Assembly: GCA_017444015.1 (NCBI GenBank)
Contig: JAFSXN010000043.1
Coordinates: forward strand, 1-53,700
Length of the DNA stretch: 53,700 nt
Source of the DNA: Lachnospiraceae bacterium
GTDB lineage: Bacteria; Bacillota; Clostridia; Lachnospirales; Lachnospiraceae
Direction of reading: 5' to 3'
Shown piece after piece: positions 1 to 53,700 of the stretch (its first letter is position 1; each line of letters begins with the position of its first letter). Position numbers and translations under genes: made by a program. Below the pieces are notes generated by a model, which was not told where the DNA came from, searched no databases, and was given only the letters and a program-made list of their open reading frames with translations.

Positions 1-87
1 GGTCAGGGTATGCTTACCCTCAAAACAAAATATGAATCAGGCAACTGGAATGATGTAGATGAAGCATTAATAAATTCGCTTGGGTGA
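1..87 (+). CDS. C-terminal end of an unidentified protein (partial)
   Basis: An open frame enters from the left edge and ends with TGA after 28 codons. Its last residues are DVDEALINSLG. There is too little sequence to assign a family and no start is visible. The frame has sense throughout and stops 79 bases before the next gene, which is consistent with the tail of an upstream gene on the same strand. I infer coding only from the open frame and position. It could also be a chance open frame, because the region just downstream (88-166) looks like a junction. Confidence 0.35.
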   Translation, partial: GQGMLTLKTKYESGNWNDVDEALINSLG

Positions 88-166
88 ACCAGAGGTCGCT
101 ATATGGGAATCCTTTTTACCCAAAATTTGTTAGTACACCCTAAACAGAGGGGTTGTTGTTTCACGG

Positions 167-3148
167 ATGGAGAATACCGGCTGGTATGTCGGCATCGCAA
201 CAAGCCGGACGGAACTGATGCAGGGAATTGGATCTCTTTTGCAGGGCTTTCTGATTGCGGCGGCGGTGGCGGTTCTGATCGGGGCAGTGATCGCTGTGAT
301 TCTTGCTCATGTACTGGACAAGATGAATCTGCAGCAAAAGGAGTACGAAGAGAGGGTTCAAACGCTTGAAAAGCAGATGACCTCCGGGGAGCCTGTAAAA
401 GTCCTTACTTCATCGAAGGACGCTTCCGAAGCGGAGTCCGAAAAGGGCAGAATAGCGCCGGACGAGCGTGTATACAACCGGGGGAAGTTTCTGATACCGA
501 TGGCTCTGATCCTGTTTCTGATGGTGTGTATGGTAGTCTATACCTCCCGTATGATCCAAAACGTCTCTGTGGCAAATATCAGAGAGGTGGGGGAGGATCG
601 TATTTCTGCTGCTGCGGCAGAGCTTGAAAACTATCTGGAGACGGCGAAAAGCACCCTCTGGGTCACGGCGGATACCGTGGATCATATGGTACGAAGAGGG
701 GCGTCGGCTTCGGATGTCCATTCCTATATAGTAGAGGAAACACAGAACCAGAAGCAGCATTTCGACGCGAATATCACCGGCATTTACGGGTATGTCATGG
801 GAGAATATCTGGACGGACTTAACTGGACGCCGCCGGATAACTATGATCCTACAAGAAGAGACTGGTATCTGACCGCAAAGGAGGCGGAGGGAAACGCAGT
901 CATCGTATCCCCTTATATGGATGCGCAGACCGATTCGCTCATAATTTCCATCAGCCGTATGCTCTCCGATCCGGACGATGTGGTTTCCGTAGATGTTATG
1001 ATGGATCATATCCAGGAGATCGTCTCTACGCTTCAGATCAAGGGAAAGGGCTACGGCTATATCGTTGATAAGGACGGTATGTTCATCGCTCACAGGGATA
1101 TGGGGAAAAGAGGAGAATATCTGACCGGGGAGGAGGATAAGCTCGCCCTGTTCGATCGGATCAAAGAGGTTCAGAACGGGTATTTCGAAATTACAGAGGA
1201 AGCCGGAGAGAACTCTGTATTTGTACGCCAGATTACGGATCAGTGGTATGCCGTTATCGTAGTGAGCAATGAGGAGCTGATGACAGAGGTCTGGCAGCAG
1301 CTGACGATCAACGTTCTGATCTGTATCGCGATCTTTATGCTGATTGCGTTCTTCTATCTGTTAGGCCGAAGAATGGAGGAGAACTATTCGAGGCGCATTG
1401 AGGAACTGCGGATCGAGGAACAGAAACAGGCGTATGAGGCGAAGGAGCTGAAGCTGGAGAAAGAGGCAGCGGACGAGGCCAACCGGGCAAAGAGTGAATT
1501 CTTAGCGAATATGTCCCACGAGATCCGGACGCCGATCAATGCGGTGCTTGGGATGAATGAACTGATCCTCAGGGAAACGGACAGCGACCGGATCCGGAAA
1601 GAGCCGAAGCGGTGGTTAGCCAGCCTCGATCAGGTCCGGAGCTATGCCGAAAGCATAAGGAGCGCCGGGAACAACCTGCTTTCCATTATCAATGATGTGC
1701 TGGATTTTTCCAAGATCGAAGCCGGAAAGATGGAGCTTTCAGAAGGGGAATATCAGCCTGGCGCTGTCCTGAATGACATCTGCAATATGGTAGACCTGAA
1801 GGCAGAGGAAAAGGGACTGGAATTTATCTGCGAGGCAGAGGAGGATATTCCCTCCGGTCTTTACGGCGATGAGGTACGAATCCGACAGATCCTGTACAAT
1901 CTTTTGAGCAATGCTCTGAAGTATACGGAGAAAGGAAGTATCCGGATGAGTGTTCGAAAAGAACATACAGAGGGCGACGCGCTTACCCTGGTTATTTCGG
2001 TAGAAGATACGGGAATCGGGATCCGTAAAGAGGATCAGGACAAGCTGTTTTCCAAATTTGAACGAGTAAATCTCAAGAGAACAAGTACCATAGAAGGAAC
2101 CGGGCTGGGGCTTGCGATCACGCAAAAGCTCCTTTCGATGATGGACGGAGACATCCGGGTGGAAAGCACCTACGGGAAGGGGTCGGTATTTACCATACGT
2201 ATTCCACAGAGGATCGCTTCCCGGGAGCCTATGGGAGATTTCCGGACACGAACGGAAACGAAGGCCGCAGAGCTTCCCTCGTATCAGGAGCAGTTCAAGG
2301 CGCCTGCCGCGCATATCCTGATTGTGGACGATACCCGAATGAATCTGACGGTGGCGGCAGGGCTCCTGAAAAAGACGGAAATGCGAATTGATACGGCGGA
2401 AAGCGGAGCGGAGGCGATAGAGTACGCGCGAACGACGCCCTATGATCTAATACTGATGGATCAGCGGATGCCGGTGATGGACGGGTCAGAGACGCTCAGA
2501 CGTATACGGGGGCAGTCGGAGGGAGCCAACAGGAAAACACCCGTGATCTGCCTGACCGCGGATGCTGTTTCCGGGGCGAGAGAGCGGTACCTGGAGGAAG
2601 GATTTACGGATTATCTTTCAAAGCCCATCGACAGCAAAGCGTTAGAGGAGCTTCTGAAAAAATATCTTCCAAAGGAAAAGGTGGTTGCTTCGGGAGAGGG
2701 CAATAAGCCCCGGGAGAAGCCGTCGGATGCTTTCGCAAAAGAAGAGTTTGCATGGCTTTTAGAAGCGGGTGTTGAACCGGAGATTGGACTGCTGTTTTGC
2801 AGAAACGATGAGGAGCTCTACCTGACGCTTCTGCGGGAATTTTTGCAGAGCGCGGACGAGAAGACGGAGAAGCTTGAAGGGTATTTTGCGGACGGCGACT
2901 GGAAAAATTACAGTATCCTGATGCATGCCGTAAATAGTACAGCGAGGACTATCGGCGCGGAGGAGCTTTCGGGTATGGCGGAAGCTCTGGAGAAGGCGGG
3001 AGACAGAAAGGACGTTGAGGCTATCCGCGGATCGCATAATGAAATGATGGCGCAATATCATAACCTCATCGATCATCTTTCGGCGCATATACAGCCTGCC
3101 GAACAGGAGAGCGGGGATATTCTGGAGTTTCTGCCGGAGCCGGAGTGA
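167..3148 (+). CDS. Hybrid sensor histidine kinase (Cache-HisKA-HATPase-receiver-HPt)
   Basis: A 993-residue membrane phosphorelay kinase. Visible order: membrane segment about 22-48, second segment about 108-130, extracytoplasmic dCache-type domain about 131-375, third segment about 380-400, short coiled coil, HisKA with phospho-accepting His451 ([10 protein letters not shown]), HATPase with N box (NLLSNALKY, about 580), G1 (DTGIGI) and G2 (GTGLGLA), receiver with phospho-accepting Asp765 (LILMDQRMP), and a C-terminal HPt-like helical domain with His920 in [13 protein letters not shown]. The Lys that usually follows the HPt His by three is Asn here. The first 50 residues ([17 protein letters not shown], then a membrane helix) resemble the end of another Cache domain, as if a longer sensor had been cut at its 5' end. 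The upstream frame is closed by TAG at 131. The start ATG at 167 has only a distant GAGGGG. No cognate regulator is adjacent. Confidence 0.85.
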
Positions 3149-3165
3149 TCGGCGGCCGGCCAGAG

Positions 3166-3220
3166 AAAAATGTTTACAAACATTTAAGTGAATGGTATTA
3201 AAATGTTTGCAAACATTTTT
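3166..3220 (+). terminator. Nested AT-rich dyad after the hybrid kinase: terminator and/or operator
   Basis: Two near-identical palindromes, AATGTTTACAAACATT (inside 3166-3185) and AATGTTTGCAAACATT (inside 3200-3220, a perfect palindrome), are also inverted repeats of each other. The whole can fold as one stem of about 20 bp with a 14-base loop, followed by TTTTTCTTTT. A further half-site, TGTAAACATT, lies at 3241-3250. This can be an intrinsic terminator for the kinase. The repeated dyad and extra half-site also look like a repressor operator. The remainder of the 342-base gap (3251-3490) shows no gene; it lies downstream of both flanking genes. Confidence 0.5.
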
Positions 3221-3490
3221 CTTTTAAGCAGAATAGTGTCTGTAAACATTATTTCAATGGAAGTGGTTTCTGAGTCTATACCGGATTTATACAGCAGGTG
3301 AACATTATGTGTCATCCGGCAATTTTACTATGTCTTTTAAGTGTTTTCAATGTATATAAATCCGCCAGAGAGTTGCTACAGAGAAACGCCATTGGATACA
3401 AACCTTAATCCGATCAGGATAGTAGATGATCCGCGTTTACGATCAGAAAGGTGCAGGGTGGATCAGGAAAAGCCCAGAGAGGGGCGCTAC

Positions 3491-5152
3491 TTAGTGAAAT
3501 TTCTCTAAGAAGCTGTCAAACGGCATGGGTTTCCCGTAATAATACCCCTGAAGGCTGTACACATCGTATTTCAGAAGGATATCCCGCATTCCGGGAGTCT
3601 CGATCCCTTCCACGCAGACTTTCGCGCCAAAGGTCGCCGCTACATCGGCAAAATGCCGTACCAGACGGCGCTGCAGATCATCTTCTTCGATCCTTATGAC
3701 AAAGCTGCGGTCGATCTTGACCGTATCGAGAGGGAGCTCTGTTATGATCCCGATGGAAGAGAAGCCGGTACCGAAATCGTCCAGCGCAAACCGGACACCC
3801 CGCGCCCTGAGCGCAGTGATAACGTTTCGTAAGAGTTTGAGATCAAGCAGTCTGCAACGCTCTGTTATTTCAAGGCAGAGGTTTTGCGCAGGAAAGCCGG
3901 TATCTTCCAGAAGCCCAATCACGGAATCCGTAAAATCAGGCCTCTCTAACTGGGTATAGGAAAGATTTACATTGATCACAAAGTCAGGGCAGAGCGGAAG
4001 AATTCTCTTTGCGTCGATCAGCGCGGTTCTGAGTATCCAGCGACCGAGCTGCGGAAAAAGTGAATCCCGCTCCAGAACAGGTATGAAATGATCCGGCGGA
4101 ACCATTCCGTAAGCTTCGTTTTTCCAGCGGATCAGTGCCTCCGCGCCGATCAGCCGTTCACTTGAGGCTTCTATGACAGGCTGATAATACAGATGAAAAT
4201 TCTCAAAGTTCTGTGTGATAGAAACACGGATGACATTCAGTTTTTCCAGTCTTTTCTTATCTTCGCCGTTGGAGTCGGTGAAAAATTCCACAATATCCCC
4301 CTGCCTGCGGAGCTTGGACTCGCTATAGGCAAAATTTAAGCAGGTATAAACGGTCTGTACATCGATCGAAAAATTGTCAAGGGTGAACAGACCGGCGTTC
4401 AGATCCAGTATGATATGCCTTCCGTCAATCTCAAAGCCATCGCGGAAATGGGTACGCAGTTTTTCGTAATCCGCGGTGAGTTCTTTTGCGGACATGGTGC
4501 TTGTTATTATGGCGAATTTTGTTCCGTCCAGACGGTAAACATGTCCGCGGTTTCCTGTACCGTCAAAGAGATAGCGTCCGAACCGCTGCAGGACCTGGTT
4601 TCCGAAGAGATATCCGTAGATCTCGTTGATCTCGGTAAAATGCGCGAGTCCGACCATGCTGATGCATACCGTATGGTTTTTCAGGATATGCCCTTTCAGA
4701 TCCTCAAAAAAACCGTACTGGTTTCTGAGCCCTACTAACGTATCCATCTGCCCCTGGGCACCGTGATTGCGGATCGCTCCCCCGAAATATTCCGGTTCGC
4801 CGTTCTCATCACGGACAACAACCCCGCGGCAGGTACAGACTTCATATTCTCCATCGGGTTTTCTTGCCCGGTATTGCATATCATGTCCGTTATCACTGCC
4901 GGAAAAGATTGCTTCAATGCTTTTATGATAACTGTCCCTGTCTTCCGGATGGATATGCTCCTCCCAGATATCTCCTGCAGCAAACATGTATTCGGAGGGG
5001 AGACCGAAGGTCGTAACGGCGGATTCGGACCACCGGGAATAGTCATATTTCATATTGCAGAGATATACATACGTTCCCTCAGCAATTATGGAAAACGCTT
5101 CAAAAAGCGAATCCAGACGGGTTTTAACCTCTTGCGGTACAGATTTATTCAT
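3491..5152 (-). CDS. PAS-GGDEF(degenerate)-EAL cyclic-di-GMP phosphodiesterase
   Basis: A 553-residue cytoplasmic signalling protein. A PAS-like sensor occupies about 15-125 (HPEDRDSYHKSIEAIFSG and the following PAC region). A GGDEF-family domain (about 135-290) has the signature position degraded to RLDGTKFA, so it should not make cyclic-di-GMP. The EAL domain (about 310-550) keeps the catalytic set: EAL at 338-340, NVNLS, LEITER, DDFGTG, KID, EGIET and QGYYYGKP. I therefore infer active cyclic-di-GMP hydrolysis, with the GGDEF domain possibly sensing GTP. The start ATG overlaps the stop of the upstream gene remnant (ATGA) and has GGAG four bases before it. A TATAAT box lies about 90 bases upstream, inside that remnant, so the gene probably has its own promoter. 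Confidence 0.88.
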   Translation of the reverse strand: MNKSVPQEVKTRLDSLFEAFSIIAEGTYVYLCNMKYDYSRWSESAVTTFGLPSEYMFAAGDIWEEHIHPEDRDSYHKSIEAIFSGSDNGHDMQYRARKPDGEYEVCTCRGVVVRDENGEPEYFGGAIRNHGAQGQMDTLVGLRNQYGFFEDLKGHILKNHTVCISMVGLAHFTEINEIYGYLFGNQVLQRFGRYLFDGTGNRGHVYRLDGTKFAIITSTMSAKELTADYEKLRTHFRDGFEIDGRHIILDLNAGLFTLDNFSIDVQTVYTCLNFAYSESKLRRQGDIVEFFTDSNGEDKKRLEKLNVIRVSITQNFENFHLYYQPVIEASSERLIGAEALIRWKNEAYGMVPPDHFIPVLERDSLFPQLGRWILRTALIDAKRILPLCPDFVINVNLSYTQLERPDFTDSVIGLLEDTGFPAQNLCLEITERCRLLDLKLLRNVITALRARGVRFALDDFGTGFSSIGIITELPLDTVKIDRSFVIRIEEDDLQRRLVRHFADVAATFGAKVCVEGIETPGMRDILLKYDVYSLQGYYYGKPMPFDSFLEKFH

Positions 5153-5763
5153 AAATCTCCATACTCCTTTATTTTCGCAAGCAAAGCCAACCGAGCGTGA
5201 CTGCTCACAGGATTATCAGGGCAGAGCCTCTGGATGGAATGTATTATATCATATTTTTGAAGGGAGCGGCATAAGAATCGTTCCGGCTCTTTTTCCGACG
5301 GATGCGTCCCGGTATCGAAGCTGCTGAAGGTATCCCGGGCAATGCGGGTCATGTAGTTATTCATATCCTTTACATTACCGGTAAGCATACAGCGGATGAA
5401 TTCCGGATAATTGTTTTCTGCCTTTTTAAACCAGCTGTGAATCATTTTGCCGAACATAAGCTCTGCTTCATAGTTGGTAATTGAGAGTATATGGGATAAT
5501 GCTCGTCTCAGCCCGTCTTTTTTTATTTGAACTTCATTGATTTTGAGGTATCCGGAGGCAATGAGCAGACTCCAGACAGCTTCCGAACTTCCGTTCAGGT
5601 CGGAAAAGACGATCTGCCCGTCGATCACGGTTTTCAATGTATTTCCTTTCAGAAGCTCTTCGAAATCCTCCTTGAATGCCTTAAACAGCGTCATAAGCAA
5701 GAAAAAGGCTGATCTTTCGACCAGCCTCGTTAATTCATTTATATGATATTCATTAGCCTGCAT
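5149..5763 (-). pseudogene. Fragment of an AAA-ATPase-like / PD-(D/E)XK nuclease family protein
   Basis: A 204-codon frame whose first about 150 residues match from memory the middle of the 'AAA-ATPase-like plus PD-(D/E)XK nuclease' family (about 550 residues when complete). Examples are LLKGNTLKTVIDGQIVF, AVWSLLIASGYLKI, LTNYE-like ITNYEAELMFGKMI, FIRCMLTGNVKDMNNYM, TFSSFDTG and EPERF. The ATPase half with its Walker motifs is absent. After EPERF the family continues into the nuclease core, but here the frame runs into unrelated sequence that also holds the -10 box of the next gene. Both ends are therefore missing, and I call it a decayed remnant. A short open tail ending DFFKDAAYINAG stops just upstream. 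Complete members of this family are abundant in gut Clostridia and Bacteroidetes, with poorly known function. Confidence 0.65.
5243..5248 (-). promoter_or_regulatory. Possible -10 box for the EAL gene
   Basis: On the minus strand, TATAAT (in GATATAATACATTCC) lies about 90 bases upstream of the phosphodiesterase ATG, within the 3' end of the broken upstream frame. No good -35 is seen at 16-18 bases. It falls just after the point where the upstream frame loses similarity to its family (see 5149-5763), which fits a promoter region joined to a decayed gene. Confidence 0.4.
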
Positions 5764-5836
5764 TTATATACGCGGCATCTTTAAAGAAATCGTCCTGATC
5801 AGATACGTATTTTATGATTTCTGAAGACTTTGGTAA

Positions 5837-6397
5837 TTACAGCCAATCTACCTCGCCGGTTTCGATCTTATATACCGCGGTTACTACTTCTACATCCGAA
5901 GGCAGATCCGCTTTCTCCTTGATTATCTCAGCGCTGGCCTTTGCGTTTAAGCAGCTCGCCTTGTAATCGTCCTTCTCGCCTCCGATGGCTTTCTGGATCA
6001 TACTTGTGATCGAGCCGACATAGCCGTCCGCTCCTCCGGCGATGGCCGCTCCTACGGCTCCGCAGTGATCATGTCCCATTACTACGACCAGTCTGCTTCC
6101 GCAGTGCTCTACCGCGTACAGAACGCTTCCGAGCTGGTGATCTGAAATAACGTTTCCGGCTACGCGGATTACGAATACCTCTCCGATCCCTGCTGAAAAG
6201 ATCGCTTCGGGAATAACTCTGGAATCGGAACAGGTGATAACGATGGCGTAGGGAGCCTGTCCCTCCTTACAGGTCTTCTCGCGAAGTCCCTTTCCGATAT
6301 CGCCGGGGTTTGTCTGTGCGTTAAGATAGGAAGCGTTTCCCTTCTTTAACTTCTCCAGTGCCTCTTTTGCGGGCATAGCTGCTGCTGCGTGACTCAT
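5837..6397 (-). CDS. Beta-class carbonic anhydrase
   Basis: A 186-residue enzyme for reversible CO2 hydration. The zinc site is complete: Cys56 and the Asp58/Arg60 dyad in ITCSDSR, then His109 and Cys112 in GHDHCGAV. RVAGNV, typical of the family, is also present. Length is normal for the small bacterial beta class. AAAGGAG precedes the ATG at good spacing. It is a single gene: the remnant gene lies 73 bases downstream and the uxaA end lies upstream on the same strand. A 17-base palindrome sits between the promoter region and the ribosome binding site (6414-6430). The likely role is supplying bicarbonate for carboxylation reactions such as carbamoyl phosphate synthesis, which would suit the arginine genes of this window, but no operon link exists. 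Confidence 0.92.
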   Translation of the reverse strand: MSHAAAAMPAKEALEKLKKGNASYLNAQTNPGDIGKGLREKTCKEGQAPYAIVITCSDSRVIPEAIFSAGIGEVFVIRVAGNVISDHQLGSVLYAVEHCGSRLVVVMGHDHCGAVGAAIAGGADGYVGSITSMIQKAIGGEKDDYKASCLNAKASAEIIKEKADLPSDVEVVTAVYKIETGEVDWL

Positions 6398-6413
6398 GTT
6401 TGTCTCCTTTCTG

Positions 6414-6430
6414 AACTATTCGGAATAGTT
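6414..6430. promoter_or_regulatory. Perfect 17-base dyad upstream of the carbonic anhydrase
   Basis: AACTATTCCGAATAGTT is a palindrome with 7-base arms around a 3-base centre. It ends about 16 bases before the ATG and just before the ribosome binding site of the carbonic anhydrase gene. It has no T-run and lies 5' of the gene, so an operator or a leader hairpin masking the ribosome binding site is more likely than a terminator. Confidence 0.45.
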
Positions 6431-6474
6431 ACTATGATATATTTTTCTACGTGACGCTTGTTCGTGCTATTACA

Positions 6475-6497
6475 GGAAGCGTTGACTGATCGCTTCC
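6475..6497 (-). terminator. Hairpin downstream of uxaA
   Basis: GGAAGCG and CGCTTCC (7-base perfect arms, 9-base loop) lie about 50 bases after the uxaA stop on the minus strand. There is no clear U-run after it, so it is a weak candidate intrinsic terminator or an mRNA-end stabiliser for the uxaCBA transcript. Confidence 0.35.
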
Positions 6498-6543
6498 CGA
6501 GTGTAATTCTCCGGTGCGAAACCCTTGCTGCTTGCGCCGTTCC

Positions 6544-7998
6544 TTAGAGCGTAACTCCGTCCTTAAATATCGATATTTCACGAAAGCCCCGTTCCTCTGT
6601 CTTTGTCCGCTTTCCGCTTGCGACCTCAAGAACAAAATCCAGAAGCCTTTCTCCGGTCTCATCCAGAGGCTCACCCTCCGCGGCGGTTCCCGCGTTAAAG
6701 TCGATCCAGCCGTTTTTCTTTTCAAAGAGAGCGGTATTCGTTGAGATTTTTACGGTAGGAGCGGGCGCGCCAAAGGGTGTTCCGCGGCCCGTTGTAAACA
6801 GTATAAGGTGGGCTCCTGAGGCTGTCAGGACGGTTGAACTGACCAGGTCGTTGCCGGGGCCGGAGAGTACATTCAGGCCCTTTTTCGTTACCGGCTCCGC
6901 ATAGTTTAATACATCGACGATCTGCGCGCTGCCGCCTTTCTGAACACAGCCGCAGGACTTATCCTCAAGCGTTGTGATCCCGCCCTCCTTGTTGCCGGGA
7001 CTCGGGTTCTCATAGACGACCTGTCCGTGGGAAACAAAGTAGTGCTTGAAATCGTTGATCATTTTTACCGCCTTGTTAAAGATTTCTTCATTTTCACAGC
7101 GCTCAAACAGGATCGATTCCGCTCCGAACATTTCCGGAACCTCGGTCAGTACGGTAGAGCCGCCAAGAGAAATCAGGCGGTCGGAGAATCTTCCTACCGC
7201 GGGATTTGCGGTGATTCCCGACAAGCCGTCCGAACCGCCGCACTTCATTCCGACGATCAGCTCCGAAGCGTCAATCTCCTGTCTTATCATGGTTTTCGCG
7301 TAATCCGCAAGCTCCTTAAGAAGCCTGCTTCCTTCCTCAATCTCGTCGGAAACCTCCTGACAGATCAAAAACTTCACACGCTTCTCGTTATATGCCCCAA
7401 GTTCCTCCTTAAACATCTCCAAGCCGAGATTCTCGCAGCCCAGCCCCAAAACGAGGACACCGCCTGCGTTCGGATGCCTTACAAGGGCCGCAAGCAGCTT
7501 CTTTGTCTGGTTCAGATCGTCCCCCAGCTGACTGCACCCGAAAGGGTGGGGAAAGGTATAGAGACCGTCTATAGAGCCTGTGACCAGCTCCTGATTTTCG
7601 TTTACAAGCTGTCCGGCGACGGAGTTTACACAGCCGACGATCGGGATGATCCACAGCTCATTCCGTATCCCGACAGAACCATCTTCTCTGCGATATCCCA
7701 GAAACGTGCGCTTTTCGATCTTCGGAAGCTCATAGATCTTATGGCTGTAGGTAAAGGCCCCATCCTCCGAGAGCGCGGTCCGGGCATTGTGGGTATGGAC
7801 CCAGGCGCCCTTGTTGATCGGCTCCTTCGCGATGGCGATGGGGTTGCCGTATTTTATGACCGGGCTCCCCTCCGGGATATCCGAAAGGGCTATCTTATGC
7901 CCCCGTCTGATCGGCTCCAGAGCTCCCTCGTCGCCGACTTTTAAATCCTCCAGGGCGACTGCGACGTTATCTAGGGGATGTATTTTAATTACTTTCAT
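6544..7998 (-). CDS. uxaA: Altronate dehydratase
   Basis: A 484-residue UxaA-family dehydratase converting D-altronate to 2-keto-3-deoxy-D-gluconate, a cytoplasmic step of galacturonate use. An N-terminal SAF-type domain (about 1-90) is followed by the large C-terminal domain, with signatures GYRREDGSVGIRNELWI, HPFGCSQLGDD, GMKCGGSDGLSGITANPA, CGCVQKGG and TTGRGTPFGAPAPT. Length matches E. coli UxaA (about 495). AGGAG lies seven bases before the ATG. It is the last gene of the uxaC-uxaB-uxaA operon and is separated from uxaB by a long palindrome (8011-8167) that could set the relative level of this gene. Similar families act on galactarate, but the uxaB/uxaC neighbours fix the substrate. Confidence 0.93.
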   Translation of the reverse strand: MKVIKIHPLDNVAVALEDLKVGDEGALEPIRRGHKIALSDIPEGSPVIKYGNPIAIAKEPINKGAWVHTHNARTALSEDGAFTYSHKIYELPKIEKRTFLGYRREDGSVGIRNELWIIPIVGCVNSVAGQLVNENQELVTGSIDGLYTFPHPFGCSQLGDDLNQTKKLLAALVRHPNAGGVLVLGLGCENLGLEMFKEELGAYNEKRVKFLICQEVSDEIEEGSRLLKELADYAKTMIRQEIDASELIVGMKCGGSDGLSGITANPAVGRFSDRLISLGGSTVLTEVPEMFGAESILFERCENEEIFNKAVKMINDFKHYFVSHGQVVYENPSPGNKEGGITTLEDKSCGCVQKGGSAQIVDVLNYAEPVTKKGLNVLSGPGNDLVSSTVLTASGAHLILFTTGRGTPFGAPAPTVKISTNTALFEKKNGWIDFNAGTAAEGEPLDETGERLLDFVLEVASGKRTKTEERGFREISIFKDGVTL

Positions 7999-8010
7999 GT
8001 TGACTCCTAT

Positions 8011-8167
8011 ATAATATTGAGTGAGTCGAGCAAATATACAATTCGAACGAGGCGACTGAAAAACGTCGGTACTTAGGGTGTGTATTTTACACCCTTAGTA
8101 CCGCTACGTTTTTCCGGAAGCGGAAGCGGGCCGAGTCGAATTCGTTATATTTGCTCGACGGATTATA
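8011..8167. repeat. Long imperfect palindrome in the uxaB-uxaA spacer
   Basis: Almost the whole 169-base gap between uxaB and uxaA is one inverted repeat. The outer arms are GTCGAGCAAATATA (from 8025) and TATATTTGCTCGAC (to 8159), extended outward by TATAAT/ATTATA so that the right arm touches the uxaB stop codon. Inside are AATTCGA/TCGAATT, then AAAAACGT/ACGTTTTT, GGTACT/AGTACC and AGGGTGT/ACACCCT around GTATTTT. In RNA it would form a stem of roughly 60 bp with small bulges. It has no coding sense. I infer an inserted palindromic repeat, or an operon-internal stabiliser or processing element. No second copy is seen in this window. Confidence 0.7.
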
Positions 8168-9649
8168 CTATTGAATTACCGTGCGCATCGCCTCATACAT
8201 TCCCTTCTCCGAAATCAGCCCGAGATACCGTATTACCTCCTCGGTAAACCCGCTCAGACTCTTCAGGGAATCGTCCCACATCTTTTCGTTATCGATGACC
8301 GCCTTTGCCAGTACCGCAGGCTCATCGTCCTTATGGTCATAGAAGAAATCCAGCACCCAGTCGTCGTCCTTGATCTGGTAGGTATCCTCACCCCTCTTTG
8401 CGATAAGACAGGCCTCACCCTTTTCTTTCCCGTTGTGATAAAAGGTAAGGAAAGCGGCAAAGGAGAAGGTCAGGCAGGGAGCGAGAGCTCCGCCGTTTCT
8501 CTTTGCATACTCCAATAAGGAAGGCATACAGCGGGCTTTCCATTTCGAAGCGGAATTTAAGGAGATCGAAAGCAGCTGATGATCTACAAAAGGATTTGCG
8601 AACCGCTCCGTAACGTCTGCGGCAAACTGCATCAGATCGTCCTTCGGCAGATCCAGCGTCGGAATGACCTCATCGTAAAGCGTCTTGTTCATAAAGCCGT
8701 GGATCACCTCATCCTTCATACAGTCGCGGACGATATCCTGTCCGGAAAGGTAAGCCGCCATAATAAAGGAGGTATGGGCGCCGTTGAGGATCCGGACCTT
8801 CCGCTGCTTATAAGGGGTAACATCGTCTACAACGATGATCGGAAGCCCTGCCTTTTCAAACGGCAGTTCGTCCTTGATAGACTGCGGCCCTTCGATGACC
8901 CAGAAGCCGAAGACCTCGCCGGTGTCGATCAGGTTATCCTGATACCCCAATTCCTTGCAGATCGCTTCCGCTTCGTTTCTGGGATAGCCGGGCACGATCC
9001 GGTCCACCAGAGTAGAGCAGAAGATATTCTGTTCATCGACCCATTTGGCGAAGCCATCTCCCAGCTTCCAGAGATCGATATACCGATGTACGCACTTCTT
9101 CAGTTCGTCGCCGTTATGGTCGATGAGCTCGCAGGAGAGGATGATGAAGCCCGGCAGCTTATTCGAAAAGCGCCGATACAGAAAAGCTGTCAGCTTCCCG
9201 GGAAAGCTCGCGGGAGGAGCGTCGTCCTTTTTGCAGGAGGGATCAAAGGCGATGCCTGCCTCGGTGGTATTCGAAACAATGAAACGAAGCTCCTCCTTCT
9301 CCGCCATCTTCATAAGCGACTCGAAATCCTCATAGGGATTCAGGCAGCGGGAGATCGAGGAGATCACACGTTTCTTATTGACCTTCTCGCCGTTTTCCGA
9401 GCCCCGAAGGAAGAGGGTATACAGGCCTTCCTGTTCGTTGATCATCCCGGCAAGCCCTTGAGCGATGGGCTGGGTGACGCAGACCTTTCCGTTAAAGCCG
9501 GCCTTTTCGTTCATCAGATCGAAGAAATAGTCTACGAAGGCGCGCAGGAAATTCCCTTCCCCAAACTGTAAAACCTTCTCCGGCGCTTCCTTCAGCAGAT
9601 ACTCGCCGAAATTCATCTGTTCCAGTGTTGCGTAATTTAATTTTTCCAT
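8168..9649 (-). CDS. uxaB: Tagaturonate reductase (altronate oxidoreductase)
   Basis: A 493-residue member of the mannitol/hexuronate dehydrogenase family, which reduces D-tagaturonate to D-altronate with NADH. The N-terminal nucleotide-binding region reads VLQFGEGNFLRAFVDYFFD. The catalytic region KVRILNGAHTSFIMAAYLSG contains the Lys-x5-Asn-x2-His pattern of this family. The long insert and C-terminal helical domain (about 290-490) match UxaB rather than the fructuronate reductase UxuB. AAAGGAG sits six bases before the ATG and the gene begins 10 bases after the uxaC stop, so the two are cotranscribed. The product feeds UxaA. Confidence 0.93.
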   Translation of the reverse strand: MEKLNYATLEQMNFGEYLLKEAPEKVLQFGEGNFLRAFVDYFFDLMNEKAGFNGKVCVTQPIAQGLAGMINEQEGLYTLFLRGSENGEKVNKKRVISSISRCLNPYEDFESLMKMAEKEELRFIVSNTTEAGIAFDPSCKKDDAPPASFPGKLTAFLYRRFSNKLPGFIILSCELIDHNGDELKKCVHRYIDLWKLGDGFAKWVDEQNIFCSTLVDRIVPGYPRNEAEAICKELGYQDNLIDTGEVFGFWVIEGPQSIKDELPFEKAGLPIIVVDDVTPYKQRKVRILNGAHTSFIMAAYLSGQDIVRDCMKDEVIHGFMNKTLYDEVIPTLDLPKDDLMQFAADVTERFANPFVDHQLLSISLNSASKWKARCMPSLLEYAKRNGGALAPCLTFSFAAFLTFYHNGKEKGEACLIAKRGEDTYQIKDDDWVLDFFYDHKDDEPAVLAKAVIDNEKMWDDSLKSLSGFTEEVIRYLGLISEKGMYEAMRTVIQ

Positions 9650-9659
9650 GGTTTCTCCT

Positions 9660-11096
9660 TTATTTTATACCAAAGTATCTTTCTGCATTATAGTAACTGA
9701 TCCCTTCCACGATCTTTTTAAGCGACTCCTCGTTATCCGGATACTCTCCATCCTCGACCCACTTTCCGATCAGGTTGCACATGATCCTCCGGAAGTAGTC
9801 GTGTCTGGTATAGGAAAGGAAGGAGCGGGAATCCGTCAGCATCCCGACAAAATTTCCCAGCAGACCGAGGTTTCCGAGGGAACGCATCTGCTCCTCCATA
9901 CCGTCCTTTGTATCAAGGAACCACCAGGCTGCGCCCATCTGGATCTTGGAGGGGATCTCCTCCGACTGGAACGCCCCCATACAGGTCCCGATCAGGTTGA
10001 AATCGTTGTGGTCCAGAGAGAAGATGATCGTTTTGGGAAGCTCATTCGTCTTATCCAGCTCGGAAAGGAACATTGCCAGCTCATCGCCGCAGCTGCTCTT
10101 TGCGATCATATCAAAGCCCGTATCCGATCCCTCGAGCTTAAACATCCGCTCGTTGACGTTTCTCGTACAGGAGTAGTGGATTTCCATAACAAAGTTTTCT
10201 TTCGCGTACTTCCGCCCAAGATGCAGGAGAACGGCGGTCTGGTATTTGTCGATTTCCTCCTTTGTCAGCGCCTCGCCCTTTAAGGCTTTCTGATAGATCG
10301 CTTCGACCTCCTCCTCGGTCCCCTTAACAAAAGGAACATAGTCGATTCCGTGATCGGTAGCCCGGCAGCCGTGAGCCTTGAAATAATCTACCCGTTCATC
10401 CAGAGCGGCAAGGATCTCCTTGACGGAATCAAGGCTCTCCTTTCCGACGCTCTTTGCTAACTTTCCGATATAATCCGTGAAGCCCGCTTTATTGATATTG
10501 ATGGCCTTATCGGGACGGAAGGAGGGACAGACCATAAATTTGATGCTGTCGTCCGCCTTGATCTTTTCGTGCCAGGAAAGATCATCGACGGGATCATCCG
10601 TCGTACCGATGTATTTGACGCTGGACTGCTCGATAATGCCGCGGACCGTGAGTTTCTCATCGTTTTGCAGCATCTCGGAGGTCCTGTCCCAGATCTCCTT
10701 TGCGGTCGAGGTGGTTAACGGCGTAGTTATCCCGAAATATTTTTTCAGCTCCAGATGGCACCAGTGGTACATCGGATTGCCGATGGCCATTTCCAGCGCC
10801 TCGGCAAAAGCAAGGAACTTTTTGTAAGGATCCTCGCCTCCGGTCACCGACTCCTCCGGAACACCGTTACTGCGCATGACCCGCCATTTATAGTGGTCGC
10901 CGAAGTAAGTGCCGTCGTCGTTTCTGCCCCCGAGCCATACCTCCGCGATATTTTTATAGCGGCGGTTCTCATAGATTTCTTTTGGCGAAATGTGACAATG
11001 GTAGTCGATGAGCGGCAGCTTTTCGGAATATTCGTGAAACAGACGTTTAGCGGTCTCTGTTTTCAGTAAAAAATCCTGATCCATAAACGGTTTCAT
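9660..11096 (-). CDS. uxaC: Glucuronate/galacturonate isomerase (uronate isomerase)
   Basis: A 478-residue amidohydrolase-fold enzyme converting galacturonate to tagaturonate and glucuronate to fructuronate. The N-terminal metal motif DYHCHISPKEI is present, as are VEIHYSC-like VMEIHYSCTRNVNERM, SLDHNDFNLIGTCMGAF and WWFLDTKDGMEEQM. I choose ATG at 11096 (MKPFMDQDFLL, the normal family start). A frame extension to TTG at 11120 would translate through AGGAGGG, which is instead the ribosome binding site 11 bases upstream. It is the first gene of uxaC-uxaB-uxaA. The promoter at 11174-11202 overlaps a 22-base dyad, which suggests repression in the absence of uronate. Confidence 0.95.
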   Translation of the reverse strand: MKPFMDQDFLLKTETAKRLFHEYSEKLPLIDYHCHISPKEIYENRRYKNIAEVWLGGRNDDGTYFGDHYKWRVMRSNGVPEESVTGGEDPYKKFLAFAEALEMAIGNPMYHWCHLELKKYFGITTPLTTSTAKEIWDRTSEMLQNDEKLTVRGIIEQSSVKYIGTTDDPVDDLSWHEKIKADDSIKFMVCPSFRPDKAININKAGFTDYIGKLAKSVGKESLDSVKEILAALDERVDYFKAHGCRATDHGIDYVPFVKGTEEEVEAIYQKALKGEALTKEEIDKYQTAVLLHLGRKYAKENFVMEIHYSCTRNVNERMFKLEGSDTGFDMIAKSSCGDELAMFLSELDKTNELPKTIIFSLDHNDFNLIGTCMGAFQSEEIPSKIQMGAAWWFLDTKDGMEEQMRSLGNLGLLGNFVGMLTDSRSFLSYTRHDYFRRIMCNLIGKWVEDGEYPDNEESLKKIVEGISYYNAERYFGIK

Positions 11097-11157
11097 AGTG
11101 TTTTTGACCCTCCTGTGCAATTTGCCCCATAAGAGAATTCTTACAGAGATTTTTTTG

Positions 11158-11202
11158 TATACTTTTATGGATAAGTATAGCCTACTGAGGCCTTTCTTTC
11201 AA
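11158..11202 (-). promoter_or_regulatory. uxaC promoter with overlapping operator dyad
   Basis: On the minus strand TTGAAA (11197-11202) and TATACT (11174-11179) are 17 bases apart. The -10 is one arm of the inverted repeat TATACTT-8-AAGTATA (11158-11179). A dyad across the -10 and start region is a classical repressor site, probably for a LacI- or GntR-type uronate regulator, whose gene is not in this window. The rest of the 319-base gap to the chemoreceptor gene (11097-11415) holds this promoter, the divergent promoter at 11298-11326 and a 7-base inverted repeat GTTCGAA/TTCGAAC, with no gene. Confidence 0.6.
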
Positions 11203-11297
11203 GCAAAGTTCGAAGATCGGGAAAAAATTCTGCCGGACCTGCTTTCGAACCCTTGAAGAATGGCTTTTTGAGAATCGCAAGTTTCGAGGATTAGCTA

Positions 11298-11326
11298 TTG
11301 TATATTTTTGACACATCTGTTAAAAT
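11298..11326 (+). promoter_or_regulatory. Promoter of the chemoreceptor gene
   Basis: TTGTAT (11298-11303), a 17-base spacer and TAAAAT (11321-11326) form a housekeeping-type promoter about 90 bases upstream of the chosen ATG. TTGACA at 11308 has no well-spaced -10. I see no sigma-28-type motility promoter. Confidence 0.45.
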
Positions 11327-11415
11327 AATATGCGGAGATTTGTACGGCTCTCCAAAAGCAGCTTTTTATAGGTTGCGCTGCTTTGCAAAAATCGAATGTG
11401 AAGGGGAAGAGAGAG

Positions 11416-13113
11416 ATGAAAAAAGGAAATGTTTCTATCAAGATCAAGCTGCTCGCGTTATCGTTAGTGCCGCTTCTGATCGTAGGTATCGTCGCCTGCG
11501 TGGCATCCGCGACTATGATCAGGCGGGGTATGGAGGACGAGATCCTCGAAGCCCTTGATAATGTTTCGAAGTTTTACCGGGATTCCCGTCTGAATATGCA
11601 GGAAACCCTGGGAGATCAGATGGAGGTTGAGTATCCGGAAAATACCTACGAGGATGAGCTGAAGAGAGATGTTGGATACGATTTTACCTGGTTTGAAGGG
11701 GATACCAGAGCAAAGACCAGCGTCGTTACCTCGGACGGTAAGCGTCCGATCGGGACTCAGGCCGCTTCGGAGGTAATCTCGGAGGTTATCGGAAAGGGGA
11801 ATTCCTTCCAGGATGATGATACGATGGTTGCGGGAACGCCTTACTATGTTGCCTACCAGCCCGTAAAGAGCGGCGGCCAGGTCGTAGGGATGGCGTTCGT
11901 AGGTAAGCCGAAGGCCAGCGTAGATGAACATATCAATAAAAGTGTAATGGTCATTGTTCTGATCATTGTCGTGATCGTGCTTATTGCGGCTGTAGTCGCT
12001 TTCCTGAACGCGAATAAGATCACGAGGGTCGTTCTGGAGCTTGAGGCTGCGATCTCCGCTCTGTCGGAAGGGCGCTTCGAGAAGGCGACGGAGTTTCTCG
12101 ACCGAAACGACGAGCTTGGCGATATGATCCGGAATATGAATGATTTGATCGACGAGCTGGATAAGCTGCTGCTCGGTATTAAGAAGTCCGCGGACGATGT
12201 TGACTCCCATGCTATGGAGGTCGAAAATATGTCCGAGAAGATCTTCGGCAACGCGGAGGGCGCTACGAACTCGATCGGAGAGATCGCGTCCGGCGCTACC
12301 CAGCAGGCGGAGGATATCCAGTCGGCGACCGAGAACGTCGGTAGTATTTCCGAGGCGATCCAGAGAGTTTTGGACAGCGCGGAGTCCCTGGAAGAGACGG
12401 CAAAGAATATGCACGAAAATTCCAAAGCCAGCGCGGAACAGCTTTCCGAGCTGTCAAAGGCTTCGGACGGAATGAGCGACAATGTACATCAGATTTCCCA
12501 GAGTATCGGCGCTACCTCCGATGCGGTTGAGCGGATCAACGCGAAGGTTTCTTCGATCACGGAGATCGCTTCTCAGACCAATCTCCTGTCGTTAAATGCT
12601 TCGATCGAGGCAGCGAGAGCAGGAGAGGCTGGAAGAGGCTTCGCGGTAGTTGCGGAGGAGATCGGAAAGCTGGCTGTGGATTCGGCTAAGGCGGCGGAAG
12701 AGATTTCCGCGGAAATGAATGTCCTGCTGAACGAATCTCAGGGCGCGGTTAAGAAGTCCGAGGATGTTATGCGGGCTACCGATGAGCAGAAGAAGGTTCT
12801 GGAGTCGACCGTTGCTACGATCAACAGCCTGATCGAGGATATCAAGATCACGGTTGCCGGTGTTGAGAGTATCTCCAATGACGCGAGAGGCTGCGATACC
12901 GCCAAGGTCGTTGTTGTTGACGCGATGAGCGGACTTTCCGCGATCTCGCAGCAGAACGCGGCTGCTTCTCAGGAGACGGCGAACTCGATGCATGAGCTGA
13001 ATGATAATATGCAGATCCTCGAGAGATCGGCGGAGATCATGAAGGGCATCGCCGATGATATGGAAGAGAAGCTGACGTTCTTCAAGTTCACGGAGGATGA
13101 GCTGAAAGGCTGA
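11416..13113 (+). CDS. Methyl-accepting chemotaxis protein with single Cache sensor
   Basis: A 565-residue transmembrane chemoreceptor. Order: membrane helix about 10-32, extracytoplasmic single-Cache domain about 33-170 ([24 protein letters not shown]), second helix about 178-198, HAMP, then the long signalling coiled coil with the conserved hairpin tip near 390-415 ([29 protein letters not shown]). No CheR-docking pentapeptide ends the protein. I use ATG 11416 with GGGGAAGAGAGAG before it; an upstream TTG frame start (11383) lacks a site. It is flanked by the uronate operon and kdgK on the other strand. A uronate or oligouronide ligand is only an inference from location. A strong terminator follows. 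Confidence 0.92.
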
Positions 13114-13150
13114 TAAAGCGTATCGGTTTAACGAGACGTGATATAAATTT

Positions 13151-13193
13151 AAAAAAGAACCGGAGCGGAAGTTTTGCCGCTCCGGTTCTTTTC
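13151..13193 (+). terminator. Rho-independent terminator of the chemoreceptor gene
   Basis: AAGAACCGGAGCGG and CCGCTCCGGTTCTT form a 14-bp perfect stem with loop AAGTTTTG, with A-run before and TTTTC after, starting about 40 bases past the stop. It could also act on the opposite strand. The 310-base gap 13114-13423 contains this hairpin and then two dispersed repeat elements head to tail (13196-13316 and 13320-13422), with no gene. Confidence 0.9.
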
Positions 13194-13195
13194 AT

Positions 13196-13316
13196 CGCAG
13201 AGCCGCCGGTAGGAAGATGTCAGCTAAAGCTGACCGGCGGCTGCGCAACCTATAATTGCGAAGCAATTATCAGGTCGCGGGCGAGTAGGGTTCGACTTCG
13301 TCTCCCCTACTCGATT
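13196..13316 (+). repeat. Repeat family 2, copy 1 (three-hairpin element)
   Basis: It begins CGCAGAGCCGC and ends CTACTCGATTA, like the copy at 17371-17456, and shares the 15-base string TCGCGGGCGAGTAGG with it. Three hairpins are visible: AGCCGCCGGT/ACCGGCGGCT; ATAATTGC/GCAATTAT flanked by ACCT/AGGT; and CGAGTAGGG/CCCTACTCG. The middle hairpin is absent from copy 2, and the hairpin interiors differ while pairing is kept. It sits between the chemoreceptor terminator and a repeat-family-1 copy, downstream of both flanking genes. It does not match a riboswitch I know. Confidence 0.6.
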
Positions 13317-13319
13317 ATT

Positions 13320-13422
13320 TATACTGGTTAACGTTTTTCATTGCCGATCAATCGGACTCGCAAACGCAATTCCAGTACATTCGCTTTATCATAAGCGGCA
13401 ACTAATTGCGTTCGCGAGTATA
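13320..13422 (-). repeat. Repeat family 1, copy C (103-bp palindromic element, inverted)
   Basis: Read on the minus strand it aligns without gaps to the 103-base copies at 20763 and 27974 with 9 differences by my hand count. It starts TATACTCGCGAACGC and ends GTTAACCAGTATA. The 15-bp stem CTCGCGAACGCAATT/AATTGCGTTTGCGAG is unchanged, and the second hairpin is kept with wobble changes. It lies two bases from the stop codon of the ttcA-like gene. Confidence 0.8.
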
Positions 13423-13423
13423 G

Positions 13424-14404
13424 CTACCCGTCGTAGGTGTCCAGAAAGCTGTGTACGATATCGTCCTGCTTATAAGCCAGGATCGTATTCAGATTCACGT
13501 TTTTGACACTGTTGAAGATATTCGCCTCGACAAAGGGATTATCTTCCTTGAGCTTTTTAATCAGCTTCTTCGTCTCAAGGCGCTTGCTGGTACTTGTCGA
13601 GCATTCCGACTCCTCCAGACTGCAGGCTACCGTTTCGGTAAAGCGGCAGGCGCACCGGATAAATTCCAGTTTATTCGCGTCTCTCCAGGCGATGATATCC
13701 TCCTCACGGATCAGGTACATCGGACGGATCAGCTCGATGCCTTTGAAGTTCTGACTGTGGAGCTTGGGCATCATGGTCTGGACCTGCCCGCCCCAGAGCA
13801 TCCCCATTAAGATCGTTTCGATCACATCATCGTAATGATGCCCCAGAGCGATCTTGTTGCAGCCAAGATCCTCGGCCTTTTTATAGAGATAGCCCCGCCG
13901 CATTCTCGCGCAGAGATAGCAGGGATTTTTTTCGATCTGAAAGACCGTATCATAGATCGGGCTGTCAAAGATCGTTATCGGAATTTCGAGGCGCTTCGCG
14001 TTCTCCTCGATCACCCTCCGATTTATCTCTGCGTAGCCGGGATCCATTACCAGAAATTCCAAGGAAAACGGGAACTTGTCACAGCGCTTTAATTCCTGAA
14101 AGAGCAGAGCCATCAGGGTGGAGTCCTTGCCGCCGGAAATACAGACCGCGATATGATCGCCCGGTTTTACCAGCTCGTATTCCGTTACCGCCCTGGTAAA
14201 GCGGCTGAACAGCTTTTCCCTAAACCTCCGGTTCTTTACGATCGACCGTGCCGGATCGTTCATCGTATCTGCCCAGTTACCCTGGGCAGATACGGCAGCA
14301 GGGGCAGCTTGCGCATTGGAAATGCCCCTGCTGCTTGGCTCTGCTGCTTTATCGGTACGCCTCTCGCAAGTCTGCGAGCGGCTGACGGGGCAGTTATTAT
14401 TCAT
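13424..14404 (-). CDS. TtcA-like PP-loop tRNA thiolation-type protein
   Basis: A PP-loop ATPase of the TtcA (tRNA 2-thiocytidine) family. SGGKDS gives the ATP pyrophosphatase loop (AVCISGGKDSTLMALL), CYLCARMRRG the CxxC pair and GHHYDDVIETILM a conserved helix. Further cysteines (IRCACRF, ACSLEESECS) may complete an iron-sulfur site. The frame is open from ATG 14404, overlapping the kdgK stop as ATGA, giving 326 residues. The first 47 are low-complexity and mostly encoded by a repeat element (14332-14397) and neighbouring hairpins. Family-like sequence starts near MNDPARSIVKNRRFREKLF at ATG 14263, which has no ribosome binding site but a strong hairpin just before it. The true start is therefore open. 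Cotranscription with kdgK is likely but no functional link is apparent. In Firmicutes the exact tRNA target of this subgroup is less certain than in E. coli. Confidence 0.8.
   Translation of the reverse strand: MNNNCPVSRSQTCERRTDKAAEPSSRGISNAQAAPAAVSAQGNWADTMNDPARSIVKNRRFREKLFSRFTRAVTEYELVKPGDHIAVCISGGKDSTLMALLFQELKRCDKFPFSLEFLVMDPGYAEINRRVIEENAKRLEIPITIFDSPIYDTVFQIEKNPCYLCARMRRGYLYKKAEDLGCNKIALGHHYDDVIETILMGMLWGGQVQTMMPKLHSQNFKGIELIRPMYLIREEDIIAWRDANKLEFIRCACRFTETVACSLEESECSTSTSKRLETKKLIKKLKEDNPFVEANIFNSVKNVNLNTILAYKQDDIVHSFLDTYDG
14332..14397 (+). repeat. Repeat family 3, copy X, inside the 5' end of the ttcA-like gene
   Basis: This 66-base stretch aligns with 28420-28486: TGCyTGGCyCTG, then TTTAyCGGyACGCC, AGTCTGCrAGCGGC and GGGCAGTTAT are shared, with about 34 of 45 bases identical in the core. 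It is flanked by two more hairpins (arms GCAGCAGGGGCA and CGTATCTGCCCA). Here it is read antisense as part of the first 47 codons of the ttcA-like frame, with no stop codon. Confidence 0.55.
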
Positions 14405-15498
14405 CTCTTTACTCTCGCTCCGGCGCCGCTCATGATGGCTTCGACTTCAGACTTAGAAGCCATGGTCGTATCACCGGGCGTCGTCATAGCAAGCGCTCCG
14501 TGAGCAGCTCCGTAATTTACAGCCTTTTCGGGATCTCCGGTCTCCATCAGACCGTATACCAGACCGGACGCGAAGGAATCGCCGCCGCCGACCCGGTCCA
14601 TGATCTCCAGTCCGTTATAATCCGCCGCTTTATAAATTTCGCCGTCTGCCCAGCAGATCGCGCTCCAGTCGTTGACGGTAGCGGTCTTAACGGTACGTAA
14701 GGTCGTAGCGACGACCTTGAAATTCGGATAGGTCTTTGCCGCTTCGTTGATCATCTTCTTATAGCCGTCCAGATTCAGCTCCTTCAGGTTTTCGTCATTG
14801 CCTTCGATCTCAAAACCGAGACAGGCGGTGAAATCCTCCTCGTTCCCGATCATAACATCTACGTATTTTGCGATTTCCTTATTGACCTCCTGAGCCTTTC
14901 CCTTGCCGCCGATAGCGCTCCACATAGACGGACGATAGTTCAGATCATAGGATACGACCGTCCCGTGTTTCTTTGCGATCTTGATGGCTTCGATCACGGT
15001 TTGACAGGACTGCTCCGAAAGCGCGGCATAGATCCCGCCGGTATGCAGCCACCGGACACCCAGCTCTCCGAAGATATGCTCGAAATCAAAATCCTCCGGT
15101 GTCGCCTTGCTGATAGTGGTATTGGCTCTGTCCGAGCAGCCTACCGCGCCGCGGATCCCGAAGCCCCGTTCGGTAAAGTTGATTCCGTTTCGACAGATCC
15201 GTCCGATCCCATCGGTCTTCATCCATTTGATCAGAGAGGTATCAACGCCGCCCTGTAAAATAAAGTCCTCCATCAGCTTTCCGACCTCGTTGTCGGCAAA
15301 GGCGGTAATGACAGCCGTCTTTAATCCGAAGCACCGTCTCAGTCCCCGGATCACGTTGTATTCGCCGCCGCCCTCCCAGGCTCTGAAGCTGCGCGCAGTC
15401 TTGATCCGGCCCTCTCCGGGATCGAGCCTTAGCATGATCTCGCCGAGACTGACGGCATCAAAGGTACAGTCTTCTTTCTTTTTTAAATTCAATTCCAT
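14401..15498 (-). CDS. kdgK: PfkB-family 2-keto-3-deoxygluconate kinase
   Basis: A 365-residue carbohydrate kinase of the PfkB/ribokinase fold. The N-terminal sugar-binding region (DAVSLGEIMLRLDPGEGRI, GGGEYNVIRGL), the YDLNYRPSMW segment and the ATP/anion-hole motif DRVGGGDSFASGLVYGL with its catalytic Asp are all present. KdgK is assigned because the uxaCBA operon upstream in the pathway makes 2-keto-3-deoxygluconate; the product would be KDPG. No KDPG aldolase is in the window. I start at ATG 15498, which has AGGAGG eight bases upstream; a longer frame to 15663 lacks a site and family similarity. It is separated from uxaCBA by the chemoreceptor and repeats, so the regulon is split. Other PfkB sugar kinases would look similar. 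Confidence 0.82.
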   Translation of the reverse strand: MELNLKKKEDCTFDAVSLGEIMLRLDPGEGRIKTARSFRAWEGGGEYNVIRGLRRCFGLKTAVITAFADNEVGKLMEDFILQGGVDTSLIKWMKTDGIGRICRNGINFTERGFGIRGAVGCSDRANTTISKATPEDFDFEHIFGELGVRWLHTGGIYAALSEQSCQTVIEAIKIAKKHGTVVSYDLNYRPSMWSAIGGKGKAQEVNKEIAKYVDVMIGNEEDFTACLGFEIEGNDENLKELNLDGYKKMINEAAKTYPNFKVVATTLRTVKTATVNDWSAICWADGEIYKAADYNGLEIMDRVGGGDSFASGLVYGLMETGDPEKAVNYGAAHGALAMTTPGDTTMASKSEVEAIMSGAGARVKR

Positions 15499-15570
15499 GA
15501 TACGCCTCCTGAATAAAATTTGATTGATCCGCTGAAGTGATCCCGCAGATGCATTGTTCTTTAGGATAAA

Positions 15571-15579
15571 ATCATACCA
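15571..15579 (-). promoter_or_regulatory. Extended -10 promoter for kdgK
   Basis: On the minus strand TGGTATGAT (extended -10, TGnTATGAT) lies about 75 bases before the kdgK ATG with no good -35. The promoter of the divergent peroxidase gene lies 52 bases away. Confidence 0.4.
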
Positions 15580-15630
15580 CAAAACGAAAGAGGTTCCTAT
15601 AAGAAGTTTTGGAGTTTCTGAAAATACCGG

Positions 15631-15659
15631 TTGACAAACAGAAGAGAGCAGTTTATACT
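15631..15659 (+). promoter_or_regulatory. Strong promoter of the peroxidase gene
   Basis: TTGACA (15631-15636), a 17-base spacer and TATACT (15654-15659) are near consensus, about 97 bases upstream of the ATG. TATAAT at 15734 is closer, but has no -35 and would leave the ribosome binding site at the transcript end. Confidence 0.65.
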
Positions 15660-15755
15660 TCAATTATCAGATCAATAGCGCAAAAGTAAATTGCGACAAA
15701 GTAAAATGATCGGGTCACTTGATGTGTTTTGTTTATAATAGGAAAGGGAAAGATT

Positions 15756-16295
15756 ATGAGTATTTATGATTATTCAGTACCGAGACCGGACGGAAGCGAG
15801 CTGTCCTTAAAGGATTACGAGGGAAAGGTTATGATCATTGTCAATACGGCGACAGGCTGTGGCTTTACGCCGCATTATGAGCCGCTGGAGAAGATGTATG
15901 AGAGGCTGCATGACAAGGGCCTTGAGATCATTGATATCCCCTGCAATCAGTTCGGAAACCAGACTCCCGGAACGGACGAGGAGGTGCATGAGTTCTGTAC
16001 GTTAAAATACAATACGCAGTTCCCGCAGATGAAGAAATCGGATGTCAACGGCGAGAATGCTCTGCCGCTCTATGGCTATCTGAAGAGCCAAAAGGGGTTT
16101 GAGGGCTTTAACGGACCGAAAGGCCTTCTTATGAAGGGAGTCGTAAAGGCGATGGATAAGGATTATAAGAACAATCCGGATATCAAGTGGAACTTTACGA
16201 AATTTGTCGTGGACAGAGAGGGAAACGTTGTAGCCCGCTTTGAGCCGACCGTGGATATGAAGGAGCTGGAGAAGTGCGTGGAGTCGCTGATCTGA
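15756..16295 (+). CDS. Glutathione-peroxidase-family thiol peroxidase
   Basis: A 179-residue peroxidase. The peroxidatic cysteine is Cys35 in NTATGCGFTPHYEPL. IPCNQFGNQTPGTDEEVHEFC (second Cys region) and KWNFTKFVVDREGNV complete the family signature, with the usual Gln and Trp of the active site. It is the cysteine, not selenocysteine, form. Family members in Firmicutes usually use thioredoxin. ATG 15756 follows GGAAAGGGAAAG; the upstream frame start at 15729 has no role. It is a single gene behind a strong promoter, and the convergent GNAT gene ends one base after its stop. Confidence 0.92.
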   Translation: MSIYDYSVPRPDGSELSLKDYEGKVMIIVNTATGCGFTPHYEPLEKMYERLHDKGLEIIDIPCNQFGNQTPGTDEEVHEFCTLKYNTQFPQMKKSDVNGENALPLYGYLKSQKGFEGFNGPKGLLMKGVVKAMDKDYKNNPDIKWNFTKFVVDREGNVVARFEPTVDMKELEKCVESLI

Positions 16296-16296
16296 C

Positions 16297-17211
16297 TTAC
16301 GTAAAGTGCATTTCAAGCAGGGTATGCCTGCGCGTATACCCGTAGGAGGAATACAGCCGGATCGCCGGCAGATCATCCTTATATACAGAGAGAGCCGCTA
16401 TGTCGCGGTTCTCTTTTTTAAGCCGCGTCAGTACAAAGCCCAGCAAGGCCCTGGTCGCGCCAAGGTTCTGACAGGAGGGCAGGCAGAAGATATTCTCGGT
16501 CGTATAAACAGAATCGTTGACCCGCCAGCTTGATACCGAGGCAATGAGGCGGTCCTTAAGGAACGCGCCATAGATTGAGGCATCGTAATAGCGCAGCTTG
16601 AAATACAGATCATCCAGGCTGTCCGGGATATGGAAGGCCTCGGCGTTGACGCTTATGTATTCCCGAAAGAACGCGTCGTCGGGAGTGACCTTTTGCAAGG
16701 TGAGTCCCGGAAGATTTTTCTGGGCCTTGGAAAAAATCTGTGGGAGGGTAAGCCTGTCTTCTGTCTCGGCAAGCCGGTTCTCGCAGATATACATGGTATT
16801 TCCCTTGTAAAAGCCAAACTCCTTTAGCAGAGAAAGGTATGCTAAGGCGGTCTCTCTGGCCCAGACGCGAAGGATCAGATGCTTTCCCGGAAACGCCTTT
16901 TTCTGTTCCTCAAACAGATCCATCAGCCCGTTTAGCAGCATCACGGAGGCTTCTGCTTCCTCTTCTCCGACCGCCTTCTGTATGGCGTGAATATAATATT
17001 CGGAAAGCTCGGTCTGAATCAGCCGAAAGCTGGCAGAAGCCAGGAGATAGCCGAAGCCTGTGATCTCAGAGCCTTCGTTTGACGACCTTTGAACCAAAAG
17101 GATACTGTCCCTTAAAACGTCCTTATGATATTTTATTTCTATGAACATCTCCCGGTCGACCGCTTCGAGAGCGCTGTCAAACTGCGGAGCATAGCGGATC
17201 AGTTTCAGCAT
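16297..17211 (-). CDS. GNAT-family acetyltransferase, tandem-type
   Basis: A 304-residue protein with a C-terminal GNAT domain (about 190-304: GAFLKDRLIASVSSWRV, LPSCQNLGATRALLGFVL, DLPAIRLYSSYGYTRRHTL) and an N-terminal half that looks like a degenerate second GNAT fold (LRVWARETALAYLSLLKEFGFYKG). The acetyl-CoA loop reads QNLGATRALL, close to the usual Q/R-x-x-G-x-G/A pattern. The frame is open to 17559, but the extra 116 residues cover a promoter and a repeat element of the other strand, so I start at MLKLIRYAPQF (17211), which has only a weak site. The substrate is unknown. It is convergent with the peroxidase gene and divergent from the L,D-transpeptidase gene. Confidence 0.7.
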   Translation of the reverse strand: MLKLIRYAPQFDSALEAVDREMFIEIKYHKDVLRDSILLVQRSSNEGSEITGFGYLLASASFRLIQTELSEYYIHAIQKAVGEEEAEASVMLLNGLMDLFEEQKKAFPGKHLILRVWARETALAYLSLLKEFGFYKGNTMYICENRLAETEDRLTLPQIFSKAQKNLPGLTLQKVTPDDAFFREYISVNAEAFHIPDSLDDLYFKLRYYDASIYGAFLKDRLIASVSSWRVNDSVYTTENIFCLPSCQNLGATRALLGFVLTRLKKENRDIAALSVYKDDLPAIRLYSSYGYTRRHTLLEMHFT

Positions 17212-17308
17212 ACGCCTATCATACCATGTTTTTTTTACAAACGACAGAGCGTTTCTGATAACAGGAATCGGTCGGGATAATTTAGCTGTAAAATATAAAA
17301 AGTGGTAC

Positions 17309-17336
17309 TTCGAATCGGACATAAATGTGGTATACT
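17309..17336 (+). promoter_or_regulatory. Promoter of the L,D-transpeptidase gene
   Basis: TTCGAA (17309-17314), 16 bases, and TATACT (17331-17336) preceded by TG (extended -10). Transcription would begin near 17343 and give a leader of about 120 bases that contains the whole repeat element 17371-17456. Confidence 0.5.
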
Positions 17337-17370
17337 TGTCGTAAACGAAAGAAACAGGTTCGCTTATTAT

Positions 17371-17456
17371 CGCAGAGCCGCGCAGAGGAATTATCCCGAC
17401 TTCGTCGGGGCGCGGCTCGCGGGCGAGTAGGAGGAAAAACACCTCCTGCTCGATTA
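17371..17456 (+). repeat. Repeat family 2, copy 2, in the leader of the L,D-transpeptidase gene
   Basis: CGCAGAGCCGCG opens a hairpin closed by CGCGGCT, with an inner stem CCCGAC/GTCGGG. TCGCGGGCGAGTAGG then leads into a second hairpin, CGAGTAGGAGG with CCTCCTGCTCG, ending at CTCGATTA. Compared with copy 1 (13196), inner stem bases differ but pair. The AGGAGG at 17429-17434 is buried in the second stem, 30 bases upstream of the only plausible ATG. The element is either a mobile palindrome or a structured leader. Confidence 0.6.
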
Positions 17457-17464
17457 CTTGGAAT

Positions 17465-19294
17465 ATGGAAACAAACGAAGAAATCAGAAAAACGAATGAA
17501 AAATATATCGACCTGACGGCAGAGGATGATATCCGGGAGATCATTCGCCACCGGATCACGGGCGGGGAGAGCGTTCCCGTCAGGATGAGGATGGAGATCG
17601 ATCCGGAGCCGGATCAGAGTACGGGATCGGAGCCTGGTGTCGGAAAAGAGATATCATCCGAGGCTTCTCAGAAAACGGAGGCTTTACGTGAAGCGGCAGG
17701 GGGTCAGAACGTTTCGGCCGCAGAGGGAGCGCCCTTAGAAACGACGAAAAAAGAAGAAAAGAGGGAGCGCACGCGCAAGCCGATCCCCAAGGCGCTTCTC
17801 AAGCGTCTTGCAATCGCCGTCTGTGTCCTGTTTATGCTTTCCTATGTTACCGGACTGATCATTTTCTTACGGGTATTCTATCCGGATACGACCTTAAACG
17901 GAGTTGTCTGCGGGATGAAGGATCCGGCAGAAACCGAGGTGCTCCTGGAATCGGCTATCGCGGATTATGAGCTGAACGTTGAGGGAAGAGCAGGAGTTTC
18001 CGGCGCGATTACCTCCGCTCAGATCGGCCTGAAGCCGGTATTCAACGGAGCGGTCAAAAAGGCACTTCGGGAGCAGCATGCCTATGCCTGGCCGTTTCTG
18101 TTCTTTCGAACACACGAGATCTCTGTGGAGGAGGTCACGCTGTATTCCAAGGAATCTCTGAGAGCGGCGGTCAAGGAGCTGCCGGTGTTTGAACTGAAAA
18201 ATATCAAGAAGCCGGTGGATGCCTATGTCGGAGATGTGACCGATACTGGCTATGTTGTGACGAAGGAGGATAACGGCTCGGTACCGATCGAAGGAGCGAT
18301 CGTTACGGCGGTTTCCGAGGCGGTCAATACGCTGGAGAGAAGTGTCGACATTGATAATGATACCTGCTATGAGACTGCGGAGATTACCTCAAAGGATCCC
18401 GAGCTGAATACTCTTGTAAACAATCTGAACCAGTACTGCGCCGCGAAGATCATTTATAGATTCGGAGAGCAGACCGAGGTTCTGGACGGCCAGAAGATTT
18501 CCGAATGGATCACGGTGAACGGCACGGAGGTTTCCTTTGACGAGAGCGCCGTCAGTGAGTACGTCAAGAGTCTTGCAAGAAAATACGATACCTTCGGGCA
18601 GCCACATAAGCTGATCAAGCACGACGGCGAGGAGATTACGATCACGCAGGGAGCTTACGGCTGGTGGATCGACAGACCTGCGGAGACAGAAGAGCTGCTT
18701 GCAGCGATCCGAAGCGGCTACCGTGGGGAAAGAACGCCGGTCTATAAGGCGGAGGGCGCGACGCGCGGCGAAAATGACTATGGAAACAATTACGTGGAGA
18801 TCGACCTGACCGAGCAGCATCTTTGGGTTTACAAGGAAGGGAAGATGGTCGTGGAGTCGGATTTTGTATCCGGAAACGTGTCCAAGGGGAACGGGACCCA
18901 TGTCGGGATCTACGGGATCACCTATAAGGAAAGGGACGCTACCTTAAGCGGCGCCAACTACTCCTCCCATGTTTCCTACTGGATGCCGTTTAACGGAAAC
19001 GAGGGGATGCACGATGCTACCTGGAGGAGCAGCTTCGGCGGAGAGATCTATCTGACAGGCGGTTCGCACGGCTGCGTAAATCTTCCGAAAGACAAGGCGG
19101 CGCAGATCTTTGATCAGGTAGAAGAGGGGGAGGCAGTGATCATCTACGGCGGGAAAACCTACAAGCCGCCCGTGGTCGAGCAGCCGGAGACACCTCAGAT
19201 CATGACACCGGAGCAGCAGCTTCAGCTTCTGATTGATGCCGGCTTTTTGAATCCGGACGGAACCATACCGGAAACCACGACGATACAGGAATGA
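17465..19294 (+). CDS. L,D-transpeptidase (YkuD) with PG-binding-4 domains
   Basis: A 609-residue membrane-anchored cell-wall cross-linking enzyme. The N-terminal about 112 residues are cytoplasmic, acidic then basic, and low in complexity. A membrane helix (about 115-138) follows, then two putative peptidoglycan-binding-4 repeats (about 150-420) and the YkuD catalytic domain (about 440-575: NYVEIDLTEQHLWVYKEGK) with His535 and Cys537 in GSHGCVNLP. The Pro/Gln-rich tail ends TTTIQE. It makes 3-3 cross-links or attaches proteins to peptidoglycan. The start at 17465 lacks a normal ribosome binding site; the nearest AGGAGG is sequestered in the leader hairpin. The SPFH gene follows after 59 bases and may be cotranscribed. 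Confidence 0.92.
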   Translation: METNEEIRKTNEKYIDLTAEDDIREIIRHRITGGESVPVRMRMEIDPEPDQSTGSEPGVGKEISSEASQKTEALREAAGGQNVSAAEGAPLETTKKEEKRERTRKPIPKALLKRLAIAVCVLFMLSYVTGLIIFLRVFYPDTTLNGVVCGMKDPAETEVLLESAIADYELNVEGRAGVSGAITSAQIGLKPVFNGAVKKALREQHAYAWPFLFFRTHEISVEEVTLYSKESLRAAVKELPVFELKNIKKPVDAYVGDVTDTGYVVTKEDNGSVPIEGAIVTAVSEAVNTLERSVDIDNDTCYETAEITSKDPELNTLVNNLNQYCAAKIIYRFGEQTEVLDGQKISEWITVNGTEVSFDESAVSEYVKSLARKYDTFGQPHKLIKHDGEEITITQGAYGWWIDRPAETEELLAAIRSGYRGERTPVYKAEGATRGENDYGNNYVEIDLTEQHLWVYKEGKMVVESDFVSGNVSKGNGTHVGIYGITYKERDATLSGANYSSHVSYWMPFNGNEGMHDATWRSSFGGEIYLTGGSHGCVNLPKDKAAQIFDQVEEGEAVIIYGGKTYKPPVVEQPETPQIMTPEQQLQLLIDAGFLNPDGTIPETTTIQE

Positions 19295-19353
19295 CTTCTG
19301 TTTCCTGTACCGGGTGCCAGTAACTATAAACAATTTTAACAAGGAGGAAAAAC

Positions 19354-20250
19354 ATGGGATACGTATTTTTAGTTCTGCTGCTTTTGATCATTATTCTTGT
19401 GATTCGCTGTATCTGCATCGTACCGCAGGCCAATGCCTGGATCGTCGAGGTCCTCGGCCAGTATCGTGCGACCTGGATGGCAGGCTTTCATCTCAAGGTG
19501 CCGATCATCTACCGGGTGGTCAAAAAGGTGTCCTTAAAGGAGCAGGTGGCGGATTTTGAGCCGCAGCCAGTTATAACGAAGGATAACGCGACAATGATGG
19601 TGGATTCCGTTGTATTCTTCCAGGTGTTTGACGCCAGGCTCTTTACTTACGGTGTTGAACGGCCGATTGCGGCGATTGAGAATCTGTCGGCGACGACTCT
19701 TCGAAATATCATTGGTTCGATGACCATCGATGAGACCCTGACCTCCCGGGACAGTATCAACGGGCAGATCACGGCGATCCTTGACGAAGCTACGGATAAG
19801 TGGGGGATCAAGGTCAACCGGGTCGAGGTAAAGAATATCCAGCCGCCCAGATCGATCCAGGATGCCATGGAAAAGCAGATGCGGGCGGAGCGTGAAAAGA
19901 GAGAGGCGATCCTGACCGCGGAAGGTAAGAAACAGTCTGCGATCACACTGGCGGAGGGCGAAAAGCAGGCGGCGATCCTTCGGGCTGAGGCGGAAAAGGA
20001 ACAGGCAATCCGGGTGGCAGAGGGTAACGCGCAGGCCCTGCTTGTGGTCCAGAAGGCCAGAGCGGAGGCGATCCGGCTGATCAACGAGGCGAATCCCTCG
20101 ACGGGGTATCTGACGTTAAAATCCTTTGAAACGGCAGAGTCCATGGCAAACGGTCAGGCGACCAAGATCATTGTGCCTTCGGATATCGCGGATCTGGCGG
20201 GGACCTTTACAGCGCTTGCCGAAACGTTAAAAAAGTCTGAGGATAAGTAA
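19354..20250 (+). CDS. SPFH/stomatin-like membrane protein (slipin/QmcA type)
   Basis: A 298-residue integral membrane scaffold protein. The N-terminal helix is at 3-23, the SPFH/PHB domain at about 25-190 (IVEVLGQYRATWMAGFHLKVP, TKDNATMMVDSVVFFQV, LRNIIGSMTIDETLTSRD), followed by an Ala/Glu-rich coiled coil (about 185-255: repeated AEGEKQAAI / AEAEKEQAI). AAGGAGG is at ideal spacing before the ATG. Family members form membrane microdomain oligomers and control membrane proteases. Its stop shares one base (TAATG) with the next gene, which encodes a small membrane protein; in other bacteria slipins pair with NfeD-type partners, but the partner here is not NfeD-like. Confidence 0.9.
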   Translation: MGYVFLVLLLLIIILVIRCICIVPQANAWIVEVLGQYRATWMAGFHLKVPIIYRVVKKVSLKEQVADFEPQPVITKDNATMMVDSVVFFQVFDARLFTYGVERPIAAIENLSATTLRNIIGSMTIDETLTSRDSINGQITAILDEATDKWGIKVNRVEVKNIQPPRSIQDAMEKQMRAEREKREAILTAEGKKQSAITLAEGEKQAAILRAEAEKEQAIRVAEGNAQALLVVQKARAEAIRLINEANPSTGYLTLKSFETAESMANGQATKIIVPSDIADLAGTFTALAETLKKSEDK

Positions 20251-20681
20251 TGGGCGGTGTACTGATATTCTATGTTCTTCTGTTCGTCGTTTTCTACCAG
20301 ATTATTGTAAAGAGCAGGAAGAATGCGAAAACGGGAGGGCTAAAGCAGCCCGTGGCGGCGCAGAAGAGCTACGATAAAGCGCAGGCCGCATCGAAGGTGC
20401 AGTCTGCCGCTGCGGTTAACAGAGCGATGCAGCAGCCGGCAGGTATCCTGTCAGGGGAGGCTGGCGGCAAGGCGTATCTTTTGCTTGATGACCGAAAAAA
20501 TGACTGGCTGGCAAGGCAGCTTGAGGAGGAGCGAAGGGCTGCTTTCAAAGTCAGCTCTATGTTTGGCTTTAAGTACAACGCCGGGGCGGATCACGCGGCA
20601 AACTGTGACGCAAAAGAGCTCAGGGACGAGCATAGTAAGAATTGTGAAGCTGAGGGAGTCGATACGGCAAGGGGGAAATAG
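20250..20681 (+). CDS. Small membrane protein coupled to the slipin gene
   Basis: A 143-residue protein of no family I can name. It has an N-terminal membrane helix (about 3-20), a basic linker (KSRKNAK), a long Ala/Gln-rich stretch, then LDDRKNDWLARQLEEERRA (helical). The C-terminus contains DHAANCDAKELRDEHSKNC, with two Cys and two His spaced as in a possible metal site or redox pair. Start and slipin stop overlap as TAATG, with GAGG upstream, so translation is coupled and the protein probably works with the slipin. The 226-base gap after it holds a family-1 repeat. Confidence 0.7.
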   Translation: MGGVLIFYVLLFVVFYQIIVKSRKNAKTGGLKQPVAAQKSYDKAQAASKVQSAAAVNRAMQQPAGILSGEAGGKAYLLLDDRKNDWLARQLEEERRAAFKVSSMFGFKYNAGADHAANCDAKELRDEHSKNCEAEGVDTARGK

Positions 20682-20762
20682 AGTTTTTGGTGAAGAGACG
20701 CGATAGTAAAAGAATTTTGCCTTTTCTTACAGGTATGGTTTAGATATCGTAAACGAATTAAA

Positions 20763-20865
20763 TATACTCGCGAACGCAATTAATTGCCGTTTTTGATAAA
20801 GTAAACGTACTGGAATTGCGTTTGCGAGTCCGGTTGATCGGCAACGAAAATCGTTAACCAGTATA
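20763..20865 (+). repeat. Repeat family 1, copy B (103 bp)
   Basis: Identical over 103 bases to 27974-28076. Outer ends TATACT/AGTATA are inverted repeats. Then comes a 15-bp stem CTCGCGAACGCAATT/AATTGCGTTTGCGAG (one G-T pair) with an AT-rich apical loop, then small hairpins CCGGT-TG-ATCGG and AACG/CGTT. The flanks of this copy extend the palindrome: AAACGAATT before and AATTCGTTT after. It lies in the leader region of the secreted M14 peptidase, 42 bases before its ATG. Confidence 0.85.
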
Positions 20866-20907
20866 AATTCGTTTCCTGATAAATATAGTTCAGAAAGGTT
20901 TGGAAGT

Positions 20908-21864
20908 ATGAAAGTCAATCAAAAGAAGTTATTGAGGTATTTGTCGGGGCTGCCTGCGGCGGTACTGTTCTTTACGGCAGGTCTTTTTCCTTTTCGGGCA
21001 GAGGCGGCCGTACCCTCGATCGTACAGCTTACGTCGACCTATACTTACGCGGAAATGTGCCAGGATATCGCGGAGCTGACCCAGGCGTATCCGGGGATCG
21101 TTTCAAGCGGTGCCATCGGAACCAGCGTACTGGGAAACAGTATTCCGCTGATCATTTTAGGAAATCCCGCCGCTCCGCACAATATTATGATCCAGAGCTC
21201 GATCCATGGGCGGGAATATATTGTGACGCAGACGACCATGGCGACGATCGAGTATTACGCGATGCAGTTCGCTGCCGGGAATTACGCGGACGTTCTGGCT
21301 TCCACCTGCTTCTATATCGTACCTATGGCAAATCCGGACGGCGTTACCATGGCGCAGGCCATTGATTCCAGCTGGAAAGCGAATGCAAACGGCGTAGATT
21401 TAAACCGGAACTTTCCGACTCTATGGGAGCTGACCAAGGGAGCGGCGGCTCCTGGCGCAGCGAAATTCAAGGGCTTTCTTCCCGGCTCTGAGCCGGAGAC
21501 TCAGGCGTTAATGTCACTTGCCATGGCAAGAGACTATTGCTGTTATCTGAACTATCATCAGCAGGGCAATATAATATACTATGATGATGATCTGACCTCT
21601 CCCGTTGTCTCTGCTCTCTCGACGGCGTTGGCTAAGACAGTAGGCGCGATCAACGGGTATGGACTTGTCAACACGGCAGGCTCCAATGCCTCCGGGACGA
21701 CGACCTATGGTGGCTTCGGAGATTTTGTCCTCTTAGGGCTTCAGAAGCCCGGAATCACCGTAGAATGCGGTTCAGCTTATGGCGCAGCCGGCCAGGGCCA
21801 GGCTGCTTCGATCTTTCAGAGAAATGCTGAGAGCTGGGCGGCGGTTGCCAGATTATTCCCGTAA
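20908..21864 (+). CDS. Secreted M14-family zinc carboxypeptidase
   Basis: A 318-residue exported peptidase. The signal peptide (about 1-34) ends FRAEAA with probable cleavage after AEA. The M14 zinc and catalytic residues are visible: His and Glu in SSIHGREYI, Arg in GVDLNRNFP, His in LNYHQQG and the catalytic Glu in TVECGSAYG. Small single-domain M14 enzymes in Firmicutes often cleave cell-wall peptides, so a peptidoglycan or protein substrate outside the cell is likely. GGAAGT lies before the ATG. It is a single gene with a repeat element upstream and a strong terminator downstream. Confidence 0.9.
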   Translation: MKVNQKKLLRYLSGLPAAVLFFTAGLFPFRAEAAVPSIVQLTSTYTYAEMCQDIAELTQAYPGIVSSGAIGTSVLGNSIPLIILGNPAAPHNIMIQSSIHGREYIVTQTTMATIEYYAMQFAAGNYADVLASTCFYIVPMANPDGVTMAQAIDSSWKANANGVDLNRNFPTLWELTKGAAAPGAAKFKGFLPGSEPETQALMSLAMARDYCCYLNYHQQGNIIYYDDDLTSPVVSALSTALAKTVGAINGYGLVNTAGSNASGTTTYGGFGDFVLLGLQKPGITVECGSAYGAAGQGQAASIFQRNAESWAAVARLFP

Positions 21865-21890
21865 CAGACGGACATATAAGAATCTTATAA

Positions 21891-21915
21891 CCCCGCGGCA
21901 TCGCCGCGGGATTTT
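21891..21915 (+). terminator. Rho-independent terminator of the M14 peptidase gene
   Basis: CCCGCGGC-ATC-GCCGCGGG forms a very stable 8-bp GC stem followed by ATTTTC, about 27 bases after the stop. Confidence 0.85.
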
Positions 21916-22025
21916 CAACGTAGATGTGACATAAAAGGGACAGCTCATATGTTATATTCTTCCTGTAAGAAAACGAGAGAAGCTCTTTGGAGAGAAACAG
22001 CTTTCACAGACAGGAGGAATAGAAT

Positions 22026-22217
22026 ATGAGTACAAATTTATGGGTTTACTGGGCAAAGAAGTTACACATCGTGGACGGCGGCGGAAGAGACTGGTACGGC
22101 TACTGCGACGATATCCAGAACGAATGCGATCTGAACGGGGATTCGATCATTCTTGAAACGAAGAACGGCTATAAGGAATTTTTCCGGAGCAATATCCGGC
22201 TGATCGAGTGCGCCTGA
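22026..22217 (+). CDS. Small LSM-like conserved protein
   Basis: A 63-residue cytoplasmic protein behind a strong site (AGGAGG, 7 bases before the ATG). The pattern of beta strands (VYWAKKLHIVDGGGRDWYGYCDD, DSIILETKNGYKEFFRSNIRLIE) resembles the short Sm/LSM-like family common in Clostridia, in which the last strand reads EFF-x-S-x-I-x-x-I. The function of that family is unknown; RNA or peptide binding is only an analogy. It lies just upstream of the secretion locus but is separated from essC by two hairpins, so membership is uncertain. Confidence 0.7.
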   Translation: MSTNLWVYWAKKLHIVDGGGRDWYGYCDDIQNECDLNGDSIILETKNGYKEFFRSNIRLIECA

Positions 22218-22601
22218 TCGTCGACTGATACAACCGAAAACAGACAACCGTCTATCGAAAACAGACAACTGACAGCGCGGCAGATGCCTTATCGTATTTC
22301 CTCTGATAAAATGAGCAATAACGCAAGACCGCTTAAATTCGTTGTTTTTGGATCGCTGAAATTTTGTCTGTAGAATTTTGGGCTGACGGCACGGGTCTTT
22401 TTTGGTAAAATTGCCGTCTTGTATTTCCGATATCCCTGTGCTATCATTCAAGGCACTTAGAGGAGAACTCCTTTAAGTGTCTTGTTTTTTTCTATATCAT
22501 TTTATATTCAGTTTCGGGGAGCGGCTGCTTCCCGTCGAAAGCGGATCCCAAACGGGAGACTTTCAGGGTGGTTATCCCACCGATATTCATTACTAAGGCT
22601 T
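22218..22601 (+). other. Intergenic region between the LSM-like gene and essC
   Basis: The 384 bases contain no gene I can support. Seen are: a 14-base direct repeat CGAAAACAGACAAC at 22235 and 22256 (period 21, two helical turns); an inverted pair GACGGC/GCCGTC around 22385-22420; the strong terminator 22452-22491; and a GC-rich imperfect hairpin GGGGAGC/GCTTCCC near 22516-22532. No promoter of good quality was found before essC. Confidence 0.5.
22452..22491 (+). terminator. Strong rho-independent terminator upstream of essC
   Basis: GGCACTTAGAGGAG-AA-CTCCTTTAAGTGTC forms a continuous 14-bp stem (two G-U pairs), followed by TTGTTTTTTT. It insulates essC from upstream transcription. Confidence 0.88.
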
Positions 22602-25600
22602 ATGAAAATCACCGCGCTGGTGTGTAATTCTTCCTATGTATTGGAAAGTGTGATCAGAAATGGAGAAACAAAGGAGCTAAAAGCAGAGAGACAGTTTTTT
22701 TGTTTGCAAAGAGATCTGTACCTTATTTTTACAAATGACGGAGAGGCTCTCAGAGTCACTTACGGAGAGGAGGCGGACAGCCTGACAGAAACGGAGGTCC
22801 ATACCGATACCAATACGGACGCAATGCTTCCTCTACGTACAAGAAACGGTGAGACGCTGATCCTGCTTCTGTACTTTTTGCGGGACGATTCCGATTTCTT
22901 AGGATTATTCGGACTTTGTGAAGGCGGGGAGATCAGTGTCGGCAGAGCGGATACCAGTACGATCCGGACACCGGGACTGCCTCTCCTGTCGTCCAATCAT
23001 CTGAGGGTGTTTTTCGAAAATGGTGTCACAAGTCTTGAGGTCTATGGAGAGAATGGATGTTATGTAAACAACAGGTTCTTTGCGAAAAAAGAAAAGCTGA
23101 GGCTTGATTTCGGCGATGAGATCATTCTGTATGGACTGAAACTTACTTGGCTAAAGGAATATTTTGCAGTTTTCTCATACAGTGATCTAAAAAGATCAGA
23201 GCCGCTTCCTTCGGTCGCGATCTCTCCGGAACTGAATGAATATGATTTATGTAAACTGAATATCCTGTGCAATTCCGCTTCGGAAATTACGGCGCGTCAA
23301 CCGGTACATCCGATTCCGCGGACGATCCGGCGCTTTGATCTTTCGCCGGTCCGTCTGGATGCGCCGCCCCATAAGCAGACACGCAGAGAGGAATCCCTTT
23401 TTCTGACCATCGGTCCGGCCTTTTCCATGGCGGTACCGATGCTTCTCGGCTCCGGCCTTGCGATCTATGGAAACCGGCAGAACAACTCTTCCGGCGGAGC
23501 TTTCCTCTATACCGGTCTGATCACGGCTGTATCCGCCGCGATGCTCGGAGCTTTCTGGGCGATCTTAAATCTGAGAAGGAGACAGAAGGAAGAGAGAAGA
23601 AACGAACGGCGCAGGGCTAAGGCTTACAGCAGGTATATGAAGGAAACGGAAGCGGGAGTTTTTCAGAGATATACACATAACAGGGAGGTGTTGTTTTATA
23701 TGAATCCGGCGATCGCAAAGCTGTCCGAAGGGATCCTTCTTCCCTATTTCTGGAACCGTTCTCCCGCGGATGAAGATTATCTCTCGATCCGACTCGGGAT
23801 CGGTACCTATCCCGGAGTTTCGGTTAATCTTGAGGTGCCCGCAGAGCGCTTTTCTGTTGAGAGCGACAGGATGCAGGAGCTTCCCGCAAGACTTCAGGAA
23901 AAATACGGGCTGTTAAAGGAGGTTCCGATTTCTGTGGATCTTCAGACGGAGTACTTGTTCGGTCTGGTTTCCTCAGACGGATTAAAGAGGCTTTCTCTCC
24001 TGTTTCTTGCAGCGCTGCAGCTTTCCTATTTTATCAGTGCCGCACAGCTCCTCCTTGCCTTTTTCTTTACGGGAGATACCCTGCCGGAGAGCGGTCTGCT
24101 CCTTCTTCGTTTCCTGCCCCATATCCGGGAAGAAGAGGCTTTCTTTCTCTGTATCGGGTCAGAGCAGGTCAGAGAAGGAAGAAAAAGACTTTCGGAGCTG
24201 ATAAAAAAAGAAAGGCTGAACGGGACGAAGCGGGAGAGGGTCATTTTCTCCGACGATTACGTCACTGTAAAGGATCTTCTTTCCGAGGAGAGCCATACCA
24301 GACTCCTGCTTGTAAAGGAGCGTTATGAGGAGCTTCCCAAGGAATGTCGTGTTGTCCTGCAAAATGATCCGGACTTTCACGGGATCCTTCATACAAGAAA
24401 CCTGGAGGGAAGCACGACCGTTGCCTTTGATCCGGTTGCTCCTACGGAAGCGGAGCGGATCGTAAGGAGGCTTGCCGGGGCCGGTCCGTTTCTACGCGGG
24501 GCAAAGACCGGGATCCCTGACAAGGTCTTTCTGGAGCAGATCCTCGGGATGCCGGTAACGGGGCTCTATGAGCAGATACTGAAGAACTGGAGAGAAAACG
24601 ATACGCTGACGGATCTGAAGATCCCCATCGGGATCGCGGGCGATGGCCAGATCTGCTATCTCGATCCGCATGAGAATGCCCATGGTCCGCATGGACTGGT
24701 TGCGGGGATGACCGGAAGCGGAAAGAGCGAAATGCTGCAAACTTTGATCCTGTCGCTTTTGATCCGGTTTTCTCCGAAGAAGGCAGCCTTTTTCCTGATC
24801 GATTATAAGGGCGGAGGAATGGCGGAGCTGTTCAAGGGGCTGCCCCACATCTGCGGAAGTATCTCGAACCTTTCCGGAAGCCATGTGTATCGCGCCATGG
24901 TCTCGATCCGAAGCGAAAATGAGCGGAGGCAGAAGCTGTTTCTTGCTGCCGGTGTGAACAATATCCGGGAATATGAAAAGAAACATATGACAGGGCAGGT
25001 AACCGAGCCTCTTCCGCATATCTTCATTATCATTGACGAATTCGCGGAATTGAAAAAGAACGAGCCGGAATTTATGCGGGAGTTAGTCAGCGTGGCTCAG
25101 GTAGGGAGAAGCCTTGGGATACACCTGATCCTTGCCACCCAGAAGCCCCAGGGTACTGTGGATGATAAGATCTCAGGCAACGCGAGATTCAGGATCTGCC
25201 TTCGGGTACAGGATAAGCAGGACAGCTTCGATATGCTGAAAAAACCGGACGCAGCGCTTTTGACGGGTGTAGGAAGAGCCTTTTTACAGGTCGGCAATGA
25301 TGAGGTCTATGAGGAATTTCAGGGGGCCTATACTATGGCGGCAGGATCCGGAAGAAAGAAGAGAGAAGCGATCCTGCTGCTGTCCGAACATGAAAACGGA
25401 GACGTTAGGACAGCGTTTAACGGAGGATCTGGCGAAAAAAGAGAACTGCTAAAGCAGGAGGGCGACGCAGGATCGCCGCAGGAGACGGGAACGGAGCAGA
25501 TCAGTGATTTTTATCTGATCAAGAGTTTTATAGCCGCTGCCGCGAAGGAAACCGGAATTGAAGCGGCCAGACAGCTTTGGACTAAGGAACTGCCGGAGGA

Positions 25601-27116
25601 GGTCATCCCGGATATGAGTCATAAAACGGACAGTTATATTTATCCGGTGGGACGTTTTGACGCGCCGAAAAGGCAGGAGCAGGGAGTCTTTTATCTGGAT
25701 CTGAATCAGAGCGGTCATATCGCGGTACTGGGAAGAAGCGGTTGTGGAAAAAGCACCTTCCTTCAGATGTTTTTGTATGCCTGTATCGCAAAGGAGAAAC
25801 CGCAGGATCTGTCCATTTATATTCTCGATTACGGCAACTCCGCTCTTTCCGCCTTTCGGGAGAGCAGACTGTCGGGAGCGTGGCTGACCGAGGAGGAGGA
25901 AGAGAAAACAGAAAATCTTTTCATTTTGCTGGCTAAGGAAATGCTCCGAAGAAAGAGCGAATTCGAAGGAGTGAGCTTTCAGGTCAAACGGAGTATGGGC
26001 GAAGGGACTACGAACCGGATCATGCTTGTGATCGATAATTTCGGGGCCTTTCGAGTAAAAACCAGGGAGAGGTTCGACGGTCCGATCCGCGAGCTGTTAA
26101 AAAACGGAGAAGCCTATGGGATTACTCTGGTTCTGACAGCCGGGGGACTTTCGGCTTCGGATCTTCCGGCCAGAGTTCACGAAGGGATCAAAACCGTGAT
26201 CTGTCTGTCCTTTTCCGATCGGATGCAGTACGCCCAGGCACTTCGGGCAGTCAGGTGCGAGGTTTTTCCGGATGACAGGGTCCGGGGCAGAGGGCTTGCT
26301 TTTGTCGGATCAGAGCTTCTGGAATTTCAGACGGGACTGATCTGCAAGGGCAATGATTATGAAAGGCAAGTTTTCTTACGGGACAGGATAAAGAAGCGGA
26401 ATGCAGAATGCTTAGGAGCCTGTGCCAGACCGGTACCCTTTATCCCAAAGCACGCCGATCTGAATGATCTGATACGCGCGGCCCGGGCGGAAGGCTTTTC
26501 CTTTACACAAGAGGCTCAGGTCCTTCCGGCAGGCTTTCAGGTCCGGGGAGGCGAGGTCTGGTATGTGCCGCTTGAGGGCAGCTGTTTTCTGGTCTCCGGA
26601 AGAAAAAAGAGCGGAAAAACAAATCTGGTCCGTATCCTTCAGACGATAGCAGAGCTTTGCGGTCTTATGGTCTGTTCTGTGACAGAACCGGAGGAGTTAA
26701 ACCGGATCCTTAAAGAAGACCAGGAGAAAAAGAAATTGATCGTTTTTAAGGAGATTGCGGAGAATTTGAACCGGTTTTATGAAAAGAGCTTTGACAGACA
26801 GCTGGAAGCGGAGTTGATCGAGAGGATCACAAGCGAAAGGAACAGGGGTTTAAGCTGCATCGTTCTCGAATGCTCCAGAGAGGATACCATCGCCCTAAGC
26901 GGCCGCAAGCTGTTTGAGGAGCTTAAAAGCGAGGCTTTAGGAGTACATCTTGGCGGTATGATCAATGATCAGAATCTGTTCGATTTTTCGGAGCTTTCCT
27001 TTACGCAGAAAAACAGCTCGAAAAAAGCCGGAGAAGGGGATGTTCCCTGTGTATTGGAAGAGCAGTTTTACGGGGAGGTGAGGATACCGGTATGGGTTCA
27101 GAGGAACGATACATAG
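22602..27116 (+). CDS. essC: T7SSb motor ATPase EssC (FHA - FtsK/SpoIIIE x3)
   Basis: A 1504-residue membrane ATPase powering type VII secretion. The N-terminal region has an FHA fold (about 105-190) that keeps the phosphothreonine-binding set: GR at 114-115, Ser130-x-x-His133 and Asn in YVNN. Two membrane helices lie at about 267-290 and 302-323. Three FtsK/SpoIIIE ATPase modules follow: D1 Walker A GMTGSGKSEM (Lys708) with Walker B IIIDEFAEL; D2 GRSGCGKST (Lys1050) with the second acidic position changed (LVIDNFGAF); D3 GRKKSGKT (Lys1339), with a poor Walker B (LIVFKEIAE). An intact D1 and degenerate D2/D3 are usual for EssC. I start at ATG 22602; the upstream frame to 22482 runs through the terminator. 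The esaB-like gene overlaps its end by 25 bases. Confidence 0.93.
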   Translation: MKITALVCNSSYVLESVIRNGETKELKAERQFFCLQRDLYLIFTNDGEALRVTYGEEADSLTETEVHTDTNTDAMLPLRTRNGETLILLLYFLRDDSDFLGLFGLCEGGEISVGRADTSTIRTPGLPLLSSNHLRVFFENGVTSLEVYGENGCYVNNRFFAKKEKLRLDFGDEIILYGLKLTWLKEYFAVFSYSDLKRSEPLPSVAISPELNEYDLCKLNILCNSASEITARQPVHPIPRTIRRFDLSPVRLDAPPHKQTRREESLFLTIGPAFSMAVPMLLGSGLAIYGNRQNNSSGGAFLYTGLITAVSAAMLGAFWAILNLRRRQKEERRNERRRAKAYSRYMKETEAGVFQRYTHNREVLFYMNPAIAKLSEGILLPYFWNRSPADEDYLSIRLGIGTYPGVSVNLEVPAERFSVESDRMQELPARLQEKYGLLKEVPISVDLQTEYLFGLVSSDGLKRLSLLFLAALQLSYFISAAQLLLAFFFTGDTLPESGLLLLRFLPHIREEEAFFLCIGSEQVREGRKRLSELIKKERLNGTKRERVIFSDDYVTVKDLLSEESHTRLLLVKERYEELPKECRVVLQNDPDFHGILHTRNLEGSTTVAFDPVAPTEAERIVRRLAGAGPFLRGAKTGIPDKVFLEQILGMPVTGLYEQILKNWRENDTLTDLKIPIGIAGDGQICYLDPHENAHGPHGLVAGMTGSGKSEMLQTLILSLLIRFSPKKAAFFLIDYKGGGMAELFKGLPHICGSISNLSGSHVYRAMVSIRSENERRQKLFLAAGVNNIREYEKKHMTGQVTEPLPHIFIIIDEFAELKKNEPEFMRELVSVAQVGRSLGIHLILATQKPQGTVDDKISGNARFRICLRVQDKQDSFDMLKKPDAALLTGVGRAFLQVGNDEVYEEFQGAYTMAAGSGRKKREAILLLSEHENGDVRTAFNGGSGEKRELLKQEGDAGSPQETGTEQISDFYLIKSFIAAAAKETGIEAARQLWTKELPEEVIPDMSHKTDSYIYPVGRFDAPKRQEQGVFYLDLNQSGHIAVLGRSGCGKSTFLQMFLYACIAKEKPQDLSIYILDYGNSALSAFRESRLSGAWLTEEEEEKTENLFILLAKEMLRRKSEFEGVSFQVKRSMGEGTTNRIMLVIDNFGAFRVKTRERFDGPIRELLKNGEAYGITLVLTAGGLSASDLPARVHEGIKTVICLSFSDRMQYAQALRAVRCEVFPDDRVRGRGLAFVGSELLEFQTGLICKGNDYERQVFLRDRIKKRNAECLGACARPVPFIPKHADLNDLIRAARAEGFSFTQEAQVLPAGFQVRGGEVWYVPLEGSCFLVSGRKKSGKTNLVRILQTIAELCGLMVCSVTEPEELNRILKEDQEKKKLIVFKEIAENLNRFYEKSFDRQLEAELIERITSERNRGLSCIVLECSREDTIALSGRKLFEELKSEALGVHLGGMINDQNLFDFSELSFTQKNSSKKAGEGDVPCVLEEQFYGEVRIPVWVQRNDT

Positions 27117-27430
27117 AGCTGTATTTTCCGCAGCTGTGTAAAAGCCTTGATCTTATGGTCCCAAAGGATACTTTGACAGGACGGCTGTCCGAGGCAGCGC
27201 TTTCAGAGCTTGGACTTTTGAATGTCGAATGTATTATGCTCTCCTGTGTTTTGGAAAAGCTGCTTGCGCCTTTACGGACCATAGAGGAGGAGGGGGTCGG
27301 ATCCGGAGATAAGCTGATCGTTTTATACAAATACAGGAAGGAGCAAAGAAACTATGCAACAGGCGACGTTAGTGGCGGAGTATACCAGGATGAACAGGGA
27401 TATGGTCCGAATGGGGAAGCTGATCCTTGA
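27092..27430 (+). CDS. EsaB/YukD-like ubiquitin-fold protein
   Basis: A 112-residue frame whose first about 78 residues fit the YukD/EsaB ubiquitin-like component of type VII systems: YIELYFPQLCKSLDLMVPKD (strands 1-2), a helix, and LLAPLRTIEEEGVGSGDKLIVL ending with the typical GDxLxxL. Residues from about 85 on (RNYATGDVSGGVYQDEQGYG) have no family counterpart because the frame overlaps the next gene by 77 bases. The protein may simply carry a tail, or the stop was lost. It starts inside essC with GGAGGTGAGG upstream. In other T7SSb loci EsaB is an essential cytosolic regulator. Confidence 0.72.
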   Translation: MGSEERYIELYFPQLCKSLDLMVPKDTLTGRLSEAALSELGLLNVECIMLSCVLEKLLAPLRTIEEEGVGSGDKLIVLYKYRKEQRNYATGDVSGGVYQDEQGYGPNGEADP

Positions 27431-27659
27431 GATCGTAAAGGCGATCGACGTCTTGCAGGAAAACGTTGAAAGGCTGGATATCTCATGGAGCGGGGAGGCC
27501 AATACACAGTTTATGCTTGCATTCTATGAGGATTTCAACAAAATGCGCAATATTACGGAGGATATGCTGCGGCAGAAAAAGCTGCTTCGAAACGCCATTG
27601 ATGAGTATCAGAAGGCGGAGCTTTCCGTCCGGGAGAAGGTAAAGGAGATCAGGATATGA
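27354..27659 (+). CDS. WXG100-family protein 1
   Basis: A 101-residue helical hairpin protein. W45-S-G47 (DISWSGEANTQF) marks the turn and YQKAE near residue 89 resembles the YxxxD/E type VII export signal. Length is that of a classical WXG100 substrate. AAGGAG lies before the ATG, which is within the 3' part of the esaB-like frame. The next gene overlaps by ATGA. It probably pairs with the protein encoded by 27656-27964 as a heterodimer. Confidence 0.85.
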   Translation: MQQATLVAEYTRMNRDMVRMGKLILEIVKAIDVLQENVERLDISWSGEANTQFMLAFYEDFNKMRNITEDMLRQKKLLRNAIDEYQKAELSVREKVKEIRI

Positions 27660-27964
27660 ACGCGTTAAAATCAAGAAAGGAAATCGAGATCAATTTTGTA
27701 AGAGCCTGCGATCAGTCGGCTGAGTTAATAAAAATCTCCTCCAGTCTCTATCGGATCGCTCAGTCGGATATGGCAGAGACCATGGTCATGCTACGGGATA
27801 GCTGGAGGGGAGGCAGCGCCGGGAGCTTCTATGATAAAACCGCGGAGCTCAGAGAGCAGCTGATGTCCAATGCGCAGGATCTTGTAAAAATCGCCGACCA
27901 TATCCATCATACCGCGGATATCATCTACCACGCGGAATTGATCGCGATCGGCGTCAGTAACTAA
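27656..27964 (+). CDS. WXG100-family protein 2
   Basis: A 102-residue helical hairpin protein with W50-R-G52 (LRDSWRGGSAGSFYDK). The C-terminal IIYHAELIAIGVSN has a Tyr but no clean YxxxD/E, unlike the other three, which fits a partner protein whose dimer mate carries the signal. Translation is coupled to WXG100 protein 1 (ATGA overlap; AGGA just before the ATG). A family-1 repeat starts 10 bases after the stop. Confidence 0.82.
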   Translation: MNALKSRKEIEINFVRACDQSAELIKISSSLYRIAQSDMAETMVMLRDSWRGGSAGSFYDKTAELREQLMSNAQDLVKIADHIHHTADIIYHAELIAIGVSN

Positions 27965-27973
27965 GGATGCGCT

Positions 27974-28076
27974 TATACTCGCGAACGCAATTAATTGCCG
28001 TTTTTGATAAAGTAAACGTACTGGAATTGCGTTTGCGAGTCCGGTTGATCGGCAACGAAAATCGTTAACCAGTATA
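27974..28076 (+). repeat. Repeat family 1, copy A (103 bp)
   Basis: Identical to 20763-20865 over all 103 bases. Its flanks again extend the outer stem, but with different sequence: GCGCT before TATACT and AGCGC shortly after AGTATA. It fills most of the 151-base gap between the second and third WXG100 genes, so it would be in the mRNA, 40 bases before the next ATG. Confidence 0.85.
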
Positions 28077-28115
28077 AATCAGCGCTTCCCAAATTTTAAG
28101 GAAAGGAGAACAGAT

Positions 28116-28415
28116 ATGGGTTACATTCAGGTGACAGCTTCTCAGCTGCGGAACAAGGCGGAGGAGCTTCGGAATCTCAACGGAAATTTCAGCACACAGG
28201 TCGAGACATTACGGACGACCGAGGAAGCGCTGAAAACCATGTGGGAGGGAGAGGCGAATACCTCCTTCCACAACGCCTTCGTACGGGACAAGGGGCAGAT
28301 GGACAGCTTTAAGCAGGCTATCGACTCCTATATCAACGCCCTTGTTACCATCGCGGGGAAATATGAGGAGGCGGAAGCAAAAAACGCTGCGGTTGCCTCC
28401 GCCAGGTCCTATTGA
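28116..28415 (+). CDS. WXG100-family protein 3
   Basis: A 99-residue protein with W43-E-G45 (LKTMWEGEANTSFHNAF) and YEEAE near the C-terminus (GKYEEAEAKNAA), so both the fold marker and an export-type motif are present. It is the most canonical EsxA-like member here. AAAGGAG precedes the ATG. It lies between repeat elements of families 1 and 3, so its mRNA is bracketed by structure. Confidence 0.9.
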   Translation: MGYIQVTASQLRNKAEELRNLNGNFSTQVETLRTTEEALKTMWEGEANTSFHNAFVRDKGQMDSFKQAIDSYINALVTIAGKYEEAEAKNAAVASARSY

Positions 28416-28419
28416 TCAG

Positions 28420-28486
28420 TGCCTGGCCCTGATACCTTTACCGGCACGCCGTTTATCAGTCTGCAAGCGGCCGGCCGGGCAGTTAT
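28420..28486 (+). repeat. Repeat family 3, copy Y, between WXG100 genes 3 and 4
   Basis: It shares with 14332-14397 the blocks TGCCTGGCCCTG, TTTACCGGCACGCC, AGTCTGCAAGCGGC and GGGCAGTTAT. It begins five bases after a WXG100 stop. It contains GCCGGC-type dyads (GGCCGGCC) and could act as a partial terminator or processing site. The final CCGGGCAGTTA also occurs in the terminator at 33918-33947 and, slightly changed, at 47286, so the family may derive from terminator sequences. Confidence 0.5.
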
Positions 28487-28520
28487 CGAAAACGAATCAT
28501 AGGAAAGGAGAAAATCATTT

Positions 28521-28835
28521 ATGGAAGGAATACTCAAGGTCACACCGGAAAAACTGATACAGGCATCCAATGAATTCAGCCAGACCGGAAAAACGATCCG
28601 CTCTCTGACGAGCGAGATGCTTTCGATCGTAAACGGCTTAAAATCAATCTGGCAGGGCGAGGCGGCGGAAAGCTACAGCAGCCGCTTTTCAAGCCTTCAG
28701 GACGACATCGAGAAGATTGGAAGAATTATAGACGAGCACGTTAATGACCTGAACGAGATGGCGAGGGAGTACCAGAACGCGGAAAGCGCCAGTCTTGAGG
28801 CCAGCAGCTCGCTTATGTCTGATATCGTGAGCTGA
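28521..28835 (+). CDS. WXG100-family protein 4
   Basis: A 104-residue protein with W44-Q-G46 (LKSIWQGEAAESYSSRF) and the YxxxE motif YQNAE in AREYQNAESASL. AAAGGAG lies upstream and the stop TGA shares its last base with the ATG of the vWA gene (TGATG). It may pair with WXG100 protein 3. Residues after the motif (SLEASSSLMSDIVS) are Ser-rich, as often seen in exported members. Confidence 0.88.
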   Translation: MEGILKVTPEKLIQASNEFSQTGKTIRSLTSEMLSIVNGLKSIWQGEAAESYSSRFSSLQDDIEKIGRIIDEHVNDLNEMAREYQNAESASLEASSSLMSDIVS

Positions 28836-29911
28836 TGAAGTTGAAGGTGCTGATATTGCTAGACAATTCCCTCTCCGTCGGGAGAGGGAATCTGGCAATA
28901 TGCAGGGAGACGATCCGGTATCTGTCGGAAAACACAGAGGAGGAAACGGAGCTTAGTCTGGCGGTATTTGGAGAGGAAGCTACGCTTGTCTCCGACTTTG
29001 GAACGGACAGGGAGATTTTTAAGGAGCGGCTTTATAAAATCGTGCCGGAGGATAAGGATACCTGTCTTACCGATGTTTTAATGGGGACGGTAGAGAGCTG
29101 GAGATCGGCGGATTTAGCGGACAGAGCGATCTTACTCTTTACGGACGGAGAGGGGCAGGAGTCCCTTCGCTATGCAAAGGAAGAGCTTTATTACCGGTTG
29201 GCGGTTTCGGATTATCCGGTCTATATTGTTGACTGTGTGACAAAGCAGAAGGAGACCTTAAAGGACCTTTCGGCGATCGCTGCGATCAGCGGAGGAAGTC
29301 TGTTTTTTACAGAGTTTGAGGATTCTGAGGCAGAGGTCGAGCGAAAGCTGGGAGAAAAGGTCCTTACCGCCATGCGGGAGAAATATGAGCTCAAACACAG
29401 CTTTCCGGGCAGTCAGTCACAGGAAGAGGAAGAAGTGCCTCTGTCAGAGGTTTACGGGGGAGACTCGGCCGTTTACGGGGTACCGGAAGAAGAGGATGCG
29501 GGGGCTTCGCTTGAGACAGTGACCGAGACCCTGCTTGCGAAGGCTTACGGAGAGAACGAAACGGAGGCTGTTTCCGGTATCCTGAATGTTGATGATGGTG
29601 CGGACGGGTCTGCTGTCAGCCTTACGGAAGAGGAAAACGAACCGGCAAGTCTGTTTCTTCCGGTCGGGATGGGATTTTTTATCGTTCTTTTAATCCTGTA
29701 TCTGGTGAAAGCTCTTCACTTCAAAAAGAGACGCAAAAGAAAAACAAAGAGAGGGAAACGAAAGATCAGGCAGATCCATGGGAGAAGCACCGGTACTGAA
29801 AGAAGAGCAGAAGGCTTTCCCGGCGAGGAAACAACGCTTTGTCTGAGAGAGGAAGCATATCATTCCGGTGAGACACAGCTCTTGTTTCAGGATCCGGGCA
29901 ATCTGTCATAG
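28835..29911 (+). CDS. vWA-domain single-pass membrane protein of the T7 locus
   Basis: A 358-residue protein with an N-terminal von Willebrand A domain (about 1-185). The MIDAS set is complete: DNSLS near 10-14, the Thr in DKDTCLTDV and Asp in LFTDGEG. An acidic linker (190-270) leads to one membrane helix (about 272-292), then a very basic stretch (KKRRKRKTKRGKRK) and a tail with GEETTLCL and SGETQLLF. There is no signal peptide, yet the basic stretch follows the helix, so topology is unclear. The two tail threonines (334, 347) have Leu at +3, as some FHA domains prefer, and EssC has an intact FHA. Translation is coupled to WXG100 protein 4. I know no standard T7SSb component with this architecture. 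Confidence 0.75.
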   Translation: MKLKVLILLDNSLSVGRGNLAICRETIRYLSENTEEETELSLAVFGEEATLVSDFGTDREIFKERLYKIVPEDKDTCLTDVLMGTVESWRSADLADRAILLFTDGEGQESLRYAKEELYYRLAVSDYPVYIVDCVTKQKETLKDLSAIAAISGGSLFFTEFEDSEAEVERKLGEKVLTAMREKYELKHSFPGSQSQEEEEVPLSEVYGGDSAVYGVPEEEDAGASLETVTETLLAKAYGENETEAVSGILNVDDGADGSAVSLTEEENEPASLFLPVGMGFFIVLLILYLVKALHFKKRRKRKTKRGKRKIRQIHGRSTGTERRAEGFPGEETTLCLREEAYHSGETQLLFQDPGNLS

Positions 29912-29948
29912 GGACTGTTTTCGTGAGGGGTAGAGGAAGGAGGCGGAT

Positions 29949-31271
29949 ATGGCTGGCTTTAGTGAAGAGGAGCTGTTACTGTTAAATAATTATATCTATT
30001 TTGACTGCTCCGCAAAATACAGGGATTTTTCAGAGGTGCTTGATGCCTACAGCGAACAAAAGGACGGGGAGCGGAGCTTTTCGTCAGAGCGGTTTGAAAG
30101 AGAAGCCTGCGCGGGGATGACATCGGAGGACGCAAAGGACGTATTTGAGCGGCTGGATCGGGCGACGGGACCGGGTGGAAGCATGGAGGGTCTTAAGGTC
30201 GAGCGGATGCTGGATGAGGGCGGTGTGCGGGCGATGTGCGTGTCAAAGCCGACCGGAGAAGCCGCCGTCATCTTTCGGGGTACCGGAGGGACGTACGAAG
30301 CGTGGTTAGACAACGTGCAGGGAGAATTTATCGTGGACACACAAATGCAGAAGATCGCGTCGGATTTTGTGACCTATGACTGTAGCGCATTTACGGATCT
30401 GACCGTTTCCGGGCATTCCAAGGGCGGCAACCTCTCCCAGTTTGTGACGGTTGCCTGCGGGCAGCAGATCGCAAGATGCGTTTCCTTTGACGGCCAGGGC
30501 TTTAACCGGGAGTTTCTTTCGGAGCATAAGGAGGAAATCGAGGAGGCAAAGCCGAAGATCACCTCGGTCTGCGCGAACAATGACTATGTGAATATCCTTT
30601 TGAACAGCATCGCCGGAGAAACGGTCTATATCCGGAACAAGGATAATACGCCGGTCGGCGCTCACAGCAGTTATTCGCTGTTAAAATACGGGAGTTTTGA
30701 TGAAGAGGGTATGGCCAAACGATACAAACGGAATATCCAGACGCAGTTTATCAAATCCATGAAAACCGTGATCGACGGGATTGTCGGAGCGATCGACCTG
30801 CTGCCTGAAAACGGGAATGAGGTGATCTCGAATCTTTTGGGCTCGGTCGTAGCTACGATCTTCTGCTGTGAGCGGGAAACGAATACCGTTGATGAATGGG
30901 GCGAGATCCGACAGGCGGCCCAGGATGTCTATCAGTACACTGCGTCCCTCCTTGGCGTATATGAGGACGAGGACGGTGAGGTCAGCTTATGTGCGGAGGA
31001 GCTGTATCATAATTTCGACGCGGTAAGCGCTTCCGCGGAGCGGTTTTCTGAGATTCGGGGAGAGCTTGCCGCCCATATGGACCGGGTCGATACGATTCGA
31101 GAGGAGCTTTCGGACAATGTGATCTCTGATATCGCCCTTTCTGTGACCATGGACCGTACCAGGGAAAAGCTGTACCGGAATCTGAACAGTTTACAGAATA
31201 TAACGGAGGTTCTGAGGGAGATCGGGACGGAATACATAAGAAAGGAAAGAGAGATCGCCGTAGCAATCTGA
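29949..31271 (+). CDS. Lipase-like (DUF2974/Mbeg1-type) protein with helical C-terminus; putative T7 effector
   Basis: A 440-residue protein. Residues about 10-250 form an alpha/beta-hydrolase of the Mbeg1-like class: AVIFRGTGGTYEAWLDNVQGEF, nucleophile Ser157 in SGHSKGGNLSQF, FDGQGFNREF and NNDYVNILL. A hydrophobic stretch (about 275-300) could insert in membranes. The last about 90 residues are two predicted helices (ELYHNFDAVSASAERFSEIRG and onward) like an ESX-type hairpin, ending near Y-I-R-K-E, a possible YxxxE signal. There is no classical signal peptide. AGGAGG precedes the ATG and the gene follows the vWA gene by 37 bases. I infer export by this system, but a cytoplasmic lipase-like role cannot be excluded. 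No immunity gene is obvious. Confidence 0.72.
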   Translation: MAGFSEEELLLLNNYIYFDCSAKYRDFSEVLDAYSEQKDGERSFSSERFEREACAGMTSEDAKDVFERLDRATGPGGSMEGLKVERMLDEGGVRAMCVSKPTGEAAVIFRGTGGTYEAWLDNVQGEFIVDTQMQKIASDFVTYDCSAFTDLTVSGHSKGGNLSQFVTVACGQQIARCVSFDGQGFNREFLSEHKEEIEEAKPKITSVCANNDYVNILLNSIAGETVYIRNKDNTPVGAHSSYSLLKYGSFDEEGMAKRYKRNIQTQFIKSMKTVIDGIVGAIDLLPENGNEVISNLLGSVVATIFCCERETNTVDEWGEIRQAAQDVYQYTASLLGVYEDEDGEVSLCAEELYHNFDAVSASAERFSEIRGELAAHMDRVDTIREELSDNVISDIALSVTMDRTREKLYRNLNSLQNITEVLREIGTEYIRKEREIAVAI

Positions 31272-31283
31272 GCGGATTTGTAC

Positions 31284-31289
31284 TATAAT
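31284..31289 (+). promoter_or_regulatory. Possible -10 box upstream of the clostripain-family gene
   Basis: TATAAT lies about 80 bases before the ATG, in the gap after the lipase-like gene, between two GTAC sequences. No clear -35 is seen, so an internal promoter is only possible. Confidence 0.3.
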
Positions 31290-31368
31290 CGTTGGTACAG
31301 ATAAGTACGGCGGCAGGCCGGAACAAAGCGAATGTTCCTATGCCTTCCGTGGATTGGGAGGAAAGACT

Positions 31369-33906
31369 ATGGCACCAAATAACAGGCCTGTGGGACGGCA
31401 GAAAACGGTATTGGGTGGAAGCGCGTCTGTTCAGAAGAAGGGCTCGGGACTCGGCACGGGACCGGTAGGAGCTGGAGGCGGAGGGATCCACTCGGGAGGC
31501 TCAGGACAGGGACCGATCAGATTCGGGGGAGGAGGCAGAGGAAGGCTCTTTATGATCCTCGTTGTGCTGATCGTTCTTCTGGGAGGAAGAGGCCTCAGCA
31601 GCCTGTTTGGCGGGCACAGCTCCGAGGAGAGCGCCTCAGAGGCTTCCGTACAGGAAACACAGGGGATGCAGACGAGCCAGAGCGCAACGGAGGCGGTCTC
31701 TGAAAATACCGGGCTGACCTCACTTTCTTCGCTTGCGACATTGCTTGGCTCCGGTGCCTTCAGCCAGTATTACGCGGGAAATTCCCAAACGGCAGGGTCT
31801 TCTTCAGGCTCTCTGTTTCAGAACTATACCAGTAACTATTCCCCGAATGCCTCCGGAACTACCTCGTATACGAAGCTCAATACCGAGGTAGACAGCCGGG
31901 CGAGAGAAAAGAGAACGAAGCTTAAGGGAAACGGGCAGGATATCATTACGATTTTGGTCTATATGTGCGGGACCGATCTGGAGAGTAAGCATGGTATGGC
32001 GACGGCGGATATGATGGAAATGGCCGCGGCGAAGCTGTCGGATCAGGTCAATCTCCTTGTCTATACGGGCGGCTGCATAAAGTGGCAGAACAATATCGTA
32101 GACAATGGGACGAACCAGATCTACAAGGTCCAGTCCGGCGGCGTGAAGTGTCTGGAAAAGGATATGGGAAACAAGGGGATGACGCTTCCGGAAACCCTGA
32201 CGGAATATATCAATTACGGAACAAAGAACTATCCCGCGGACCGCTATGAGCTGATCTTCTGGGATCACGGCGGAGGAACGATCAGTGGCTACGGCTATGA
32301 TGAAAAAAATAAGGGAAACGGTTCCATGACGCTTTCCGGGATCGACAAGGCTTTAAAGAGCGCAGGTACTGCCTTTGATTTTATCGGCTTTGATGCCTGC
32401 CTTATGGCGACGCTTGAAAATGCGCTGATGCTTTCCAATTATGCCGACTATATGATCGCCTCCGAGGAGACGGAGCCGGGCGTGGGCTGGTATTATACGA
32501 ACTGGCTGACAAAGCTGTCGGAGAATACTTCCATGCCGACCATCGAGATCGGGCAGATGATCATCGACGATTTCGTGGATGTCTGTAATAAGAAGTGCCA
32601 GGGACAGAAGACGACGCTTTCGATCGTTGACCTGGCGGAGCTTTCCCAGACGGTGCCAGAAGAGTTGACGAGCTTTGCGAAGGCGACGAGCGAGCTGATC
32701 AGGCAGGACAATTATAAAACCGTTTCGGATGCCAGATACAATACCAGAGAATTTGCGCAGTCCTCGAAGATCGATCAGGTGGATCTCGTAGATTTCGCAA
32801 AGAAGATCGGGACGGCGGAGAGCAAGGAGCTTGCCGATACTATTATAGGCGCGGTGAAATACAATAAGACCTCAAGGAGCATTTCGGATGCCTACGGGAT
32901 CTCGGCCTATTTCCCGCTTAAGAAGATGAACAAGGTGGATCAGGCGGCATCGCTCTACGGAGCGATCGGAATGGATTCCGAGTATACGAGCTGTATCAAG
33001 GATTTCGCGTCCTTACAGTTAGGCGGACAGGCGGCGAGTAATTCGAATTCGTCCCCGATGCCCTCCCTCCTTGGGACCCTGCTTGGAACCTCCTCCGCTC
33101 TTTCCGGCTCGTCCGGTTCCTCTGCGATGATGAGTCTGTTTGGGAGTATGCTTTCGGGGAATCTCGGGAACGCTGTCGGGATTACGCAGGCCGCGGCTGG
33201 CTTTTTGAGCGACCGTTCCTTTGACGATCAAAAGGCGGCCTCTTATATTCAGAAGAACAGCCTGGATGCCTCCGCGCTGCTTTGGACCATTGACACGGAC
33301 GAGGCCTATAAGCTGATGCTTACCGAGGAGCAGTGGGATCTGGTTCACGATCTGGATCTGAACGTATTCTATGACGACGGAGAGGGCTATATCGACCTCG
33401 GACTGGATAATGTGATGGAATATGACGACGCGGGAAATCTGATCGGCACCTATGATAATACCTGGCTTACGATCAACGGCAGTGTTGTCGCTTATTATCA
33501 TACCGATACGGTAGAGGAAGGCGACGGCTCCTATACCATAAGCGGCTATGTACCGGCGTTTTTAAACGGAGAAAGGGTAAAGCTTCTTCTGGTATTTGAT
33601 GCGGAAAATCCGCAGGGATATATTTCCGGCGCGGTTTCGGATTATGAGGAAGTCGCGGACCCGGAAACAGATACAATCGCGAAGAATACGATCGCTCTTT
33701 CCGACGGCGACGAGCTTCAGTTTATCTGTGATTATTATAGCTATGATGGGGAATATCAGGACAGCTATAAGCTGGGAGATCCGATCCGTTTAAGTCAGGC
33801 GGACGGGATCGTGATCGGAAATATGGATATCGGAACGAGTACCCTTGCGACCTACCGGTTAACGGATATCTATGAGCAGACCTACTGGACGCAGGTGATC
33901 CCGTAG
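31369..33906 (+). CDS. Membrane-anchored clostripain-family (C11) cysteine protease
   Basis: An 845-residue protein. The N-terminus is Gly-rich (NRPVGRQKTVLGGSASVQKK, GSGLGTGPVGAGGGG), a recurrent N-terminal signature of Lachnospiraceae envelope proteins, and precedes one membrane helix (about 60-80), so the catalytic part should be outside. The C11 domain (about 180-550) has His300 in FWDHGGG and Cys344 in GFDACLMA, with VYMCGTDLESKHG near its start. A C-terminal beta-rich region (about 640-845) has no assigned family. The real start is ATG 31369 after GGAGGAAAG; a TTG 15 bases earlier would overlap the site. Clostripains cleave after Arg. As neighbour of the T7 genes it might process exported proteins, which is inference. 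Confidence 0.85.
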   Translation: MAPNNRPVGRQKTVLGGSASVQKKGSGLGTGPVGAGGGGIHSGGSGQGPIRFGGGGRGRLFMILVVLIVLLGGRGLSSLFGGHSSEESASEASVQETQGMQTSQSATEAVSENTGLTSLSSLATLLGSGAFSQYYAGNSQTAGSSSGSLFQNYTSNYSPNASGTTSYTKLNTEVDSRAREKRTKLKGNGQDIITILVYMCGTDLESKHGMATADMMEMAAAKLSDQVNLLVYTGGCIKWQNNIVDNGTNQIYKVQSGGVKCLEKDMGNKGMTLPETLTEYINYGTKNYPADRYELIFWDHGGGTISGYGYDEKNKGNGSMTLSGIDKALKSAGTAFDFIGFDACLMATLENALMLSNYADYMIASEETEPGVGWYYTNWLTKLSENTSMPTIEIGQMIIDDFVDVCNKKCQGQKTTLSIVDLAELSQTVPEELTSFAKATSELIRQDNYKTVSDARYNTREFAQSSKIDQVDLVDFAKKIGTAESKELADTIIGAVKYNKTSRSISDAYGISAYFPLKKMNKVDQAASLYGAIGMDSEYTSCIKDFASLQLGGQAASNSNSSPMPSLLGTLLGTSSALSGSSGSSAMMSLFGSMLSGNLGNAVGITQAAAGFLSDRSFDDQKAASYIQKNSLDASALLWTIDTDEAYKLMLTEEQWDLVHDLDLNVFYDDGEGYIDLGLDNVMEYDDAGNLIGTYDNTWLTINGSVVAYYHTDTVEEGDGSYTISGYVPAFLNGERVKLLLVFDAENPQGYISGAVSDYEEVADPETDTIAKNTIALSDGDELQFICDYYSYDGEYQDSYKLGDPIRLSQADGIVIGNMDIGTSTLATYRLTDIYEQTYWTQVIP

Positions 33907-33917
33907 AGACAGAAAAC

Positions 33918-33947
33918 GTAACTGCTAAGGGTTTCCCGGGCAGTTAC
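33918..33947. terminator. Convergent terminator hairpin
   Basis: GTAACTGC and GCAGTTAC (8-base perfect arms) with extra pairs in the loop (GG/CC) lie after the clostripain stop and overlap the stop codon of the convergent receiver gene. TGTTTCGCTTTTTT follows on the plus strand. Confidence 0.6.
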
Positions 33948-34348
33948 GACTGTTTCGCTTTTTTCCGGGCGCGGGCGATGGCGAGGGAGACAAGTTCGGA
34001 GATGTCGTTCTGGGATATGGGCTGATTCCGAAACAGAAAGTCGTCTTCACTCCCCGCGCGTTCCCGGTAGTTTAGCTGGGAGCAGATCAGGACGATTTCC
34101 GCATCGATCCCAAGGAGGCGTATTTCCCTGGCAGTGCTGAGTCCGTCCGCGCCCTTTTCACGCGTCAGGTCTAAAAGAAACAGATCATAGCGGTTGGGGG
34201 TACGAAGCAGGGCCTCTTTGCTCCCGAAGGAGTCGATATAGAGAGGACAGCCGGCAGCGTTTCGTTTGTCGTGTTCTCTGCCAAGCAGCCGTTCCAGATG
34301 CTTTCTGTCCGCTATATTGTCGTCGCAAAGCGCGATGTAGACCGCCAT
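33944..34348 (-). CDS. Stand-alone receiver-domain protein
   Basis: A 134-residue CheY-like protein with only a receiver domain. The acidic pair is in ALCDDN (Asp9/10) and the phospho-acceptor is Asp60 in LFLLDLTRE. The switch Thr/Ser lies in LICSQ. The conserved Lys before the Pro (usually KP) is replaced: FRNQPIS. Loss of that Lys suggests slowed or altered phosphoryl chemistry, or a pseudo-receiver. There is no output domain and no adjacent kinase. GGAGG precedes the ATG. It is convergent with the T7-locus protease and divergent from the lysozyme-like gene. Confidence 0.75.
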   Translation of the reverse strand: MAVYIALCDDNIADRKHLERLLGREHDKRNAAGCPLYIDSFGSKEALLRTPNRYDLFLLDLTREKGADGLSTAREIRLLGIDAEIVLICSQLNYRERAGSEDDFLFRNQPISQNDISELVSLAIARARKKAKQS

Positions 34349-34493
34349 AGGTCCTCCTTTTTTGACAAAGTATGGGAAAAATGATAAAATTCCTTTCCGG
34401 GGAGCGGGATAATCTTTTTCAAATCGTTCTTTTACCCCGAAAAATATCCGGAGCCTTTCGTATTATTATATAGGGTTTTGTTTTATATTGTCT

Positions 34494-36527
34494 ATGGGAA
34501 TTCAAATTAATAAGAGGAAAAAACTATATATCTGTCTGCTTACGGCTGCGATGCTCCTTGCGGAGCCTGTTTTTGCGTTAGCTGAAGAGGCGGAAGAGGA
34601 ATATGTGGGCGAGCAGGCGGAAAACGATACCTATGTCGATGAAAACGGCGTGGTGATCGTCGAGGTCGTTGAGGATATCAGCGCGAACGCGAGGGAGATC
34701 TCCGCCTTTAAGGAGCTTTCGGAGGAAGAGAAGAGTATAACCGTTCTCAGGACAGAAAAGCCTCTTTTAAGCGAGCTCCTTCAGAGAATGCCTTCTGCGC
34801 TTACAGTTTATACGGACCAGGGCGAGGAAAGCATAAGCGTCTCCTGGTATGCTGTCGGCGCGGATTTTGACGGGACGGACGGGTTCTACTATCAGTTCAG
34901 TCCACAGTGGGATTCAAGCGCGTACAAGGTCCGGGACGGCTTTGATATCGTAAGGGACGCTCCCTATATCGAGGTATTTGTCGCGGAGCCGGACCAGAAC
35001 AACGGGGGGGCTTCTGAGAGCAGCGGAGAGATCGTAACGATCGATCCCGCAAGCGTCGTCTTAAACCAGAATCAGAGCGCCAACAGAGATCTGATCTACC
35101 GGTATCTGACGGGAAATCTCGGCCTGAATACGGCAGCGGCCTGCGGTGTTTTAGCGAATATCTACTGTGAATCGGGCTTTAATCCAAACGCTTTAGGCGA
35201 TCATGGAACAAGCTACGGGATCTGCCAGTGGCATAACGATCGCTATACGAAGCTGAAGAATTATTGCAGTGAGAACGGCTATGATTATCGTACGCTGACC
35301 GGACAGTTGAACTATCTGAGCTATGAGCTGAGTAATTCCTATGCGTCGACCTATCGTTTGCTGAAGTCGGTTTTCAATGATTCCGAGGCATCCTACTATG
35401 CCGGGTATTCCTGGAGCTATAATTTTGAAAGTCCGAAGAATAAGGCAACGGTTTCCGTTACCAGAGGAAATCTGGCAAGAGATAAATACTGGGCCTCTTA
35501 TTCCGGGGATCAGGGAAGCGAGCCGATTGATCTTGTGGCAGAGGAAGAAAAAATAGCGGAAATGCGGATCGAGGTTTCCGCGATTGAGCTGACGCAGCAT
35601 TCCATGACACTGATTGCCGGCGGAGAGAGCGGGAATCTGGATGTGATTTTTGATCCGGAGGATGCGACAGACAAGAGCGTGAGGTATGAAAGCAGCAATC
35701 CCGAGGTCGCTTCAGTTACCGAAAACGGTACGGTAACGCCAAACCGTGCGGGTGAGGCAGAGATCACGGCAGTTACCTCGGATGAAAAACGAACCGATTC
35801 CTGCAGGGTAAAGGTGATCAATAACGATACTTCAAGGATCCGGAGCATCTCTATGAACGTGGAGTTTGCTACGAAAAAGATCCCGGTAAAATTCGGACTG
35901 AAGGATGAGTACGCGGGAGCGACCGTGAGCTTTTTGAATACCGTAACCTTTAACGGAGATAAGATCGAGCCCGGGGAGGATCTCGGGGCTGTGGTGGATC
36001 TCTCGGAGCTTACGGATCTGGTAGAGAGCTACGGCCTGATTCGAACGAGCGAAACAAAGGCGGAGGAGCTGTTTGAGATCTCCTTTGTCACGAAGAATAA
36101 CCGGAACGTCAATGACAAGGCATACTTTTATACGGTTCTTAGCCTGAATATGGAGAAGGTGGCCGAGGGGAAGCTGAAGAGACGAGAGATCGCTGAATTA
36201 GAGCGCTTTACAGAAGCTATCAATCAGGAATTCAAGGCAAATAAGTGCAGATTTATGATCAATCCCCTGGATCTGTCCTCGGCAGAGGGACTCAAGGTCA
36301 GCTTACAGGGGGAGGAGCCCGTATATGATGAAAACGGAGAGCTTCAGAACAATGCGCTCGCGGAACTTGCCGGAATCGAAGGGAGTCACCCGCTGACGCT
36401 TACGGACCGGGATATGACGATCCGTCTGATGCAGGTCCCTCACGGAAATTCTCAGATCAAAGTCATCGTGACCGGAGATAAGAATTATACCGGATCGGGG
36501 ATCGCGGAAGCGGTCTGCTCTGACTGA
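34494..36527 (+). CDS. Secreted phage-tail-lysozyme-like / Big2 domain protein
   Basis: A 677-residue exported protein. The signal peptide (about 1-25) ends EPVFALA. A tail-lysozyme-type domain lies at about 200-345 (LGLNTAAACGVLANIYCESG, GDHGTSYGICQWH) with probable catalytic Glu226. A Big2 immunoglobulin-like domain follows (about 360-445: VRYESSNPEVASVTENGTVT), and the rest (450-677) has no family I recognise. It probably cuts peptidoglycan at the surface, perhaps for envelope remodelling. The ATG at 34494 has no strong ribosome binding site. Its last 43 bases overlap the convergent HD-GYP gene. The intergenic region before it (34349-34493) shows only AT-rich sequence. Confidence 0.82.
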   Translation: MGIQINKRKKLYICLLTAAMLLAEPVFALAEEAEEEYVGEQAENDTYVDENGVVIVEVVEDISANAREISAFKELSEEEKSITVLRTEKPLLSELLQRMPSALTVYTDQGEESISVSWYAVGADFDGTDGFYYQFSPQWDSSAYKVRDGFDIVRDAPYIEVFVAEPDQNNGGASESSGEIVTIDPASVVLNQNQSANRDLIYRYLTGNLGLNTAAACGVLANIYCESGFNPNALGDHGTSYGICQWHNDRYTKLKNYCSENGYDYRTLTGQLNYLSYELSNSYASTYRLLKSVFNDSEASYYAGYSWSYNFESPKNKATVSVTRGNLARDKYWASYSGDQGSEPIDLVAEEEKIAEMRIEVSAIELTQHSMTLIAGGESGNLDVIFDPEDATDKSVRYESSNPEVASVTENGTVTPNRAGEAEITAVTSDEKRTDSCRVKVINNDTSRIRSISMNVEFATKKIPVKFGLKDEYAGATVSFLNTVTFNGDKIEPGEDLGAVVDLSELTDLVESYGLIRTSETKAEELFEISFVTKNNRNVNDKAYFYTVLSLNMEKVAEGKLKRREIAELERFTEAINQEFKANKCRFMINPLDLSSAEGLKVSLQGEEPVYDENGELQNNALAELAGIEGSHPLTLTDRDMTIRLMQVPHGNSQIKVIVTGDKNYTGSGIAEAVCSD

Positions 36528-37966
36528 TCCTCCGGATCGGCGTAGGTTTCCATTACCGTAAGAAAACGATCATAGCATTTTTCAAACGCATCGACTGCGG
36601 CCTCCGAAAACTGGGTGCCGCGGTTTTTTATGATCTCCTCTCTGGCCTCCTCCGGCTTCCAGGCCTCCTTATAACAGCGCTTGCTGGTCAGGGCGTCAAA
36701 TACATCGGCGACAGCGACGATCTGACTGGAAAGAGCGATCTGCTCTCCCTTAAGATGCTTTAAATACCCCTTTCCGTCCCAGCGCTCGTGATGCTGTGTC
36801 GCAACCAGACAGGCCTCATGCATGGTCTCTCCCGGGACGTTTTTCAACATCATCTCCCCGAAGTATACGTGCTGCTTCATCTCGTTGAATTCTTCATCGG
36901 TCAGTCTTCCGGGCTTTTCCAGGATCTCATTGGGTATCATCAGCTTTCCGCAGTCGTGCATCATAGCGGCGATCCGAATACGGTGTACTGTTTCCTTATC
37001 GCAGCCCATACTTTCACAGATCAGGGCGGAATACTCTGATACGCGTCTGACATGGTGGCCGGACTGGCCGGATTTGCTTTCCAGGATCTCCGCAAAAGCC
37101 TGGATCAGCTTGTCCTGCGTTTCAAGAAGCTCCCGATTCAGCTTCTCTACCTCCGCCTGATGCTCCTTTGCCTCGTAGTTTTCCCGGTAGCCGCTGATTA
37201 TGGTCTTTTCAAAGAACAGCTCCAAAAGCAGCATAAAGAAGGCCATTACCGAGCTCCAGGCATAGGTCTGTAAATATTCCGGGGACTCGGACAGAAGGAT
37301 TCCCAAAAGAATATAGCGCTGATTCAGAAGGCCGATGACTAAGAAAAAGGTAAGGACCGTCGGGAGGATAAAGTGGATCCTCTGGATATAGCCTTCATGA
37401 TCGATCAGGAAGGAATATTCTTTAAACAGGAGAATCCCCATAGCGGCGGACAGTACGATGGCCGTCAGGGTCTGCGTGATCCTCGCAGGCATATAATCCG
37501 CGATCACAGCTACGCAGATAAAGGAGCTGTAGAGCATATAGGAAAGGTCCTTCGCGTGGCCAAGGATCCGGCTATAGCACATCAGGCAGAAAATCAGAAG
37601 ACCGATGGAGGTCAGGACCGCAAACGGGATCCGGATGAACAGAAAGACAGTTTCATTCTTCAGCCCGATCAGTGTCAGAAGATCGATCACAGCGCCCGCA
37701 AGCAATCTGCACCCCAGAATGAAACATAACGGAGAGACACCGATACACATCAGAGCTTTTCTGCCGATCCGTATGTGCTTTTGCATTCCCTCGGCATCAG
37801 AGGGCAGAGCGATGGGGATCTGTTTTCCCTCTTTTTCCGCAAGCCGCAGGGATACAGGATTCAGACCCTCGTCCCGTAGAAAAATATAGACGGAGATCGC
37901 AAGGAACAGAAGGGAGGGCAGGATAATGGCAAAGGAAAAGGTTTCCAAGATCAGAACAGACAGCAT
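36485..37966 (-). CDS. Membrane HD-GYP-domain protein
   Basis: A 493-residue protein. Several hydrophobic helices (about 5-30, 70-100, 108-135, 145-185, 195-220 and 230-255) make a membrane sensor, followed by a short coiled coil and the HD-GYP domain (about 285-470). His337-Asp338 are in MMHDCGKLMIPNEIL, with KPGRLTDEEF and VATQHHERWDGKGYLKHLKG. The defining GYP is GYL here, and most other metal-binding positions look intact, so cyclic-di-GMP phosphodiesterase activity is likely but not certain. GGAGTTATCT precedes the ATG. It is the last of argG-DUF1294-HD-GYP on this strand (gap 10 bases), and ends 43 bases inside the convergent lysozyme-like gene. Confidence 0.85.
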   Translation of the reverse strand: MLSVLILETFSFAIILPSLLFLAISVYIFLRDEGLNPVSLRLAEKEGKQIPIALPSDAEGMQKHIRIGRKALMCIGVSPLCFILGCRLLAGAVIDLLTLIGLKNETVFLFIRIPFAVLTSIGLLIFCLMCYSRILGHAKDLSYMLYSSFICVAVIADYMPARITQTLTAIVLSAAMGILLFKEYSFLIDHEGYIQRIHFILPTVLTFFLVIGLLNQRYILLGILLSESPEYLQTYAWSSVMAFFMLLLELFFEKTIISGYRENYEAKEHQAEVEKLNRELLETQDKLIQAFAEILESKSGQSGHHVRRVSEYSALICESMGCDKETVHRIRIAAMMHDCGKLMIPNEILEKPGRLTDEEFNEMKQHVYFGEMMLKNVPGETMHEACLVATQHHERWDGKGYLKHLKGEQIALSSQIVAVADVFDALTSKRCYKEAWKPEEAREEIIKNRGTQFSEAAVDAFEKCYDRFLTVMETYADPEDQSEQTASAIPDPV

Positions 37967-37976
37967 AGATAACTCC

Positions 37977-38273
37977 TTACATAAAGCTCAGGTCAAAGGG
38001 ACGAAGCACAAGGATCATAACGACGACAAGGATCTGGAGTACAAGGATCACCGGCACTCCGACAAAAAACTTCGGCTTCGCCGTTTTATGATGAAAAACA
38101 AACATTCCAAGAAGGGCTCCGATGCATCCTCCGAACACAGCCAGAGAAAGCAGCGAGCCCTCTGAAATACGGAACCGGTTTCTCCTGGCTCTGCTCTTGT
38201 CGATACCGAAGCAGAGCAGGGCAAGGAGATTGACCGCCGCAAGATAGATCAGTAATATTTTCAGAGCTTCCAT
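37977..38273 (-). CDS. DUF1294 membrane protein
   Basis: A 98-residue membrane protein of the DUF1294 family. The pattern is a first helix (LLIYLAAVNLLALLCFGIDK), the conserved KSRARRNRFRISEGSLL segment, GGCIGALLGMFVFHHKTAKPKF and a last helix. Family function is unknown. AGGA before the ATG gives a moderate site. It lies 28 bases after argG and 10 before the HD-GYP gene, so one transcript is likely. Confidence 0.9.
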   Translation of the reverse strand: MEALKILLIYLAAVNLLALLCFGIDKSRARRNRFRISEGSLLSLAVFGGCIGALLGMFVFHHKTAKPKFFVGVPVILVLQILVVVMILVLRPFDLSFM

Positions 38274-38301
38274 GAATTATCCTGAAAACATAAATCAATA
38301 T

Positions 38302-39516
38302 TTATTTCTTCTCCTGCATCAGCTTCATAGCCCGAACCTTGCAGGAGAGTCCGAACAGATTGATAAAGCCGCTGGCATCCTTATGGTCGTACAGGTCGCC
38401 CGTCGTAAAGCTGGCGATCTCCGCGTCATAGAGAGAATAGGGAGAGGTCGTTCCGGCCTTGATGATATTGCCCTTGTAGAGCTTAAACTTAACTTCTCCG
38501 GTAACGTATTTCTGGGTACTCTCGATAAAGGCCTGTACCGCCTCCCGAAGCGGCGTGAACCATTTTCCTTCGTAGACGATCTGGGAGAGCTTTGCGCCCA
38601 TATCCTTCTTTAATGCATAGGTATCGCGGTCTAAGATCAGCTCCTCCAACTGCTGGTGCGCTTCCATCAGGATCGTTCCGCCGGGGGTCTCGTAAACGCC
38701 TCTGCTCTTCATGCCGACGACACGATTCTCCACGATATCCACGATACCGATGCCGTGCTTTCCGCCGAGAGTATTTAACTCCCTTATGATATCGGAAACC
38801 TTCATTTCCTTGCCGTTAATACTCTTCGGAACACCCGCTTCAAAGGTCAGAGTTACGTATTCCGCCTCATCCGGCGCTTTTTCAGGGGGTACGGAAAGGA
38901 CCAAAAGATGCTCGAAGTTCGGCTCCTTTGCGGGATCCTCAAGCTCCAGTCCCTCATGGCTGATATGCCAGAGATTTCGGTCTCTGCTGTAGCTGTTATC
39001 CGCGGAGAACGGAAGATTGATCCCATGGGCCTCGCAATACCGGATTTCCGACTCCCGGGAATCCATTGTCCATTTTTCGTCTCTCCAGGCGGCGATGATC
39101 TTCAGATCGGGAGCCAGTGCCTTGATAGCAAGCTCAAAACGGATCTGGTCATTCCCCTTCCCGGTCGCGCCGTGACAGATCGCCGCGGCATTTTCTTTTC
39201 TGGCGATTTCAACCAGCTTTTTTGCGATGACCGGTCTTGCCATAGAGGTCCCTAACAGATATTTATTTTCATATACCGCGTACCCTTTTACACAGGGCAT
39301 GATATATTCTTCACAGAATTCATCCGTAACGTCCTCGATATAGAGCTTCGCGGCGCCGCTCTTTTTGGCTCTTTCTTCAAGACCGTCAAGCTCGTTACCC
39401 TGCCCGCAATCCACGCAGACGCAGATCACTTCATAATCATAATTCTCCTTTAACCATGGGATGATCGCCGTTGTATCGAGACCGCCCGAATAAGCTAATA
39501 CTACCTTTTCTTTCAT
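38302..39516 (-). CDS. argG: Argininosuccinate synthase
   Basis: A 404-residue enzyme joining citrulline and aspartate with ATP. The N-terminal ATP loop is AYSGGLDTTAIIPWLKE; also present are CVDCGQGNE, CHGATGKGNDQIRFE and VENRVVGMKSRGVYETPGG. Length is normal. The start is ATG 39516 after AGGAG; the frame continues 12 codons further without a site. It is transcribed away from argC with a shared control region. No argH or argF is seen in the window, so argininosuccinate lyase and ornithine carbamoyltransferase must be elsewhere. Confidence 0.96.
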   Translation of the reverse strand: MKEKVVLAYSGGLDTTAIIPWLKENYDYEVICVCVDCGQGNELDGLEERAKKSGAAKLYIEDVTDEFCEEYIMPCVKGYAVYENKYLLGTSMARPVIAKKLVEIARKENAAAICHGATGKGNDQIRFELAIKALAPDLKIIAAWRDEKWTMDSRESEIRYCEAHGINLPFSADNSYSRDRNLWHISHEGLELEDPAKEPNFEHLLVLSVPPEKAPDEAEYVTLTFEAGVPKSINGKEMKVSDIIRELNTLGGKHGIGIVDIVENRVVGMKSRGVYETPGGTILMEAHQQLEELILDRDTYALKKDMGAKLSQIVYEGKWFTPLREAVQAFIESTQKYVTGEVKFKLYKGNIIKAGTTSPYSLYDAEIASFTTGDLYDHKDASGFINLFGLSCKVRAMKLMQEKK

Positions 39517-39533
39517 AATGCTCCTCCATATTG

Positions 39534-39582
39534 AAAAATCTGTATCTGCCAAGATACAAAAACTCTTCCGGCTCTGCCGAAA
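39534..39582 (-). promoter_or_regulatory. Two hairpins with U-runs in the argG leader
   Basis: On the minus strand, TTTCGGC-AGA-GCCGGAA followed by GAGTTTTT, then GTATC-TTGGCA-GATAC followed by AGATTTTT. Both lie between the predicted start of transcription (about 39584) and the ribosome binding site. Each looks like a small terminator, so attenuation or 5' stabilisation is possible. Confidence 0.4.
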
Positions 39583-39590
39583 GCATGCTT

Positions 39591-39619
39591 ACTATACACC
39601 AGAGCCCTGCGTAATGCAA
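39591..39619 (-). promoter_or_regulatory. argG promoter
   Basis: On the minus strand TTGCAT (39614-39619), 17 bases, TATAGT (39591-39596). The first arm of the ARG-box-like inverted repeat begins five bases upstream of the -35. Confidence 0.65.
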
Positions 39620-39623
39620 CCGT

Positions 39624-39714
39624 TTTCTGCATAAAAATAAAAGAAATTTCGAGTTTTATGCAGAAATAGTTGCATAATATGCATTTATGATGTAATATGA
39701 TGCATAAATATTCA
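39624..39714. promoter_or_regulatory. ArgR/AhrC-type operator cluster between argG and argC
   Basis: The 348-base divergent gap contains: an inverted repeat TTTCTGCATAAAA (39624-39636) with TTTTATGCAGAAA (39654-39666); TGCATAATATGCA (39671-39683); and TGCATAAATATTCA (39701-39714), which fits the ARG-box pattern TGnAT-4-ATnCA. The sites lie between the argG and argC promoters, so one arginine repressor array could control both. No argR gene is in the window. Further on, the argC leader has a hairpin AACGGCGGT/ACCGTCGTT (39798-39832). Confidence 0.65.
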
Positions 39715-39731
39715 TTATAGATCTGCGAGGA

Positions 39732-39760
39732 TTGTATTTGCCCGGAAAATGATGTATGAT
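39732..39760 (+). promoter_or_regulatory. argC promoter
   Basis: TTGTAT (39732-39737), 17 bases, TATGAT (39755-39760). An ARG-box-like site ends 17 bases upstream of the -35. The leader to the argC ATG is about 98 bases. Confidence 0.6.
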
Positions 39761-39864
39761 AGTAACTCAGAGTTTTGAAGTCCGAAAAAAAACGGAAAAC
39801 GGCGGTCGTCAGGGCACTTTTGTACCGTCGTTTGATGTGATATATAAAAAAGGAAGGAAAACAT

Positions 39865-40917
39865 ATGATTAAGGCGGGGATCATCGGAGCAACAGGGTAC
39901 GCGGGAGAGGAGCTTGTACGGCTCTTACTTGCCCATAAGGAAACGGAGATCGTCTGGTACGGCTCAAAAAGCTATATCGACCAACGGTTTTGTGATGTCT
40001 ATCGGAATATGTTCAAGCTGGTCCCACAGCGTTGTAAGGACGACGATCTGAAGGCTCTTTCAAAGGAGGCGGATGTCATCTTTACCGCTACGCCCCAGGG
40101 CTATCTTTCTTCGGTTCTGAAGGAGGAGATCCTGTCAAGCTGTAAGGTGATCGATCTGAGCGCCGATTACCGGATCAAGGACGTAGCTGTCTACGAGGAA
40201 TGGTATAAGATCGAGCATAAATCCCCCCAGTTTATCAAGGAAGCGGTCTACGGGCTCTGCGAGCTGAACAGAAAGCAGGTAAAGACTGCCAGACTGATCG
40301 CCAACCCGGGCTGCTATACAACCTGCTCGATCCTTTCGATCTATCCTTTATTAAAGGAAGGACTGATCGAAAAGGATTCGATCATTATCGACGCGAAATC
40401 CGGTGTTTCCGGGGCTGGGCGAGGCGCGAAGGTCAACAATCTCTACTGTGAGGTCAACGAAAATATCAAAGCCTACGGCGTTCTGACCCACAGGCATACG
40501 CCGGAGATCGAAGAGCAGCTTTCCTATGCGGCAGGAGAACCCCTCCGGCTGATTTTTACGCCGCATCTTACCCCGATGAACCGGGGGATCTTAGTCACCG
40601 CCTACGCGAGCCTGAAAGCAAAGGATGGCAGGCTGCCTTCGGAGGAGGATATCCGAAAGGCCTATCAGAAATACTACGCGGAGGAATATTTTATCCGTAT
40701 CCTCGATCCGGGAGTCTGTCCGGAAACAAGGTGGGTTTTGGGCAGTAATTTCTTTGATGTGAATGCGAAGGTCGATACAAGGACCGGCAGAGTCGTTATG
40801 ATGGGGGCGCTTGACAATCTGGTGAAGGGCGCGGCCGGTCAGGCGGTCCAGAATATGAATCTGCTGTTTGGATTGAAGGAGACAGAGGGATTGACGATGA
40901 TCCCGATGTTTCCGTAA
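39865..40917 (+). CDS. argC: N-acetyl-gamma-glutamyl-phosphate reductase
   Basis: A 350-residue NADPH enzyme, third step of arginine synthesis. The Rossmann motif IIGATGYAGEELVRLL starts the protein, the catalytic Cys150 lies in NPGCYTTCS, and GVSGAGRGAKV, HRHTPEIEEQL and VDTRTGRVVMMGALDNLVKG match the family. AAGGAAGG precedes the ATG. First gene of argC-GNAT-argJ-argB-argD, with small gaps. Confidence 0.96.
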   Translation: MIKAGIIGATGYAGEELVRLLLAHKETEIVWYGSKSYIDQRFCDVYRNMFKLVPQRCKDDDLKALSKEADVIFTATPQGYLSSVLKEEILSSCKVIDLSADYRIKDVAVYEEWYKIEHKSPQFIKEAVYGLCELNRKQVKTARLIANPGCYTTCSILSIYPLLKEGLIEKDSIIIDAKSGVSGAGRGAKVNNLYCEVNENIKAYGVLTHRHTPEIEEQLSYAAGEPLRLIFTPHLTPMNRGILVTAYASLKAKDGRLPSEEDIRKAYQKYYAEEYFIRILDPGVCPETRWVLGSNFFDVNAKVDTRTGRVVMMGALDNLVKGAAGQAVQNMNLLFGLKETEGLTMIPMFP

Positions 40918-40926
40918 GGGGGAAGT

Positions 40927-41400
40927 ATGTCGGAGATTCTGATCCGCCCTATGACGGCGGAGGATTACAGTAAGGTAAGCAAGCTTTGGCATTCGATAAA
41001 TGGCTTTGCGATTCGAAGCCTCGATGATTCAAGGGAGGGCGTAGAACGGTTCCTTCAAAGGAATCCGGGTTTAAGCGTCGTTGCGGAGACTGGGAGCGAA
41101 TCTTCCCAAAACCGAAGGATCGTCGGATCGATCCTGTGCGGTCACGACGGAAGAAGAGGCTGTCTGTATCATGTCTGTGTCCATCCGGATTTTCGAAGGC
41201 AGGGGATCGGAACGAAGATGGTAGTCCTTGCCATGGAGTCTCTGAGGCGGGAGCGGATCAACAAGGTTTCTCTGATCGCGTTTACCAAAAACGATATCGG
41301 AAACGCGTTCTGGCGGCGGATCGGCTGGACCAGGAGAGAGGATCTGAATTACTATGATTTTGTATTGAACGAGGAGAATATCGTTCGATTTAACCAATAG
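40927..41400 (+). CDS. GNAT acetyltransferase within the arg operon
   Basis: A 157-residue single-domain GNAT protein with acetyl-CoA loop HPDFRRQGIGTKMVV and C-terminal NAFWRRIGWTRREDLNYYDF. It sits nine bases after argC (GGGGGAAG site) and 21 before argJ, so it is cotranscribed with arginine genes. Position suggests a role linked to acetylated intermediates, perhaps a short N-acetylglutamate synthase-like enzyme, as described for some bacteria, although ArgJ can already make acetylglutamate. Sequence alone does not set the substrate, and a ribosomal or amino-acid acetyltransferase remains possible. Confidence 0.82.
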   Translation: MSEILIRPMTAEDYSKVSKLWHSINGFAIRSLDDSREGVERFLQRNPGLSVVAETGSESSQNRRIVGSILCGHDGRRGCLYHVCVHPDFRRQGIGTKMVVLAMESLRRERINKVSLIAFTKNDIGNAFWRRIGWTRREDLNYYDFVLNEENIVRFNQ

Positions 41401-41421
41401 AAGCTACAGAGGAGGAAGCAG

Positions 41422-42651
41422 ATGAGCTACAAAAGCATTGAGGGCGGAGTGACCGCGCCTAAGGGTTTTCTGGCAGCAGGCGTTGCCGCTGGGATCAAAT
41501 ACAAGAACCGGCCGGATCTGATGTTGGTTTATTCCGAAGCGCCCTGTATCGTTGCCGGTACCTTTACATCCAATGTCGTAAAGGCGGCTCCGGTCAAATG
41601 GGACCAGAGGATCGTTGCGGCGGGGAAAGAGGTCCGGGCGATCGTTGCCAATTCCGGGATCGCGAACGCCTGTACCGGAGAGGACGGGCTTGAGATCTGC
41701 CGTCAGACTGCCGGATATGCCGCAGAGAAGTTAGGGATTTCGGAGGATGAGGTCCTGATCGGCTCTACCGGTGTGATCGGGATGCAGCTGCCGCTTGAGC
41801 GGATCAAAAGCGGACTCGATCAGCTGGTCCCGGCTCTGGCCGCGACGACAAAGGCGGGCAATGACGCGGAGCGGGCGATCATGACGACGGATACCGTTCC
41901 CAAGGAGGTAGCTGTGGAGCTGACTCTTTCCGGAAAGACAGTAAGGATCGGCGGTATGAGCAAGGGCTCGGGAATGATCCATCCGAATATGTGTACCATG
42001 CTTGCCTATATCACGACCGATGCCAATATTTCGAGAGAACTTTTGGCTGGATTGGTCAAGCAGGATATTGCTGATACCTTCAATATGATCTCGGTGGACG
42101 GCGATACATCGACGAACGATACCTGCCTTGTTCTGGCAAACGGTCTGTCGGAGGGGCCGGTCATAGATCAGAAGAATGAGGATTACGAAGCCTTTAAGGA
42201 AGCGCTGCACTACGTCAACGAAACCCTTGCAAAGAAGATGGCAAAGGACGGAGAGGGCGCGAATGCCCTGTTTGAAGCGAAGGTCCTTAACGCCGGAACG
42301 AAGGAGGAAGCAAGGACGCTTGCCCGTTCCGTTGTTTCCTCTCTTTTATCCAAGGCCGCGATCTTCGGGCACGATGCCAATTTCGGAAGATTTCTCTGCG
42401 CACTGGGCTACGCCGGTGTGGAGTTTGACCCGGAGAGAGTGGACCTTTACTTTGAGAGCCGGGCGGGGAAGTTACTCATCTTTTCCGACGGCAGGCAGGC
42501 GGAATACTCCGAGGAGAGGGCTACGGAGATCTTATCCGAGGATGAGGTGACGGTCATCGCCGATATGAAGCAGGGAACGGCAGAGGCCACAGCCTGGGGT
42601 TGTGACCTGAGCTATGAGTATGTTAAAATTAATGCGGATTACCGCAGCTAG
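41422..42651 (+). CDS. argJ: Bifunctional ornithine acetyltransferase / N-acetylglutamate synthase
   Basis: A 409-residue enzyme recycling the acetyl group from acetylornithine to glutamate. It is made as a precursor that cleaves itself before the nucleophile Thr in [17 protein letters not shown]; the residue before the Thr is Cys where Ala is most common. Other signatures: [41 protein letters not shown] and [22 protein letters not shown] precedes the ATG. The argB start follows closely. Confidence 0.96.
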
Positions 42652-42667
42652 GAAGAGAGGAATACCA

Positions 42668-43573
42668 TTGGACGAAGAATTAAAGGACAGATTTGATCTG
42701 GATAAGATTTATAACAAGGCGGAGGTGCTGATCGAGGCGCTTCCCTATATCCGGGAATTCAACCGGAAGGTAATTGTGGTGAAATACGGGGGCTCCGCCA
42801 TGTCGGATACCTCTCTGCAAAAGGACGTGATCAAGGATGTGGCGCTGTTAAAGCTGGTTGGCTTTAAGCCGATCGTCGTCCACGGCGGAGGGAAGGAAAT
42901 CAGCCGCTGGGTAGGAAAAGTAGGAAAAGAGGCGGAATTTGTAAACGGCCTGCGGGTGACAGATGAAGAGACCATGGAGATCGCCGAAATGGTATTAAAT
43001 AAGGTGAATAAGTCATTGGTCGCCATGGTAGAGGAGCTTGGGATCAAGGCAGCAGGCGTTTCCGGGGAGGACGGAGGACTGCTTCGGGTCAAGAAGAGGC
43101 TGTCGGACGGAAAGGATATCGGCTATGTCGGGACGATCACCGACGTAGATACGACGATCCTTAAGGATCTGTTAGAGGCGGATTTTCTGCCGATCGTTGC
43201 TCCGATCGGTTTGGACGGCCGCTTTGATACCTATAATATCAACGCCGACGACGCTGCCTGCGCTATCGCGAAGGCCATGGGCGCAGATAAGCTGGCCTTT
43301 CTGACGGATATCGAGGGAGTCTACCGGAATATGGAGGATCCGTCGACCTTTATCTCCAGGCTTACCGTTTCCGAGGCCAGAGATCTGATCGATATGGGCG
43401 TGATCGGGGGCGGGATGCTGCCCAAGCTGAACAACTGCGTCGACGCTATCGAAAACGGCGTGAACCGGGTCCATATCCTGGACGGGAGGAAGCCCCATGC
43501 ACTGCTGCTTGAGATCTTTACCAAGAGCGGTATCGGAACCATGTTTTTTAAAGAGGACGCAAAGGAAGCATAA
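42668..43573 (+). CDS. argB: Acetylglutamate kinase
   Basis: A 301-residue amino-acid kinase phosphorylating N-acetylglutamate. Signatures: [11 protein letters not shown] (phosphate loop), [47 protein letters not shown] and [10 protein letters not shown], plus [16 protein letters not shown] choose TTG 42668 ([13 protein letters not shown]), 17 bases after the argJ stop with AGAGAGGA before it. The ATG at 42614 would overlap argJ by 38 bases and add 18 atypical residues. The N-terminal helix before the kinase fold is the kind linked to arginine-sensitive hexamers. The stop shares a base with argD (TAATG). Confidence 0.93.
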
Positions 43574-44766
43574 TGGATAAGATGAATGAAACGATCCGTG
43601 AGGCCGAGGAGAGCCTCTTACATACCTATAACCGTTTCCCGGTAGTGTTCGATCACGGAGAGGGTGTCCGACTGTATGATACGGAAGGGAAGGAATATCT
43701 GGATTTCTGCGCCGGTATCGCTGTCCATGCCCTGGGCTATGGGAACAGGGAGTACGAGGAGGCGCTGACAGCTCAGTTAAAAAAGCTGACCCATACCTCC
43801 AATTATTATTATAACGAGCCTGCGGTCCGGGCGGCGAAAGCCCTTTTGCGGATCACGGGGCTTAGTAAGGTCTTTTTTACCAACAGCGGCGCCGAGGCGG
43901 TCGAGGGCGCGATCAAGGCGGCAAGGAAATACGCTTACTTGAAGGATCAAAAGACAGACCATGAGATCATTGCGATGGAGCATTCCTTCCACGGCAGGAC
44001 CATGGGCGCGTTAAGCGTCACCGGAAACAGCGCCTACCAGGAGCCCTTTCTGCCTATGATCGGAAATATCCGCTTTGCGGCTTTCAATGATCTAAACAGC
44101 GTGAAAGCCCTGGTAAATGACAGGACCTGTGCCATCATTCTGGAGACGGTCCAGGGAGAGGGCGGGATCGTTCCTGCGACGAAAGAGTTCCTTAGCGGTG
44201 TCCGAGAGCTTTGCGACGAGAAGGGACTGCTTCTGATTCTTGATGAGATCCAGTGCGGTATGGGCCGGAGCGGAGAGATGTTTGCCTATGAGCTCTACGG
44301 GGTCCGGCCGGATATCGTGACCGTCGCCAAGGGGATCGGCTCGGGGATCCCGGTGGGGGCCTTTGTACTCTCAGAGGAGGTGGCAGAGCATTCCCTTAAA
44401 GCGGGAGATCACGGAACGACCTACGGCGGCAATCCGTTTGCGGCCTGCGCTGTGGAAACGGTGATTTCGCAGTTTGAAAAACTGAATCTTACGGAACGGG
44501 TAAAGGAAACCGGAAAATATCTCGGAGAAAGGCTTTCCGAGCTTGTAAAGGAATATGATTTTATTCGGGAGGCCAGAGGGGTCGGCCTGATGTGGGGGTT
44601 AGAGTTTGTTAAGGAAAAGCCGGTTTCCGAGGTCTGTAAGAGGAGCCTTGAAAACGGGCTGGTCTTAGTCTCCGCCGCGAGGAATACGCTTCGTTTCCTT
44701 CCACCCCTGATCGTAACAAAGCAGGATATAGATGAAATGATCGAAAAGCTGAGGAGATCGCTTTGA
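43573..44766 (+). CDS. argD: Acetylornithine aminotransferase
   Basis: A 397-residue class-III PLP aminotransferase making acetylornithine. Signatures: FCAGIAVHALGYGN, FTNSGAEAVEGAIKAARKY, HSFHGRTMGALSVTG, ILDEIQCGMGRSGEMFAYE and the PLP Lys253 in VAKGIGSGIPVGAF, then HGTTYGGNPFAC. Length is normal. Its start overlaps the argB stop by one base and its own stop overlaps the TTG start of the next gene, so the reading frames are tightly coupled. Confidence 0.95.
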   Translation: MDKMNETIREAEESLLHTYNRFPVVFDHGEGVRLYDTEGKEYLDFCAGIAVHALGYGNREYEEALTAQLKKLTHTSNYYYNEPAVRAAKALLRITGLSKVFFTNSGAEAVEGAIKAARKYAYLKDQKTDHEIIAMEHSFHGRTMGALSVTGNSAYQEPFLPMIGNIRFAAFNDLNSVKALVNDRTCAIILETVQGEGGIVPATKEFLSGVRELCDEKGLLLILDEIQCGMGRSGEMFAYELYGVRPDIVTVAKGIGSGIPVGAFVLSEEVAEHSLKAGDHGTTYGGNPFAACAVETVISQFEKLNLTERVKETGKYLGERLSELVKEYDFIREARGVGLMWGLEFVKEKPVSEVCKRSLENGLVLVSAARNTLRFLPPLIVTKQDIDEMIEKLRRSL

Positions 44767-46313
44767 GCAGACGACAAAGGACGGTATCCGCGGTCCTTAT
44801 TCTGGGACTGCTTGCCCTGATTCTTTATACGTCTCTGTTTACAGAGGACGCCCGCTTCCGGACGCTTGCCAAAGAGGAGGTCTACCGAAAGGATGATGAT
44901 TCGCTTTTGCTCTGGTATACCGACGAGAGTCTGACGGATTATCTTGAAACGGAGGCTTTGCTGTTTCAGGGGGAGCACGGGGTCAAGCTGAGGACCAGGC
45001 TGGTATCCGGCGTAGAGCTTTTGGAGCAGATCAATCAGGCTTCGATCTACGAGGGCGAGGAAAGAGACGGAGAGGTTTTAGAGGCACCGGATCTGTATAT
45101 CATTTCCCACGATAATCTGATGAAGGCCTACTATTCGGGGCTTGCGACTCAGATCAACGACGCGGATACAGCCATCATCCCCGCAAATTATCCCAATACC
45201 GCGATCCAGGCGGTGACCTGCGGGGGAAATGCCGTAGCCTATCCCTTCTATTATGAAACCAATTTCCTTCTCTATAATAAGACCTTTATGGCCAATATCG
45301 CCAAGCAGAAGCTCGAGGATGAAACGGTCTATATGGAGAGCCTTGCGGACGAGGAGGTCCCGCCGGAGGAGGAAACAGTGGCGGAGATCGCGGAGGTCTC
45401 CGAGGAAGAGGTACAGGAGGCGGTGGACGCTTTGGCAGCTGAGGAGGATCAGGATCCCATGGGGGAGGAGAGCGCGACCTCGGATCCTGCGGTCTTAGAG
45501 CGGCTTTCGACCATGATCCCCTCGACGATCACGGATATCACGACCTTTGCGAACAACTACGAAGCTCCGGATACGGTCGAGGCGGTCTTTAAATGGGACA
45601 TTACCGATGTCTTCTATAATTATTTCTTTGTAGGGAACTATATGGATGTCGGCGGGCTGAACGGAGATGACAATACGATCTTAAACGTATATAATCAGCA
45701 GGCGGTCGACTGTATGAAGGTCTATCAGGCCATGAACCAGTTCTTTTCCATCGACCAGGCGGATGTCTCCTACGACGCGATCCTCAACGAGTTTATTCAG
45801 GGAAAGCTGGTTTTTACCGTAGCGACGACGGATGCCATCGCGAAAATGGAGCAGGCGAAGGCCGAGGGAGAGTTTACCTATGATTATGGGGTCGCGATGC
45901 TGCCGGATGTCAGCACGATCCTGAAATCCCGAGGAATGTCGGTGACCAATTCCATCGCGGTCAACGGCTATTCCGATCAGAAGGAGTTAGCGACCGTCAT
46001 TGCGCATTATCTTGCTTATACCAAGGCGGATAATCTGTATAAGAAGGCAGGAAAGATCCCCTGCAGGAAGTATATCTCCTTTGACAATGACGAAATCGCA
46101 AATGTGTTTGAAGAATATGAGAAGTCGGTTCCGCTGCCGAAGATGGTCGAGGCGACGGATTACTGGGTCCAGCTTGAGATCGCCTTCGGGCGGGTCTGGA
46201 ACGGCGAGGATCCGGATATTGTATTAGCGGAGCTTGCGGATATTATCGGAAGTCAGATAGACGAGCTGGATTATCACGTTCCGGTTCAGGAGCAGGTTAC
46301 AGTGGGGTTATGA
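44763..46313 (+). CDS. Membrane-anchored extracellular solute-binding protein (family 1 type)
   Basis: A 516-residue protein with an N-terminal anchor helix (about 7-25, no Cys lipobox) and the fold pattern of family-1 solute-binding proteins (LLLWYTDESLTDYLETEALLF, AYPFYYETNFLLYNK, KLVFTVATTDAIAKMEQA, and a last part with EIAFGRVWNGEDPD). Between about 185 and 240 it has an acidic insert (EEVPPEEETVAEIAEVSEEE). It starts with TTG overlapping the argD stop, with GAGGAG upstream. No permease or ATPase gene is near, so it is an orphan binding protein. The ligand is unknown; the location suggests, but does not show, a link to arginine metabolism. Confidence 0.78.
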   Translation: MSRRQRTVSAVLILGLLALILYTSLFTEDARFRTLAKEEVYRKDDDSLLLWYTDESLTDYLETEALLFQGEHGVKLRTRLVSGVELLEQINQASIYEGEERDGEVLEAPDLYIISHDNLMKAYYSGLATQINDADTAIIPANYPNTAIQAVTCGGNAVAYPFYYETNFLLYNKTFMANIAKQKLEDETVYMESLADEEVPPEEETVAEIAEVSEEEVQEAVDALAAEEDQDPMGEESATSDPAVLERLSTMIPSTITDITTFANNYEAPDTVEAVFKWDITDVFYNYFFVGNYMDVGGLNGDDNTILNVYNQQAVDCMKVYQAMNQFFSIDQADVSYDAILNEFIQGKLVFTVATTDAIAKMEQAKAEGEFTYDYGVAMLPDVSTILKSRGMSVTNSIAVNGYSDQKELATVIAHYLAYTKADNLYKKAGKIPCRKYISFDNDEIANVFEEYEKSVPLPKMVEATDYWVQLEIAFGRVWNGEDPDIVLAELADIIGSQIDELDYHVPVQEQVTVGL

Positions 46314-46314
46314 T

Positions 46315-47247
46315 ATGAGAGTTTTGGTGATCGGCGGCAGCTATTTCCTGGGCAGGGCGTTTGTGATACAGCTTTTGCAGGATAAGTGGAGTAAGCGCCC
46401 CGGGCAGGTGGAGATCATACTGCTCAACCGGGGGACAAGACCCTCGCCCGATGGTGTAGATAAGGTTTATAAGTTCGACCGGCATAATGCGGAGGGGCTT
46501 TCCCAATGCCGCCTTAAAGGCTCGCATTTTGACGCGGTGGTGGATTTCTGCGCGTATAATTCCGGAGATATCGAGGGTCTGGTAAGCGGCCTTGGGATCA
46601 CCTTTACACAGTATATTTTTATCAGCACCTGTGATGTTTATGAGCGGTTTACGGGAAAAGAGCTGGATGAGGATTCCGCCTTTGAGACCAGGGAGTTTCC
46701 GGGGGAAGAGGGAGCCTATATCACCGGAAAGGTCCATCTGGAGAAAGAGCTTGTTAAGGTCTGCGAAAAGGCAGGAAGCCATTATACATCGATAAGACCC
46801 GCGATGATCTACGGCCCCGGCAACTACGCGCCGAGAGAGGGGATCTATTTCAACTGGATCGCAAAGGCCGGCCAGATCCTGCAGCCCTTTAACGCTACCG
46901 GGTATTTTCAGTTAGTCTATGTGGAGGATGTCGCGAAAGCGATCTTCCTGGTCTGCGGAAACAAAGCCTGTTTCGATAAAGCGTATAATGTCGGAGGGAT
47001 CGAGCTTCAGAGCTACTTTACCTTCCGAAGCGCGCTTCTTCGTGCCGTTCCGGTCAAGTTCCATACCGTCTATATGACGGTGGAGGAGATCGCAAAAAAG
47101 AACATTGACCTTCCGTTTCCGTTACTTGAGGAGGAGAGCGAAACCTATCTCGGAGAGCGGATCGTCGAGCTTGGCCTGGACTATACGGAGCTTTCCCAGG
47201 GGTTGAAAAAAAGCTGGGATTACTTTATTGAGACGGAGGCGCAGTAA
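46315..47247 (+). CDS. NAD-dependent epimerase/dehydratase-like SDR protein
   Basis: A 310-residue extended short-chain dehydrogenase. The nucleotide motif is VLVIGGSYFLGRAF, the catalytic pair is Tyr-x3-Lys in AYITGKVHLEKEL, and RPAMIYGPGNYAPR and VYVEDVAKAI are family-like. It resembles proteins annotated as NAD-dependent epimerases or mRNA-binding SDRs in Clostridia, whose substrates are not known. It starts one base after the stop of the binding-protein gene with only a weak GGGG site, so translational coupling is likely. A terminator follows 23 bases after the stop. Confidence 0.8.
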   Translation: MRVLVIGGSYFLGRAFVIQLLQDKWSKRPGQVEIILLNRGTRPSPDGVDKVYKFDRHNAEGLSQCRLKGSHFDAVVDFCAYNSGDIEGLVSGLGITFTQYIFISTCDVYERFTGKELDEDSAFETREFPGEEGAYITGKVHLEKELVKVCEKAGSHYTSIRPAMIYGPGNYAPREGIYFNWIAKAGQILQPFNATGYFQLVYVEDVAKAIFLVCGNKACFDKAYNVGGIELQSYFTFRSALLRAVPVKFHTVYMTVEEIAKKNIDLPFPLLEEESETYLGERIVELGLDYTELSQGLKKSWDYFIETEAQ

Positions 47248-47270
47248 CTGCTACCAAAGATATATCTCAC

Positions 47271-47300
47271 AACTGTCCGGGTTTTCCGGGCAGTTTCTTT
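47271..47300 (+). terminator. Rho-independent terminator of the argC-SDR operon
   Basis: AACTGTCCGG and CCGGGCAGTT (10-base arms, one G-U pair) with loop GTTTT, followed by TCTTTTTG. It ends the long arg-SDR transcription unit. Confidence 0.85.
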
Positions 47301-47319
47301 TTGTCACACTTTTGTCACA
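47301..47319 (+). promoter_or_regulatory. Tandem direct repeat upstream of htrA
   Basis: TTGTCACA at 47301-47308 and again at 47312-47319, period 11 bases, about 150 bases before the htrA ATG. Two direct repeats one helical turn apart are the usual layout of sites for OmpR-family regulators, and htrA genes in Firmicutes are often under such envelope-stress systems (CssRS in Bacillus subtilis). The rest of the gap is AT-rich and I set no firm promoter. Confidence 0.5.
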
Positions 47320-47458
47320 TTTGCATCATTTTTTCATCAAAAATAAGGCTTACTATCTGTACCATAAGGTGATGGGAGAACAGATAAATCGCGCGAAGAT
47401 GAAATGAAAACAAATATTCCCGTCAGGGATGATAAAAAAGAAAGAGAGGGCAAGTACC

Positions 47459-49087
47459 ATGTATGATCCTTATGAGTATGACAGAGATTATGAAATGAAG
47501 AATGAAGAACAAAAAGAAGAAGCTCCCGTGATGGAGACAGAGGAATCAGATCAGAAGGAAACTTCCTGTTCTGCGGAGCCTTTGCAGTACGGATATGACC
47601 GCTATGAAAAGGCGGAGCAGAAAACAGATAAAAAGGCTGAGAAGAAGGCCGTAAAGAAGGCTAAGACTAAGAAAGCAGGCGGCGGAAGGCTCGGAGTAGC
47701 GATCGCCTGCGGACTGTTATTCGGAGTTTTCGCTGCCTCCGCGTTCCAGGTGACAAATTATTTCGGCAGCAGGCTGGAATCCCGACTGAATACTACGTCA
47801 ACGGTAAGTGCGGTAACGCAGACCCCGGCTCTTTCGGGAAACACCGGAACGGTTAAGGAAGTAAACCGGGTAAACGAAGGGCTGATCAAGACAGCAACCG
47901 AATATAACGGAGAGACACTGAACGTGATCTATGATGTGACCGAGGTAGTTGAAAATGTGATGCCTTCGATCGTATCGATCACAAATAAGGGAGTCCAGGA
48001 AGTCCGGATGATGTACGGCGGAAGTATGCAGTACGAAAGCGAGAGCGCCGGCAGCGGGATCATTCTCGGAGAGAATGACACGGAGCTTCTGATCATGACG
48101 AATAACCATGTCGTCGAGGGCGCAAAGGAGCTTTCGGTAGCCTTTATCGACGAAGAGGTTTATGCGGCGACGGTAAAGGGAACTGCTCCGGATGACGACC
48201 TGGCGGTAATCGCGGTCAAGAAAGAGGATATCAAGGACAGTACGATGGAGAAGATCGCCATTGCGGATATCGGAAATTCCGAGACCTTAAAGCTCGGGCA
48301 GCCCGTTGTAGCCATCGGAAACGCTCTGGGCTACGGCCAGTCGGTAACCGCAGGTATTGTTTCGGCTTTAAACCGTGACGTTACGATTGATAATACCGAA
48401 TACAACCTGATCCAGACAGACGCAGCAATCAACCCCGGAAACAGCGGCGGCGCCCTGTTAAATCTTCAGGGACAGGTCGTCGGAATTAATTCCGCTAAAT
48501 TTGCTTCTGCTCAGGTAGAGGGTATGGGCTTTGCGATCCCGATCTCTGACGCGATGCCGATCTTAGAGCAGCTGATGAACCGTGCCACCAGAGACAAGAT
48601 CGACGAGGATGAACGCGGATATCTCGGAATCGCAAACAATATCGATCTGCCGAAGGACTATGCGGATGCGCTGGGGATCCCGACCGGTGTTTATATCACC
48701 GAGGTCATCAAGGATTCGCCGGCAGAAAAGGCCGGACTGTTAAAGGGCGATGTGCTTAAGAAGTTTGACGGGATCGCCGTTTCCGATATGACGAGCTTAA
48801 AGGAGCAGATGCAGTATTATAAGGCCGGCGAAAAGGTAGAGCTTCTGATCCTTCGGTCGGATGACGGAGAATATAAGGAAAAGACCGTTGAGGTGACCCT
48901 CGGGACCAAGGATGTTCTGGGCGACGACGCGGATACAAGCGATCAGAACTCTGACAGCAAGGATAGCAAGGATAAGGACAAGAAAGAGATCGAGGATTAT
49001 GTAGAGGAGAAAGATAAGGATCAGGACAATCAGCAAAATAAACAATACGAGTTCAGCTTTGATCCTTTCAGCTTTTTCGGGTTCTGA
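47459..49087 (+). CDS. htrA: HtrA/DegP-type serine protease with PDZ domain
   Basis: A 542-residue membrane-anchored quality-control protease. A cytoplasmic Lys/Glu-rich N-terminus (1-75) precedes one helix (about 78-98). The trypsin-like domain has the triad His217 (MTNNHVVEG), Asp247 (DDDLAVIAV) and Ser329 (NPGNSGGALLNL). A PDZ domain follows (about 395-485: GVYITEVIKDSPAEKAGLLKG), then a highly acidic low-complexity tail (DTSDQNSDSKDSKDKDKKEI) and a Phe-rich end. I start at ATG 47459, eight bases after GAGAGGG; a frame start 10 codons earlier has no site. It is a single gene with its own terminator. Confidence 0.94.
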   Translation: MYDPYEYDRDYEMKNEEQKEEAPVMETEESDQKETSCSAEPLQYGYDRYEKAEQKTDKKAEKKAVKKAKTKKAGGGRLGVAIACGLLFGVFAASAFQVTNYFGSRLESRLNTTSTVSAVTQTPALSGNTGTVKEVNRVNEGLIKTATEYNGETLNVIYDVTEVVENVMPSIVSITNKGVQEVRMMYGGSMQYESESAGSGIILGENDTELLIMTNNHVVEGAKELSVAFIDEEVYAATVKGTAPDDDLAVIAVKKEDIKDSTMEKIAIADIGNSETLKLGQPVVAIGNALGYGQSVTAGIVSALNRDVTIDNTEYNLIQTDAAINPGNSGGALLNLQGQVVGINSAKFASAQVEGMGFAIPISDAMPILEQLMNRATRDKIDEDERGYLGIANNIDLPKDYADALGIPTGVYITEVIKDSPAEKAGLLKGDVLKKFDGIAVSDMTSLKEQMQYYKAGEKVELLILRSDDGEYKEKTVEVTLGTKDVLGDDADTSDQNSDSKDSKDKDKKEIEDYVEEKDKDQDNQQNKQYEFSFDPFSFFGF

Positions 49088-49129
49088 GAATAAAATAACA
49101 ACGTTATAATTGAATATTGAATGAGATAA

Positions 49130-49165
49130 CAGGGCTTCCGGATAGATCGGGAGCCCTGATTTTCG
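49130..49165 (+). terminator. Rho-independent terminator of htrA
   Basis: CAGGGCTTCCG and CGGGAGCCCTG (11-base arms, one G-T pair) with loop GATAGAT, followed by ATTTTCG. Confidence 0.88.
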
Positions 49166-49188
49166 TTATTTTGCACAAAGCATTTCGG

Positions 49189-49216
49189 TTGTTTTGTCAA
49201 AAATAAGTGGTAAAAT
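49189..49216 (+). promoter_or_regulatory. Promoter of the comEA-regulator operon
   Basis: TTGTTT (49189-49194), 16 bases, TAAAAT (49211-49216), about 38 bases before the comEA ATG. Confidence 0.5.
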
Positions 49217-49254
49217 AGAGTTGTCCATAGCGGGGTCCAGGAACGGAGCTAAGG

Positions 49255-49929
49255 ATGAAAAAAAGAAATATGGCAACAGTGGCGGGATGGATGGCTGTCT
49301 TGCTTTTGAGCCTGTCCGCCTGTGGGAAGAACCGGGGAGAAGAGATCCTGCTTCCGACCCTGTCCGAAGATGCCTTGGAATCTGTAAAGAAAGAAGCTTT
49401 CTTAAAGGAGCCGGCAGACGAGACCGAAGCGTCCCTGGAGGATACGGGAGAAGCTATAAGGAAGGCAGAAACGACGACGGTCTATATCTGCGGAGAAGTC
49501 AAAAAGCCCGGTGTTTACGAGCTTCCAGAGGAGAGCCGGATCGTTGACGCGTTGATTGCCGCGGACGGATTTACGGAAAACGCCGCAGGGAACTATCTGA
49601 ACCAGGCGGCGCCGCTTTCGGACGGAGAGATGATTTACGTCCCCTCAAAGGAGGAGCTTTTAAGTGACGGTATGGCGGCCGGAGGAGCTTTAGTAGCGGC
49701 CGGTTCAGGCCAGAGTACAGTCCCTGAAAGCGGAGGCCTTGTAAATATCAATACCGCGGATAAGGCGCAGCTTATGACCATCACCGGAGTCGGGGAGGCT
49801 AAAGCAGAGACGATTATTGCCTATCGGGAGGAAAGCGGGAGCTTTCGCTCGATTGAGGATATTATGAATGTCCCGGGGATCAAGGAAGGGATGTTCAATA
49901 AGATAAAGGATCAGATCTGCGTAAAATGA
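49255..49929 (+). CDS. comEA: ComEA-family DNA-binding protein, lipoprotein form
   Basis: A 224-residue exported protein. The signal ends with lipobox LSLSAC (Cys23), so it should be lipid-anchored; ComEA proteins are more often anchored by a helix. An SLBB domain (about 73-130: TTVYICGEVKKPGVYELPEE) and a C-terminal helix-hairpin-helix pair (about 160-224: VNINTADKAQLMTITGVGEA, FRSIEDIMNVPGI) give DNA binding for competence uptake. AGCTAAGGATG is a modest site. It lies one base before the response-regulator gene, and comEC lies 3.2 kb further on. Confidence 0.9.
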   Translation: MKKRNMATVAGWMAVLLLSLSACGKNRGEEILLPTLSEDALESVKKEAFLKEPADETEASLEDTGEAIRKAETTTVYICGEVKKPGVYELPEESRIVDALIAADGFTENAAGNYLNQAAPLSDGEMIYVPSKEELLSDGMAAGGALVAAGSGQSTVPESGGLVNINTADKAQLMTITGVGEAKAETIIAYREESGSFRSIEDIMNVPGIKEGMFNKIKDQICVK

Positions 49930-49930
49930 T

Positions 49931-50611
49931 ATGTCTGGGAAAATACTGATCGTAGATGATGAAAAGCTGATCGTTAAAGGCTTAAAGCTGAGTCTGGAGC
50001 AGGACGGAATGGAGGTCTTCTGTGCCTATGACGGCCAGGAGGCTCTTTCCATGATACGATCGGAGAGCTTTGATGTCGTGCTCCTTGATGTCATGCTTCC
50101 AAAGCTGACCGGGATCGAGGTCTGTAAAGCTGTCCGGGAGTTTTCTGACGTTCCGATCATTATGGTCACAGCCCGAGGAGAAGACGAGGATAAGATCGCG
50201 GGACTTGAGACCGGAGCGGACGACTATGTGACCAAGCCTTTTAATCTCGGAGAACTGAAGGCGAGGATCAAGGCAGTGTACCGCCGGACGAGGAAGGATG
50301 CGAAAGAAGCTCCGGCAGGGAAAGAAAGCCGGATCCGCCTGGATAATGAGGGAAAGCGGCTGTTTATCGATCAGAAGGAATATGATCTTACCTCCAAGGA
50401 ATATGAAATTTTAAAGATTCTTGTAAATAACCCCGATACCGTGTACAGCAGAGAAAAGCTCTTAAAGCTGGTCTGGGGGGAAACCTATGTGGGAGATGCC
50501 CGAACGGTTGATGTACACGTCAGGAGACTGCGGGAAAAGATTGAGGAGAATCCCAGTGATCCGCAGATCGTAAGAACTAAGTGGGGTGTTGGATACTACG
50601 TTAAAAATTAA
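49931..50611 (+). CDS. OmpR/PhoB-family response regulator
   Basis: A 226-residue two-component regulator. The receiver domain has Asp9/10, phospho-acceptor Asp53 (VVLLDVMLPK), Thr in MVTARG and Lys in VTKPFN. The winged-helix domain (about 130-225) has LTSKEYEILKIL and ARTVDVHVRRLREKI. It pairs with the kinase gene that overlaps its end by 26 bases. There is one base between the comEA stop and its ATG, so the regulator is expressed with comEA. The target is unknown; the tandem repeat before htrA is a candidate. Confidence 0.93.
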   Translation: MSGKILIVDDEKLIVKGLKLSLEQDGMEVFCAYDGQEALSMIRSESFDVVLLDVMLPKLTGIEVCKAVREFSDVPIIMVTARGEDEDKIAGLETGADDYVTKPFNLGELKARIKAVYRRTRKDAKEAPAGKESRIRLDNEGKRLFIDQKEYDLTSKEYEILKILVNNPDTVYSREKLLKLVWGETYVGDARTVDVHVRRLREKIEENPSDPQIVRTKWGVGYYVKN

Positions 50612-52031
50612 AAACTATATCGTCAATTTCAGATTTTTGCGAAGCCTGAGGTTTCGTATCTTTGCGATCGTCTGTCTGGTCGGGATCCTGCCATGCTTTA
50701 TTTTAAGCGAGCTGCTGATCGGAAGCTATGAAAAGCATGCGGTGGACCACCGGATGAGCGAGGTACAGCATCAGTGTACCGTTCTGGCAGATCATCTTTT
50801 TACCTATGATTATCTTTACGATACCGGAAACGATATCGTCAATACGGAGCTGGACGAAGTGACCAATATCTATGACGGGAGGATTATGATCATTGATTCG
50901 GAGCTTCGCGTGATCAAGGATACTTACTCCATTTCCCAGGGAAAATATATGATCGCGGATGAGGTCGTGCGCTGTCTGAACAATAAGGAAAGTATCTCCA
51001 ATTATGACGAACGGAATAATTATATCGAGATGATCACTCCCATCGTTGACAGTGAGGAGGGCGACATTGTCGGCGTCATGTTAACGAGCGTCAGCACAGA
51101 GGCCATTGCCGCTACGCAGAGAGTATTAGGGATCCGGGTACAGTATTTTCTGATTGCTCTGGTAGTCATCGTTCTTACGATCTCGGTCATTGTCTCAAAG
51201 ATGCTGATTCGGCCGTTTTTGAATGTATCTCTGGCTATGAGCGAGGTAAGGGAGGGCTTTACCGCGGACCGCCTGATGCTTCCGAATTATCTCGAGACCG
51301 AGGTTCTTTCGGAGGCCTTTCTGCATATGGTTTCGGAGCTGAAAAAATTAGAGGATTCCAGGCAGGAATTTGTCTCAAACGTATCCCATGAGCTGAAGAC
51401 ACCGATCACCTCCATCAAGGTTCTTGCGGATTCTCTGAATATGCAGGAGGAGGTCTCCAATGAGACCTACCGGGAATTTATGCAGGATATCGCTCTGGAG
51501 GTGGATAAGGAAAATAAGATCATCAACGATCTGATGACGTTAGTAAAGCTCGATAAGTCCGCCGGAACGCCTTTGAACCGGGAAAGCGTGAATATCGAGG
51601 AAATGTTAGAGGAGATCTTAAAGAGCGTGCATCCTATCGCGGATCAGAAGGGGATCGAGCTGATCCTTGAAGTGATCCGGCCGGTGGTCTGCGCCGTCGA
51701 TCAGGTCAAGCTCTCGTTCGCTGTGACGAATATTGTAGAGAACGCGATCAAATATAATATCGAAAAGGGCTGGGTACGGGTGAGTCTGGATTCGGAGCCC
51801 TCTTTCTTTACGATCGTGATCGCGGATTCGGGGATCGGGATCCCTGAGGAGGAGCAGACGCATATTTTCGAGAGGTTTTACCGGGTAGATAAGTCCCATT
51901 CGACAGAAATCGACGGAACGGGACTGGGACTGGCGATTTCCCGGGATGCTGTCCTTTTACATAACGGAGCGATCAAGGTCGAGAGTGAGCCCGGCTCCGG
52001 GACGGTATTTACGATCAAGATCCCGAGGTGA
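50586..52031 (+). CDS. Sensor histidine kinase (PhoR/WalK-like)
   Basis: A membrane kinase of up to 481 residues. Helix about 22-44, extracytoplasmic Cache-like region about 45-185 (GRIMIIDSELRVIKDTYSI), helix about 186-208, HAMP, HisKA with FVSNVSHELKTPITSIK, and HATPase ([30 protein letters not shown]). There is no ATG near the start: GTG 50586 or TTG 50589 lie in the end of the regulator gene, so coupled translation is likely and the exact start is open. It is followed after seven bases by a GerMN lipoprotein gene. Confidence 0.92.
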   Translation: MLDTTLKIKNYIVNFRFLRSLRFRIFAIVCLVGILPCFILSELLIGSYEKHAVDHRMSEVQHQCTVLADHLFTYDYLYDTGNDIVNTELDEVTNIYDGRIMIIDSELRVIKDTYSISQGKYMIADEVVRCLNNKESISNYDERNNYIEMITPIVDSEEGDIVGVMLTSVSTEAIAATQRVLGIRVQYFLIALVVIVLTISVIVSKMLIRPFLNVSLAMSEVREGFTADRLMLPNYLETEVLSEAFLHMVSELKKLEDSRQEFVSNVSHELKTPITSIKVLADSLNMQEEVSNETYREFMQDIALEVDKENKIINDLMTLVKLDKSAGTPLNRESVNIEEMLEEILKSVHPIADQKGIELILEVIRPVVCAVDQVKLSFAVTNIVENAIKYNIEKGWVRVSLDSEPSFFTIVIADSGIGIPEEEQTHIFERFYRVDKSHSTEIDGTGLGLAISRDAVLLHNGAIKVESEPGSGTVFTIKIPR

Positions 52032-52038
52032 TTCTTTT

Positions 52039-52986
52039 ATGAGAAAAGACAAAATGACCCATATCAAAAGAATATCTTTGAATCTGCTGGTCTGCTTCCT
52101 CACCATGGTTTTGACTTCCTTCCTGTCCGGCTGTGCGCTTTCGACCCCGGAAAGCAACTTCTCCTTGTTTTATTTAAATAAGGATATCACGACGGTTGTG
52201 GAGAGACCCTATATGCTGACCTCTGTAAAGGATGAGGATAAGGTTGCGGAATGTCTGGAAGCGCTTTCGACGAATCCTTCGGATGTAGAGGTACTGAACC
52301 CGATCAGGGATAACGTCGGGGTGAATGGATTTATGTATTCGGAGGAAGGGATCGTCAACATCGACTTTGACAGCGGTTATTTTCAGGCGGGAACGGTAGA
52401 GGATATCCTTCGGAGAGCGGCGGTCGTACGAACGCTCTGCCAGATCGGGGGCGTGGACGGAGTCCGCTTTTCCGTTGACGGTGCCGAGATCACCGACAGC
52501 AAGCTGAATCCCATCGGTATTATGACAGCGGATATGTTTATCAATAACGAGGGAAAGCAGATCAATACCTACGAGAAAACGACGATCACGCTGTATTTCG
52601 CGGACGAAAGCGGGACGATGCTGATAAGGACCGCTGAGAATGTCGCCTACAGCAGCAATATCGCTATGGAACGAATCGTTATGGAGCAGCTGATTCGCGG
52701 TCCGCTCTCCCAGGGAAAATACTATGCGACCATTCCGGCGAATGTTTCGATTTTAAGTATAACGACAAAGGACGGGACCTGCTATGTCAGCCTGTCCAAT
52801 GCCTTTCTTATAAAGGTCGGCAATGTCTCTGATGAAGCGGTGCTCTATTCGATCGTGAATTCTCTGACAGAGCTCCCCAATATCAATAAGGTCCAGATCA
52901 TGATCGACGGCGAGACCGAGATCTCCTTCGGCGACCACAGCTATCTGAATACGCCGTTGGAGCGCTATCTGGATATTGTCAAATAG
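52039..52986 (+). CDS. GerMN-domain lipoprotein
   Basis: A 315-residue exported protein with lipobox FLSGC (Cys35). Two GerMN domains follow, about 60-175 and 185-300 (the second: RIVMEQLIRGPLSQGKYYAT and VQIMIDGETEISFG). GerMN domains occur in the spore germination protein GerM and in LpqB, the lipoprotein encoded with the MtrAB two-component system of actinobacteria. Here too it sits directly after a regulator-kinase pair, so I infer an accessory sensing role. Start ATG 52039 with GAGGTG upstream; a longer frame inside the kinase gene is spurious. Confidence 0.88.
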   Translation: MRKDKMTHIKRISLNLLVCFLTMVLTSFLSGCALSTPESNFSLFYLNKDITTVVERPYMLTSVKDEDKVAECLEALSTNPSDVEVLNPIRDNVGVNGFMYSEEGIVNIDFDSGYFQAGTVEDILRRAAVVRTLCQIGGVDGVRFSVDGAEITDSKLNPIGIMTADMFINNEGKQINTYEKTTITLYFADESGTMLIRTAENVAYSSNIAMERIVMEQLIRGPLSQGKYYATIPANVSILSITTKDGTCYVSLSNAFLIKVGNVSDEAVLYSIVNSLTELPNINKVQIMIDGETEISFGDHSYLNTPLERYLDIVK

Positions 52987-53133
52987 TAAAATACATATTT
53001 TCGTATGCCCTCAGTAACAGGTGCTTCGAGCTGTATTGAAAAGATACGTCAAATATAGCATTTTCCGATTCAGTAATTCTGCAAATCTAAAGTATCTGCG
53101 AAAGATACGTTCTTTTATCATTCAGGAGACAGA

Positions 53134-53700
53134 ATGTATTTCAAACGTCCTATGTGCGTGCTCTGCCTCTGCTTTGTATTTCTGTTCTTGATTTTCGCCC
53201 GTCTTTTTCCCCCGAAGGAGGCAGCAAAGCGTTTCTCAGAAAGCATAGCTTCAAAAGAGGTCACGGTATACGGAAGACTGTATAAGCTGGAGCACAAAAA
53301 TTACAGCACAGTTCTTTATCTCAGGGATATTTCCCTTCTTTCCGGCAATACAGGCGAAAGTGCCCTCGTACAAGCCTCCGGTTCCGGAGAAAAGGTTCTT
53401 TCCTGCGAGGGACTTTTAGCGTATCTTGCCGATTCCAAGGAGGAAGCCTCGCTTCATATCGGCTGCTTTCTACTTTTACGCGGGGAATATTCGCCCTTCG
53501 ACGAAGCTCAGAATGCGGGCAATTTTGACGCAAAGCAATACTACGCGATCCGGCGAATCTACGGTCGGGTGAAAAAAGCAAGGATCCAGAGAGTTTCGGA
53601 GGACTATTCCAAAATCGGAGATATGTTGTTTCGAGTAAAGGAAAGAACAAAGGGAGTTTTTTTTGACTACCTGGATGAAGCAGAGGCCGGAACCCTGACC
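53134..53700 (+). CDS. comEC: ComEC/Rec2-family DNA uptake channel, N-terminal part
   Basis: The first 189 codons of a protein running off the right edge. An N-terminal membrane helix (about 7-25) precedes the extracellular DUF4131-type domain with the recognisable end DEAQNAGNFDAKQYYAIRRIYGRV, and the last residues (EAEAGTLT) match the entry to the ComEC channel domain. CAGGAGAC lies before the ATG. The start is my choice from that site. The 147-base gap upstream holds two related strings AAGATACGT (53039 and 53113) and a small hairpin GTATC/GATAC followed by TTCTTTT, possibly a weak terminator after the GerMN gene. Confidence 0.88.
   Translation, partial: MYFKRPMCVLCLCFVFLFLIFARLFPPKEAAKRFSESIASKEVTVYGRLYKLEHKNYSTVLYLRDISLLSGNTGESALVQASGSGEKVLSCEGLLAYLADSKEEASLHIGCFLLLRGEYSPFDEAQNAGNFDAKQYYAIRRIYGRVKKARIQRVSEDYSKIGDMLFRVKERTKGVFFDYLDEAEAGTLT

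Follow-up and report, generated by a model that had tools for sequence, protein, structure and literature searches.

Like the 103-bp element described here, Correia elements insert at TA and have TATA ends, and REP/BIME repeats with RAYT, like elements derived from IS200/IS605, are palindromic intergenic repeats. The Correia elements of Neisseria are described as short, palindromic and present in more than 100 copies, and promoter and RNase III roles have been reported for them (PMC10969869). RUP of Streptococcus pneumoniae is described as a 107-bp element with 110 copies in one genome and ends like those of IS630-Spn1 (PMC3049150), and ISY100, an IS630 element, is reported to insert almost solely at TA, with duplication (PMC2170065).

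The window (the whole stretch of DNA that was analysed, 53,700 nucleotides from a Lachnospiraceae bacterium) holds three full-length copies of a 103-bp element. Direct comparison bore out the sequence-only reading, which had described two identical copies and an inverted third: the copies at 20763-20865 and 27974-28076 (both + strand) are identical at 103 of 103 bases, and the copy at 13320-13422 (- strand) differs from them at 9 of 103 positions, all of which, by eye, lie outside the arms of the stems S1 and S2. This third copy, which represents a second subfamily, adjoins the stop codon of an ORF on the minus strand (13424-14404). Both features reported earlier, TATACT/AGTATA ends and a stem of 15 bp, are present, the stem with one G-T pair; in the 20763 copy its arms, supported by family covariation and referred to here as S1, lie on the plus strand at 20767-20781 (CTCGCGAACGCAATT) and 20814-20828 (AATTGCGTTTGCGAG). 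A possible second stem, S2, interleaved with S1 and suggested by weak covariation, would pair TTGCCG at 20784-20789 with CGGCAA at 20839-20844 (+ strand). No ORF of at least 100 aa overlaps any copy in the window, in agreement with the claim that the element lacks coding sense, and the two plus-strand copies do lie, as had been proposed, in the leaders of genes, namely a peptidase M14 gene and a WXG100 gene (28116-28415, 50.2 bits). The gene that precedes the 27974 copy (27656-27964) is WXG100-like, its likeness being weak (23.2 bits, under the cut-off of 27.3).

By the terms of the sequence-only reading, a genome with only these three copies would have counted against its proposal; the genome (assembly of 3.77 Mb in 201 contigs, 94% complete) instead contains no fewer than 156 full-length copies. 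We built a covariance model on 29 copies, and it gave at least 150 full-length matches. Among the 10 exact copies of the 13320 sequence, 6 are absent from those 150 (the 13320 copy itself included in both numbers), which brings the total to at least 156. With the 103-base sequence as query we found at least 27 identical copies among the 40 of 226 candidates that were scored. A pattern made from the ends matched 242 times, some of these matches being to an inner arm, compared to once for a reversed control. Among the loci examined, subfamilies have up to 26 identical members and are mostly 103 bp long, with a few of 110 bp. Ten of 129 copies lie inside ORFs of at least 90 aa, and 21 of 129 overlap one partially. 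At 103 bp, without coding sense and with at least 156 copies, the element is short, non-coding and numerous, and its ends form terminal inverted repeats, as in a MITE.

How the element entered its sites can be seen at 5 of the 129 copies with usable flanks, for which joining the left and right flanks through one TA gives a sequence that is found uninterrupted, with matches of 30, 30, 35, 39 and 54 bases (L007, which is the 20763 copy, L011, L017-, L104 and L096); two further cases were self-matches across adjacent elements and are left out of this count. All five are in two hairpins of a single repeat family, repeat-2, and all five are at TA, the insertion site of the IS630/Tc1-mariner type; within the same repeat-2 loop there are two insertion points, each at TA then AAT. 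At the 20763 copy the interrupted repeat-2 hairpin has its left part at 20744-20762 and its right part at 20866-20874, and the joined flank equals the uninterrupted sequence at L066 over 30 bases. The junction TAs are at 20763-20764 and at 20864-20865, the latter followed by AAT. The TA at the left junction may be a target duplication or a single TA common with the element, which are indistinguishable because both element ends read TATA; we favor the former, in which case the junction TA would be the duplicated target.

The target preference (TA then AAT) is one-sided and common to different species. In the genome of the window AAT follows the right end in 70 of 129 copies, as against 5 of 129 with the mirror-image ATT before the left end, and in other genomes the corresponding numbers are 41 of 72 and 5 of 72; the first three right-flank positions are A in 77%, A in 81% and T in 84%. 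A longer element ending in AGTATAAAT was ruled out, because repeats without an insertion have this AAT too.

The sequence-only reading had also noted that the bases flanking two of the copies pair with each other. At 20763 this pairing (AAACGAATT/AATTCGTTT) is real, and it belongs to the hairpin of another dispersed palindromic repeat, in whose loop this copy lies; at 27974, by contrast, the pairing of GCGCT with AGCGC (5 bp) is within chance. Across the genome 14 of 129 copies, picked by a left-flank motif, are nested in palindromic repeats of other families, which agrees with the suggestion that the element enters palindromic sites, but the excess of flank pairing in the other 115 copies is slight. 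Flank stems of at least 5 bp number 28 in all 129 copies (13.4 when flanks are permuted) and 15 in the 115 non-nested copies (10.6 permuted, P 0.1). In the non-nested copies, stems of at least 6 bp number 4 (3.1 permuted, P 0.37) and the mean flank stem is 3.27 (3.10 permuted, P 0.04). A preference for palindromic targets is thus not clear by permutation outside the nested copies and, given how little excess is left without them, the apparent palindromic target is mostly nesting in loops that offer TA-AAT.

A search of 145 related genomes with the 103-base sequence (threshold 1e-5) matched two, the genome itself and, weakly, G020 of the same genus; in G017 and G020, both of this genus, the gap corresponding to the 27974 site lacks the element, the spacers themselves not being alignable. 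As the main subfamily has many near-identical copies and matches only 1 of 144 related genomes, weakly, it should be possible to trace recent bursts and insertion alleles. Together, the at least 27 identical copies, the five exact empty sites and the two genomes of the same genus without the 27974 copy support well the earlier suggestion of a recently moving non-autonomous element.

The family as a whole is wider. A looser pattern for the 5′ end matched at least 36 loci in a genome collection, mostly with Lachnospiraceae titles; around some pattern matches (e.g. in Micavibrio and Clostridium records) no element was seen by eye. We then applied the covariance model (E 0.001) to 16 other genomes picked for holding a pattern locus, and each had from at least 1 to at least 98 copies, these counts being lower bounds as 150 candidates were scored in each: at least 98 in UBA7188, at least 61 in Blautia sp. 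RGIG5147 and at least 11 in UBA3814. The last of these is of the same genus as the window's own genome, its copies are diverged and were found by this model, which is more sensitive than the 103-base query, and it has the locus of G020 in common. The titles of 14 of the 16 genomes name Lachnospiraceae, Blautia or Lachnoclostridium, and those of the other 2 only Eubacteriales or Clostridiales. Length is nearly constant, at 99-104 nt in 87 of 98 reads extracted from other genomes with 72-111 nt allowed, and in AD3010 and related MAGs there is a 78-bp form from which most of the loop of S1 is missing but which keeps both S1 arms. Plasmid and phage records gave no match to the element, and viral contigs gave 1, 0 and 1 matching stretches, neither of the two with a second end by eye.

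We compared the pairing of S1, S2 and the terminal repeats in two alignments. The 98 reads from other genomes, which include doubles read from both ends, were reduced to 72 (68 distinct) by keeping those of 95-112 nt in which no fewer than 6 of the 9 S1 pairs formed in the best register; such a filter favors pairing. The main alignment (A3, 52 rows) consists of 50 of the 68 distinct elements, picked by hand, and 2 from the window's own genome; it leaves out that genome's main subfamily, near-identical rows, the G153 type, L157, L183, L260, L309 and others. The smaller one (A2, 17 rows) was made by hand from 24 elements of other genomes and two of the own genome, minus three 78-bp forms, L154, L157, L159, L160, both L183 reads and the main own subfamily. 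The patterns used to find loci allowed both letters at the varying positions of the S1 5′ arm and left the 3′ arm untouched.

It is unusual that covariation across genera is found in the inner stem S1 and not in the terminal repeats. In A3, 91.2% of the cells of S1 (columns 8-16 with 50-58) are paired, and 38 cells are changed on both sides, compared to 13.0 in shuffled alignments (0 of 500 as high) and to lower numbers in all slid versions; A2 agrees. When each of 13 genomes contributes a single row, S1 exceeds shuffles in 200 of 200 draws (median p 0.005), and Fitch counts on a tree made without the arms give about 6, 3, 1 and 3 coincident both-side changes in columns 9-12. S1 pairing is kept while its letters change. 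The two measures least fooled by relatedness show no excess over shuffles, neither for S1 (5 pairs changed on both sides versus 3.9, and 12 further pair types versus 11.9) nor for S2 (3 versus 2.7, and 9 versus 8.8). At least 7 of the 9 S1 pairs are kept in 70 of 71 distinct elements, compared to 41.8 (at most 51) when interiors are shuffled, a figure computed without the S1-pair filter.

For S2 (columns 22-27 with 79-84) 17 cells of A3 are changed on both sides, versus 8.1 shuffled (0 of 500), and coincident changes number 2, 2 and 2 in columns 22, 24 and 27 on the same kind of tree. We downgraded this evidence because two slid versions exceed S2 in double-change pairs and pair types and because only 65.5% of per-genome draws (13 genomes) reach p 0.05 (median p 0.03), so that the covariation is only suggestive of a real stem. 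If both stems form they would, being interleaved, together make a pseudoknot. S1 and the pairing of the ends are mutually exclusive. The terminal repeats (columns 1-17 with 89-105) are paired in 81.1% of cells in the 52 sequences, with 3 cells changed on both sides versus 6.3 shuffled (486 of 500 as high; one slid version gives 24) and 0 of 200 per-genome draws (13 genomes) above shuffles. They are conserved in their letters and not via pairing, as is expected of ends bound by a protein.

Taken together, we consider it likely, with a probability of about 0.82, that the element is MITE-like, non-autonomous DNA of about 103 bp that is inserted at TA by an enzyme acting in trans via the conserved ends. 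Such an enzyme would recognise the terminal inverted repeats (TATACTnnnnAACG), and the element would enter TA sites preferentially in the orientation that puts AAT next to its right end. S1 would then presumably act as DNA, either during movement or by preserving the integrity of the element.

As to the enzyme, our best guess, to which we give roughly even odds, is a mobiliser of the IS630/Tc1-mariner type. The single DDE_3 match in the window's own genome belongs to a 1.2-kb element of the IS630 family, which has two frames and the ends TATAGTAAACGAATTAA; these ends are close to repeat-2 and resemble those of the 103-bp element in layout only (TATA, T, AACG, AATTAA). Of 18 other genomes with the element, 5 have DDE_3, and copy number is weakly higher where it is present (P 0.048, or 0.11 without the own genome, the counts being lower bounds and the own genome entered as 150). 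The element's end motif, with one mismatch allowed in its short form, was not seen at six DDE_3 loci. The ends of such loci were rejected as a source of the element, the end pairs seen there being of other kinds; in Blautia sp. RGIG5147, with its at least 61 copies, the end sequence at the transposase locus is TATAGTAAACGAATT, similar to that of the own IS630. In four longer stretches that surround isolated ends, the only facing end pairs were those of known copies, and single near-matches to the end motif at one DDE_3 locus (L187) and one Y1 locus (L225) were taken as chance. Among the DDE_3 and Y1 loci examined, in assemblies that are fragmented, there was no IS or transposase with matching ends. 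The main point against an IS630-type mobiliser is the one-sided target, since a symmetric TA transposase is expected to have a symmetric one.

That asymmetry (AAT on the right, rarely ATT on the left) is what would be expected if the element were moved instead as a folded single strand by an HUH enzyme (IS200/IS605-like or RAYT-like) that recognised the inner stem and inserted without duplication at ATTTA, read on the other strand. Covariation of S1 and the junction TA, which is compatible with insertion without duplication, would suit this mechanism as well, and of 11 other genomes with the element, 7 have a Y1 transposase. The own genome, however, has the highest copy number seen and, in its 94% complete assembly, no Y1 match; twelve Y1 loci scanned for the end motif gave the one near-match at L225 and no facing pair; and terminal repeats that are conserved in letters and do not covary resemble the ends used by double-strand transposases. 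Moreover, the exceptions to S1 pairing, 18 G-T and 15 A-C, favor neither strand. We therefore regard single-strand mobilisation as distinctly unlikely. The same near equality weakens the reading of the element as RNA made from one strand, in which case G-U should outnumber A-C. A structured RNA (a regulatory element or a small RNA), dispersed as a repeat and acting on neighboring transcripts, might account for the compensatory changes in S1, for the possible pseudoknot with S2, for the two window copies in leaders and for the fold of 20750-20880, which, pairing flanks included, is stabler than 200 of 200 shuffles on both strands (z -4.1 and -4.7). Yet copies show no significant preference in gene orientation. 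A simple rule that takes the longest frame called genes on either side of 84 of the 129 copies, and around these the strands are +/+ in 29, -/- in 25, +/- in 16 and -/+ in 14 (29 versus 25, P 0.68), and neighbors within 250 nt number 40 plus and 29 minus on the left (P 0.23) and 45 and 37 on the right (P 0.44). Nor did a comparison with Rfam 15, which the sequence-only reading had thought worth making, give any match in the window at gathering scores or at the element in 15 loci, where the one sub-threshold match (L234:2086-2203) lies away from it. These results, together with the transposon-type terminal repeats and the TA empty sites, make a structured RNA highly improbable: the part of that earlier proposal that stands is that S1 pairing is constrained, and the part that does not is a tie to one strand or to gene orientation. 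In the light of the missing strand and orientation bias and of the Rfam result, the element is best seen as mobile DNA with a paired interior and not as an RNA gene, although its transcripts may well fold.

The covariation of S1 could also arise within an ordinary MITE, by template switching during replication that homogenises an imperfect palindrome. Complementarity of the S1 arms is indeed kept without strand preference, 43 of 52 rows have one of six fully complementary states at the four variable S1 pairs (the two most frequent states occur in six and in five genomes), and S2 covaries weakly. The terminal repeats, however, are likewise inverted and show no such homogenisation, 70 of 71 distinct elements preserve S1 although their interiors otherwise differ, and the 78-bp deletion form retains it, so that we think homogenisation possible but on balance somewhat doubtful. 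A more far-reaching conjecture, fairly unlikely in our estimation, is that this is a long-lived family of near-constant length (about 100 nt) across Lachnospiraceae genera whose movement needs the inner stem, perhaps as a pseudoknot-like S1/S2 structure, and a reader of the target (TA-AAT) on one side, the mobiliser being either an IS630-like transposase whose complex is asymmetric or an undescribed enzyme that acts on single strands. If this were true, selection would be acting on the element as a structured substrate, and it would not be the deletion remnant of an IS.

The MITE-like element described here adds a large repeat family to the Lachnospiraceae, a major family of gut and rumen bacteria, and a limited literature search gave no description of it in the sources as far as they were covered. 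Should movement depend on the one-sided target and the covarying S1, the family would offer a test of how gene-less elements are recognised, unlike a MITE recognised by its ends only. Like REP/BIME repeats with RAYT and IS200/IS605 elements, it is palindromic and intergenic, and its one-sided target would fit such systems, but its terminal repeats are conserved in letters and its own genome has no Y1 match. With IS630/Tc1-mariner elements of the ISY100 type (PMC2170065) it has in common the TA target and the TA at each junction, and an IS630 with ends of similar layout is present in its own genome; unlike them it has no transposase gene, its ends differ and its target is one-sided. Set side by side by description, Correia elements resemble it as short palindromes in more than 100 copies (PMC10969869). 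RUP, as described, resembles it in size, copy number, dispersal, nesting with other repeats and the mobilisation in trans by an IS630 that has been proposed for it (PMC3049150), but it occurs in other hosts, and S1 covariation, a one-sided target and the lack of an IS with matching ends are, in a comparison made by description, features of our element. By analogy, then, RUP and Correia elements appear to be nearest to it in kind.

The second palindromic repeat (repeat-2), whose hairpin in the window is interrupted by a copy of the 103-bp element, occupies window positions 20744-20874 and is also found at L066:660-760 and L075:1029-1130, with a layout in which a hairpin, TCGTAAACGAATTAAATAAATTCGTTTACGA, is followed by TGCGCACG and then by another hairpin. 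The end of repeat-2 is similar to the ends of the IS630-family element in the window's own genome. The same hairpin layout is seen in a 146-bp repeat (L053:1519-1664, L094:318-463 and L116:595-740) with ends of the TATACT type, one of which comes close to the 103-bp element's right end. Adjoining the 103-bp copy at 13320 is an apparent third dispersed palindromic repeat, CGAGTAGGGGAGACGAAGTCGAACCCTACTCG (window 13270-13319), which was recognized by eye and also lies near copies of the element in L040 and L075.

In AD3010 and related MAGs the element takes a 78-bp form (L155:4057-4134, L158:7045-7122, L169:5852-5929 and in L171). Because its flanks are alike at several sites, this form may itself be part of a larger repeat.

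One copy of the 103-bp element lies within a type VII secretion-like locus (window 22482-28835), in which an FtsK/SpoIIIE-type protein of 1544 aa is followed by WXG100 proteins.

The IS630-family element at L078:1357-2555 comprises two overlapping frames that join at a run of about nine A residues on the coding strand, an arrangement like that of frameshifted IS elements.
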